From NCBI RefSeq assembly GCF_000189635.1, contig NW_002476571.1, forward strand, positions 1 to 64,000: a stretch of DNA of 64,000 nucleotides, in the 5' to 3' direction. The position numbers and the translations under genes are program-made. How positions within the stretch are numbered: position 1 is the stretch's first letter; each line of letters starts with the position of its first letter. Origin of the DNA: Tetrahymena thermophila SB210 (lineage: Eukaryota; Ciliophora; Oligohymenophorea; Hymenostomatida; Tetrahymenidae). Under the pieces are notes generated by a model that worked only from the letters and a program-made list of their open reading frames with translations, searched no databases and was not told where the DNA came from. Below are positions 1 through 64,000 of the stretch, piece by piece.

Positions 1-1375
1 TTTAGATAATCCAGTATTTATTTTCTCATTAAAAATAATTCTAAAATATTAATTACACTCTAATTTGAATATGAAAGTTAATTCAGTTTTTATTTTCTCA
101 TTAAAAATAATTCTAAAATATAAATTACAGTCTATTTTGAATATGAAAGTTAATTCAGTTTTTATTTTCTCGTCAAAAATAATACTAAAATATTTATTAC
201 ATGCTATTTCGAATATGAAAATTAATTTATTATTTATTTTCTCATCAAAAATCACTCTAAAATTTTAATTACTGACTATTTTGAATATGAAAGTTAATTC
301 AATATTTATTTTCTCATTAAATATCATTCCAAAATATTAATTACTAGCTATTTTGAATATGAAAATTCAGTATTTATTTTCTCATCAAAAATAATTATAT
401 AATATTAATTACAGTCTAATTATAATACGAAAGTTAATTCAGTATTTATTTTATCATCAAAAATCATTCTAAAATATTTATTACTCACTATTTTAAATAT
501 GAAAGTAAATTCATTATTTATTTTCTCATCAAAAATTATTCTAAAATATTAATTACTCACTATTTTGAATATAAAAAATTAATTCATTATTTATTTTCAT
601 CAAAAATCATTCTAAAATATTAATTACAGCCTATTTTGAATATGAAAGTTAATTCAGTATTTATTTTCTCATTTAAAATCATTCTAAAATATTAATTACT
701 CCCTATTTTTAACATAAAAGTTAATTCAATATTTTTTTATCATAAAAAATCATTCTAAAATATTAATTACTTCCTATTTTGAATATGAAAGTATTATTAT
801 CATCAAAAGTCATTCTAAAATATTAATTACTGTCTATTTTAAATACAAAAGTTAATTATTATTTATTATCTCATTAAAAATCATTCTAAAATATTAATTA
901 CTTCCTATTTTGGATATAAAAGTTAATTCAGTATTTATTTTTTCATCAAAAATTATTCTAATATATTAATTACTTCCTAATTTGAATATGAAAGTTAATT
1001 CAGTATTTAATTTCTCATCAAAAATCATTCTAAAATATTAATTACTAGCTATTTTGAATATAAAAGTTAATTCAGTTTTTATTTATTTTCTCATCAAAAA
1101 TCATTCTAAAATATTAATTACTTCCTATTTTGAATATAAAAAATAATTCAGTATTTATTTTCTCATAAAAAATAATTCTAAAATATAAATTACAGCCTAT
1201 TTTGAATATGAAAGTTAATTAAGTATTTATTTTCTCATTTAAAATTATTCTAAAATATTAATTACTCCCTATTTTTAATATAAAAGTTAATTCAATGTTT
1301 TATTATTCATCAAAAATAAATCTAAAATATGAATTAGTACCTAATTTTAATATTAAAGATAAAAACATTTATTTT
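1..1375. repeat. 72-bp tandem satellite-like array
   Basis: About 18-19 imperfect head-to-tail copies of a 72-bp AT-rich unit run from the window edge. The landmark TTTGAATATGAAAGTTAATT recurs with its G at positions 67, 139, 211 and 283, which is exact 72-bp spacing. Later copies carry small indels and drift until the pattern fades near 1375. In two frames copies stay open for about 65 codons because 72 is a multiple of three, but the translation is low-complexity Phe/Ile/Lys and I do not regard it as coding. The array probably continues beyond the left edge. Confidence 0.9.
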
Positions 1376-1949
1376 TTCATCATAATCAATTTTAATTACC
1401 TATTTTTATTTTTAAAATAATGACATGTATTTGAGATAAAAAGATTATTTAATATTTTGAAAAACTAAGTAAATTTATAATGTTATTTTAATGAATGTAT
1501 GAGAGATTAGAATTAATTTTGCTGTAAAATTTAAGTTGAGTAATAGTTAATTAAGTTATAATATAAATATGATGTTCTAAAAGAATATAAAAATTAATTT
1601 ATAATATTATTTTCTAATATATTTATTTCATGTTTAGTATCTAAATAAAATTTTGAATAAAACATGTAAATTGATTTTGAAAAATTACATCTTTATTAAT
1701 TACTAAAATAAATTTGGATTATTTTAAAAAGGAAATCCATAATTAAAATAATTATTTAAAAATAGGAAAAAAAAAATAATCTAAAAATTAAAGTAATTGA
1801 AAGATAAAACTTTTTAATTAATATTAAATGAAAGATTATTTATGCGAAATTAATAAAATAAATTACTCGTTATTATGTTAATGTTAATGAAAAGTAGTTT
1901 ATTTTTATTAATAAAAAATGCTTAAAAAATTTTTTTTGCTTTTAAGTAT
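1376..1949. other. AT-rich non-coding stretch
   Basis: Extremely AT-rich with A and T homopolymers. I see no open frame with coding character, no RNA gene and no repeat beyond the tail of the 72-bp array. It lies downstream of the 3' end of the minus-strand kinase gene. Confidence 0.5.
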
Positions 1950-3679
1950 TCAAAGTAAAGAATTTTGTTGTGTCGAAATTATTAAAAGTAAATACATTCT
2001 ACTTAAATAATATTTTTTTAGTTCGTTTTGAAAAAAAATTTTTTTTGTAATTACAAATAATTTTTGTTTATTTCTTCCTACTTTTGCTATTTCTCTAATA
2101 AAACTTTAGTTTTTTCTTCTAATTAACTAATAGTTTCGTTAAGTATGATATTTGCTTGATATAATTCTGCTATTTTTGCCTCCTTTTTTATTAATTGTTT
2201 TGAGTAAATTAAGGATAACTTGACCTAAATTTTTATTAATTACATAAACTATTTTTTGAGGTTCTTCTTTCAATAACTAGATGAAGTTCTGCTAGTTTTT
2301 ACTTAAAAAAAACTTAGAAAAAGCACTAGATTTGAAAAAATCTTCTTACATGATGGGATAAAACTTATTTGACAAATCCTAAACGAACTCAATTTCATTT
2401 TTGAATGAACTAGCGAGCTGTTGAGTGTCTATATCTATCATCTCAATAAGCATGTCATCTAACTAAAATTCAAAACAAATAATTCCTTTTAAAATAATTA
2501 AAGCCTCTTTAATAGACAATCTATTCTTTGGGACAAATTAAGTTAATTCATCAATAAGTTGTTTAAGCTATTTGCGATAAACAAAATTTTAAAACTCACT
2601 ATCATAATTCAATGGCCTATGCTTATTAAATACTAATTAGAAATCTATTCCTTAGACAAGAGAATAAATTATATATCCTATTTATATATTTTAAATTAAC
2701 TAAATGAAACCAGTATATTTTTATTTTATTTAATACCTAAAGAGCATGCTTCGCTCTAATTAATTAATTTACAAAAAATAAGATAATTATAATTATTTTT
2801 AAACTAAAGTATTTACTCTTTTACTTGGCTCTTGTTTTACTTTAACCCCTAATTTTTAATATTCATCATAATAAACCTTACCTATGATTTTATCAGTTGG
2901 ATCATAGCATTCTGGTGCTTGATAAATAAAGTTTCCCATCTAAAAATTTTTAATTTGAAAAAATTAAACTTTTTGTTAGTGTGGGTAAAAAGATTGATGA
3001 ATACATATTGATTGGATGAATAATCAGATTTATCAGTCAGTTTATCTGCTAATCCAAAATCAGCTGCAATATTTATTATATAGAGTATAAAATATTGTTA
3101 TATTTGCCAATAATTTACAAACAACTGCATTTCCATTATAGTCAATTAAGATATTGTCCATTTTCAGATCATTAACAAGACAGTTCTTAGAGTGAATGTA
3201 GTAAAGGCCTTCTGTAATATCCTTAGCATATTTGATTGCTGATATTTCATTTAGTCTTTTATTTTAGTTCCTTTCTATGATTTCGGTGAGAGTTCCTATG
3301 AGGCATTAAACATTTTTTTAAAATGTGTTGAATAATTTATTTAAATTTATATTTTAATTTAATAAGATAAAGCAGATATGTAAGTATTTTTACCCTAACA
3401 TTCATTTAAAACTAAGTAGACAAACTATTTTCCTTCAAATGAGTCTAAAAGGCTGACTACATAAGGAGAGCCTCTACATTGTTAGAGTATATCTATTTCT
3501 TATTTCACTTTACTATAAATACCATAGGAAAGATTTCCATAAAGATCTTTCACTTAAACCCCTTTGATTGCATATCTCATTTAAGTTTTCTAATTTTTTG
3601 CTAACAAGACTAATCCTTGTGCCCCTTTCCCTAAAAACCTAAAATCAGAGTAGCCTTTTTCAGTTAATTCGATTTTCAT
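1950..3679 (-). CDS. Protein kinase, possibly eroded C-terminus
   Basis: Four exons: 3679-3394, 3295-3119, 3063-3005 and 2939-1950, 1512 nt in all (503 aa). The introns of 98, 55 and 65 nt are GT-AG. Kinase landmarks appear in order: glycine loop LGKGAQGLVLLA (residues 16-27), beta-3 lysine K39 in YAIK, alpha-C glutamate in KQEIDIL, catalytic loop VNDLKMDN, DFG in VVSDFGLADKL, and APE in IYQAPECYDP, then a C-lobe ending near PKNRLSIKEAL. The HRD motif reads V-N-D: the aspartate is kept but His and Arg are lost, so this would be a non-RD kinase. The start is the first ATG before the glycine loop; the frame stays open upstream with no other ATG seen. After about position 2260 a different frame gives a much better coiled coil (for example IAELYQANIILNE), so either a small intron is missed or a one-base change has moved the true C-terminus. 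The substrate is unknown. Confidence 0.75.
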
Positions 3680-3859
3680 AGTTTAATAAATTGAAGCTTC
3701 TTAAGGCTTCAATTAAGGTTCTTTGATATCAGAAACTTTTCGTTTATCAAGTAAACAATTTATTAAATTTGGTTTTAAGTACTTAGCTAAAGCGAAGCAA
3801 AAAGTAAAACAAAAAAGCAATTTACTTAATAACGAGCAAACTGATTAATCTAAAACACC

Positions 3860-4300
3860 AAATTTTTCACCATTTAAAAAGTAAAATTGGAAAAAATTCT
3901 TTCTTACTTTAAATAAATATTAAAATATAAATTTCACTTTTAAATCCTATGTTTTTAAATTGTGAAAAAAATTACCTTTTATTTTTATAATAATAAAATA
4001 TCAGTAAATAGTATTAGGAATCTAATCTAATTTGGTGTTATAAAATATAATATCAAAGCAAAAGAATAATTTATAACATAGCTGATCTAATTATTGAAAC
4101 TTGGCTATTAAATTTTTCACAATTTATATTCTAAAATAAGAAAAAATTTATAACTATCAAAAGGAATTGGCATTTTGTTACTTTCTAAACCAAGTTATTA
4201 TCAATAATTGCATCACTAAAATTAAAATATTGTCAATTAGTTAATTAGTATCTATCTTTACTTTTAAATATAAAGTGTTAATCAACAAAATAAACTTGAA
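3860..4300. repeat. Diverged direct repeat, copy 1
   Basis: Shares an ordered set of landmarks with the copy at 4950-5395: AAATTTTTCACCATTT, then a TTATAAAATATAA block, TTTATAACATAG, a CACAATTTATA block, and TTTTGTTACTTTCTAAACC. Spacing between landmarks is similar in both copies, so this looks like an old segmental duplication rather than chance AT-richness. No coding capacity was seen. Confidence 0.6.
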
Positions 4301-4949
4301 GGTTATAAAATAGATAATAAAATTAACAAATATAAGATGCAATATTCTCCATTTAAGATTCCATTTCTTTTAAAAATAACCAGTGGTAAAAAGTAAATAA
4401 TCCCACCCAAAAGATTTTTCTTATTCTTAAAATATTATCGCTATAATTATTTATAATAAAACAACATTATATTCTACTAAATAAAATATTTGTTTTCTTC
4501 TTATGTAATTCAAGTTCCTCTCATCTTTTTTCAAATTACTAGGCAAGGTTTCTAAAATATTATTAGGCTATTAGTAATTCTCTTTTCTATCATAATGTAT
4601 AATGTGAGATTATATTATCACTATTAGAAACTATTGTTAATCCTGTAATTAAAATCTCACCAATTATGTATATACAGATGGAGATACTTCATTTAATTTT
4701 TATGATTTTAAGCTAATTTTACACTTTCTATTTTTTAAAAAATTTAAAAATAAAATTTTTTTTTACTGAATTTATAAATATTATGTATCACTTCTTTGAT
4801 TATTATATCAATAAAATTTAATCTGATTATTTTTTAATCACATTACAAGTGATCATACAATATAAGATGATATCATCTATAAAATTAGTGAGTACTAAAT
4901 AAAAAACAAATCAAACATTTATTTATAAAATAATTAGCAAAATGAAAAA

Positions 4950-5395
4950 TCTTCTTCCTCAAATTTTTCACCATTTCACAACAGTACAAAAAGACAATAT
5001 TTCTTACTTAAAACAATTTTTTACATAATTATTTCAACTAAAAAGGATAAGCTTTTTATATCCTGAATAAAATTAACCATTTAATTTTACAAAAAAAAAT
5101 AAGTAAATTTTATTGGAAATCTAATTTAGGATTATAAAATATAACAGTAAAGTAAAAGTCTAATTTATAACATAGTTCATTTAATTAATGAAACCTAGTT
5201 ATAAAATTTATCACAATTTATAATCTAAAAGGAGAAAAAGTTTAAGGATATAAACGCGATTAGTATTTTGTTACTTTCTAAACCAATATTATTTGATATT
5301 TTTAATAAATTCATCTTTAAAATTAAAATATTTTTAATTACTCTGTTTGATTTTAAAAATAAAGTTAAATCAATAAAATGAACTTGAAATTTACA
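4950..5395. repeat. Diverged direct repeat, copy 2
   Basis: Second copy of the segment at 3860-4300, same orientation and about 1.1 kb away. The strongest shared block is TTTTGTTACTTTCTAAACC, preceded in both copies by the CACAATTTATA block. Confidence 0.6.
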
Positions 5396-6777
5396 AATAA
5401 GAATTAATGAATATTAAAAAGATTTTTCTTAACATTTTTGTAAATGTTTTTAAAATAATTACATTTATTAATTGTATTAAAAAATGAAAAGAGCTCTTAT
5501 TTATTCAATTACTCAAATTATTGACTCCATATTTTGCTACTTTTCTAAATCGAGATCGTATTTAAAATTTTTTTTAATTTCTACTTATTCTAATTTTACA
5601 TTTATCTTTAATTTTTTAATTTATTTTATTAAATATCGATCTAATTTATAATTAATATAATCTACTTTAATGTAGTGAGTGATTAAAAGTTTTAAATTTA
5701 TTATATTTATCTAAATATTCCCATTAAAAATATTTATTGTCTTCAATATTTTTTAGATTTCTTATATCTCCTTCTAATTTTGTTTTGGTGAGTTCCTTAC
5801 ACAATTATAATAAGTAAAATAATTAATATTTGCTTTCATATTTTTTCTCTAATAATAAATAGTAGATATAATTTTTTCATCTATATATCTCTCTCAGTGA
5901 TATAAATTGCCTATTTAGGAAATAATTGATATTTTAAACTTGTTTAAGACTATATTTTTAAATTTTAGAATTAACCATAATATAAACCATAAAAATATAT
6001 TTACCTTAAATTCAAATCACGAGACTATTGCTTCTTTATTTCTTTTGTGCTAGAGATTTAAAACATAGTTTTTCTAACTAAATCTTACTTTTTCAGACAA
6101 AAAAAAGCATAAATTTTGGAATTTCTTTAAGTTTTTACTTTACTCGCATTCTAAATTTCTGCTAAATCTTTTGGAAATTTAGTGGTATTTATCATTTATC
6201 TACTTTTCAATGGAAGGAAAAAACAATAACTGCAATAATTAACTTTAAAATTGTTTTTATTAGACCTTATTTATTGCAAAAGCATAATCATTATTAATTT
6301 AAACTTAATTTCCCTTAATGGCCCATATGTTCCTATCATCTAAATTCACACTAAACAAATACCTGAGATGATTGATCTGCTAAAATTTATCATCCAATAT
6401 TTTTGCTTTATCAATAAAGAACTTCCTATTGAAATATTTTTAAATTGCCATCTATTTTAAAGTAATTAATTATTTTATTAAACATTGTATAATACTATGA
6501 TTTATCTAATGTAATGTATTAATAATTACTTTAATTATCACATTTAAATATAGAAAAAGAAGAATCAAAATTTAAATATTTCGCATGACAAATATTTTTT
6601 TAAAATATGATTATAAAAAATGAAAATATTTTTTATTTTTTGTAAATATTATTGAGTTAAAATTAAAAAAAATTCTTCATAACAAAAACAAAAATTGAGA
6701 TCTATATAAGGAATTAAAGGTATAAGTAATCAAAATATTGTATTCAAGTTAAAACTTAATTAAAATTTATAAGAATA

Positions 6778-8508
6778 TCATTTTTTCTAAATAAAATCTT
6801 GAGGGCTGATTTAATAAGCTTTCTCAAAATATTAGTTTGCCTCATTTTATTTTCCATTTTATTAATAAAATAGTCCTAATACTATATTTATATGAAAATC
6901 ATTTGGTAAAATATCATAAGCTTTCAATAAAAAGATTTCAGCTTCTTTTTGCGTATTTTCATTCATATATCCAACACCTATATAAAAGTTTGCTTAAAAT
7001 AATTTTGGTTCGATTTCTAAAACCTTAAAGTAATATTTTTTGGCATATTCATGCCTATTGATAAAATCATAAACCATTCCTCGATATAGGTTAGAATAAA
7101 TATTATAGTCATTTGTTTAGTCCAAGTCGTTTTAGAATTTCAAATTTTAAATTAAAGAAGAATTAAAATTTTCTAAAATAAAAGAGTCAAAATCTTTCTG
7201 ATTAATTTAATAAGCCTTACTGTAGCATTCAATAGCTTCATTCGAATTTCTTTAGCTCAAGTAAAAATTACCTACTTTAATATAAGCTCCTACTGATTAC
7301 GGTTTGATTTCAAAAGCCTTTTAGAAATATACTTTAGCCTCTTCTACTTTTCCAACTAAATATAAAGAAATTCCTAATTAAACATTAGAATCGAAGTCTA
7401 AAGGCTAATTTTTTAAAACCTTTGAAAAACAATTAATTGCATCTATCTTGTTGTTTATTATAACTTTAATACAAACATCCTAAATAAAAAAGAGATTCTA
7501 AGTCTTAAGGATTATTTTCTTAAGCTTTTAAAAAGTATTTATAAGCTTCTTCTTTCATGTTTAAAAGCAAATAAATCTTACCTAGTTAATTACAAATAAG
7601 TTCTGATTTTGGTTAAATTTCTAAAGCCTAATGAAAATAAATTTTAGATTCTTCTAATTTATTTATTTTTAAGTAAGATTGACCTAAAAGGTAGTTGGTA
7701 AAAAAATTTTATGGATCATTTTGTTTTAGTAGATATTTTATAGATTCTTGATATTTTTAGGTTTTAAACAAGAGTAAACCTAAAGAGTAATTAAGATAAA
7801 TATCTTATAGTGGTTGAATCTCATCTGACTTCAAGAAAAGCTTAATTGCGTCTTCATTTTCTCCAATCTTTTTGTAGAATTCACCTAACTGGATAATTGA
7901 TTATTTGTCTGAGCTTTTCACTTTTAACGCTTTTTATTAATCTTCACTCTTAATAAAGAATGTCTTTGACTTTTCAAGTTACCCATTTTTTAGTAAAGAA
8001 ATCCTAATCTGTAATTTAAATATATATCATCTGGGGTAATTTCTAATGCTTTCAACAAATACTTTTCAGTTTCTTAAAAATTCTTAGTATCTTCATAAAT
8101 ATCTGCTAAATGTTAATAAGCTAGAGTGAGTTTTGGATCAATTTTTATAGCATCTAAATAACAATTTTTGGCATCTTCTATCATTTTTATTTTCTAAAAA
8201 ATAGTTCCATTAATTAAACAAGAGTCAACTGTTTTAGGATATTATTATTATTAATTGTTCAAACACATTTATTTAACTTTCTCTTATTTTTATTTTGATA
8301 GCTCTAAATTTCTAGGTGCCATATTAAGATCAGATAATCCTCTTACTTCTTAAGAGATTATTTAATTTTTAGCAAAAGTCTGAGTAAGAGAATCTATATA
8401 ATTAAGTAATCGTGAAAAGAAATACCTTTAATTTATAGACAGTGAATGAGGCATAAAACATTTTTTGGGAATATAGCCATTTTTAAATAACTAAGTTAGT
8501 TTTCTCAT
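6778..8508 (-). pseudogene. TPR-repeat protein with two compensating frame changes
   Basis: Starts at ATG 8508 after AAATAATAAA (MRKLTQLFKNGY...) and ends at TGA 6778-6780 without introns. From about residue 100 it is a run of 34-residue tetratricopeptide repeats, for example DAKNCYLDAIKIDPKLTLAY, and EEAKVYFQKAFEIKP with GAYIKVGNFYL. The first and last parts share one frame, but the middle (about 7450-7980) is TPR-like only in another frame. The frame changes at about 7979, within GGGTAACTTGAAAAG, and returns at about 7440, within AACAACAAGATAGATGC. Total length is still a multiple of three. Read straight through, the first frame meets TGA shortly after the first change. Possibilities are a decaying gene, two sequence errors, or translational frameshifting; no known Tetrahymena shift signal was seen. 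TPR proteins are helical protein-binding scaffolds. The partner is unknown. Confidence 0.7.
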
Positions 8509-9334
8509 TTTATTATTTAAGTATTACTTTTTTCTTTTAATTAATTAAATAAATATGCTTGCTTCCTAACATATTTATATATTTATTTGTAGTAAGATTT
8601 TCAGAAAAGTTAGTTTCTGACTAATTATTAGTAGTATTAATTAAATTACTGCAAACTCCTAAAAATTAAATTTTCAAAAATTATACAAATTAATAGAATT
8701 GTTTAATTATCAAATACAGATGGTAACAATTGATTATCAGTATTTTTCTGATATTGATGTTAATAGGATATTATAATTTGCTAGATTGATTATTAAGACG
8801 AAGGAAAAATAATTAAATACACTATTTAGCTAATCTTATCAATTTCTAGCTTAAATCAGAGTTATTAAAATTATTTATTATACAATTTTAAAATTCAAAA
8901 AGAAGGAATTATAAAGTAGTTTTTATCATTTTAGTTTTCAAATAAAAACTAAATCCCACAATCTAAATTTTTTTATTCTTTCATAATAATTAACTTATTA
9001 TATTTAATGATTTTCAATCAAAATAAAAATCAATCTTTCAAAATATACCTTAAAATAATAATTGAGATAATTTTTTAAAGAATTAGATTATTTTATATTA
9101 AAGATATCCATTATTTCATAAAGATAAAAGCAAAAAGTGTGTATTTTTGGATACACTAATTTACAATTATTAAAGAAAATAAATTGATTTTCTAAAATTC
9201 AATCAAAAATCCAACTTTTAAAAATAATAATTTATAAAAATTAAATATAAGTAAGCAAAAAAATACTAAAAAACACAAATTTTATTTATAAAGGATGCAA
9301 TAAATAAATAAATAATTTATTAATAGAATCACTT
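8509..9334. other. Intergenic AT-rich stretch
   Basis: No coding frame, RNA gene or repeat that I can support. The part next to 8508 should hold the promoter of the TPR gene, but no recognisable element stands out from the AT-rich background. Confidence 0.45.
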
Positions 9335-10181
9335 TCATTTGTAAACCTTCTTTTCTTATTATTTAAGATTATTCACTCTAGTTTTATTTAAACTATGATC
9401 TCTTACATTTAAATTGTTTGTAATTTCTTTAACTTAGAGTTTTTATTTTTTTAATTAGGATTATTTTGTTGCTAAAATATCTTCAAATTTATTTGAATTT
9501 TATCCCTAAAATAGACTAAATTCATTTTAATCATCAAAATGTAACAAATTATTTTAGTTAACTTAGCTTATATTTATTAGCTTTCCTTAGTTAAGAATTC
9601 CTTGATTTTATTATTTGCTTAGATTTTAATCTCTTGAATTTATTTTAGACTCATCTTTATAAGCACTTTTAATAATTTCCTTATTCTCTAACTTAAGACC
9701 TATTTAAAAACTTAAAGACTCATTATTAGAAATTTGTGTTTAATTTTTAGATTTTAAACCTGCTAATTAATAATGAACACTTTTTAAAAAAAGATCTTCA
9801 CCTTCAGGTTTCATTTTTAATTATTCTTATTGGTTCAATTTTTATTATAAGAGAGTTTCTAAATCACTAGATGGCTGCTCTGGATAACTTTAAAATTTAG
9901 CATTTTAGTTATTACTATTTAAGACATTCATACAAGATAATTTACTATCTTATTAAATTTTATTAGCAAGGATGATTGGTCTTCTTGGTTAATTTTATGA
10001 GCTGGCTCTTTGATAATTTTTATTTAATATTTTTTCCAAGACTTAAAGTGACTTTTCTGCATTCAAACCTCTTTAAATTTCATTTTTTTTATGTAAAATA
10101 CATTTTTTGCTTTATTTGAGATGATTAAAAATTTAATTCTTAAAGCAAACTCTTATGAAATTAACTTAATCTTTTAATCAT
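9335..10181 (-). pseudogene. Asn/Gln/Lys-rich hypothetical protein, frame change in A8 tract
   Basis: From TGA 9335-9337 back to about 10090 one frame is open for about 250 codons with coding character: Gln/Asn/Lys/Ser-rich, hydrophilic, with stretches such as LEKILNKNYQ and DLETLLQQKLNQQEQLKMKP. The plausible N-terminus is ATG 10181 (MIKRLSQFHKSLLQELNFQS), in the frame one base away. The two frames meet at a run of eight A residues near 10082-10089. One A gained or lost would account for the break, so a homopolymer sequence error is as likely as a true lesion. No domain or membrane segment is recognised and the function is unknown. Confidence 0.5.
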
Positions 10182-10966
10182 TTTCTTTTTGATTTTAATA
10201 TTTTTAGAAGTAAATTAATTATAAAATTAAAGAGTAAATATTTATTTTTAATTTGAATAAAGCTTTTTAGACAATAAGTAACAAATATTAATTTTTACTC
10301 ACTAAAAATTAGTATGTTTTTAAGAGACATAATTATAAAAAAATCAATTCAAAAAGAAATCAAGGTATTCTAGTAGGAGGAAAATCAATTTAAATGACTA
10401 TTATTTATTTTTCTTTATATAAATTGATTAATAATATCATAAATTATTTCAATTAATAATATTCATCCTACATATTAGATAAATATTTAATTCACAAAAC
10501 AAACTATATATAGAATAGATAAAACTTAAATAGCCTTAAAAAAAATTTATTAAATTTCTTCGTTGAAGATATTTTTAAGTCATTTAAAGCTTGTAAAATA
10601 TTTCAAAAAATAAATTTATACTTATGAAACTTAGTTTAATTATTATTATATAGATACTTTTAATTTATTGTTAAAGTGTATTCAAAGATAAAGAAAAGTT
10701 TATAAAAAAATCAAATTATATCAGAAAGAAGAAGTACTTACAAAAAAAATTCCATTTTATTGTATTTAAATAATTTGAGTAGTTATAAATTAAGTATTTA
10801 AAAAATAAAAAAATTTAATTGAAAACAAAGTTATAAATAGAATTAGAATATCATAAAGTAACATTAATTTGACAATATAATATACAACTTCTTTTAATAA
10901 ATCAACCCAACCTTAATTAATTTTCAAGCTTTATTCTTAGTATTTTACCTTGCTTGATTTTATTTT
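10182..10966. other. Intergenic AT-rich stretch
   Basis: Poly(A)/poly(T)-rich sequence between two minus-strand genes. No coding, RNA or repeat feature recognised. Confidence 0.45.
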
Positions 10967-11995
10967 TTATTTTAATTTGTTATGATTTGCATTGACAAAA
11001 TTAAAAATTTTTAAGCTCTTTCCAAAAAAATTTGGTTTATAAACATCCGTAGTAGAAAATGTATGTATTTTACCGTATTGGAAGTATTTTAGACTATAAT
11101 TAAGTACCATTATGCCATACCAAAAGTCACACATAATGAAAGAGGGTATCATAAAAAATACTTATTTTATAGCTATTATCGAATAATTATTCAGTAAGTA
11201 GGAAATATACAGTCTATTTTCTATCTATTTAAGGTTCCTTTTTAAAGAGTTAATTTTTCAAAAAGCACCATCTTAATATAAAAATCACTTTAATATAGAA
11301 AATAATTTAAAAAAATAACCTTAATATTGAGAAGAATTATATTATTTAATATAAAATACAATAGTTAATTAATATAAACATGCCAACTCACATAATATTC
11401 AATTTTCAATTGAATTTAATAATAATTATTCTATTAAAATATTATCATTAAAACCTATTAATAAATTTCCTGAATTAGAATATTCTATTAAGTGAATTTT
11501 ATTCTATTAAAAGACACTATTTCAAAACCTTCATTAATATCTATTTCTCCCTCTATATCAAGACTTTTTTCACTTATATTTTCTAATCTATTTGCATAAA
11601 GAATTATTTTATTACATATAAATAAATTTAATTTAATTAAATGAGAATCATGATTTAATAACATTTTCTTTTGAAATATCATTCCATAATATACTAATGT
11701 ATGTTAAAAAATTTTTATTTAATAATTTTGATTATTGATCTTGTTATTGAAATCAATGCTTGCACCACAATTCAGAGTATTTAGATTTGTATATTTTGTT
11801 AATAGTCAAATCTTATTGTTATAGTGAATTTGTGCTATTAGGAGGTAAATAAATAAATAAGCTCATTGTAAATCTTGGAAAGTTCATCATTTATATTATC
11901 ATAAGAATGCCCAGTAAATTTATCAAATATAATAACTCCCTAAACTTTGAAAAGTTATTCTGTATGGCGTAAAGTTTAGAGGAAATACAATAGCT
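10967..11995 (-). pseudogene. Broken gene of unknown function
   Basis: Protein-like segments lie in successive minus-strand frames: around 11995-11790 (with GVIIFDKFTGHSYDNIND), around 11805-11250 (with KSLDIEGEIDINEGFEIVSF and, further on, MVLFEKLTL), and around 11240-10967 (with SFIMCDFWYGIMVLNYSLKY, ending NANHNKLK then TGA). Amino-acid use in each piece is balanced, unlike random AT-rich translation, and the pieces follow each other in order. Joining them needs at least two frame changes, for which I see no convincing introns. I recognise no family. The last piece is aromatic and hydrophobic and may be membrane-associated. A decaying gene is the simplest reading; an unrecognised intron pattern is the alternative. 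Confidence 0.45.
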
Positions 11996-12337
11996 AATTT
12001 AGATAGGATTAAATAAATTATTATTATAAATAATAGTATTGAAAATACTAATTGATAATATGTATCTACAAAAATGTGTTTCTTAAATTTTATTTTAGAT
12101 TTGCAAATTAGGAAAATTGCTTTAAACTTAAATGTGTTTAATTAAGCATGTTATTATTTTTAAAATAAGATAAAGGTAATTGTTTAATTAGATAGATATT
12201 GCATTAAGTAAAGAGAAGTAAGTGAAATAAATATTAACTAAAATTTGAAAATAAATATGAAAAATAAACAAAAACTTAAAATTAAATAGTTTAGTTTGAG
12301 TTAAATAGAAGTAATTAATATATTAAAGTTAAAATAA
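11996..12337. other. Intergenic AT-rich stretch
   Basis: Nothing recognised. It separates the 3' end of the channel gene from the broken gene on the same strand. Confidence 0.4.
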
Positions 12338-15300
12338 TCAGTTTTATGACATAATTGATTTTATTGATTATAAATCTTGCTTATTTTAAAACAACAATTC
12401 ATGCTCAACAGCATTTTCGCTTAAGATGTTTTTGTATTCTTAAATTGTTTTTTTATCATGAGAGTGTGAGTGATGATGATCTTTACTGTTGTTATTATTC
12501 TTTCTAGAAGAAGCATGAGTTCCATTTCTTAAAAATGAGCTCTCGTTAAATTTGTTAATACTTTTTTTTGTTTTTTTAGTTTGATAAGAACCTTGCTTTT
12601 TTCTCATGTAAACTAAATGCTATAATATTACTCTATCAGGATTATTATGTGGCATGTATACTTAAAAGCTTTTGAGGATTTCGAATGGGGAGTTATCCTA
12701 TTTTGTATTTTAAATGTGAGGCATTTGCATCAATTCTTACAATTGTCTAATTAAATTCTCGTTAGCTTGCCTTTCAACTAAATTACTCATCTATTTTGTG
12801 ATGTGTGGAGATGTTTGTGGTCTTTTTTTAATAAAGTTCTCAGTTTTTAAAGTTATTCTCTTTTTGCTTCCTCTTTAGACACTCACTTCTTTCTATTTTG
12901 CTTAAATTTAATTATTTTACATTGTAGTGATAGAAACATTGTTTGATCTGACTTAAGATTAATTGTTAATTTATTAGTTGTACTAAAGAGAATGTACATC
13001 TGATATGCTTTAGTTTGATACTTGCATTGTAAGAATACCTTTTGCTAGAGTCATAGCTTAATTTGTATTCATTTAAGTGTTTAGGCTATTTACCTAAAAG
13101 CTGCTGGTATTGTAATTGTTTGAATTATTTTAGCCACTATTTTATGTGTTATAATAATTGGCATGATTAATATTTACATGATTGTTGCTAGTTGCCACAT
13201 TTATAGAAGATGGAGGCAATTCTGAGTTATTTGATTGTTATCGCAACCTATTAGTAGGAGTGTTATTATTTAAATCCACAACACTAAATTGCTGAAGGTA
13301 TGAATTTGGATTATTTGAATTTAATTTTATGTATTATTATTAAGGAGGAGAGCTTGACTTTTCACCAAAGTGATCATCGTTTTCACTAGCAGGCAAAGAA
13401 GAAATTGAGAATTAAACCTTTTTACTTGTATTAAATGCAAGAGAATTTTATCCCTCTTCACTTCTCGCAGAGTGTCTTCGAAAGAAATTATTTGGTGATT
13501 TTTATTATATTTATAAATTTTATGCGCTTGCAGGAGTATAATCACTGACCATATTAGAGTGAGAATCATAGTAATCATGGAGATTACCAGAAATACTTTT
13601 ACCGTATTGATATTGTATTTTTATATTTGCATATTAGCTTACTTAATTAGAGTTTGATTTCTAGACTTAATTTCTTTACACGTTTTCGTTGAGACTAGTG
13701 GTTCTAGAATTTGTATAATTTTTTACTCCTTGACTATTGTTGCGCACAATTAAATTATTTTAATATTCAAGTTTTATTAAATCATTAAACCATCCCTCCA
13801 TTTGCAATTCATCGATATTTTCTTCTATAAATTAATTAGCGTACTCTTCGATTTGATCTTTATTTTACAACGAATTAGTTGTTATATTTCTTCTCTAAAT
13901 TTCTTTTTCTCTTTATTGAAATTCATCCTTAACATATTCTTTAATTACCTATTGTGATATAAAAAATCTTAATTTTATTTGCATAATTTTTATTATTTAA
14001 AAAAGAGAAATTAATTAAAATAATTTTAAAATTGTTATTTTTACTGAATAAATAGAAATATTAAAATAAATAAAATTGAATTAATATAAAAATAATTTAT
14101 TTTTTTTGTAAAAAGTTTACTTTAAATTTATCAAGGTGAAGATGAATGAAATTGCAAGATGTAACAAGATGGCTACTTGATTTGCAGCAGTAGCAGTAAA
14201 TTCCTACAGTCTCATATTTATTATTAAAAATAATCGAATCTTTGATCATACAAAATCTTTCTAAATCTAGTGGAGAGCTTTAAATTAGTTCAAAGAAAAT
14301 GCTTCTTTTAATTGATAGGAGCGTTGTAAACTCAATGCTTTTGATAGAAATTTAGCTTTTCATTCCAGTAAAAAAAGAAATTTCCCCAAAAGATGACCCA
14401 TTTGAAAGTATTTTTATTTCTTCATTGCTGTTTGAATTATAAACCTCAACACTTCCTTTTTCTATAAAATATATTGAATTATCATTCTCAACATCTTGAA
14501 TTATTATCTACTCTCCAGGCCTATACTTTTTTTACTCTATAATCCTTATTGTTTTTTGCAATATTTATTCGCTAAAATTTTGTCTATTTTTATTTATTAT
14601 TAATAAAAGCTTAGCAAATGTTTGTTTATTTTTAAATCAATTAATCAAAATTTCAAATAACATGGAAAAATTAACTTCTCTCAAATCATTTTTTATATTA
14701 AAATAAATAGAAAATATTCTCTTTTAAACTAACAAATAAACTAATAAATAAATAAATCGATTTCCATTAAATAAATTAAACAATTAATAAAGTTACTTAA
14801 AAAGAGGAGAAATATTGAGAACTATTTTGTTTGCTTCGAACATAATTTGATTTTACAATGCTTCTGGGAGTAACCTTATTACTTTTTGCTGTTTTTAGAG
14901 ATCTTCTTAGTTAGATTGTATGAAAAAATACTGCAAGTACTCTCTAACTTAGAATTGCAAATCGATAGATATGTTTTTCTTGTGCATGAAACCATTGATT
15001 GCATTAAAATGCTCATTGTATGCTTTCTAATCGGTATTCATTTCTGATAGAATCTAACCTATTGAATTGAGACTATACCCAAACATACCACAAGCTATCA
15101 ACATAGTTAAAATTGAGAGCAAGTATTCTCTACTATTGACAGGAGTGATATCACCATAACCTACAGTAATCATAGTAACAGTCGTGAAGTAATATGCTCT
15201 TAAATATTGTTCATAGAAAGTCATATCTTAAATACCTTTTAGCTTATCAAGCCAAGTATAACTACAAGTAGCTCTACTTGTTGGATCTTAGAAAGCACAC

Positions 15301-17030
15301 TGTATAGCTTAATTAGAATCATCGATTTTTCCTACAACCAGCCAAACACAAGCAAATAAATGAGAAACAATAAATAAGTTAAAAAATATCTGCATAAGTG
15401 TTATAATTCCTCTATTCATTTTTCTAAGGTAAAATCTATCGTTAATTTTACTCTAAAACGTATTTGACTCAATAACTTTTAGCAAACAAATAATAAAACA
15501 CACAAAACCAAATTTATAGTTTTAAAATGAACTAAGGTCGTATCGCTACTAAAATATAATTAACCATAACATAATAATGTAGGCAATGTTTACAAAACCA
15601 TTTCTGGAAAAATACTCTAAAAATATTAGAGTCCTCTTTCTAAGAAGATTTCCTTTTCTGTATTAAGCAGTGTTTAAATTAATTAAAATATCAAAAGAAG
15701 CAATAACAGCAAGTCCAATATCGATGGTTTAAAAATAAAATATGTCACTAAAGTTTATATTGTAAATAAAGTGAAGAGGCAAAAAGAAAAAAAAAACAAT
15801 AACAACTATCATATTTATGATATCCCATAAGAATTTCCATATAGACTGAGGAAGAAAGAGAGGGATTACAGGTAAAGTTTCTCTGAACTTTTTCATGCAG
15901 CTTGTTGATTGGATGAATTGAAAAAACAAATAAACAAATTACTTTAATTTATTGTAATCATTAAACTCACTATTTTCCCTCTCCCAACTACCATAAACAA
16001 CTGTTTTATCTCTAAGGTATTCAAATTTCTATCTTTAAAGAATAGATAATCTTTTAGACTCAACAGTAGATGCCATTCTATAAGCATAATTTTTCATTTT
16101 CATAATAACACCTAAAAAATTTGCTTTCTTCTCCTTTTTTTAATTAGAATTTTTGTCATGTTCCACAAGCTTTTCTTCTTTTTTCTTGAATCCAGATATT
16201 GTTTACACACTTTATTTTTTTCTTTAGTTGGAATAATCGATGACACCCCTACTTGACCGCATATTGTTCTGAGCTAAAACTCTACTTTTTAGCATTGTGT
16301 TATTTATATTTGAAGGAATTTGCTCATTAGAATTATATCCATTATCCATATTGCCTGTATTTGAAGTTACTTTTATTTTATCTAATTTTAAATTCTCCCC
16401 TCCTTCTTCTACTAAGGAGCTTTGATTTGATAGACCGCTCTTTACATCATTTTTTTCAGTTTAATACTTTTAATCTGGGCTATATTACCTATTTTAAAGC
16501 ACTTTCTCCTTAAATGACAAGTTCTATTTACTCTAATTTAAGTTCATATTGCTGCTATCAAAGTATTAAGCCTCTGGATTGTAACCGGTATTCTTATTTA
16601 TTCCATTTTCATCCTCTCCTCTCTTTATAAACGAATAAGTTTTACTATCAATTTAAAAAGAGTCTTTGAGATCATAGCCAGATTAAATAGCTCCTTCATT
16701 AGCACCTGGGCTTACAATCGGACTTAACATTACCAGATCTTGAGATTCTTTTAATTGCTATTCTAATCCTTTATATTAATTCTTTCTCCTTTTATTGCTA
16801 ATTTAGTCTATTCTTGGTTGTTGGGCGCTTTAAGGCGTCTCACATTTAATTGATGATGCAATACTTTATTCCATTTATGAAGGCATTTTCTTCTTCGATA
16901 AATCCAATTTAGTATCGTTCTCATCCTCTGTTATACTTTTTTCATTTGCTCTAGCTTAAAAAATCTATACTAAATTATCATGAGTCTTTTGAGTATTTTC
17001 AAAATTCAATTTTAAAGTATTTTTCTTCAT
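12338..17030 (-). CDS. K+ channel with cyclic-nucleotide-binding domain
   Basis: Exons 17030-14797, 14583-14121 and 13948-12338 sum to 4308 nt (1435 aa) with phase preserved; the introns are 213 and 172 nt. The order is: a long Ser/Asn-rich cytoplasmic N-terminus (to about residue 390), six membrane segments, a pore with TMITVGYGDITPVNSREYL (filter about residues 622-627, the K+ signature), a C-linker, a cyclic-nucleotide-binding domain (with GSVEVY and GSSFGEISFF, about 745-860), a Cys/His patch CYCCKSSSHLVTSC, then a 530-residue Gln/Asn-rich tail. It probably conducts K+ across the plasma or ciliary membrane under voltage and/or cyclic-nucleotide control. The tail could be mistaken for a separate 548-residue gene starting at 13984, but splicing at 14120/13949 joins LHLDKFK to VIKEYVKDEFQQRE in phase, as in other ciliate channels. 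It is an intact gene next to eroded ones. Confidence 0.9.
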
Positions 17031-19786
17031 AATTATTTGCTCTTAGACAGACCTTCACTTTTCAAGTCTTTTGTTATAATTAAAGTTACTAACTAATTAA
17101 CTAAAGAAAAAGTATATATATTATTAAAATGTCTTTTTATGAATATTCAATAACTTGAATAAAAGCCTTATTGTTATTTCAAAAATCAATTAACTTGATG
17201 GATAAATATCACTCAATTTTACATTTACTCTATCATTATTTATATGCAAATATAAAATCTCTAGGATGTTAATTTATAGCAAGATTGATTGATCATCAAT
17301 TTAATGTATAAGTAAATGTATATCATAAATTGAATATTAATACCTTCTTCTACATTAAAGTATTTATAGCTATTTATTTACTCTATTTATATTTTCCCTT
17401 CCAAAAATTTTAGTAAGTACCAGTTATTATCAATTTTATAAAAAATGATTTACCTTAATATATTACTGTTAGATAATATCGAGTAACAAAATTTAATTCA
17501 TTTCAAAACCAATAGACTAAATTTTGTTCTCTAAATATTTTCAGTAAATATTATGGTTATCTCTTATTTTTTAAAATTCCAGTTATAAATTAGCTCTTGC
17601 TCGATTATTTTTTCTCATAAAATTTAATCCAGTACATACTAATCTTGAATACCGCTAAATATTAAAGAATTTTACTTACATATTTAATAATTATTATGAA
17701 TATTTAATTAATTAATAATTACCTTATAATTATCAAATATTAATGATTTAGAAAAAATATAATTAATCAGCGATGGAAAATTTGGCTCTTTATTTCTATG
17801 AAAACTGTATAAATATTTCTAGTACCTTATAATTAAATAATTATGGTAACCAATAATTTTTTATTTTATTTTTGTTTTTTTTATTATAAAAGATTTGATA
17901 TTTTAGATTAAATAATGTAATAATAGTATTTTCTTTTTTAATTAGAAACAATATCTAATTGTTACAATTATTTGTTACAATTTAATGAACTAAAAAATTA
18001 AACAGCTCTTTAAAAATTAAAAACAAAAGAACTTAATCAAAAAGGAATTAAAAATTAATAAATTGAATTAATCATGAATAAATTTATTTTTTTTATTAAC
18101 AATTTGAAATTAACTATTTATTATTTATTATATTTTATTAAATAAAAGTAAATTTGTCTAATCAAAGAAATCTTATTTGTTAGCGATTTTATAAAAATGA
18201 GTTTTTATAATTAATTCTTATTAAATATTGATTAAAATAGATAGAGTTAGTATACTCATAAAGTATTTTTAAATAAAATATAATCATTAAATTCTAATCA
18301 GAAATCAGTTTGAATAAACAAATCTTATTTTATTTTATTACATAATAAACAAACAGATAGTTTAAAAACTAATTTACTATGAGTATATTAATTGTATAAA
18401 TAATTAAATTATCATATAAAATAAGTAATAATTGATATATAAAATAGCTATTAATACAAAACTGATTATGAATGAAGTTTTTCTAGTAGTTTATTTAACT
18501 AATATGAGTATTACCCTGAGCAGATAAATAGTTCAAACTCAAAGGATCCAAGTATAATAGTTTATAAAATAAATGTTGGTATTAAATCTATAGAATTAAA
18601 TACTTAGATATTGATATTAATTCCCTTATGATTAATATGAACATTAGTAATTATTATATTTACAGTTTGTTTTTCTCCAGAAATAGTTAGTATTACAAAC
18701 TTTTCATTTAAAATATTAATTAATTAAATTAATGCATGAACATCTAAACTGCTTCTTAATTATCCATATAGCAATTGACAATAAAGAAGATTTATAAAAT
18801 ATAAGCTATAAAAAATAAAAGCTAAATGAGAAAGCCTTAATATTTAAAATCATTATATTAGTACAGTTTAATGAAATTAATGAACTTGGATATAATAAAA
18901 AAATTATGAAAAGTAGTCAAATTTACCGTTTTTTTCAAAATTTTCCATGTATTTTTGAATGAAAATATTTTTTCATGTAATTTTGAATGAAATTAAGAAT
19001 AAATATGTTAATAAATAAATTGCAAATAAATAATAACTGAAAGAAACAATTTAAAATTTATGGGAAAACATCGAATAAGAAGTAATAAATAACTCCATTA
19101 GTCATATTTCACATAAACTTAAAGAAGTATTTGAAGATAGTGGAAATTATTGATTTTTATATATTGTATTGTATTCTTATAATTTGAAAACAATTTACCA
19201 ATTCACAATTTTATCATTCAAAATTAGAGGATTCATTTCATTTAAGTAAATTTAATTTTTATATTTTGTTTTATTTAATAAGCTATTTATTAATTTACCT
19301 AAATATTATATTTATTAAAAATAATAAAAAATACAATAAATTTATCTATCTATCTATCTTTCTATATTTTAAAATTATTTTTGAATTACAAAATATAAAA
19401 ACTAAAACATATTATATTCTATAATTCAAATATTTTTATATTAATTTATCCTTTTTTTCACCACTTTTTATTATCATGAGAAATATATTTTAAAAGAAAC
19501 TAATCTTTTTGATTTAAGACATTTGCTTTCTAGTTTCAATTATTATTATTCATTGATTTCGTTTTTACTTTTAATATATATAAATTAGTGTAAGTTATTA
19601 AAAAAATTAAATAGAAAATAATTAATTATTAATTTATTTAAATTAATAAATAAAAAATACATTAGCATAATAAAAAAGAAAAAGAAATATAAATAAAATA
19701 AAAAGCGAATAAATAAATTAAAAGAATTATTTATATTGTTTTAAATTATAAAATATCACAATCCAAAATAAATTAACTGTTTTTAC
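17031..19786. other. Long intergenic region
   Basis: About 2.7 kb with no supported gene. The part next to 17030 holds the channel promoter region without recognisable elements. An ATCT tetranucleotide run lies at about 19342-19363. A slightly more GC-rich patch at 18510-18560 was inspected for a tRNA or snoRNA and shows neither. Confidence 0.5.
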
Positions 19787-22700
19787 CTAAAACCAAGTGT
19801 CAAATTATAGAAATTAGTGAAATTTGCTAAAGCAGAACCTAAACACTATGCTGCTTCATTGCCAATTTTATTGGAACTTTTTAAATATCGAAGAAAAATT
19901 TCAAAATTAATCAATTAGTTAGAAGGAAAAATTGAAGAAAAATATGAAATAATAAGAAATTAATTAATTATAAAAGCTAAAGTTTAAAATCAAAGAATGA
20001 GTTAAATTAACAAAGAAAGAAAGAATAAACACAAGTAAAGTAAAAAAAAGAAAATTAAATCAAATAAAAAGATTTTTCATTAACTTTTAGATTTATATTG
20101 TTTTAAATTAATTTTAATATTAAAAATTTCACAATTAAAAACTAATAAACTGTTTTTACCTAAGATAAAGTGTCAAATTTGATAAATTAGAGCAATTTTT
20201 TAAAGCAGAACTTAAGCATGATGCACCTTCGTCACCAATTTTATTGCCACTTTTTAAATATTAAATAAAAAATATATTATTAAATAGTTAATTAATTACA
20301 AGGAAAAATAAAGAAAAATTGAAATAATATGAAATTAATTAGTAGTAAAAATAAAGTTGAAAATGAAATAAAGAGATAAATTAACAACAAAAGAAAGAAA
20401 AAAAATACAAGCAGGATAAAATATGAAACATAAATCAAATAAAAAGTTAATAAATAAATTAAAAGATTATCAGTATTATCTTATTTTAAATTCATTTATC
20501 TATTATTAAATATCACATTCTTAAACAAATAAACTATTAATACCTAAGATGAAGTATCATAGTTTAGAGATTAGGGCAATTTTTTAAAGAAAAACCTAAG
20601 CTTGATGCACCAATTGCACCAATTTAATTGACACTTTTTAAATATTTAACAACAATAATATAATTAATTAATTAGTTTGTATATTTGTTTGTCCGTTTGA
20701 AAGAAAAATATTAATAATATAAAATTAATTAATTAGCAATAAAAGTATAAGTTATAAGCAAATTTAAAAAAGACTTAAATTAAAAAGAAAGAAATAATAA
20801 AAGCAGAATAATAAAAGAAAAAAGTAAAAAAGTAATAAATAAAAAGAGTTATATTATTTTAAATTTATTTTTATATTAAAAATTATCTTAATTCAATACA
20901 AATAAACAGCTATTACATAAGATAAAGTGCTAATTTTGAGAGATTAGTGCAATTTGCTAAAGAAGAACCTAAGCATGTTGCACCTTCGTCACCAATTTAA
21001 TTATTGCTTTTTAAATATTGATGAAAAAATATTTAATAAATTAGTTAATGAAGAAAAATATAAAACAATAAGAAATAAATTATTTAGTATTAAAGTAAAA
21101 GTTGAAAATAAACGAAAAATAAATTAAATTTACAAAGAAAGAAGTAGAAAAAGACAAACAGAATAAAAAAAATAAAAAAAAGCTGATAAATAATTAAATA
21201 AAAAGATTTATATTTTAAAAATATCACAATCAACAACAAATAAACTGTTTTTACCTAAAATCAATTGTCAAATTTGAGAGATTATGGCAATTTATTAAAG
21301 CAGAACCTAAGCCTGATGCGCCAATTGCGCCAATTTAATTTTCACTTTTAAAATACAGAAGAAAAAAATAAATTAAAATGTTAGTTTGATGCAAAAATAG
21401 AAGACATTTATGAAAATAAAAAATTAATTAATAATTTTAGCAGTTGAAAATGAAAAAATGAGTTTAGTTAACAAAGAAAGAAAGAAAAAAAACAACGAGT
21501 ATAAAACAAAAATAAATCAAATAAAAAATATATTAAATCCTAACATAACTGGCTAAATCTCATTTTTCTTACCTAATTTTATTAAAAATGTTTATTACAT
21601 TTTTTTTGATAAAATTAGGTAGGAAAAATCAGGTTGAGTTAGCGATTATATAATTTATTATATTAAAAAGCTTATTAATAAATTAAAAGAGTTAGCTGTA
21701 TTGTTTTAAATTAATTTTAATATTAAAAAAGTCACAATCCAAAACAAATAAATTGTTTTTACCTAAGAATAAGTGTCAATCTTTAGAGATTAGGGATATT
21801 TGCAAAAGCTGAACTTAAGCCTGATATACCTTCATTACCAATTTAATTTTAACTTTTTTAAATATTGAAGAAAATGTTAGAACTTATTAGTTATAAGAAA
21901 AAATGAAGAAAAATATGAAATAATAAGAAATTAATTATTTAATTATAAAAGCCAAACTTGAAAATGAAAAAAAAGTTTAATTAACTAATAAAAAAAATAC
22001 AAGCAAAAAAATAAATTAAAAAAAAGCTAATAAATAAATAAAAGATTTCTTTTGTTTTATTCATTTTTATATTAAAAAATATCACAATTCAAAAGAAATA
22101 AATTGCTTTTACTAAAGATAAATTGACAAACTTGAGAGATTTGTGCAATATTCTAAACCTAAACCTAAACCTGATGCACCAATGGCACCAATATTATTGC
22201 GACTTTTTAAATATAGAAGAATAAAAAAATTAATAATTAGTTTGAAAGAAAAAATAGGAATTAATAAAGAAATTAATAATTAATTATGAAAGTAAAAATT
22301 AAAAAATAATTTAAATTAACAAAAAAGAAAAAAAAAAAACATAATCAAAACAAACAAAAATAAAAATAAGCCAAATAAAAGCTAATAAAAAAAAGAGTTA
22401 TATTATTTTAAATTTATTTGTATATTAAAAAATATCGCAATCCAAAACAAATAAAGAGTTATTACTGAAGATAAATTGCCAAATTTTAAAGATTAGAACA
22501 ATTTGCTAAAGCAGAGCCTAAACCCGATGCACCCTCGTCACCAATTTTATTGCCACTTTTTAAATATTCAAGAAAAAATATTTAATAAATTAGTTTTTTA
22601 GAAGGAAAAAATGATAGAAAAATATCAAATAGTAAGAAATGAATTAATTAATAATTAAAGGAAGTGTTGAATATAAAAAATAAGTTAAATTAACGAATAA

Positions 22701-25700
22701 AGAAACAAAAAAATACAAGTAGAATAAAAAAAGAAATAAATCAAATAAAAAGCTAATAAAAAAAAAAATTTATTGTTATAAATTAATTTTTCTGTTAAAA
22801 AATATCAAAATCCAAAATAAATAAACTGTTTTTACCTTAAATCAAGTTTTAAATTTGAGAGATTAGTGCAATTTGCTAAAGTAGAACCTAAGCCTGATGC
22901 ATCTTTGTCACCAATTAAATTGTAGCTTTTTAAGTATTCAAGGGAAAAAAAATTAATTAATTTGTTAGTTAGTTAGTTAGTTAGTTAGTTAGAGGGTTAA
23001 TATGATGTAAACATAAGAAATAATAAGAAATTAATGAATAATAAAAATAAAAGTTCAAAATGAATAAATTTATCAAATTAAAAAAGAAAAAATGAATAAA
23101 TAGAAAGCAGAATAAAAAAAAAAAAGAAATTAAATAAAAACTAATTAAAAGAATTAGTTATATTGTTTAATAATTTGTTTTTAGATTTAAAAAATTACAA
23201 TATAAAACAATTAAACTGTTTTTACCTAAGATCAAGTGTTAAATTCGAGAGATTAGTGCAATTTGCTAAAGCAGAACCTAAGTCTGGCACACAATTATTA
23301 CCAATTTTATTGTTACTTTTTAATTATTGAAAAAAAAACATAAAATTAATTAGTTAATAGAGGGAAAAAATGAGGATAAAATATTAAATAATAGGTTATA
23401 AATTAATTACTGATAATATAAATAGTTGAAAATAAAAATGAGTTAATTAACAAAGAAAAAAAGAAATAAAACAGAAAAAATAAAATAAAAAGGCTAATAA
23501 ATTAAAAGAGTTATATTGTTTTATTCATTTTTTTATTTAATTCAAAACAAATAAACTTTATTTACATAAAATAAAGTGCCAAATTTGAGAGATTAGCGCA
23601 ATTTGCTAAAGCAGTAACTAAGCTTATTGAACCAATTTCACCAATTTTATTTTCACTTTTTGATAATAAAGAAAACATATATTATTAATTTATAAGTTAA
23701 TAGTGGAAAAAATGAAAAAAATTTATGAAATTAAAAGAAATGAATGAATTATTAATTAATACAAGTAAAATTTGTAAATAATAAAAATATGTTAAATTAG
23801 CAAGGAAAGAAATTAATCGCAAGCACAATAAAAAAGAAAAATAAATAAATAAAATAAAAAGCAAATAATTAAAATAAAAGAATTATATTTTTTTAAATTC
23901 ATTTTTATATTAAAAAATATCATAATCCAAAAAAAAAAACTATTTTTACTAAAGATTAAGTGTCAAATTTGAGATATTATTGCAAGTTGCTATAGCAAAA
24001 GCTAAGCTTTTTGCCCCAATTGCACCAATTTTATTGATACTTTTTAAATATTGAAGAAAAAAAATATAATTAATTGATTGTTAGTTAGAAAGAAACATTA
24101 AAGAAAAAATATGAAATAATAAGTTATGAATTAATTAATAATAAAATTAAAAGTTAAAAATGTAAAAATGAGTTAAATTAACAAAGAAACAAGAAAAAAA
24201 AAAACACAAGCAGAAAATAAAAAAAAAGAAAAATAAATAAATAAATAAATAAATAAATAAACAAAAAAAATAAAATTACTTTAAAATTTATTTTAAATTA
24301 AAAAATATCATAATCCAAAACAAATAAATGTTGTTTTACCTTAAATCAAGTTTCAAATTAGAGAGATTTGTGCAATTTGAAAAAGCAGAACTTAAGCCTG
24401 ATGCACCTTGATCACCAATTTTGAAGGGCTAAGCGGCTCGAGTGGGCGAGTCGGAGGGTCTTAGCAGTGATATCGGGGGTTCGAATCCTATACCGCCCCC
24501 TTTATTTCGAAAAATTCCATGTAAAAATGTGAATGTTACCAGCGGTCTCCTTGGTAGGAGGGAAGGGCCAAATCTGATAGGAGGTAAAGAGGAGGCCCCA
24601 TTCTGAACAGAAGATCTGGAATACAAATGGGAAGCGAGCATAATGCGTAGTCAAATCATGGAAGATTAGTAGAAATGCCATTAGGGTGTAGGTGACCCTT
24701 CCCTTCTAGTATATTACCCACAATTATATATAAATAAATTGGTATACGTATAATAATAATGTATAAGTAATTATATATAGGGCCCCTATCCCGAGTGCAT
24801 GTAACCATGTGCGAGTATGTATGTATGTATGTATGTATCACCAATTTTATTGCTACTTTTTAAATATTGAAAAAAATAAAAAATTAATTAGTTAGTTGTT
24901 AGGAAAATATGAAGAAAAAATATGAAATAAATTAATAATAAAAACATAAATAAAAATTTAAAAAGTGAGTTAAATTAACATAAAAGAAAAAAAAAATAGA
25001 CAAACAAAATAAAAAAAGAAAAATAAACCAAATAAATAGTTATAAATAAAGAAAATAAAATTACTTTAAATTTTATAAAAAATATCAAAATCCAAAACAA
25101 ATAAATAGTTTTTACATAAGATAAAGTTCAAAATTTGAAAGATTTTTCAAATTTTTTAAAGCAGAGCCTAGGCATGATGCTCCTTTTGCACCAATTTTAT
25201 TGTCACTTTTTAAATATTGAAGAAAAAACAAATAATTAATTAGTTATTTAGAAGGAAAAATAGAAAAAAGAATATGAAATAAAAAGAAATAAATAAATTA
25301 ATTAATAATATAAGTAAAAGTAGAAAATGAAATAAAAGTTAAATTAATAATGAAAGAAAGAAGAAAAAAACTAAATCAAATACAAATCTAACAAATAGAT
25401 TAAAAAAGTTAGCAATATTCTTTTAACTTAATTTTAATAAAAAAAATATATTAAAATCCAAAACACAAAAATAAATTAGCTTTACCTAAAATCAAGTGTC
25501 AAATTAGTGAGATTAATCAAATTTTCTAAAGAAATATCTAAGCCTGATGTACCAAAGACACCAATTTTATTGTGACTTTTAAATAATTATTTAGTTATAA
25601 TCAAAAAATGAAGAAAAATTAAGATGTAATAAGAAATGAATTAATTGATTTTAAAAGTAAAAGTTGGAAATGAAAAAATGAGTTCAATTAACAAAAAAAA

Positions 25701-26659
25701 ATAAAAAATGCAAGCAGGATAAAAAAAGAAAACGAAATTAAATAAAAAGTTAATAAATTAATTAAAAGAGTTATGTTTTTTTAAATTTATTTTAATATTA
25801 AAAAAAACCACAATTCAAAGCTAATAAACTGTTTTTACCTAAGATTAAGTGTCAAATTTAAGAGATTAGTGCAATTTGCTAAAGCAGAAATTAATGCTGA
25901 TGCACCAGTTTCATCAATTTAATTTTAACTTTATATATTGAAGAAAAAATAGAAATTAATTATTTATTTTTCGTTAGGAGGAAAAAATGAAGAAAAAAAA
26001 TTTGAAATAAAAAGAAGTGAATTAATAAAAAATAAAATCAAAAGTTTAAAATGAAAAATTTAGTTAAAATAACAAATAAATAAAAAAGATACATGCAGAA
26101 TAAAAAAGTAAAAAATAATAAATTAAATAAAAAGCTAATAAACTAATTGAAAGAGCTTTTTTGTTTTAAATTCATTTTTATATTCAAAAAATTCGCAATC
26201 TAAATAAATAAACTGTTTTTACCTTAAATAAAGTGCCAAATTTTATAGATTAAGGCAATTTGATAAAGCAGAACCTAAGGCTGATGTACTTTTTCGACCA
26301 ATTTTATTGCCACTTTATCAATTTTAATGAAAAAAAAAATTAATTATTAAGTTAGAAGGAAAAAACGAAGAAAAAATATAAAATAAGAAATGAATTAACT
26401 AATAATAAAATTAAAAGATGAGAATTAAAAAAATGAGTTAAATTAACAAAAGAAAGAAGAAAAAAACACTAGTAAAATATAAAAAAAGGAAAATAAATCA
26501 AATATAATACTATTAAATAAATTAAGAGAGTTGTATTGTTTTAAATTAATTTTTTATTAAAAATGTTACAAAAGATCAAGTTTCAAATTTGTAAGATTAG
26601 TGCAATTAGCTAAGGCTAACCCTAAGCTTGATGCGCCTTCATCAAGAATTTATTTGTGA
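19787..26659 (-). CDS. Tandem array of 18 leucine-rich-repeat exons
   Basis: On the minus strand 18 exons each encode one 30-residue LRR of the ribonuclease-inhibitor/NLR type (core NKIGDEGASGLGSALANC, then TNLSNLTLDL). Exons: 26659-26570, 26312-26223, 25928-25839, 25575-25486, 25205-25116, 24855-24340 (interrupted), 24039-23950, 23655-23566, 23315-23226, 22925-22836, 22555-22466, 22202-22113, 21852-21763, 21344-21255, 21006-20917, 20633-20544, 20249-20160, 19876-19787. Seventeen are exactly 90 nt. The interrupted one is also 90 nt after removing the insertion and one target-site copy. All are flanked by AG and GT in phase 2, so any exon can be skipped without frame loss. The uninterrupted exons I translated are free of TGA. 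Introns of roughly 250-400 nt are homologous to each other, so whole exon-plus-intron units have duplicated. No N- or C-terminal exon was found, so this is an incomplete gene, a pseudogene, or one whose ends I missed. LRRs bind proteins; the partner is unknown. Confidence 0.8.
21541..21648. repeat. Inverted repeat (hairpin) inside an LRR intron
   Basis: Two arms of about 48 bp (21541-21588 and 21601-21648) are imperfect reverse complements. The core ACCTAATTTTAT pairs with ATAAAATTAGGT, and outer CTAAC pairs with GTTAG. The loop is about 12 bases. No other intron of the array carries it, so it looks like an insertion, possibly a tiny MITE-like element, or a strong RNA hairpin in the pre-mRNA. 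Confidence 0.6.
22964..22991. repeat. GTTA tetranucleotide microsatellite
   Basis: Seven tandem GTTA units in an intron of the LRR array, at the place where sister introns carry one or two copies (TTAGTTAG). This suggests local slippage. Confidence 0.85.
24411..24422. repeat. Left target-site duplication of the SINE-like element
   Basis: ATCACCAATTTT, identical to 24837-24848. Neighbouring LRR exons carry TCACCAATTTT once at the same place. Confidence 0.9.
24423..24836 (+). mobile_element. SINE-like retroposon with tRNA-like head
   Basis: A 414-bp insertion that is strikingly GC-rich in its first half. It splits one LRR exon and is flanked by identical 12-bp copies of ATCACCAATTTT. Its head (about 24424-24507) has a perfect pol III B box GGTTCGAATCC and an A-box-like TGGGCGAGTCGG, followed by CCGCCCCC. 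The body is unrelated to anything else in the window. The 3' end is a GTAT tetranucleotide tail. A tRNA-like head, short simple-repeat tail and target duplication are the hallmarks of a SINE mobilised by a LINE. Removing the element plus one target copy (426 bp) restores a 90-nt exon exactly, which proves insertion into a pre-existing unit. It encodes no protein of its own. Whether it is native to the ciliate or came from elsewhere is unknown. Confidence 0.8.
24443..24488 (+). promoter_or_regulatory. Internal pol III promoter (A-box-like and B box)
   Basis: The A-box-like TGGGCGAGTCGG (24443-24454) and canonical B box GGTTCGAATCC (24478-24488) are spaced more closely than in a normal tRNA. 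The head resembles a class II (Ser/Leu-like) tRNA only loosely. Family homology suggests pol III transcription of the SINE; activity here is inference. Confidence 0.6.
24837..24848. repeat. Right target-site duplication of the SINE-like element
   Basis: ATCACCAATTTT, after which the LRR exon resumes with ATTGCTA and its acceptor site. Confidence 0.9.
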
Positions 26660-27252
26660 CTTTTTGAATATTAATGAAAAATACATAATTCATTAGCTAG
26701 TTAGAAGGAAAAAATGAAGAAAAAATAAATAAAAAATGAATAAAAGAGATAATAAGTTTGATAAGAAAATTAATAATATAATATTGAAAAATAAATATAA
26801 GAAAAAACATTAAAAATATTAATATTAATAAATGAAATATACCTCATAGCAATATGGACAATATAATGAAATTAAAGTGAAGATTTTAAAAACTTTTTTT
26901 ATTAATAAAATAAATTTTAAGAATATTCATAAGAAAATAAATAATTAATTACTTCTTCTACATTGTTGAAATATTTTTTCTAATGCATTATTTATTTTTT
27001 TTTTTAAATGTTGATTAGCTATTTACAGAAATTTAATTAATTATAAGTAAATTAAAATATTAATATACTTTTAATTCAAACAAAAGTGGATAAAAAGAAA
27101 AAGTAAATTATAATAATTATCTAATATGAATTTATTAATTTTATTTTAGGAAGAGATATCACAAAAACTAAGTTAGTTTAACAATCATTATTAAATCTTA
27201 ATATTTCTATTTCAAACATATACATAGAAATACAGTTGGAATTTTAGAGGGG

Positions 27253-27322
<70 letters not shown>

Positions 27323-27824
27323 TATATGTTGAAATAATTTTAATAATTATAGAACTTAAATTTTAATAAAATAATTTTAAATACTAGATTTATATTTTAG
27401 TTTTAGTTAAGTAATGAAGGGAAATTTTATACAAAGCCAAATTATAAAATTTTAAAATTTAATAAAAAACTAAATACAAATTAAATGAAAATATTTAATA
27501 TACTATTATATAAATTTCTTTAATATTATATTTATCTCTTTATTACAAAAAAAAATGCAATTAACAATATTTTATATGAGACGTATCGGAAAGTGGTTTA
27601 AATTTTTAATATGGTTAAATCAATAAATTAAGATAAGTCAAATAAATATATAAAATATATAAGCTAAAATTAGTTTATTATAGTTTTAGAAATAAGAAAT
27701 AAATTAAGTGTAATTTTGTTTTGCTTTTTTTTTGTAAATTTGTTTGATAGATGAGTTAAGCTAATCAGTCAGTCAGATTGTATGAATGATTTTAATTTTA
27801 ATTGTTATTATATTTATTATTTAA
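26660..27824. other. Region upstream of the LRR array with GTTA microsatellite
   Basis: Lies 5' of the first LRR exon on the minus strand, where an N-terminal exon would be expected; I could not identify one. It contains a pure GTTA run of about 70 bp (27252-27322). Otherwise AT-rich. Confidence 0.5.
27252..27322. repeat. Long GTTA microsatellite
   Basis: About 17 perfect GTTA units, the longest simple repeat in the window and the same motif as in the LRR introns. Confidence 0.95.
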
Positions 27825-29008
27825 TCATGCGTTTAAAGGAAGGAGACTGCTTCTGTTGGTGAAAGAGCTATTGTCTTTGTATATATCATGGTCAAATACA
27901 CCAAATCCCTAAATTAAATATGTTTTTTAAAAATTGGTTTTAGTTAATTAAGGAGAAAAATAAATAAAATAATTACACTGTTATTTGGATTCCACTTACT
28001 ATTCTTTTCTACTATACGATTGAGTTAGATTAATCTCATGTTACTTCTATTAATATTTAAAATTTTAATATTAGAATTATTTTAAATAAGCAAAAACTTT
28101 GTTAAGAGAAATAAATCATGATAAATATTTCAATTCGAAATTCAACTAAATTAGTAAATAAATACCTTGGAGTGCGAGGAACTTCATAAATAGAGGAAGG
28201 GTTAGACTAGAAAAGTGAATTTCTTGAGTCTGTAGGCTTAAATATCTAAGGTCTGCTTAAAGACTTAGAATCAAAATAAACAGACTTCTTAAAGGCTCCA
28301 CTTTAAAGTTAATAAGTCTTAAAATAAAAATTTAAAAAAATAGTTATTTGACAATTAATGATACCATTAATTGTTGTTCCTTCTCTCTTTGTTTCCTAAT
28401 TTCTTCCCATATTTAATATCTAATTCTTTCTTTAGCACCCATTTTACTAATGTCTATTTTACTAATTGTGGTGTGTCCTGCTGAATCTTTACCAGACGAA
28501 ACGTGGACTATTTGTTATTGAATTTTAGAAAAACGATATTAAAAATGAAAATTACATGCAAGTGGGTTTTTTGCTCTTTCTGGTAAGAGATAATAATTAG
28601 GATCTTTGTCTTTAAACTAAGGATCTCTCTTCAAATATTTAGAATTATCATTTTCAAAATATTGGTAATCATTCCTAGGTCTACTTAAGAAAGGCTATCT
28701 TAATTCCATCTCTTTTTAATAAGTTTATATTTTTCTATATTCTAAGTTTTCTTTCTTCCTTTATTGTACCAATAATTTATGCTCATTCTTCTTGTCTTAA
28801 ATATAGCTCTACTTTTGTGACTAAAGGATCTACATTATTTCATTGATAGTATTTTGAGTTCTCAAATCTCTACTGTTTACCATGCTATCGCTGCTGCTAA
28901 TCTACTATTTGAATCTATTAAGTATTTCTAATACTGCAATAAACAATTTACTTGTTGTTATTCATGCTTTTGATCGTTCTATTTATTCATTGATTCACTG
29001 CTATTCAT
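27825..29008 (-). CDS. Conserved-looking protein of unknown function, 284 aa
   Basis: Six exons: 29008-28952, 28904-28556, 28507-28365, 28317-28166, 28046-27977 and 27908-27825, total 855 nt. Introns are 47, 48, 47, 119 and 68 nt, all GT-AG. The 48-nt intron is in frame and could instead be retained. The protein is hydrophilic and mostly helical: an N-terminal Ser/Asn/Gln region, a charged coiled-coil-like stretch (HKLLVQQRKKENLEYRKIQ), a central KYLKRDPQFKDKDPNYYLLP, and a C-terminal part with NPNNSGFGVFDHDIYKDNS. No signal peptide or membrane segment. The final motif resembles short tails in axonemal proteins, but I cannot name a family. Confidence 0.75.
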
Positions 29009-30036
29009 TTTATATTGGACCTCTATTATTGATATATCCTAAACTATTTTTGTAGAAATTTTATTTACTTTACTTATTTTATCAATAAATTAAACAAGCT
29101 ATTTAATTCCACTAAACCTATACAAAGGCTGACTAATTATTATAAAGCGCTCTTTGTTTTTTTATCCATAAAAAATAACCCAGCGTTAAACATTCATTAA
29201 ACAAACACCAATTAAAATCTTTCATTTTAATTTCTAATTAAATTTCATCATCCATTTTAACCATAAATTTCAAAAATTTATTCTAGTTTCAATTTTAAAA
29301 AATTTAATACATAGATTAACTTAATAAATAAATAAATAACATTATGATAAATTTAATTTAACTTAATCTTAAAATATACACTTTAAATCAACAATATTAT
29401 AAAGGATCTGGCTTTAATCCCATATTATTTCATAATAATTAAAAATTTTGAAATTTAATTTAGCAAAAAATGAAGTTAAAGTTGATAAATATTACATAAA
29501 TAATAACAATAAAACTACAAAATAAATAATTTTAACATTATTAAAAATATTAAAAGATATTAAAAATATTATTAAAATATTTAATAGAATAAGTATTTAT
29601 TATAAATGCTCTCTATTTAAAAACAAAAAAAATCAATTATTTTTTAATTTTTTTATCTTAAATTTTAACTAATTTTAATGAGTTTTTGATTGAAAATAGG
29701 TAGAAAAGTATTTAAATTCAAAGTAACAAAGTTTGTTTTATATGATTCCACAAAATTAAACAAAAAAAAAATAAATATTAAAAAATGTGTAAAATATTTT
29801 TCAATAATTAGTAAAAACATAATGCCTGTTTAATATAAAATTTAAATTATCACAACATTCAAATAAAAACTTTTTACAAGATGATATGATTAGCTTTTAG
29901 AAAACAATCTATTGGAGAGAGAAATATATTTATTATATTTAAAAAATATTATCTAAAACTTTATATTTCTTTTATTTTAATCAAAAATATAAATATGAAC
30001 AATACATAATTTTTATTATTTTGTTATTTCCTTCTT
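29009..30036. other. Intergenic region
   Basis: AT-rich. From about 29730 onward it is homologous to 31370-31780, the 3' flank of the duplicated PPC gene. No other feature seen. Confidence 0.5.
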
Positions 30037-30567
30037 TCAAGCCACTTAAGTGGAATTTTTGTATGATATTTATAGTTCATCATAAGTAGTCTATGGATCA
30101 ATCGGTCTTTAAAATACTAAATTAATATTTTCAGTTAAAACTATTTCTGCAGTAGTGTTAACAGGACAACTAAAATCAGTTTGATTATAGAGCTGTCTTT
30201 CTTCCAAGGAAGGCAAATGTCCACCTATCATATTTCCATATTTATCTGAAAGTGATATGTGAATATGAGGCATATTACCTTCAGATATTGTACCAACCAT
30301 ACTAACTATTTCATATGGACCAGATGTAAAATTAGTTAAAAAAGCTTGATTAGCTAATCTAATTCCACAATAAAGAACATTGCCTACGCAAGTCTAGATA
30401 TTAGCAGCTTTTAAGTTATAAAAGCTAGTAATATTTAATATCGATGTCATTAAATCCTAATGTGGATGGAATCTATCTGCATAATTAACAGAATAACTAA
30501 TAAAAGAAGAATTAGAATATCCTATGATAACTAAAATTATTGTTAAAACTAAGTTTTATTTTATCAT
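30037..30567 (-). CDS. Secreted PPC/DUF296-domain protein, copy 1
   Basis: Single exon of 531 nt (176 aa) starting MIKQNLVLTIILVIIGYSNS, a clear signal peptide. The rest matches the PPC (DUF296) fold in order: YADRFHPHQDLM, then ANIQTCVGNVLYCGIRLAN, SGPYEIVSMVGTIS, PHIHISLSDKYGNMIGGHLP and NTTAEIVL. In the family the PHxHxSL and GGH motifs line the trimer interface and a possible metal site. PPC proteins in plants are nuclear AT-hook proteins and in bacteria cytosolic trimers, so a signal peptide is unusual and suggests secretion or a vesicle/cell-surface location. Four Cys are present. The biochemical role is unknown. Tandem partner at 31780-32310. Confidence 0.88.
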
Positions 30568-31779
30568 TTTTATAGTCAATTATGTTATGAATTATTTATT
30601 GATTTAAATATTATTTATTTGTCATGTGCATTATTTTTTGCACAAAGAGCTAAATTATTTTTGTATTTTTCTAACAATACCTTTAAATATTCTAATTAAT
30701 CTTATTTAATTCACACTAACACGTGTCTATATTGATAATTAAAATTTCTCATCAATATGATTTAGAAAGTAAATTCATCATTTTTTATTGAGTTTTAGAA
30801 TATTTCTAAATAAAACATAACATTATTATAATTTTTAAATATCAATTCATAATTTTATTGAACAATTTATATTTATGTTTTATTTCTTTAAAAAGAGGAA
30901 AAAATATTCTCAATTTATAAATTACTTAAAATTAAAAAAAGAAATTCTATTTTATTTATTTATATTTCAATCATTATTGCTATTTGCTAAATATTTTTTC
31001 TGTAGCTAAGAAGCTACTCGCAAAAATAAATAAATTAATTAATTTATAATTTTTATGTTATTTTATTTTAATATGTTTATTTGTTTACTTTTTAATTTTT
31101 GAATAAAATATTTGATTTAAATAATAAATAATCACAATAATATCTCAATAGATCTTTTGAAATCAGTTTTGCAAAAATTATCTATATCTTTTTTATGTTT
31201 TTGAGAGTTTTATTTAGAATGATTGATGATATATAATTTTAAAAATCTAATATATTTATTTATTGCTTAAATATTTTTTCTCAAAATTTTATATGATTAT
31301 TTTATTTATTTAGTTTTAATATTTCTAATTTTAATGTGATTTAAGATAAGCTATTAAAGTATTAAAATTAACTAAGTTTTGTATATTTCAACAATATTAA
31401 ACAGACCAAAAATAAATGTTAAAAAATGTGTTAAATTTTTTCAATAACCTATTACAAATTTTATAATTACTCTTAAAGCATTCTATTCTAATTAATCATA
31501 AATTTTCTTCATTTAATATAAAAACATTATGTCTATGAATATAAAATTAATATTATCACAAAACTTAAATAGAAATATGTATACAAGCAAGATAAATTTA
31601 TTATCTTTGAGAAAATAATTTATTGTAGAATATATTAAATATGTTTATGAATATTTTACCTATATATAAGATTTATTATATAAAAAGATATTATCTAAAA
31701 TTTATATTTCTTTTATATTAATCAAATATATAAATATGGGTACATATACATATTTTTATTAAGTTGTTATTTTCTTCTT
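30568..31779. other. Spacer between duplicated PPC genes
   Basis: AT-rich. 30590-30960 is homologous to 32340-32715 (5' flank of the second copy) and 31370-31780 to 29730-30036, so the duplication unit of roughly 1.2-1.4 kb includes flanks. No further gene seen. Confidence 0.6.
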
Positions 31780-32310
31780 TCAAGCTACTATGGTGGAATT
31801 TCTGTATGATATTTGTAGTTCATCATAAGTAGTTTATGGATCAACAGGTCTTTAAAATACTAAATTAATATTTTCAGTTAAAACTATTTCTGCAGTAGTG
31901 TAAATAGGACAACTAAAATCAGTTTAATTGTAGAACTGTCTTTCTTCCAAGGAAGGCAAATGCCCACCTACCATATTTCCATATTTATCTGAAAGTGAAA
32001 TATGAATATGAGGCATACTACCTTAAGATATTGTACCAACCAAGCTAACTATTTCATAAGGACCAGATGTAAAATTGGTTAAAAAATTTTGGTTAGCTGT
32101 CCTAATTCCACAATAAAGAACACTGCCTATGCAAGTCTAAATATTAGTAGCTTGTAAGTTATAAAAGCTAGTGATATTTAATATCTAAGTCATTAAATCC
32201 TAATATGGATGGAATCTATCTGCATAATTAACAGAATAACTAATAAAAGAAGAATTAGAATATCCTAAAATAACTAAAATTATTGCTAAAATTAAGCTGC
32301 GTTTGATCAT
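31780..32310 (-). CDS. Secreted PPC/DUF296-domain protein, copy 2
   Basis: Also 531 nt (176 aa), gap-free against copy 1, with its start 1743 bp from that of copy 1. It starts MIKRSLILAIILVILGYSNS (signal peptide) and keeps the PPC core: PHIHISLSDKYGNMVGGHLP, GPYEIVSLVGTIS and TTAEIVLTENINLVF. Differences are scattered substitutions without a break; the PHIHISL and GGH motifs are unchanged. Both copies therefore seem to be under constraint. Same orientation and presumably similar promoters, since the 5' flanks are homologous. Confidence 0.88.
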
Positions 32311-33277
32311 TTTAATAATAAATTATGTTACTAATTACTTATTGATTTAATTATTAAGTGTATTATTTATAGTACAAATAACTAAATAATTTCTGTATTT
32401 TTCTAAAAATACTTTAAAAAATCCTAATTAATCTTATTCAATTCACTAAACACAGATTACTTCAATATTGGTAATTAAAATCATGATTTAGAAAGTAAAT
32501 TTATCATTTTTTATTGAACTGTAGCATATTTCTATTAAAATAAATATCCAAATTTAATTAAAAAATGAAACATAAAATCATTATAAATTATAAATATTAA
32601 TTTATAGTTAAGTTATATTGATCAATTTATATTTGTGTTTGATTTCTTTAAAAACAAAAAAAAAATTCTATATTCATTAATTACTTCAAATTAAAAATAA
32701 AATATCTTTTATTTATTTACTATTGAATAATAAATTAATAATATCTTTTTATTTAAATTTTGCAAAAATTTAAAGATGAATGCAGGCAAATAAGTATTTT
32801 TGTGATAAATTATTACAAATCTATGATAGAATTAAGTAGATAGAAAAATACTAAGATGTGTAAATTATTTAATAATTTTAAACAGTTTCATGTGTTAAAA
32901 TAAATTCAAAAATTTTAAATTACAATAGAAGGAAACTAAAAAAACTAATTATCTAAATTAAATGATAAAGGAGGAGTTAACAGACAAAAAGCAGTAAGTA
33001 ATATTTGAGTGGAATAATTCGTATGCATGTATATATGTGAATAAGAACGAAAAATAATAAGTAAATAAATAAATAAAATGAATGAGTATTTGTAAGATTG
33101 GGTAATTAATGTATTTGATAAATAGATAGTTGATAATAAAAACAAATTATCAAAAAATCATAATTATTAAATTGGTAAATAAATAAGCAAGCAGGTTTTA
33201 TAAGATAGATTTTATATTACAAACACTCACTCAAACAATACAAAAAAACTTAACAAATCAATATAAATTTAGCAAAA
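32311..33277. other. Divergent intergenic region (PPC copy 2 / CFAP410)
   Basis: Holds the promoters of the minus-strand PPC copy and the plus-strand CFAP410 gene. No recognisable elements. 32340-32715 is homologous to the flank of PPC copy 1. A minus-strand open stretch at 32945-33145 is low-complexity and was not accepted. Confidence 0.5.
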
Positions 33278-35026
33278 ATGGGCAAACCTTTAAGTGAAGA
33301 CTTGATAAAGCAAAAAACAAGACAAGATTCGTTGCAAATGATAAGAAATTTGAATTTATGGGGGCAAGACATTGATGACTTAAAAGTTTTGAGAAATATG
33401 CCAAATTTAGAGGTACTTTCATTGTCAGTGAATAAGATCACTACTTTGAAAGATATAGAATATTGCCATAAATTACAAGAATTATATCTTAGAAAAAACT
33501 CAATAGCAGACATTTCAGAAATAAAATATCTTTCTTAGTTGAAGTAGCTCAAAGTACTCTGGTTGAGCGATAATCCATGTGCAAGTATTCCAAATTACAG
33601 AGAAATAGTCATAAAATCACTTCCTTATTTGGAGAAACTTGATAATGTTAATATAACTCCTGAAGATAAAATGAATTGCCAAAATATTGAATTAGATTTC
33701 ATGGAAGAAGTAGCTAACAATAACAACGTTGGAAGTAGCACAAGCAATAATAACAGGTATTCTTCCTACCAAAATTAGCCCTAACAGCAACAACAATAAT
33801 AATATAATCCTTCTCCTATGAATAGGATGAATGATTACAATACCTATCAAGAAAATAACAATTACTCTCAGTAGTATCAACAGTCTTCAGCTACTAGAGC
33901 CAGCAGCAACAATTACAATACTAGAAACAACAATCCTTCAACCGTTTAATAAAATAATAATTAGCAGACAAATTATGAAGAAGTTTAGCAAATGGTAAGC
34001 TCTTGATTTTCATAATTATTTTTTTAGCCAACGAATTTCAATGAACTATTAAAGTAGATAGATAGATTAATAAATAGAAAAAACATAGATATAGAGATAT
34101 ATTTTTAGATAATATTACAAGCTTATTTATTGATTTATTATGCAAACTTTGAAATAAATGATTTAAAAAGATAACTATATTTTCTAGCATCATCAATCAA
34201 TTCATAAAATAATCTCCACTTTATCTTTAATTTTCAAATTTTCAGCTACTTATTTTAAATTAAAAATGAAAATATTCCATAGATTTAAAGGAAAATAATG
34301 CAAGCATACTGATTTTATCACAAATTTATTAACTACAAATTTCCTTTTTCATTATTGTGTGGCTATTATAAGCATAAAAAGAATGATTTCACTAATTACT
34401 TTTTTGAGATCAAATATTCAAAGAAAGAAAGCAATATAATTAATTTTAAGAAATTTCTGAACAATTTTCATATCTTGATCATGTTTCAATATCATAGATA
34501 AATGTTTCACTTAATTTATATGAAATGTTATTTCAATATATTATTAGAAGACCCAATTTATTCAAATTATTTGAGAAAAATAAAAAATTAGATCATTTGA
34601 ATATTGATGTATAAAAATACTGTTAAAATTTATTTAAATTATCAATAAAAGATAGATAATAATGATCTAAGTAAATGGCTATCTATTTTACTAGCAAATT
34701 TGATTTATTTTTTTTGATACCTTTTTGAAAAATATTTATTTAAATGATTTAATAAATTTTTAGTTAGAATTTTTAAAATAATAAAAAATAATAGAATAAT
34801 GTAAGCCAAATAGATGATCAATTAGTAAATAGAAATAGCAATATAGTGTGTGCCATTCTGTCTTTATTAAAGGAATTGGATTATAACTCTCTGGAAATAA
34901 TAAGGAGAGATGTTGATAGAAAGATAAGTAAGCACAATTAACTATTAAAATAATTTAAATATCTTTTATTAATACAAATTACCTTTATTAATAATAATAG
35001 ATTCTGCTCAGAGATACCAAAACTGA
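33278..35026 (+). CDS. CFAP410: CFAP410 (C21orf2/LRRC76) homologue, ciliary LRR protein
   Basis: Exons 33278-33994, 34795-34927 and 35001-35026 total 876 nt (291 aa). The N-terminal LRR domain matches CFAP410 along its length: IRNLNLWGQDIDDL, NMPNLEVLSLSVNKITTL, CHKLQELYLRKNSIADI, LKVLWLSDNPCASIPNYR and LPYLEKLDNVNITPED. A Gln/Asn-rich linker follows. The third element is the conserved C-terminal helix IVCAILSLLKELDYNSLEII, which in the human protein drives oligomerisation. It lies in a small exon beyond an 800-nt intron and is easily missed, because the first exon runs into a TGA (34004-34006) 12 nt after its end. The family acts at basal bodies and cilia with NEK1. Start chosen at the first ATG, in AAAAATG context. 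Confidence 0.9.
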
Positions 35027-36015
35027 TAATTTATCAATCGATAGAATATCAAAATAATATATCATGCATTTAATTAAAAATTTAATTATAATTTAATTAA
35101 AATATTTACAACATCTAATTAATATTTAATTCTTATTAACTAGCTAATTAACTAATTAACTAATTAACTAGCTTTCATATTCCTATGATTTATATTGCAA
35201 TCCCTTTATAATTCTAATTAATTATTTTCTATTTTCTCACCATCTAATCCTCAATATTGCTATTAATTATTTTTATTTAAGCTTCAAAGAAAAATAATCA
35301 AAGAACTCAAAAAATTTAACTATTATTTAAAGTTTATTTTTAATTTCAGTTAAAAATAAATAATAAAATATTAAAAATTTAATCTTAATTTATCGATATT
35401 TTTTTTAAAATAAATTTTAAAATATATTTTAACCTTTTTAAATTATTTAAATCTCTCAGCTATTTTAAGATTTTAAGATATAGAAATAAATTAACAAAAT
35501 TAAGAGTAATTAAATTTATCAATATGTTTTTAAACAAAATTTTATAATTATGTTTATGATTTATTATTTGATGTTATTATTAATATTATATATTATTATA
35601 AATACAAAATTATTTATTATAGTGTTTGTAAAATAAATATTGACTTGCTATTTTCTTTCGCATATTTATTTTATATTTTTGTTGGCGCTAAGGTTTTTTT
35701 AACGTTAAAAACAGATATTGAATGAAATTAATGAATTTTTTCGAAAACAAAGAAATTAATTAATTAAGGGACTAATAAATTAATAAATTGATTAATTAAT
35801 TAATTAGTTAGAGCTATAGAGATTGTTTTCAATTAATTAATTTTTTTTATTTTTCCTTGATAGAAGTACAAAAAATTGGAGTTAGAACACTGACACAAAA
35901 GATTTTTCTTATTTAAAAAACAGACTGGCATCAGATAACAAAAGTCAATCAAAAATAGCGAGAAAATTCCTTTTAAGAAATGAAATAAAATAAGAGTAAG
36001 AGAGATATAATCCAA
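35027..36015. other. Intergenic region
   Basis: AT-rich. A short TTAACTAA-type repeat lies at about 35140-35172 and TTAATTAA runs at 35760-35810. Promoter region of the next gene. No coding feature accepted. Confidence 0.45.
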
Positions 36016-38280
36016 ATGGACTTGGAGGATTTAGAAAGATAGATTGAATCTGAGTTATAATCGTTACAATCGTTTGAGAATAATATGACTAACAGAAGTG
36101 GAGCTTCTTCAAATTTAATAAGATAGCCTTCTTCTTAATGCTTAAACCAAATACCACAAAAGGGTACAACTATATATTAGGCTCATGACAAGAACTAGCA
36201 AGTCCTTGCACCTAAAAGTAAAAATTCCTTCGGAGAAGCTTTGAATAGGCAAAGGAGTACAAGCTAACTTAACAATGATATTAAACAACTGTAAAATTTT
36301 AATCAAAACAAAATAGTGGAGCTATCAAACTAATAGAAAGAGAGAAACAAAAATTTGTTCACAATCGAAGACTTGAAAAGTGAAGAAGCCAAGAAGACTG
36401 TTTGTCGTAGAAGTAAATCACCTATTTCTTCTAAAATGGCTTCCAAGAGAAATGATTATAAGAGTGATAAAGAAAACCAAGTGCCTTCCTCTGCATTTTA
36501 GTCTGGAAGGACTACCACTACGAATCACTCAAATGACTATCAAACTACTTTGAGTAGCAACAAACGAGCAAATTAAAACAAATAAGCTTAAGGTTAAAAT
36601 TAAAAGTAAAGTAAAAACAAAGAGAACACTAAGACTTAACAACAAAGACTTTAGTAGTAATCTCAATAAATTAGATAAAACATTTTTGATTTAATATAAA
36701 ATGATAAATTTGATTCAGCTGAGACTAACGAAAACTAAAATGATTAAATGCTTATTGATGATAACACATTTTCTAACTAAATAGACTAAAACTATAATGG
36801 CGGCTACTATTTTGAGCCTGCATAAAATAATCAATATTATAACTACTATGATAATAGAGAGAATATAAATTATATTAACCTTACAAGAGAAGACGATGAA
36901 ATAAATAAATTAATCATATCGAAAATCCCAACTCAGTAGCAATAAAACCTTTGCACTTTTGATACTGGAAATAGCGGATTTACAAGTTAGGGTATTAGGA
37001 AGAATTAATATCAAACTTAAGAAACAACCACTAGCAGTTAACTTAGAAGATCTCAAAGTAATCTGAATTGTGCTTCTTCCAGGTATTCTTAAGTGAGATC
37101 AAGTAAGAACTCAGGTTTATCTTAAGCTTAAAACTAAAATAAAACTGTTTATGTGGATGAAAATTGCACATTTAAGCCAGTCCTCAGTAAAAAATCTATG
37201 GAATTGGCTGGAAAGATGGAAGACCCAAAAGTTCGTTTAACTCAACCTAAAAATGAAGAAAAAATAAACAAGCTAAGAAGCAGTCTAGAAAGTTAATATT
37301 CCTATAGACCAAAAATAAATAGGAGCGGTGAGAGAAACTTTACTAATTATTAGCAAGAATCCATATTTAACTACAGCGATGAAGAAGAGGAAGGAAACAA
37401 TTATTAAAATGAGGACAATTTCTCATTAAAATTAAGACAGTCCTCTTAGAATTCTTAAAAAGTTCCAAGATGGTAGAAACTTTATGAAAAGCATAAAGTC
37501 TATTAAATGGAAAAAGAGATAAAGCTCATTCAAAAAGAAAAGGAAGAATAGGAAGACCCAGAATTAACATTTTAACCTAGATTATTCAGATCAAAAGACA
37601 GCAATTATATGTATGGTGATAGTGAATATGATATCAATCAAAGATGCTAAATTTGGGCTTAAAAAAGATAGGAAAAATTGAAGAAGGTAGCAGAGTAGTT
37701 TGAAAATAGAGATTTAATAGGCTGCACTTTCTAGCCTAATGCATAGTCTGTTAAGAATGGCCTAAACCCGCAATCTAGCACATCTTCATCATAATATGGC
37801 AATCAAAGGAACATCAGCTATAACAATTAAAACGATTTCTCTTAATAAATTACAGAATTCAATAAAAAAGGAATCATAGAATTCTTTGAAAGAATAGATG
37901 CAGCCAAGAAAAAGAAGGAAGAAAATGAATAATTACAAAATAAAATCACAGGCAAAAACTGGTAAAATAAAATAACAATCCCTCAAGAGTTCTCATTTAT
38001 GAAGAAAGGAAATGAGAGTCACAGATCTTCTTCAACTATTAGGTAATCAAAGTTCAATTCATCCACTACTAACAAATCTAGAAACAATAGCAAATCTCCT
38101 TCCAATATCAATTAGAACAAAATAATGCTTTTCTATAAAACAAGAAGTTTGAGTAGTAATAACTTATGCCAAATAGATCCAGATGAAAACTAAGTCTACC
38201 AAGAAATATCAAGCTCTATCAACAACTGGGATAAAGTTAAAGAAAATCTGCACAAACACATCCACTAAATACAAATTTGA
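36016..38280 (+). CDS. F-x-P repeat protein, 754 aa, unknown function
   Basis: A single intact exon of 2265 nt ending at TGA. The N-terminal 360 residues are Gln/Asn/Ser-rich and low-complexity. From about residue 375 the protein has repeated short motifs with aromatic-x-Pro: CTFKPVLSKKS, YSYRPKINRSGER, LTFQPRLFRSKDS and CTFQPNAQSV. They are spaced by charged helices such as YEKHKVYQMEKEIKLIQKEK. Such F-x-P-x-x-N/S repeats occur in several ciliate, apicomplexan and flagellar proteins of the cytoskeleton, so a microtubule- or basal-body-associated role is a fair guess only. No signal peptide, membrane segment or catalytic domain. Many codons are TAA/TAG. Confidence 0.85.
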
Positions 38281-40112
38281 AGAATCTAAACAAGATTAAA
38301 TTGCCTAAACTTTATTTTTACAGATAGATTGACTACATTTAAATTAAAATATTATTTTTCTCTCATTAAACAAAATATTTTTCCAAAAATAAATGCAAAA
38401 TAAAAAAATAATTCAAAAATCTTATATAAAATATGCTCAACTTAAATAAATAAATATATAAATATTATAAGTAAGTAAGTAGTTTGCTTATCCTTTGTAA
38501 ATAGTTTATCTTATAAATTCATTTAATTATTACTTTTTAATATGTTTCATTATTTACTGATATTTAAACAAAGTAATAGCAAATATATTTTCAAATCAAT
38601 TAATCTCCTTTTTTTGTTTTAAATTTAGATTTAAAAAAGTTAGTGTTAACTTTATAAAAAAAATTTATTATTTATAAAAAATTAAAGGGATTCTTTTTCC
38701 TTTTTAAATTATTTTATTTTTTAATTATTTAATCTTTCATTTTTAACATTTTAATTCTAAATATCTTTCAAAACAAATTTTAAAAAAAAGTATCTTCTCA
38801 TTTAAAAAAAATTATAAAAAAGAAAAATGGAAATTATTTTTTAACAAGAAATCCTTTGCAATTTTTGCACAAAAAATTCATCACACATGATACAGAGCGC
38901 AACTACCTATTTATGTCTTACTTTTATCTTCAAATATCTAATTTTTTCGAAAAATAAATTTCAATTAAATTTAATCTTTACTCAATTTGAAATGTATTTG
39001 GTTTATCCTAAATAAATAATTTTCATCTATCCTTATTAATCAATAATTTTTTGGTTTATTCTCAAATATATTAATAAGCAAACATTTGTATTTTTTAAAG
39101 ATAAAATTATAGGTTAATAATATAAAATTTATTTCAGCAATATTAAATATTAAGCATGTTAGGCTTATTTTTTTTACATTTTAAAATATAAAGTAGATGA
39201 TTTATATTTTTTGAAAGCAAAACAAATTAATTTATCATTAGCTTCTCTGAATAAGATAGAATTATTCTATTAAGTACACAAAACACAATTAATTTTATAT
39301 GATAATCTAAATTAATTGCAATTGAATAGTATAGTTAATGAAGATAGTATTTAAATATTTATTTTGGAATGATGATTATTTTATGTGTTGTTGATAAATT
39401 TGACAAGTAGAAAACAAAAAGGAATGTAGCTAACTAAATATGTATCAATTTATTTATTTTTATATAGAAAGAAAGAAATAAAAATAAAATTAAATAAAAT
39501 AAATAAATAATACAAATTAAGTAAGTGGCAAAAATTAAAACGAACGAGTTAGGCGCTTGAATATAAACTCAAAGACGTGCTTAAATAAATTGGATAACTG
39601 CGTGAGGATATAGGAATGCATATTAAATTAAATATTTAAATCTTTTAAAAAATAAGATAAAAGGATATATTAGGAGATTCGTTCTAAAAATTTTACTAAT
39701 TAGGATATGATTTGAGATAGTTAATTTCATTGTTTGAGTATTTCTATGTGCAATATAAGGAATATAGGAAATACACTTGCTTAAGCTTTAAATATTTTTA
39801 ACTTTGATGGTAGTTTGATAGAAGGAGGAAGGTATAAAGGAAGGAAGATGTTGGGATTAATATTAAGTTAGAAAAATAATAAGGAGATTTGGAGAGAGAG
39901 ATAAAGAAAGAATTAATTAATTATTTAATTTATTTATTTATTTAATAATAAAATCAACTATTTATTTGATTAAAAGCAAAAAAAGCAAAAGTAAAAAGTA
40001 ATAATTGCAAAAAGTAATTATAACCTTAATTAGAAGAAAATTAAACAAAAAAACAAACAAAGATTAATTAGCGAAAACGCAAATAAATAAATTACAAGAG
40101 ATATAAAGCAAA
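38281..40112. other. Intergenic region with a GC-richer island
   Basis: AT-rich apart from about 39535-39640, which is clearly richer in G and C (GAACGAGTTAGGCGCTTG, AAAGACGTGC, GATAACTGCGTGAGG). On the minus strand this island reads MHSYILTQLSNLFKHVFEFI for about 35 codons, but upstream support is missing. It does not fold as a tRNA by eye. It may be a small exon, a ncRNA or promoter DNA of the YTH gene. Confidence 0.4.
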
Positions 40113-42001
40113 ATGGAATAGGATTACATCAATACTGAGCAATAGCAATAGGGATAGAAGTAGTAAGAAGCCACCACCGAAAACAATGTAATTTATTTAG
40201 CCTAGCTTACTTATTTACTAACTTAACTTTTGTCTATTTTTGTAAAACAAACGGATGACAAGAAGATTTAGTTATTTTTTTTAATTAATAATTTGTTTGT
40301 TTGTTAACTCCCTGACTAAAAAAAAATATCAAACTAAAATATTATTAGGTGGTGTTTCAAGATCAATAGGAAACCAATTAGATTGAAGAGCAAGTTCAAA
40401 CCATACCAATTTACATGGATTGTGGTTTGATGCCTGAATTCAAATCAGCAGATTATAAAAGCTTAGAGAGCATTAAGGAGACATTTGCTCCATTGAAGAA
40501 TATTAATGATCCCAACTTTACTATTCCTAACTTAGAAAGTGCAATTTTTTTGAAATTTTCAAGCTCTAACAAGGACCATTTGCACAAGGCTATAAAATAT
40601 GGCATTTGGACAACCGTTAATCATCAAATAAACTAAATTGAAAAAATATACTAAGAATCTTTAAATAACCCATTAGCTTAAATTTACTTTTATTTCTTCT
40701 TTGAAAACTAGCTTTATGGTATGGCTAAGCTAAAGGAAGGTTTCAATCCTAATAAGTCTTTCTAACTATGGACAGAAGAAGCTAGATGGTTCGGTATTTT
40801 CGAAATAGAATGGATATTTGTAGGAAAAGTTGATGTAGGTAGCGAAAATTAAAATTAGGATAAATCACTCAAATTTAAACAAGAATAGGCCTTGAAGCTC
40901 TTTGAATTCGCAAAGAAGTCAGATTTCTAAACAGTATTCAATGACTTTGAATCATTCGATTTAAAAGAAAAGGAAATTCGTAAAGTCAGAGAAGATAGAG
41001 AAGGAGAATACTACTAAAAATTCTGTTAAACCCACAGTTAAAATTAGTTTAACTACGAGAAAGGCATTTTTCCTGATAAGAGAAACAAAAACTATCACAA
41101 AGGTTTCTAGCATAAAAACAATTAGGGATACTATCAACACAATTAAAACCATTAAAATTACAACCACTATTAAAGTCACCACTATTAAAACTCCTATTAC
41201 AACCAAAACATCGATGGAAACACCAACAACAACAATAACTACGCTATGAAAAACATGAACTAACATAACTACTAATTTATGACTTAACAATAATAGCAAC
41301 AAATTCTCTCAATCCCCTACATTTAAACCCCTGAGGATTTCGAAAAATTCATACAAAGTTAGCCAAAAATTTACTTCAACTAAAATGGAGGATTTAAGAA
41401 ACATACTAATAAAAAGTATTTTAACAATAACAATAACTAACAAAAGGGATATAGATTTAATGCTAAGTATTAAAATCAATAAAAGCCATTTAACAACAAC
41501 GATTAGTAACTACCCACTGATCCCTCATCTTCTCAATCTCCAACTGTTGAACATCAAGAAGTTAACTCCACTGAATAAACCTAATAAGTTGAATAGAACA
41601 CCAACAATTAACAAAATCAACACTATCATAAGAACTATTAGCATCATAGCCATTACAGATAAAACAACGGCTATAATAACCAATACCACTACAACAATAA
41701 CAACTAATAAGTAAATGGAAACTATAATAACAAGTTCTAGCATTATAAGAACTATAACAATAATGGATACTATCAAAATAATAACGGAAATGGCAACTAC
41801 TATAACAATAAAAAATATAACAATAGAAACTTTAAGCAAAACAACTAAAATAGGTAAAATAGATAGAATATTTAATCATAGGGATACTAAGGTGATTAGA
41901 ATGATTTCCCTTCTATTAACGATGTTTAGCATTAGAATTAAGTTGATGATTTAACTTAAGTTGAATAATAAATGGACGCTATCAATATCTCCTAATAATG
42001 A
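40113..42001 (+). CDS. YTH-domain m6A-RNA reader
   Basis: Exon 1 (40113-40187, 25 codons) and exon 2 (40349-42001) give 575 aa. The YTH domain spans about residues 90-230: AIFLKFSSSNKDHLHKAIKY then GIW, a central strand region YGMAKLKEGFNPNKSFQLW, EARWFGIFEIEWIFV, and the C-terminal helix QEQALKLFEFAKKSDF. The three aromatic-cage tryptophans of YTH proteins are present (about W112, W166, W172), so binding of N6-methyladenosine in RNA is predicted. The last 330 residues are a Gln/Asn/Tyr/His-rich prion-like tail, which in YTHDF proteins promotes condensates; here it follows rather than precedes the domain. Gene context gives no partner. Tetrahymena is known to have DNA 6mA, so RNA versus DNA preference is open. 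Confidence 0.9.
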
Positions 42002-42834
42002 ATAAATGAGTGATTGATTACCAATCTAATCATTTATTTATAAAATTATATTATCTAATAGCATTATTTTTATTCATACTACTAAAACTCATTTTCTTCT
42101 TTTTTTATTAGCTAACTAACTAACTAAGTAACAAAATACCTCAAAAGCCACCGCCTAATACTTTTAATTAAGAAAATTTAAATTTTGTCAAGGTTTAAAA
42201 AACTTTTGATCAAAAATTATTTAAAAATCTGGGAATAATTAAACTAATGAGTGAATAATTCAATAAATAAATAATTGTATTTCGTCAGTAATTAATGATA
42301 AAAAGAAATTAAATCACATCCAAAAATTTAAATTTCACTGATATCCCACCTTATATAATTTAAAATAGCTAAAATCAATCAATCAATTAATGAATCATTT
42401 ATCGAAGATTTAAATTTAAGCATTTTATTTTAGTGAAAATTAAAAACAAATGTAGTAAATTAAAAGATGTAGGATAAAAAAGCAAGAATAACAAATAGTA
42501 AATAATAAGTAAATGGTATACTAAGAAATCAATGAGTTCTTTTAGAGAATAAAAAAAAATGAAAAATGAGGAAAACAATTAAAATAAATTTAAATTAAGA
42601 AATAAGCATTCAATCAATTATAGAAACATACTTTCAAATTAATAAACATTTATTTAAACATTTTCAAATTAAATAAAAATTCTTTTTTTCATTGTATATT
42701 CATTTTATTTCTTTTATTTTTGTATTTTGGTTGTCATTCTCATTTTGTACTTATTTAAATTTTTACTTTTATTTTATTTTAAAATTTATTATTCCTTTTT
42801 TAATATAAACAAAGCATTAATTAAGCAGGCATTT
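42002..42834. other. Convergent intergenic region
   Basis: Lies between the 3' ends of the YTH and Kelch-EGF genes. AT-rich, with no gene, RNA or repeat recognised. Confidence 0.5.
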
Positions 42835-45656
42835 TCAACTCAAAAATCCTATAATTTAAATACTGCAATCAGCTCCTTCTTTATCCTAATTGCATTAACA
42901 TAATCCATTTTATTAGCAAGTACCTAATGTTTTTTAAAAAAAATAAAGTAAAATCTTATAATCTCAAACATTTAATACCACTATTAGAGCAGTCATTTAA
43001 GCAAAATGTTTTTCCACAATAATCTCCACCAAGTAATTTTTAACAATTACAGGAACTTACTGGATAATAATTAACGCAAGTACCTGCATTTCCACATTAG
43101 TTTTTACAATCAACAGTAGAGCAATCACTTGAAATAAAGCCTATTCCTGCTTATGTTTAAGAGCAAGAAGTGCACTAACCTTATGAATTACACTGACCTT
43201 TAATATACAAATTAATAATTAATTTAAATAAGATTTAGTTTTAATTTACCATTCCCAAAGCACATATAGCAAAATGGAGACTCAAAAGAATTACTTTTTA
43301 TTTAAAAAAAATTAACTTAGAACTAAGTTATTAAATGTGCTGTAAATTGTTAAACCATTAAGCCATAAAAATATTTTTCGTTGTGAAATATTTTTAATGA
43401 AGAAACATTTTCTTAAAAAAATGTATAAAATTTAGATGATTTATTAAATTATTTGTAAACTAATTTGAGATTTATAAGAAAATCAAAATATGAGATTTAA
43501 TGCAAAAAAGCTAAGTTTTCACATTTAATATATCATTTTTAATAAATTTTATCCTTTTTTACATGTCATTTAAGCACATTGAACCTGGACAAAGCTAATT
43601 TTAGCATAAATCTCCCCAATATTAATCAAGACACCAATGCTTTCCATACATACATTTTGCCATATTATGGTTTGTTGAAGCTTTATTGCAGTCATTGATA
43701 CCCAATATATAAAATGATAGTTAACCTTTATAGAGATAAAAACCTTTTATGAATTTATGATTTAAGAAAAATATTAATTACTTTGAGCACACGAAGGACT
43801 TGCTAAGGTTTAATCTTCACAACCTCCTGTCATAGTTATGCCAGAGGAAAAAGAGTTTATTGAAAATCCAATAACTTTTTGAGGAGCTACTTATGAAGAG
43901 TATTAAGGTATTTTTAATTGAGATATTTTTCCATTGCTGAAACTTCTAGCATAACCTTTCATAGAGTAAGTACTCCCACTATAACCTCCAAATAAAAATG
44001 TAAAATCTTAAGCATAACTTAACTTTATAAACAGAAAAAAAATTCATTAAAATTGAACTTGTTTACTTTAAATTTTAATTTACTTTTGCACGTTATTAAG
44101 TAAAAAACTAAGTGTAAGTAGAAGGAAGTCCATCTTGTGGCTAAATCCATACCTTGTTAGTAACATCATACTTCCAAACATCTTAAAAAATATTTCCTTA
44201 TGCATCCTACCCTCCAATTAAGTATAAGTAGGGATCATTTTATTTTTTTACAAATGAGTAATTTGATCTACAACTCGGCATTTGAGTAATTGCAACAGAG
44301 CAGTCATATGGTCCTCCGAATAGAGTCATTGTGGGTGGGGCTTATTAAAGCTTACTGAGATCTGATGGAGAAATTAGTAAATAATCTGTGTAGTTATCAA
44401 TTGTAACACTTGCTGTAGTTCCATCCCACAAAACTAAATTCAATACAACTTTACTAAATATATTATAATCTGCTAGTTTCCAAGCACCATTAGTTATATC
44501 GTAATTCCTTATTTTTAGAAGTAAAGAATATTAATTCATTTGTTGAGTCTTCTTATAATTTTAAAGAACTAGTTTGAATTAATAATCGATTAAAAATTAA
44601 TTTCAATCCTTAAAAATCAAATAAATAAATTTTTATTTAAAATAATTTATTCATTTTTAGTTGATTTATTTTTTTTTATTTCAACAAAAAAGACAAAAAG
44701 AAAAAAAATATATTTTTTTTTATTTTAAAAAAGTTTAATTTACTATTGATTTTTTAATATTATTTTAATTTTGTTTTATTAGCAATTCTCTAATGTAAAT
44801 ATTTAAAAATATTTTTTTTAATTTAAATTAAATTAAGATTATAAAGCTAGTTCTTAAAATATTAAGTTAGTTACTAAACGATCTTTATTTTAAATTTTAC
44901 ATTCGTATTTTAATATATATTGATGTCTTTTTTGTTTAAAATATAAAAAAACGATTTACCATAAATCATTCATAACAGTAGTAGAGGAAGATTTACCTCC
45001 AAATAACCAAATTTAATTATTTTAGCTGTCACAAATAATTGAATGCTCTGCTCTTGCTAATGTATTAGCTAGTTTTTAATATGAGTTTGCAGCTACATCA
45101 TATTTATAAAAATCACCACAGAAAGAGCTTCCAGTACAATAGCCTCCATGAAGAAAAACATAAGTATTGCTAGAAGTTACAATTGAACAAGAAGCAAACT
45201 TAGTTCTTCCTTACATAACTGAACCTCCAGGTGTTATTTTGGTTACTTAATATTTCTGAACATCAATTTAGTAAATATTTTAGTTTAACACATTTCCATT
45301 TAATATTTATCCTCCAAATAGCAAAATCATCTATTTATTTTTAAAAATACCATTAATTCTCTACACTTGCATAAGAAAATTAATCTTTAAAGCTGTGCTT
45401 TTTTATTGAGCTTAAAACATAAAATAAATTCTTCTAAATAACTTAAGTTATCATATTTGGTTTAATTGAAAAATCATCTAAAGTTATTAATGCAATAAAT
45501 GAAGTGTACTTGAGAACCGGCAGCAGTAACATACTCCACGGATTCATGGTAAACTAAATTATTTGGAACATCTCCTGTGAGTTAAATTGCTTTCCATTCA
45601 GCTTTTATGCAAATTATAACACTTAATAAAGCAAAAATGTATAAAAAATTAGTCAT
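42835..45656 (-). CDS. Secreted Kelch-repeat and EGF-like protein
   Basis: Eight exons: 45656-45510, 45330-44960, 44507-44084, 44022-43782, 43725-43563, 43293-43250, 43197-42979 and 42923-42835, total 1698 nt (565 aa). Phase is kept at every junction. It begins with a signal peptide (MTNFLYIFALLSVIICIKA). A Kelch beta-propeller follows, with blades marked by MILLFGGQI, YVFLHGGYC, IWLFGGKSS...NDLW, LYLIGGQDAQGN...DVWKYD and FTFLFGGYSG. The C-terminus is Cys-rich with EGF-like modules (KNQCGNAGTCVNYYPVSSCN and GTCQQNGLCQCNQDKEGADC). The design recalls attractin/MEGF8-type extracellular proteins. A role in adhesion or protein recognition is inferred. No transmembrane anchor is seen. Confidence 0.87.
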
Positions 45657-47022
45657 ATTTTCCTTATTTTATTATCAAAAGTAGAAAATCGAATACTAAT
45701 AAAAGTATCAATAAAATTGAAAGTAAATCAGTAAAAATTCATTTAAATCCAATAAGAAAAATTATTTGTACATATCTTATCAAAAATAATGAATATTATT
45801 TACTTCTCCTTTTTGTAAAATCTATTAAAATGTATATTCCTATTTTATTCGTCAAAAAATTATTTTTTTAAGGCAATATTTTAAATTAAAAATGATCTTT
45901 AAGTTTTAAACAATTTTAGTAATGAATTCATAAAAAAAATGATAAAAATTTAAAAATATTTAATTAAATAGCAAAGACATTTAAAGATTTTTAAACTAAA
46001 AGCTATTGAAAAATTAAATTATTTTGATAAAAATAAAATAGATGGAAGATATTTTGAATAAATGTTCTACAACTCTTCATCATTTTTTATTTCTTTATTA
46101 TCTTTAATTTAGTTATTTTATAATTATATTTCATTTATTTAACAACTTTATTTATTATCTTTAATTTAAATATTTATTAGCTATCAATAATAAAATTAAC
46201 ATAAAACCTCATTCTTAATATACAAAAAATTAGTCTTGGTAATATGAGGGAGAGTCACACAATATAAGCAACAATTTTTCAAAAAAAATTATTTTTTTTA
46301 TAATCTTTATATAATAGTACTTCTGTTACATAAATAATATTTATTAGTTTTTAAAATATATGTTTCAATTAGCAAAATAAAATAATACTCAAGAATAATT
46401 TAAATAATTTATAAATATAATTCATTAATTTTAAAATTAATAATCCAACAAATTAATTATATTATACTGCGTGATTATTCTTAAAGTCCTTTTTTGAATT
46501 ATACTGTTTCGAACAAAGGAAGAAATATTGTATGATAAAATACGATTTAAATTTAAAATGAAATTAAAGTAATTGATTACTATCTAGGAAGAGATTTTGT
46601 TTACTTTGCTTTCGTACATTAACTCAATATCTAAATTTTTTGAAAGTTTTCTATTCAACTATTAATTTTAATTAAACTCATTGGAAAGATGAACAAATGT
46701 TGTTTGATTATTATATTATACATAAGAATAATGTTATGTAAAATTGAGTAAAAAACAACTAGATTATGTCTTACAGTAAAAAGTACGCATAATTAGTAAG
46801 TATATTTTATGCTTTGTTAACAAGATTTATTTCTAATTATCAAGACTGATGACGGTTTTGATAGAGAATCTAAGAAATCGTGCATGCATATAAGATAAAC
46901 GATAAAAATTACTATTGGCAGAAATACATTTAATTTCAATCAAAATTTGCTTGAAATAAATTATTTAAAAAAGTGGATTTATTTATCAGATTTTTAAAGA
47001 AAGGTTTTCTTATCAATTTAAA
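45657..47022. other. Divergent intergenic region
   Basis: Promoter region for the Kelch-EGF gene (minus) and the permease gene (plus). No recognised element, RNA gene or repeat. Confidence 0.5.
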
Positions 47023-50000
47023 ATGGATAGGGATTACATATATGAAAAGCAAAAGGTGAAGGGACAGTCATTTATAGGCACAGCCAAAATTATTATATAG
47101 TACTTAATAAATGATATCAAGAAAAAGCCCAGATCCTTCAAAATCGGCATATTTTCAATCTTTTTGGTCATAGGTTTTATATCAGCGATTGAAAGTGCGT
47201 TTTAATTAAGTCCTGTTATATTTCTCACAATCGGAGAAGATTAAGCAGGAGATGCAGATATAGTTTTAACACCTGTTTCTTTTCAAAACAGGACATTTTT
47301 TGAGAAAAACAAGTTAATAGAAGAAAGTTAGAATAATTAATCTGCTTTTAGCTCTATCAGATTGATTAATTCAAGTCTTATTAATGATATTTGCGAAAAT
47401 GTAGAAGGAATACAAGGATGTTCTCCAAGATGGCTTTTATTGGCTGATCTCTACAATTCTAATCCCGAAACTACTACCCACCAGAAATTTAGAAGCTATG
47501 TCATTACAATTGATTCAGTTTAAGGTATTCATTTTATTAAAAAGCTGGATTTTTAGCTATTTAGTTGATAAGTATAGATTGTCATTTAAATATTTTAATA
47601 TTTATAAATTTATTTAAAATCAAATAGCATTTGCATAAAGAATAAATATAAAAATGAATAATTTTATTTGAATTAAAATAATAAAAAAATTTTAATTAAA
47701 TTTTTATTTTTAAAGAAAGGAGCATCGGAGTAGGAAGAAGATTCAAAGGTGATATCTTAAATGAAGGCGAGGCGTATGTTACAGCTCCAACAATGAGAGG
47801 ATTAAATCTGAAAGAAGGAGATAAAATAACTTTGAATATTGATATGGTTGAAGCTATACTTAAAAATTAAAATTTATTACAGCTGAAATTAAAAAATTAA
47901 ACTACAGAAGCAGTTTATGAAGCATTTTCAGAAGAATTTAGGAAAATTCTACTTTAATCGTTCCCTAATCTTATGCAAAATGAAGAGTAGGAAATGCATT
48001 TAGATAAGCAACAAATAGTGAGTATAATGAATACTTTAAACAAATATTCGAATACCATGGAAAACTAAAACGTAAATGATGAATTCTAAATATATTTAAA
48101 TTATAAATTGATTATCATCTTATTGATCATTAAGATCTTCAATATTTTAAGCATTTTATTTCATTTAAATAAAATTCAACAAATCGATAACTTATTTTTA
48201 ACTAAATAGAATAGGCAAGCAATGTATTTTGCATTATAAATGTATTTAGAATAGTAAGGAATTTCAACCGGAGATTTAGATATAATTAAGATTTTAGAAC
48301 CGTCATTTTAAGATGGAAGTATTAAAAAAATAGTTGAGTAATTAACTATAGAGTCAAATAATTTACCAGAAGACTTTCATTTAAATGTTACTGAATTCTC
48401 TTAGCAAATTACACCGGTATTAATGAAGGCCATGAACTTCACTTAGGATTTTAAAGTAGTTTTTTCAGTTGAAAGTACAAAAGGTAAATGGGCATCTGCT
48501 CTAGGAAATACAATAGTGATAGATTCTAATTACATACTACAGTCAGCTTGGCTTGGTATTTCTTAGACTATTAAGAAATAATTGGATAATCCAGAGCTTA
48601 TTTAGAAAAATCCTTCCTTGAGCTTTATTAAAATCTTTTACAATTAATTCAATTTAAATAATACTATTTATAGGAGATTAGAAAATCTTGATCTGAATCA
48701 ATATGCTATGTCTTCAAATGTTATTTTTAAAGAAAGAATGCACATTTACACAGGAAAAAATTAAATTTAAAAAAATATAGTTTAGTTAACTGATAAATTT
48801 GCAAAATAAACAAGTAAAATATTATCAAGCTTTCATTTATTTACTTTAAATTTCAAATTAAATTTAAAATAGTATTAATTTGAATTAATTACAATCATTA
48901 TATCCAAAGAATAATAAACAATAATGCAATAAATTTATTTAGATTTTTCAAAAATCAAAAAAGAAATTTTAAAAAATTTTTTACATTTTTTAGGAATTTA
49001 AATGAATTTTTGTTAAAAATATTTGAAAATTTAATAAAAATTTTAGATATATTTAAAAATAATTTTGTTAATAATTAAATTAATATTTGAATAGATGATA
49101 TTCATCCTGTATAAAGTACTGCTCCTCTTTCTATAGTAGTAAGTGGACTTCTCATACTTAAAATGTTTTTAGATAATATGATAGCAACAAGCATATTTTT
49201 ACTTTTTATGCTTGCAGTTTTGCTAATTTATTCTTTGATGATATCTGATGTTGAAGAGAAAACTTATGAATTTGGTATGCTGAGAGCTCTTGGATTCAAA
49301 AAAGTTAGCTTGGTTTATTTGCTTATAGCAGAGGGATTAATTTTCGCTTTTCCTGGTCTTGGACTTGGTTTACTTATGGCCTATTTGGTTAATTCTATTA
49401 TTGCATTTGTGATATTTAATAGGAGCATGGTTGTCACTTCGTATGATTTGCACTGGAGTGCTGTGATTCTTGCTTTGTGTTTAGGTATTTTTATCCCCTT
49501 ACTTTCAGTTTACTTACCTATTTAAAGAGCAATGTCAAAAACTTTAAGGGATAGCTTAGATTTATATCATAGAGTTATTAACGAGATTTCTGTTTCAGTC
49601 CAGAAATTAGAGAGATTGGGAATATCTTTCTCTTAATTTATTAACTCAATAACTTTGATTTTAACTGGTGTTGTTTGCTACTACTTTGCTCCAGCTGCTT
49701 TTGTGTATTAAGATTTAGCCTTATTCTTGGCAATTATTAATGTAGTGTTGATTTTGATGATTATTGGTTTCACTTTATTGCTTAATTTAGCTTAACCTCT
49801 TGTTGAGAGAATGTATGTCAAATTATTTTTATGCTTCTTCAAAAGTTCTAAGCACCTAGAGTCCATCATCACTAAAAATATGGAGGGCCATCGCAGAAGA
49901 AACGGCAAGACAGCTCTAATGTACACAGTTGCTTTAAGCTTTTTGATTTTTGCTGGAACAGGATTTAAGTTATAGAGTAAATCTATAGTGGATAATCTAA

Positions 50001-51593
50001 AGAGTTCTTTAGGCAGTGATTTAAAGGTGCTATTACTTAGAGACAAAAGAGGATTGGATGAATTTGGAATGAGATAATTCTTAGATAGTTACATGAAAGA
50101 GTTCCCTGATCATATTTAGGCTTACTCGTTTATTACTTTACCAATTGATTCATTTCCATAAATGTCAAAACCTAAGTTCTCTTCTTTGAGCTAATTCCCT
50201 ACTAATAGAAACTTACAGCTAAGAGGTATAGAAAAGAACTATTTGAGTAGTACCTTCTTAGATTTTTATTACCCTCAAGAATTTGATCCGAAAATGGAAT
50301 TTCCGTATCTTGAAAGTGATTAAAGTGTAATCGATGCAGTTTATGGTCTTTACACTGATGATGGAATACAAAAACTGTAAAACAGTGTAGATTTCTATAA
50401 AGTAGGATCTAATTCAGATATTAGAGATTAGAATTTAATGGGAGGTGGACAAAGTAATGAAAATAAAGATTAAGAAGATCCAAATGAGCCATTAAAAGGA
50501 TAAGATGATAATGGTCCTATAAACTAAATAAGTAGACACAAATTTGAAGACCAAGAAGTAAAGCTTATCATACCTTCAGGGCTACATTATATATCAAGTG
50601 TGGATGTAAATACTCCCTGCCTCTTGAACTTTGAAGGTATAAAATATCGCTGCAGGATCAGAAACACTTCCAGAAAATTTCCTGGTTTTCGCTTTAGTTC
50701 ATACAGGTAAAATTGATTTACTTACAAAATTAATCAACATTAAACTAATTAACATTCAAAAAACCAAATATGAAATCATTATTAACTCATAAATAAATAA
50801 ATCAATGAATTATTTTTTGTTGAAGCAATAAATTTAAATAATTAATAACTTTATTTTAAAATTTGTTTATTTTAATTTTAACAGGCAAATTTCATTTTTT
50901 GGAGAGATTTTAACGAGCATAGAATAATTTAAATATTTGGTGGATAGTTATTATTATTACAGTGGAGATGCAGAAGAATAAGACGTAAAAGAGTTCTTTT
51001 CTTAAGTGATGCCAAACAGCACATATGGTATTCCAAAGAGTTCTTTAAACATACAATTTAAATAAAATCTGAGTCAAAAGTAAAGAGAAATTATTGGAAA
51101 TGGACTAAGGAACTACTTTAAATCAGATTTCACTTAGTTATTTGATGTAAATACTATCATTGAATAAGTCTAAGAAACTTTATTTTTTATTGATCTCTTC
51201 TCTTTAGTAATTGCCTCTATTTCTATAATACTCAGCTTTTTCTTGATTTTGGTTTCTTTCGTAGCTAATATAAAAGAAAATAGTTGGGAGTTCGGTGTGC
51301 TTAGAGCAATTGGCTTAAGTAAAGTGCAAATAACTAGAGTCTACATGATTGAATCTTGTTCTCTTGTTTTGGCAAGTGGAACCATAGGCACAATTATTGG
51401 TTTAGTTGTAGCTGTTACTCTTACCTTACAAGTGCTCATGTTTACAGAATTGCCTTTCAGGTTTGTTTTCCCTTATGAAATGTTCTTTACAACATTCTTT
51501 TTCGGCCTTTTCATAGCTGCTGCAGCATCATATACTGCACTCTCAGAGTTCAAAGACAAAGCTATATCAAGTATTGTTAAAGGGTTAATCTGA
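47023..51593 (+). CDS. FtsX/MacB-type ABC permease
   Basis: Exons 47023-47524, 47716-48071, 48210-48813, 49095-50706 and 50885-51593 keep phase and give 1260 aa. The 138-nt second intron is in frame and, if retained, would give 1306 aa. After a first membrane segment (IGIFSIFLVIGFISAIESAF) comes a large outer domain. Two FtsX permease blocks follow, each with the family hallmark: EEKTYEFGMLRALGFKKVSL with three flanking helices (exon 4), and KENSWEFGVLRAIGLSKVQI (exon 5). Two repeated FtsX halves in one chain, with no ATP-binding cassette in the gene, is the arrangement of bacterial MacB/LolCE-like permeases fused into one polypeptide, as found in several protists. It presumably pairs with a separate ATPase for lipid, lipoprotein or mechanical transmission across a membrane; the substrate is unknown. 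Confidence 0.88.
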
Positions 51594-52386
51594 TTATTTG
51601 CTATTCTTATGATCTCTTTCAAATCCATCGATTTCAAAAACATAAATTTAATTTTACATTTGCAAATCTTAAAAAAACATTAAATAAAAAATTTTTAGTC
51701 AATGAATAAAAATTGTTAATAAGAAGAAAGTATTTTATTTAGAAATAAGTTATAAAAATAAAATAATATTTTTAACATAATTATATACAAACCCTAACAG
51801 AAGATATTTAATAAAAGGATTTTTGTATTTTTATATAAATATATTTGACTGAATATTAAAAACTCTAAAATTTCATCTCTCAATTTAAAAATATAAAGCA
51901 AATGTATGTCATCTATATTTTAATAAAATATTATCATAGCTATACAATGTTTATTAAGATTTATAAAAGCAAAAAACTTTTTAAATAATTAATGACAACC
52001 AATAAATATATTTTTTCATAATTCATCCTTTTTAGATAGTAAATAAGGTATTTATTTATGTTTAAGAATCTTAAATTACTAAATAAGAAATTACAATATT
52101 ATGAAATTGTTTATTACAGTTTTAAAAACTGTAAAGTCTTTAAATAATTAATGAGAATCAATATATTTTACTTATATTCTGATAGCAAATAAATTTTAAA
52201 TATTGCAGATTACTTAATATGAAATTATAATATTATTTAATTTATTATTCCCACTTTAAGCAAAAAGATTTATATTACTAAAAAAATATTTTTAAGAATT
52301 AATAAAAGGTTTTTTTGTATAATTCTGTTATACTTAGAAAAATATATATATCTTTATAATGAATAACATTGAGATAAGTCTTTCTA

Positions 52387-52438
<52 letters not shown>

Positions 52439-53021
52439 AATATCTTTATTTTAGTCTGTCTGATATCTTAAATGGAAAATCATATACTTTTTTAAATAAA
52501 ATTTATTAAATAATTAAAAACAATTAATTCTTAATTTGATTTAAATTCAGTTAAATATAAAATAAAGAGATTTACAACAGAGTAGAAACAGTAAGTAAAT
52601 TTAATAAAAAAATAAATCTTAAATTTAATTTATTACATTAAAGAATAATCATAGTTTTAATAACGAATTCATTTTTATATTATTTATTCATTTTTTATCA
52701 AAGTATCTCAAAAAATATTTTTATCAATAAAATTTCATTTAAAAAAAATATTTTAGTAATTTAATTGTAGATTAATAAAAGCGAATAATTTTAAAAAAAT
52801 TTAAATTATTCAAGTAGACAATTAAAAATAAAGAGTCTACTAAAGTAATAGAAAATATTATTCAAAATATATTTTTCATTTCTTATCAAAAGTTTTGATA
52901 TTTTGTTATTATTAAATTATTAACTAAATGAATAATTTATATTTACTTTTTTGTAATTAAACTTTTTAGTGATTTTAACCTATTAAATAAATTGATTTAT
53001 AGAAAAAAAACTGCTAACAAA
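51594..53021. other. Intergenic region with ATCT microsatellite
   Basis: AT-rich, about 1.4 kb, with a perfect ATCT run at 52390-52438. Nothing else recognised. Confidence 0.5.
52390..52438. repeat. ATCT tetranucleotide microsatellite
   Basis: About 12 perfect ATCT units. Shorter ATCT runs occur near 19342-19363, and ATAG/GATA near 55003-55022. Confidence 0.95.
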
Positions 53022-54892
53022 ATGTAGGTTTAAACAAATAAATGCTTCCAACTTAAAAAAGTATGCTGCTTGGTTTTAAAAAAGTATTTAAATTTAATTT
53101 TTTATTAGTTTTTATCATCTGACTTATAGAATCATGTCAATCTTCATTTATTTTTTAGGTAATTCTTTTAAATTCTTTGATGCTGTTAATTAATCTATTT
53201 ATTTTTAAGATTTAATTTATTTAATACTGGAATGTTTAATTATTAGTGGAAACAAAATAACTAATAACGAAATGTAATTGTTTGGCGAAGCATTATCACA
53301 ATGCACAAAATTAAGAATTTTGAAGTTAAATCTATAGTAAGGATTGTTTTTATACTTATTTTAATTAGAAATACTGTAATCCTCATATATTAAGGCCAAC
53401 TCCTTTCCCTAAACGAATCTTATGATTTTATTGGTCTTATTCAAACTTAAAATAAAAAACTAAAAATCTACCTTAATATATGAGGAATTACATAATTTAA
53501 TTAATTATTTAATATATTTAATTAGAAACAATTTAATTGGACCTTACGGAGTAAATGTGATTAGTTATGGATTTTTAAACTATATAAATTTAAATAAGTT
53601 GACATTGAATCTTTAGTAAATAATAATTAAATAAGAAAATATTTTTAATTTTTTATTAATAAAGTAACACTAAAATTGGACCACATGGTTTACAATATTT
53701 ATCAAAACATCTAGCGTTTTGTAAAAACCTCACATTTTTGTCAATAAATGTTTCGTAAAGATTTTAATTTTATCTTTGAAATTTATTTTTTTGTTTGAAA
53801 TATTTTTCTTAAATTTTTATTTTACTTTTTTAATAAATTAGATTTTGTAAAAAAACATAATTTATTTTTAATTATTATTTTATCTAAAAGTAAGAATAAC
53901 GTCGGTAACTTTGGAGCTTCTTCTTTGGGAAAAGGTTTAGAAGATCTTAAAAATCTAGAATACTTGAATATTGATTTATCATAAGGGTAACTAACTTACT
54001 TCTCAATTTCTAATTAATTAATTAATTTACAGTTTTTCTTCAGTCAAAACAGTTAAATATTTTTATCTAATATTCTTGTAACTTTAAATAAGTAATGAAG
54101 TTAGAGTTTTAGGTGCTTAAAATTTAGGTAGTGGATTTGGGAATCTAAAAAAGTTAAAATATTTAATTATTAACTTAAGGTATGAATGTTCATCAATTTA
54201 TTTTACTTTTTTTTCAATTTTTATAATAGAATTATATCAGCATTTTTATAGCAATCAAAAATACATCAAAGAACTAACTAATTCAATAATTTATTTTCGA
54301 ACTTAATTACTATTTACTTGACAATTTATTAGTTATGGTTTAAGCTAAAAAGTATTTTTTAAAAATTTAGTTTGAATAATATCGAGAATTAAGGTTTATA
54401 AGGTTTATATTTCTAATTAAAGTGCTTTGAAAATCTAAAAATTATAAACATCGATATTTCTGGAATGTAAAATGTTTTTTTTATTTATTTACACTTTAAT
54501 TTAATTTTAAAAATTCTAAATGATTGAATGACCTTTAATTTATTTTATTTAGAAAACAAACAATAAAATAAAATAAAAAAATTTACACTTATTAATAGTA
54601 CTAATAAAATTGATGATAATGGTATTTACCATCTTTTTGTAAGTTTAAAAAAGAATAAATCTTTAAACTACTTGAAAATAAACATAAGGTAAATTGAGAC
54701 ATTTAAAAATATATATGAGTGATTTGATAGATTTAACTTTTAAAATATTTAAATATCATTTAAATTAATAACATTTTTGATTTTTAAATTAATTATTTTC
54801 AAAGGAAAAATAAAGTGACTGAAAAAATCATAAATTAAAAATCTTGGGTTAAAAGACTAAAAAGAATGGTGCACTATGAATTCTTGTATTGA
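53022..54892 (+). CDS. Leucine-rich-repeat protein, one exon per repeat
   Basis: LRR exons at 53247-53336, 53526-53615, 53665-53754, 53891-53986, 54093-54179, 54371-54466 and 54599-54688, then a terminal exon 54805-54892 ending at TGA (KSWVKRLKRMVHYEFLY). All start after AG in phase 2. Lengths are 87, 90 or 96 nt. Repeats read for example SGNKITNNEMQLFGEALSQC and NNVGNFGASSLGKGLEDL. The proposed start, ATG 53022 (MQVQTNKCFQLKKVCCLVLK), and its join to the first LRR exon are uncertain. The gene has the same design as the 18-exon array at 19.8-26.7 kb but is much more diverged, and it has a proper C-terminal exon. It is convergent with the minus-strand LRR gene that follows. Partner unknown. 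Confidence 0.75.
53372..53494. repeat. Inverted repeat inside the first LRR intron
   Basis: Arms 53376-53395 (GTAATCCTCATATATTAAGG) and 53471-53491 are reverse complements except for one extra base. The loop is about 75 bases and is relatively GC-rich for this window. It could be a small MITE-like insertion or a structured intronic RNA. Confidence 0.6.
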
Positions 54893-55084
54893 TTATATTC
54901 TTAGAGTTTCAACTAAAAAAATATAATAAATTATTTTATTTTCTAATAATTATATTTTATACAAATAAATCGAAAATTAAATTTTAGTTTGATTGATTGA
55001 TAAATTGATAGATAGATAGATGTTTTTATTTATGAGAAAAAAATATAATTTTTAAGTAAATTATTAAGTATAAAATTTTGTATT

Positions 55085-58000
55085 TTGTTTGTTTTAAACC
55101 ATTCCATATCTTCTACTTTAAGCTTTTTAGCAGTATTCAAAGAACTAATTTGAAATTCATTAACCATTTTGCTTTCTTTAGAATCTTTTACATCTGTTTT
55201 GAATTTTCTTTATTTATCTTATTATTGCTTTATAAAATATAAAAATTAAAGTCAAAAATAAAAATATTTTTTTCTATAGATAAATACCTTAAATCAATAT
55301 TTAATATTTTTAAGTTCTTTATCTATGCTATATTTTATGCAAAATTAACGATATTTTAGCTAGAAATTAAGCAAGAGCTTTAATTAGTTTAATAAAAAAT
55401 ATCATAATAGATATTTAAATCAAGTTTAAGCAACTTACTTCAAATTAACATCTAAATAAGACAAGCTAATATTTTCTTATAATGCTAAAGACAAACTGGA
55501 AATACCTTATTTATCAATTTTATTTAACCTTTTTCATAAATGATAATTATAAATAAAAAAAGTTTTATAAGTCATCAATCTATATTTATTATTTAAATTT
55601 AAATACATTAAGTTAAGAGTCAGTTCTTAAAGATTTTTGCATTCTAAGATTGCAAATGCCAACTTAGAAGTACCTTATCCAGTTATTTTGTTATCTCTTT
55701 AGTTTATAAAATAAAAATTTAAATCTATAAAAAAATCAAAATAAGTTGAAATACCTTAAACCTAAATTCAAGGACTTTAAGTTTTAGTAGTTTACCAAAA
55801 CTCTAGATATGTCAGTTACACCTTAATCAGATATCTTGTTCGATCTAAAGTATAAATAGAAATTATTTTATAAATTAATTATTGAATTTTCAATAAATAA
55901 AGTTAAATTCCTCAATAAAATTAAATAATTAATTTTTTATAAAAATACGTCAATTAAAGAGATAAAGTTTGTAGATTTTAGCAATTTGATAATCCATTAA
56001 ATAAATCGAATGCCCCTTAAGATTCTATATTACTAAACCTTTTATTTTAAAAAATTAAAAAATCTAAAAATACTACCAAAAAAATCTTATTTACTAAATG
56101 TCTAAGATAAATGTATTTAGCTATTTTGATTAACCAATTCCTAAGCTAAAACCAAGGATTCCTTTATCACCAATTGAGTTTCTACTATTAAAAATTAAAA
56201 AAAACAATATTAGTTGATAAAAATATAATTATATATTTTCACATAAGTTGATTTTCTTAATAATAAAGAAAAAAATTCCTTTTAAATTTTAAAAGAAGAA
56301 ATTTATTTTATCATATCTATTTTTTAGTTTATATTTAAATAAGGTAAAGTTGAGATAATTTAATTTATTTTTGAAGAAATAAATCAATATAAAATAAATT
56401 TTGATCAGGATAATAGTAGTCATCAATTTTATGATTTGAGATGATTGAATAAATTTTTTTTTTCTCATTTTTTTGATAATCTCTCTAAAATTTTTAATTT
56501 GAATCTTTGTTTGTATAACAAGTATAATATTTAAATTTTAATATTTGTTTTTACCTCAAGTTTAAATTTAAAATTGTAAGATTTTAGCATTAACCAAGGT
56601 TATTTCCAAATTGAGAGGCTCCATCATTTTCTATCTAGTTATGACTAAATAATAAAAATGAAATATTTTTTTAAAGTTTGAGGTATTTTAAAAAGCTAAA
56701 AGTAATTAAATATTGATAATTATAAATTATAAATATTTTACTACAAACTTATAGTTAAATCTTTTAAGTTAGAGCAATATTTCAATCCATCGCTTAAGCC
56801 AAATGCTCCTTATCCAGTTATTTAATTATAGCTATATTTATTAAATATATTAATAAAAAAAAAATCATTTATTTTATATTTAAATTACCTTAAGTTTAAT
56901 ACTGCTTAGACTAATCTTTGGTACTGCTTTAATCCTATCCCTAAATTTTTAGCTCCTGTATCTCCAATTTGATTACGACTTATTATAAAATAAGAAAATT
57001 AGAATAAAAATTTTAAGAAAATAAAGTATTTCTTTTATGTTAGAAATTAAAAATAAAATAATTAATTAATTAATTTACTATAAACTCAATGTTAAATTTT
57101 CAAGATTTTTGCATTATCCTAAGCCCTCACTAAAAATAGTAGCACCATCACTTCCTATATTATTTTCTCTAATTTATTTATCATGTTTAATATTCTTTCA
57201 TATTATATTTTTCAATATAAAGCAATCAAAGCATCAAAAATAGTTTTTATTTGTTATTATTTAAATATTGTTAATTTTTAAAATAAAAATTTCATTACCT
57301 TAAATCTATATCTAAATGTGTTAATTTTTGGCATAAGCTCAGTCCTATACCAATGCCTTATACTCCTTCATTTCCAATAATATTCCTACTAATTTTTGTT
57401 TTTAAATTAATATTTAATATTATATCAAGTAAAAATTATGAATGAATGAATAACCAACCTTAAGTTTAAGTTTAATATTTAAAGATTACTACACTAACCT
57501 ATTCCTTTTCCTAAGCTTGATCCACCTGACTCTTTGATATTACATTCCCTAATACAAATAATTTTAAACTTAACAAATTTTAGTAATAAAATATTAAATT
57601 ACTTCAAATTAAGAGTTAAGTTAACTAAACTTTAAGATTAACCTAAGCCTAATCCTATAAAGGTTGCTCCTTCATTGCAAATATTACTTTGACTTAAATT
57701 TATAAATGAATATAACTTAAGCAAATAAATATTTTTATCTTACTTTAAGTTTAATTGTAAATGTTTTAAGGTTTAGATTTAACCTAACTAATTTGATAAA
57801 TTTTATATTCCTTTAGCTTCAATTTAATTTTATCTTCTCATAACAAACATAGGAGTTTAATTTAATTTTTTGGATAGAATTAAAAAGATTTTACTCTAAA
57901 TGCAATTCTAAATTGCTTAGACTAAGACATTAACTCAAATTTAAACCAAATTCAGAGCACTCAACTAAAGTTATTTTATTTATTCTAAAATAATCAATAA

Positions 58001-59500
58001 AAATAATTTATGCATGTAAAATTGATTTATCTTATTTCATTAGATTTTTTTGTTGATTAAGCAATTAAATTTTAGGTTATTTATTTATTAAAAATTTAAT
58101 ATACTTACTGCAAATAAAGAATTAAATTTTTTAATGTATTTAGCTCAGCAATTTAGCTTGATAAACCTGATAGACCTATGTCTCCTATTTAATTTGCACT
58201 AATTTAGTATATTTTAATTCTAATTATATACATTCTTGTAACTTTAAAAAAATACGTTAAATCGATTATTATACTTTCCAAAGTTTAGGATTTACCAATC
58301 CCTTATCCCAATAATAAAGCACCAGACTCTCCTATACTATTAAATCTTATAATAAAATGTTTATTTAAATTTAAGCTTTAAAGAAATAATTAATTTCCAT
58401 AAAAACTGATGATTCACATTAAAAATAAAAAATTCACTTTATTTTTTGTTTATTGATTTAGTTTAACAATATAAAAATAATTTATGTTTTATTTCTTAAA
58501 AATGTTATTATATTTGATTTTTAAAATTTTTAATCAATCTTAATAATTTTTTTCAAATTCCTTTTCATCAAAATTTTTAAATTTTAATTGAAGTAAATCG
58601 GTGTTAAATTTTACTTTGCAATATAATCTGGAATGTTAATTTAATATTTAATTATGTTTTTTATTTAATTTTTTTTAAGATTCAAATTAATATATTATTT
58701 TATTACTTTAAATTTATATCTAAATTTTTAAGGTTTTTACAAAGCCCTATTCCATATCCTAATCCTTAAACTCCCTCTGATTTGATGAAATTTCGACTTT
58801 ATTTAAAATATAGAGATACTAAAAGTATAAACCAGTTTTATAAATTTCTTTACACTGCAAAACTAATTTTAAGAGTATTCAGATTATCTAAGTTGATTAA
58901 ACTTTTCCCTAAAAAAATAGCTCCTTAATCATTTATCTAGTTTCGCCTTTATAAAAAATAAATTATTAAATGATTTATATTTTATTATTTTAAATAGCAA
59001 ACCCAATATCAATATCTAAATATTAAAGCTATTTTAATTAAGTTAATCCACTTGCTAAGCATTCAATTCCTTCATCACCAAGCTAATTTTCCCTTTTTAA
59101 AACAAAAATATTAAATATGAAATTTATTAACAAAATTAGGACAAGTTACAGCAAAAATATTTTAAGATTCTAAAGATTTTTAGATTAAATTAATCTAGGA
59201 ATAAAATCTTGCATTCCTTTTAGCCCTAATTTTTGGTATCTGCATATTAAAATCATTTATTTATTAGTAAAAAATTCAAAACTTATAATTTTAATATTAA
59301 AATCACCCTAAATTTAGTTTCATCATTTGATAGTTAGAAGATTCAATGCTAAGAAACTTTTTAGCATAAAAAAAGGTTATTTAAATGGAATCATATTCTA
59401 ATTTAAGTTTACTTGTTTTGATGAGTTAAATACCATTTCCAGATATCAATTTCTTTTTTTTCTCCTTTATCTAATTTATTTTTTAATTTGCTATGTAATT
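55085..59500 (-). CDS. Large leucine-rich-repeat protein, 21 single-repeat exons
   Basis: First recognised exon is about 59500-59307 (with ISGNGIQLIKTSKLKLEYDS; no ATG found, true start unknown). LRR exons have first bases at 59239, 59092, 58946, 58796, 58345, 58198, 57984, 57833, 57692, 57548, 57388, 57168, 56978, 56831, 56644, 56184, 56038, 55844, 55696, 55528 and 55377. Each is 90 nt except 58946-58854 (93). The C-terminal exon begins at 55207 (KFKTDVKDSKESKMVNEFQI); its stop is not resolved. All junctions are phase 2, GT-AG. Repeats such as NKITGQGTSKLAFAI and NIIGNEGVQGIGIGLSLC are ribonuclease-inhibitor type. Introns are mostly about 50-150 nt, much shorter than in the 19.8-kb array and not obviously alike, so this gene looks older. 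Function unknown; probably protein binding. Confidence 0.78.
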
Positions 59501-60401
59501 TAAAAATATAAATAAAATAATTGTTGGTTTAATCTTTTTATCTGTTTCAGGTAATTTTTATTATTTAACTACAATTTCTTTCATTGTAATATAATAAATT
59601 TGGCTCTATTTTATTTGTTTTTATAAAATCTAAGAATAGAAAATGAAAAAAATTCATAAATGTAAAAAACATGCCCTAAGAATTTTAAGATAATTCACAA
59701 AATTAAATGTAAATTTTTAATGATTCGTTAATATTAAAAACATTTTCAGAGTTTATTCTGTTTGATTGCATATACAGAATTATCAAATTTCAAAATAAAA
59801 AAATGTCTTTGATTTGGTTTTAATCTAAATAAATATAAATTTAAGATTAGAAATTCAATATTTTTTTATTGATTTGTTTCAAAAAAGTTAATTAGCACTA
59901 AATATTAAGATAAAATTTTTCAAATGACTTATTTTAAATGGCTTAGAAGGCAAATTTTGTTGCTATTTAAATTAGGTTGTTTATTTGTTTAAATAATAAT
60001 CAATATAATTATTGAATGAATGAATATATTTTAAATGCTTTATAATGGAACATGTAAGTAAATAATAATATCTAAATAAGATATGAGGTAGGATATTTTT
60101 GTGATTTAAGAAACCAAAGAGTCAGTTAAAAACCAACTAATTCATTCAATTTAAAAACCAAAATTTCTATGCTTTTCAAAAATTTAAAGAGCAATTGATG
60201 AGTAAAAAAACAAAAATTCAAAATAAGTCGTTTAAGAAGATATTAATTATTTATTTGTTTGTTTTTTTGTTTATTAATATTGTTTGAACAGAATATATCC
60301 AAAAAAACAAAACAAAACAAACATAAACAAAATAAATCAAAATCAAAATAATCAATTAATTTTTTTTTTTTGCGATAATTGATATTAACCATTTAAATAG
60401 A
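59501..60401. other. Divergent intergenic region
   Basis: May contain the missing N-terminal exon of the minus-strand LRR gene, but I could not identify it. The 3' half is the promoter and 5' leader of the plus-strand gene at 60402. No repeats or RNA genes seen. Confidence 0.4.
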
Positions 60402-62408
60402 ATGATAGCATCAGACTCAAGTGATTCATAGAGACAACTGTTGTCTTACCAATAATAATAGCAATAGCAACTATAATCTCAATACAATTCTCCTGACCTA
60501 AATAGCTTGAGTAAGGAACAGATTTCTCTCAGCAACTAGAACTCGTAGTCTTCTCGCAAACTATTCAGTAGAAGTTGTTGGGAATAGCATCAAATAGATG
60601 ACTTCTTTGAGAATTTTCATCAATATATAGCAATTAAATTTGGTAACGCTATGCCATTAAAGTCAAAATACAACTACAACTGCCAACTTTATGAAATTTT
60701 TGAAGCCGTAAGAAGAGAAGAAAGTGATTAAAAGAAAATGCTAGCTGCTTAATAAAAATAGAGTTTATAGCAGAAGTCTTCATCTAGACTCGATACTTAA
60801 GATGATTAATCTTCAATTATGTCTCAATCTCCTCAGCTTTTAAGCGAATTTATTAACAGTAATAATACTAAAAACAATGTTAACATCTTAAATAATAACT
60901 TTGCTAATTATTTGAGAACTGAGACTGCAAATGAGTGTGGTTATTTTTAGAATTAAGCTTAGCTTCAACAATAATAACAATAAGTTAGAAGAATAAGAAC
61001 TTAGAGTTGTGATACAGCAGAGGATGCATTTATGTTATTTTAGTAGCAACAACAATTTAAACAAAGCTAGCAGCAATTCAAGATGCAGTAGTTGATGAAC
61101 CCAGCTAATTCTCTGAGAGGAAGATTTTCTAGAAAGATTAACTTAGAGCATTAATATCCTAACCTTATTTAAGAAAAGAGAATCCCTTTACAAAAATAAA
61201 ATAATAACTAAATAAACAATGCTTAATAGGCTGCATAAAATGGCTTCTCAAGACAAAGCAGCAATAACTCTATAAGTATTACCAAAGCTAATGTTAATCA
61301 AGTCAATCCTTTCTTAGCAGTACAGCAATTTAAGAAACCACGCAGTATAACAATTGGCTCCAGTTAGTAAAATAATACTCAAATGAATACAATTAACAGC
61401 TAGATTTAAAGTACTTAAAATTATTATTAAAACCCCTCTCAATTTAACTCCGTAAATTAAGGAAACTAAAACCAAATACCAAGCTAAATTAACATAGAAA
61501 TTCAACAACAAAATAATTTAAATAACTTGTAGAATATGAATAATTAAATGAAAGATAATTAATAATAGTAATATTATTCAGTCAATAGCCAAGCCAACAA
61601 AGAAAATGTTAATCCAAATATAAATAATATCACCAATAACAATAAAAATAGCAGTTTATCTCAATAAAATAAAGATTATGAACTTGCTCATGAAAACCTA
61701 AAAAAGAGAATCGAAAATATCTAAGCCAATGTTAAAGTCTCTAAAGCTGATTTTATGAAGCGCTTGTATTCAAACGTTTCTTAGAATCCTTCATGTCAAA
61801 TATCAATATAGAGTATAGACGTTTCTTAGTTACCTAGTTCAAACCCAACAACTTAAAATCACCACTAAATATAAATTAATTAATAAAAAAGTCATACCAA
61901 TTTATAAAAATTCAATGAAAATTTTAGTATAAATCAAAATACTACAGAAAATCCTATAAGTCATTTATAATTTAATAATTTAATCAACGTTGGCCCTTAA
62001 AGCAGATAGTAATCTTAGAGCAACAGCAGCAATGATGATCACTTAAATAGAAACCACTTAAACAATAAATTAAGAACATTTGCGGGTAGAAAAGCTTTGG
62101 CTGAAAAGGAAAAACAAACTACAAATTAAAGTACCATTTCAAATCATCCACTCGCAGAATAATTAAGAGAAAAAGTAAAGAAATAATGGGAGATTAACAG
62201 AGAGAGTATAAATATTCCTTAATAGCAAACAAAATAAAACAATAACCCCAACAACAATAATGTTAAAGTATTTATTCCATACTTCTAACAAAACACAAAT
62301 TAAATCTAATAATTGTAGTAATAATAATAACAACAATAACATCAATAATTATTGTCAAACTAATTTTAACAAAATGTTCAATACAAGCCAATTAAAAGAA
62401 TTTATTGA
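60402..62408 (+). CDS. Gln/Asn-rich protein, 668 aa, unknown function
   Basis: A single exon of 2007 nt from ATG (MIASDSSDSQRQLLSYQQ) to TGA. The only well-balanced segment is near the N-terminus, about residues 50-115 (SCWEQHQIDDFFENFHQYIA, then IKFGNAMPLKSKYNYNCQLY). It resembles a small helical domain but I cannot name it. A second conserved-looking part near residues 425-460 is charged and helical (YELAHENLKKRIENIQANVK). The remainder is Gln/Asn/Ser low-complexity, largely written with TAA/TAG/CAA and AAT/AAC. A prion-like, condensate-prone protein is plausible. No signal peptide or membrane segment. Confidence 0.8.
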
Positions 62409-62978
62409 AGTTAAAATTTTTATTACGATTAAATAAATAAATTAAAGATGAAGAATAAATAAATAAGCAAAAATGTTAAAAAATATAAATCAATAGCAAG
62501 CAAAAAAAAAACAAACAAATAATTAAATAATTATAAAAAATTTTCTTAAAAATAAATGTATTTTACAATATAAATTCTATAAATTAAATGTAATTAAAAT
62601 TTATAACTAAATTTATTTTATTTTCTCTATATTTTGTAGAAAAGTAATCAATTTAATTTGTTTGTAAAAATTTTAATAAATTACTTAAATCAATTTAACG
62701 CTTTATGAAAAATCTTTATCTAAATTTTTTAAAGGTAGATAGAATAATCTTCACTTTGCATTATTTTTATATTTCTTCTTGAATTGATTTATATTAAATA
62801 AATAAATAAATTGATCTTGATTTAAATGAATAATTAAATTAAATAATATATTTAAAATGGAGAGAAATTGAATACTATTCATTAATATGTTTACTACAAA
62901 ATAAATATTATAAATTTTAGAATGAATTTACTAATTTATTTTGATAAATTTATTTTAGAGATTTTGAAACAAGAAAAA
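62409..62978. other. Convergent intergenic region
   Basis: AT-rich 3' flanks of two convergent genes. Nothing recognised. Confidence 0.5.
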
Positions 62979-63484
62979 TCAGAATATTAATAAGTCTAAA
63001 TTTTCGATTAGTTATTCCATTTCTGCTATTGAGGGTTTTGGCATTGCTGACATTCCATCTAAAACTTAAACAAGCTCTGATTGGCTCATTTTTAAAACTT
63101 TGAAAATGATTTCTCCATCAATGAAGTTACTTTTATCTGATTTGCTCTATGGAATATTCTAATTAAATTTATTAACAAATTATTGATAAAAATTATTTTA
63201 AAATTAAAATAAAAATGAGTATTTACTCTTATAGATTTCCATTTATTGTAGTCAAATTTAAGAGGACATTTAAATTTTTGCAAAATAGATTCTTGTAAAT
63301 CTTGTAACACTGTGTAAGCTTATTCATTCAAAGACATTATAACTCCAATCCAACCTTTTTGAGTACCATAAATAACTTAATCTAATCCTTCAGTTGTAAT
63401 ATATTTATCTTTCACATCTTTAGTGTTCACCTTTCTTCTTAAAGAAGTTATTACTATATCACCATTATTTATTGCTGATAAAAC
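62979..63484 (-). CDS. DDB1: DDB1/CPSF-A family protein, C-terminal part
   Basis: Exons 63484-63227 and 63158-62979 are phase 0 with a 68-nt intron and end at TGA. The sequence follows the DDB1 C-terminus closely: GDIVITSLRRK (cf. GSLVMQNL), YGTQKGWIGVIMSLNEQAYT (cf. FGTVNGMIGLVTSLSE), LQDLQESILQKFK, a WKSIR strand, then FIDGEIIFKVLKMSQSELVQ (cf. [20 protein letters not shown]) and a final helix IAEMEQLIENL. DDB1 is the adaptor of CUL4 ubiquitin ligases. The related CPSF160 and SF3B3 share the fold, but the tail fits DDB1 best. This is only about 145 residues of a protein near 1100. The rest must lie upstream, at 63485-64000 or beyond the right edge; I could not identify the preceding exon. 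Confidence 0.8.
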
Positions 63485-64000
63485 CTTAGTTTATAATAGT
63501 ATTTATAATTAATTATTGAGATTTTAAAAAAGAATTCATTAAAATAAAAAATAAAATTTAAATATTTAAAATCAGTTTTTAGCAATTATTAAATACTAGT
63601 TCAACTTATTTCTTAAACTTTGTTACAAAATTGTTAATTTATTCAATCAAGCCTTAATAAAAATTCCTTTAATTTATTTTTACAAGAATAAATCTTTTTA
63701 ATCATATTCTTTTTAAAAATGATTAAAATAAAGTAAGCACAAATTCTATTAGTCTATCTGTAATAACTTTGATTGCTCTTATTATTTAATTACTAATTCT
63801 TTTCATTTATTTCATCTGCAATTATAATAACTACTAGATTTAATTTGATTAAATCCAAAATATTTATAAAGCAATAAATTGATAATAAATTCAATCTTTG
63901 AATTTATATAAAAGATGAATTTTTTTATTTATTAAAAATTGTTTATTTTATAATATACAAGAAAAGCTCTTTAGAAATATGAAAATAATCATAGCTTGTG
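63485..64000. other. Upstream intron or intergenic sequence at the window edge
   Basis: AT-rich. It should contain intron and perhaps exon sequence of the DDB1-like gene. A minus-strand stretch at about 63820-63690 is open but does not resemble DDB1, so I leave it unassigned. Confidence 0.4.

Follow-up and report, generated by a model that had tools for sequence, protein, structure and literature searches.

tRNA-derived SINEs with LINE-like 3′ ends form a known class, and R2 has given rise to short internally deleted elements (SIDEs), which are located in 28S genes. The non-LTR retrotransposon Tt.REP was reportedly described by Fillingham in 2004. Retroelements with strict site specificity have been described mostly in rRNA genes, snRNA genes and microsatellites (PMC4640811); Tt.REP possesses a conserved 54 bp 3′ tail, with 169 copies kept in the macronucleus, and adjoins LRR units, the authors placing REP in LRR introns (PMC6564038); the repeat annotation of the Cryptocaryon irritans genome gives a figure of 0.10% SINEs (PMC8790277). 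No described Tetrahymena SINE family was found among the open-licence papers listed, judged by titles and the beginnings of abstracts, and the word SINE is absent from the main texts of PMC6564038 and PMC5182062.

An Insert in a Coding LRR Exon

The insert considered here lies at 24423–24836 of a 64 kb stretch of Tetrahymena thermophila DNA (the window, i.e., the whole stretch analysed). It is 414 bp long, ends in (GTAT)n and sits between two 12 bp direct repeats, ATCACCAATTTT being present at both 24411–24422 and 24837–24848, as the first-pass annotation had described. Its GC content is 0.423, compared with 0.215 for the window, in agreement with the claim that its composition is far from that of the host. 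The annotated features are as follows.

19787–26312, minus strand: host LRR gene region, with 15 other 90 nt exons without TGA and with AG/GT borders
24340–24855, minus strand: interrupted 90 nt LRR exon, 516 nt including the insert, with TGA in frame after 67 codons
24411–24422, plus strand: left target-site duplication ATCACCAATTTT (minus-strand sense AAAATTGGTGAT, exon nt 8–19)
24423–24836, plus strand: SINE copy, full-length, antisense to the LRR gene
24435–24445, plus strand: A-box-like stretch GGCTCGAGTGG, imperfect against the consensus
24475–24479, plus strand: G5 tract, element positions 53–57, candidate elimination-boundary signal
24478–24488, plus strand: B box GGTTCGAATCC; 42 of the 43 genome matches agree fully in the surrounding 28 nt
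24793–24818, plus strand: 3′ module GAGTGCATGTAACCATGTGCGAGTAT, common to REP-type 3′ ends (21 fixed letters, variable loop)
24815–24838, plus strand: (GTAT)n tail, the last AT of which overlaps the beginning of the target duplication
24837–24848, plus strand: right target-site duplication

Joining of the flanks by script, with removal of the element and one target copy, restores a 90 nt LRR exon, as had been proposed; the exon is in phase 2 on both sides, encodes SNKIGDQGASGLSSAFSNCTNLSNLKLDL, and is preceded by ...aaaaag and followed by gtaaaaca. Along 19787–26312, the same script found 15 further 90 nt LRR exons on the minus strand; it required the IG motif, so the repeats near 25839 and 26570, which lack this motif and show no obvious defect by eye, were not counted, and the LRR array in the window comprises 18 repeats in all. 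A perfect (TAGT)17.5 repeat is located upstream of the LRR gene, at 27253–27322.

The SINE copy of the window is antisense to the host gene. Since a read-through of the interrupted exon in the host-gene frame meets TGA 67 codons in, this exon is unusable as it is, barring skipping or splicing-out of the insert. In-frame exonisation of the window copy was also considered and rejected: the insertion adds 426 nt, a multiple of three, but carries the in-frame TGA.

A Young Family with Many Copies

Loci fetched from the genome assembly (101 Mb) are designated here by L-numbers. A genome search with the element gave at least 42 matches (40 of the 52 candidates being scored), and a 28 nt pattern of the element head, with up to three mismatches allowed, was found at 43 places genome-wide (42 without mismatch and one with three) and nowhere for the reversed control, so the element that the first-pass annotation had proposed for the window is not an isolated sequence. 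All 43 heads were fetched. Full-length copies number 37, one of them (L037) with an assembly gap; L040–L044 retain only the first 81–106 bp of the element, and L045 is an old relative (81%). Only the 3′ end was seen at five further places, comprising the 5′-truncated copies L036 and L038, which have target duplications, and the 3′ ends L039, L058 and L084, which have no LRR exon on the left.

The family is young, because the mean difference among 35 aligned full copies (all except L037, with its assembly gap, and L007, which the head pattern had missed) is only 0.7% and the maximum 1.8%. The element is short (414 bp) and dispersed in many near-identical copies, and target-site duplications together with a simple 3′ tail are present in 37 of the 37 full copies, the tail repeat ranging from 8 to 80 nt among them. 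The genome copies, the duplications and the rejoined exon support the earlier identification of a SINE-type retroposon within a coding exon.

Six informative positions in the 35 aligned copies are found in mixed combinations (columns 13 and 160, e.g., show each of the four possible pairs), which hints at recombination or gene conversion among copies. The locus L028 (500–3400) contains two SINE copies sharing a duplication and four added A, in units that are 1447 bp apart and have 1429 identical positions; the repeat unit was probably duplicated after insertion, which provides evidence for unequal exchange in LRR arrays.

One Fixed Target Site

All 43 heads are located in LRR exons, in a single orientation and at the same codons. 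The left half-exon beside the head was scored by script in 42 cases, with 51–76 of 76 nt identical and a shuffled mean of 26.3, and the remaining head, L007, missed by the half-exon script, has an LRR half-exon on the left by eye. The SINE 3′ ends seen, 42 of 42, run into the other LRR half-exon; in L036, what is left of the exon contains a further interruption, a REP-type remnant. The target site corresponds to exon nt 8–20, the NKIGD codons. Target duplications of 11–14 nt accompany 37 of the 37 full copies, with a mean of 12.84, while pairing the flanks of different copies gave a mean of 9.22 and, as the highest of 200 permutations, 9.95; the duplicated bases vary with the exon (e.g., ATGACC, ATCCCG, TGCACC, ATAGCC, ATCATT).

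The dinucleotide AT is present at the putative nick in 35 of 43 occupied sites (without the diverged L045 and the second L028 copy, which belongs to a duplicate unit) and in 148 of 303 unoccupied exons of the fetched loci that passed the frame and motif filter, with p = 6e-5, a nominal value, as the exons of one gene are related. A strict pattern of the target region occurs at 1564 places in the genome and at none in the control, so targets are plentiful and yet make up a minute share of the 101 Mb. The exon is a fixed target rather than an accident, a point missed by the first-pass annotation: 43 of 43 heads, as well as 32 of 32 fetched REP-type ends considered below, are at the LRR exon site. 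This suggests that the gene family serves as a landing pad for the SINE.

An Apparently Macronuclear Assembly

Two translated TERT segments from the assembly, one of 102 and one of 135 residues, are identical throughout to PDB 6d6v chain A, which is the T. thermophila protein. C4A2 telomeres were found at five of the 14 contig ends looked at. Contigs C91 (1.87 Mb) and C60 (1.60 Mb) have them at both ends and C40 at one, and the window's own contig, C9, has no telomere at either end. The assembly looks macronuclear, because two contigs are telomere-ended on both sides and a single match to RVT_1 was found in 101 Mb. The first-pass annotation had considered an element in a coding exon surprising unless the sequence were micronuclear; this proviso appears not to hold, since the telomere-bounded C91 carries the copy L014 (C91:165375–165795), and the family is not limited to the micronucleus, i.e., absent from the macronucleus.

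Promoter Boxes and the Question of tRNA Ancestry

The A-box and B-box calls in the SINE head were made by comparison with the consensus sequences of the two boxes. The B box GGTTCGAATCC matches the consensus exactly, and the A box GGCTCGAGTGG is imperfect, with one base too many. ARAGORN detected no tRNA in the 64 kb window, and Rfam none in 24300–24950, even at E-values up to 10; the head folds as two hairpins, not more stable than shuffles (z −0.13). A tRNA origin was rejected on these three grounds. Hence, of the earlier description of the element as tRNA-like with A and B boxes, only the B box stands, the A box being imperfect, and the proposed tRNA ancestry finds no support.

Across the 35 aligned copies, conservation of the B-box stretch does not significantly exceed that of the remaining element (no rare changes, 1.33 expected), and purifying selection on this stretch was discarded as an argument. 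TTTT is absent within the element, and a run of at least four T begins 6–22 nt past the tail in 36 of the 36 copies measured. The internal B box would direct pol III transcription of the SINE.

A 3′ Module Common to the SINE and REP-Type Ends

The last 26 nt of the SINE, GAGTGCATGTAACCATGTGCGAGTAT, are part of a module found at 151 places in the genome and at none in the control. The module followed by up to 30 nt and CCAATNTNATT gave 104 matches, again with none in the control, and the related form TATTCTGAG...GAGTATT is present at 111 places; the REP-type tails (TTCTA)n, (TTCCA)n and (TTCAA)n are among the matches listed. The SINE has its 3′ end module in common with some 110 other elements whose tails resemble (TTCTA)n. 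The distinct REP-type ends in the fetched loci, 32 of 32 (30 analysed by script and two by eye), enter the LRR exon at the same point and reach its splice border. Matching duplications on both sides are present in four REP-type copies, L050, L060 (with a rare variant), L069 and L086; L055, a fifth copy flagged by the script, was judged not to be one. A count by eye gives about 53 nt for the conserved stretch, which begins with TTTAAG and reaches the tail.

This length, the copy number and the LRR association suggest that the (TTCTA)n-type ends are REP 3′ ends, in which case the REP joint would lie in the LRR exon, not in the intron. If REP is the partner of the SINE, its 3′ end is predicted as ...TATTCTGAGTGCAT..ATGTGCGAGTAT(TTCTA)n. 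Folding of four tails gave a 3′ hairpin in all of them, without a clear advantage over shuffled sequences (z 0.48, −1.56, −0.51 and −1.23). A conserved 3′ hairpin was dropped as evidence, and its covariation is not claimed, because the fold has no clear advantage over the shuffles and the stem hardly varies among the matches listed. A pattern search for a common REP 5′ end returned one match only, and this candidate was abandoned too.

The single RVT_1 match in the 101 Mb assembly is on contig C134, where a LINE kept in the macronuclear assembly was observed on the minus strand (L047:3609–8025; G000:C134:182108–186524). It has two stop-to-stop open frames under the ciliate code, one of 540 aa with a weak match to a CCCH finger and one of 971 aa matching RVT_1 (1.4e-29) and, just under the cut-off, an endonuclease. 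Its 9 kb locus contains no REP-type or SINE 3′ module, and, with no shared tail there, this LINE was rejected as an autonomous macronuclear partner.

At L042, L067 and L069, the SINE head or another 5′ sequence is joined to the same 200 bp REP-type 3′ part. Unequal target copies suggest that these joints were made by deletion between two insertions. For L042, a SINE/REP template-switch chimera was considered and rejected: the left and right target copies differ (ATCACCAAATTAA versus ATCACCAATTTAA), so a deletion joining two insertions is likelier.

Proposed Mechanism and Rival Explanations

We consider it highly probable that the element is a young site-specific SINE, the pol III RNA of which is mobilised by the machinery of a REP-type LINE via the shared 3′ module. 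The scheme builds on features directly visible in the copies (the fixed site and orientation, the matching duplications, the variation in tail length, the 5′-truncated copies with duplications, the shared 3′ module and the common REP-type site), and the pol III transcription, the mobilisation by REP, the nicking steps and the exon skipping are its conjectural parts. The internal B box would probably direct pol III synthesis of an RNA copy, whose 3′ module would allow recognition by the machinery of a REP-type LINE that has this module too. An endonuclease would nick the coding strand of the 90 nt LRR exon after ...AAATTGGTGAT (NKIGD codons), and the exposed 3′ end would prime reverse transcription from the (GTAT)n tail, perhaps aided by pairing of the tail AU with the target. 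A second nick 11–14 nt away would give rise to the target duplications, and early arrest of reverse transcription to the 5′-truncated copies. The pol III transcript would terminate in target sequence, at the T-run past the tail, which could help it to find the next target. Target-primed reverse transcription fits the fixed site, the duplications, the AT-joined tails, the 5′ truncation and the A-rich bases at the 5′ joint; one to four extra bases, mostly A, are present at this joint in 15 of 36 copies (L035 and L055 are the same copy, counted once). LRR exons would suit as targets, because they are numerous and a 90 nt exon between phase-2 introns could be skipped without a frame shift.

A different origin, which we regard as unlikely, would make the element an internally deleted REP, comparable to the R2 SIDEs, with the head representing the REP 5′ end instead of a pol III unit of its own. 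The sharing of the 3′ module agrees with such an origin, and the heads followed by non-SINE sequence in L040–L044 could be REP 5′ ends; however, the sequences beyond these heads are unlike one another, L067 and L069 have another sequence, (A)nCTTTCC, at the REP-type exon joint, albeit with unequal target copies, and only members of the SINE family were matched among the 40 candidates scored. The position of the 43 heads at one point of the 90 nt exon speaks against wide insertion with survival in LRR exons only, the other copies being eliminated from the macronucleus or purged. LRR genes are redundant, and lost copies would go unseen, since the search covered the macronuclear assembly only, but no head is located in LRR introns, which are likely more tolerant, the nick sequence is biased within the exons themselves (35/43 versus 148/303), and the duplications cover the same codons; such differential survival seems very improbable as the source of the pattern.

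Exchange between LRR repeat units, whether by unequal crossing over or by gene conversion, as the means of spread in place of retrotransposition, fits the L028 pair, which lies in a duplicated unit with 1429 of 1447 aligned positions identical, and the six informative positions occur in mixed combinations, as recombination would give. Otherwise, this explanation is largely refuted, and we give it hardly any credence: the duplications agree better within a copy than when permuted (12.84 versus 9.22), the tails range from 8 to 80 nt, 5′ truncations are accompanied by duplications, and 15 of 36 copies have extra, mostly A, bases at the 5′ joint. The chance of an assembly chimera, against which the first-pass annotation had cautioned, is negligible; it is already refuted by the 37 full copies, which are spread over many contigs and have individual flanks and duplications, and, because the genome contains 43 heads of the element, 37 of them full-length, the insert is not an assembly accident.

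A Candidate DNA-Elimination Boundary

The M element is bounded by A5G5 tracts 45–50 bp outside the deletion, with the G5 facing it (PMC4780704, PMC6547420), and a Lia3-type boundary includes an A5G5 tract and an inverted copy on the other side (PMC4780704). In the head-only loci L040–L043, the element is cut off after positions 106, 102, 106 and 101, which puts the breaks 49, 45, 49 and 44 bp past the G5 tract (element positions 53–57), and L044, unlike these four, breaks at position 81. The tract of the SINE is a G5 without A5, and the opposite C tract was found in one of the four loci only, L041, with a C6 run 48 bp beyond the joint. Runs of C5 or longer are rare, with one in the 64 kb window and 0.19 per kb across the fetched loci; telomeres and the C5 present in the SINE head inflate the latter value. 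The fit of the head-only breaks to the A5G5 boundary rule is suggestive, and by analogy the G5 tract may position DNA-elimination boundaries.

A tentative extension, which we hold to be rather unlikely, is that the SINE is adapted to both ciliate genomes, with the skippable exon as a landing pad that makes it tolerable in the expressed genome and the G5 tract halting elimination 44–49 bp further on, thus sparing the upstream exon. If so, the DNA eliminated beside the SINE would be germline-limited, e.g., REP bodies, and REP and the SINE would jointly drive the turnover of LRR exons.

Comparison with Known Systems

The element resembles tRNA-derived SINEs in its size, B box, short tail repeat, target duplications and a 3′ end probably shared with a LINE-like element, and differs from them in that no tRNA is detectable and that it has a strict target in a coding exon. 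Like R2 SIDEs, it is non-autonomous and site-specific, but no source of its body was found among the 40 genome-search candidates scored. With R1, R2, Tx1 and Utopia (PMC4640811), it has in common one fixed site in a multicopy gene family; in contrast to them, its target is a protein-coding exon and it is non-autonomous. With a repeated protein-coding exon as the aim of a SINE, a new type of target would be added to those known.

Both the SINE and Tt.REP (PMC6564038) show a close tie to the LRR genes with 90 bp exons. The published Tt.REP has a 54 bp tail and 169 macronuclear copies, compared with the 111 matches to the probable core, TATTCTGAG...GAGTATT, found here, and the paper assigns it to LRR introns, whereas the joint of the probable REP ends observed here is inside the exon (PMC6564038). 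The SINE differs from Tt.REP in its 414 bp length and in having (GTAT)n rather than (TTCTA)n. Sequence-specific insertion into the exon would explain the mechanistically open tie between REP and the expanding LRR genes with 90 bp exons, and would make this tie testable.
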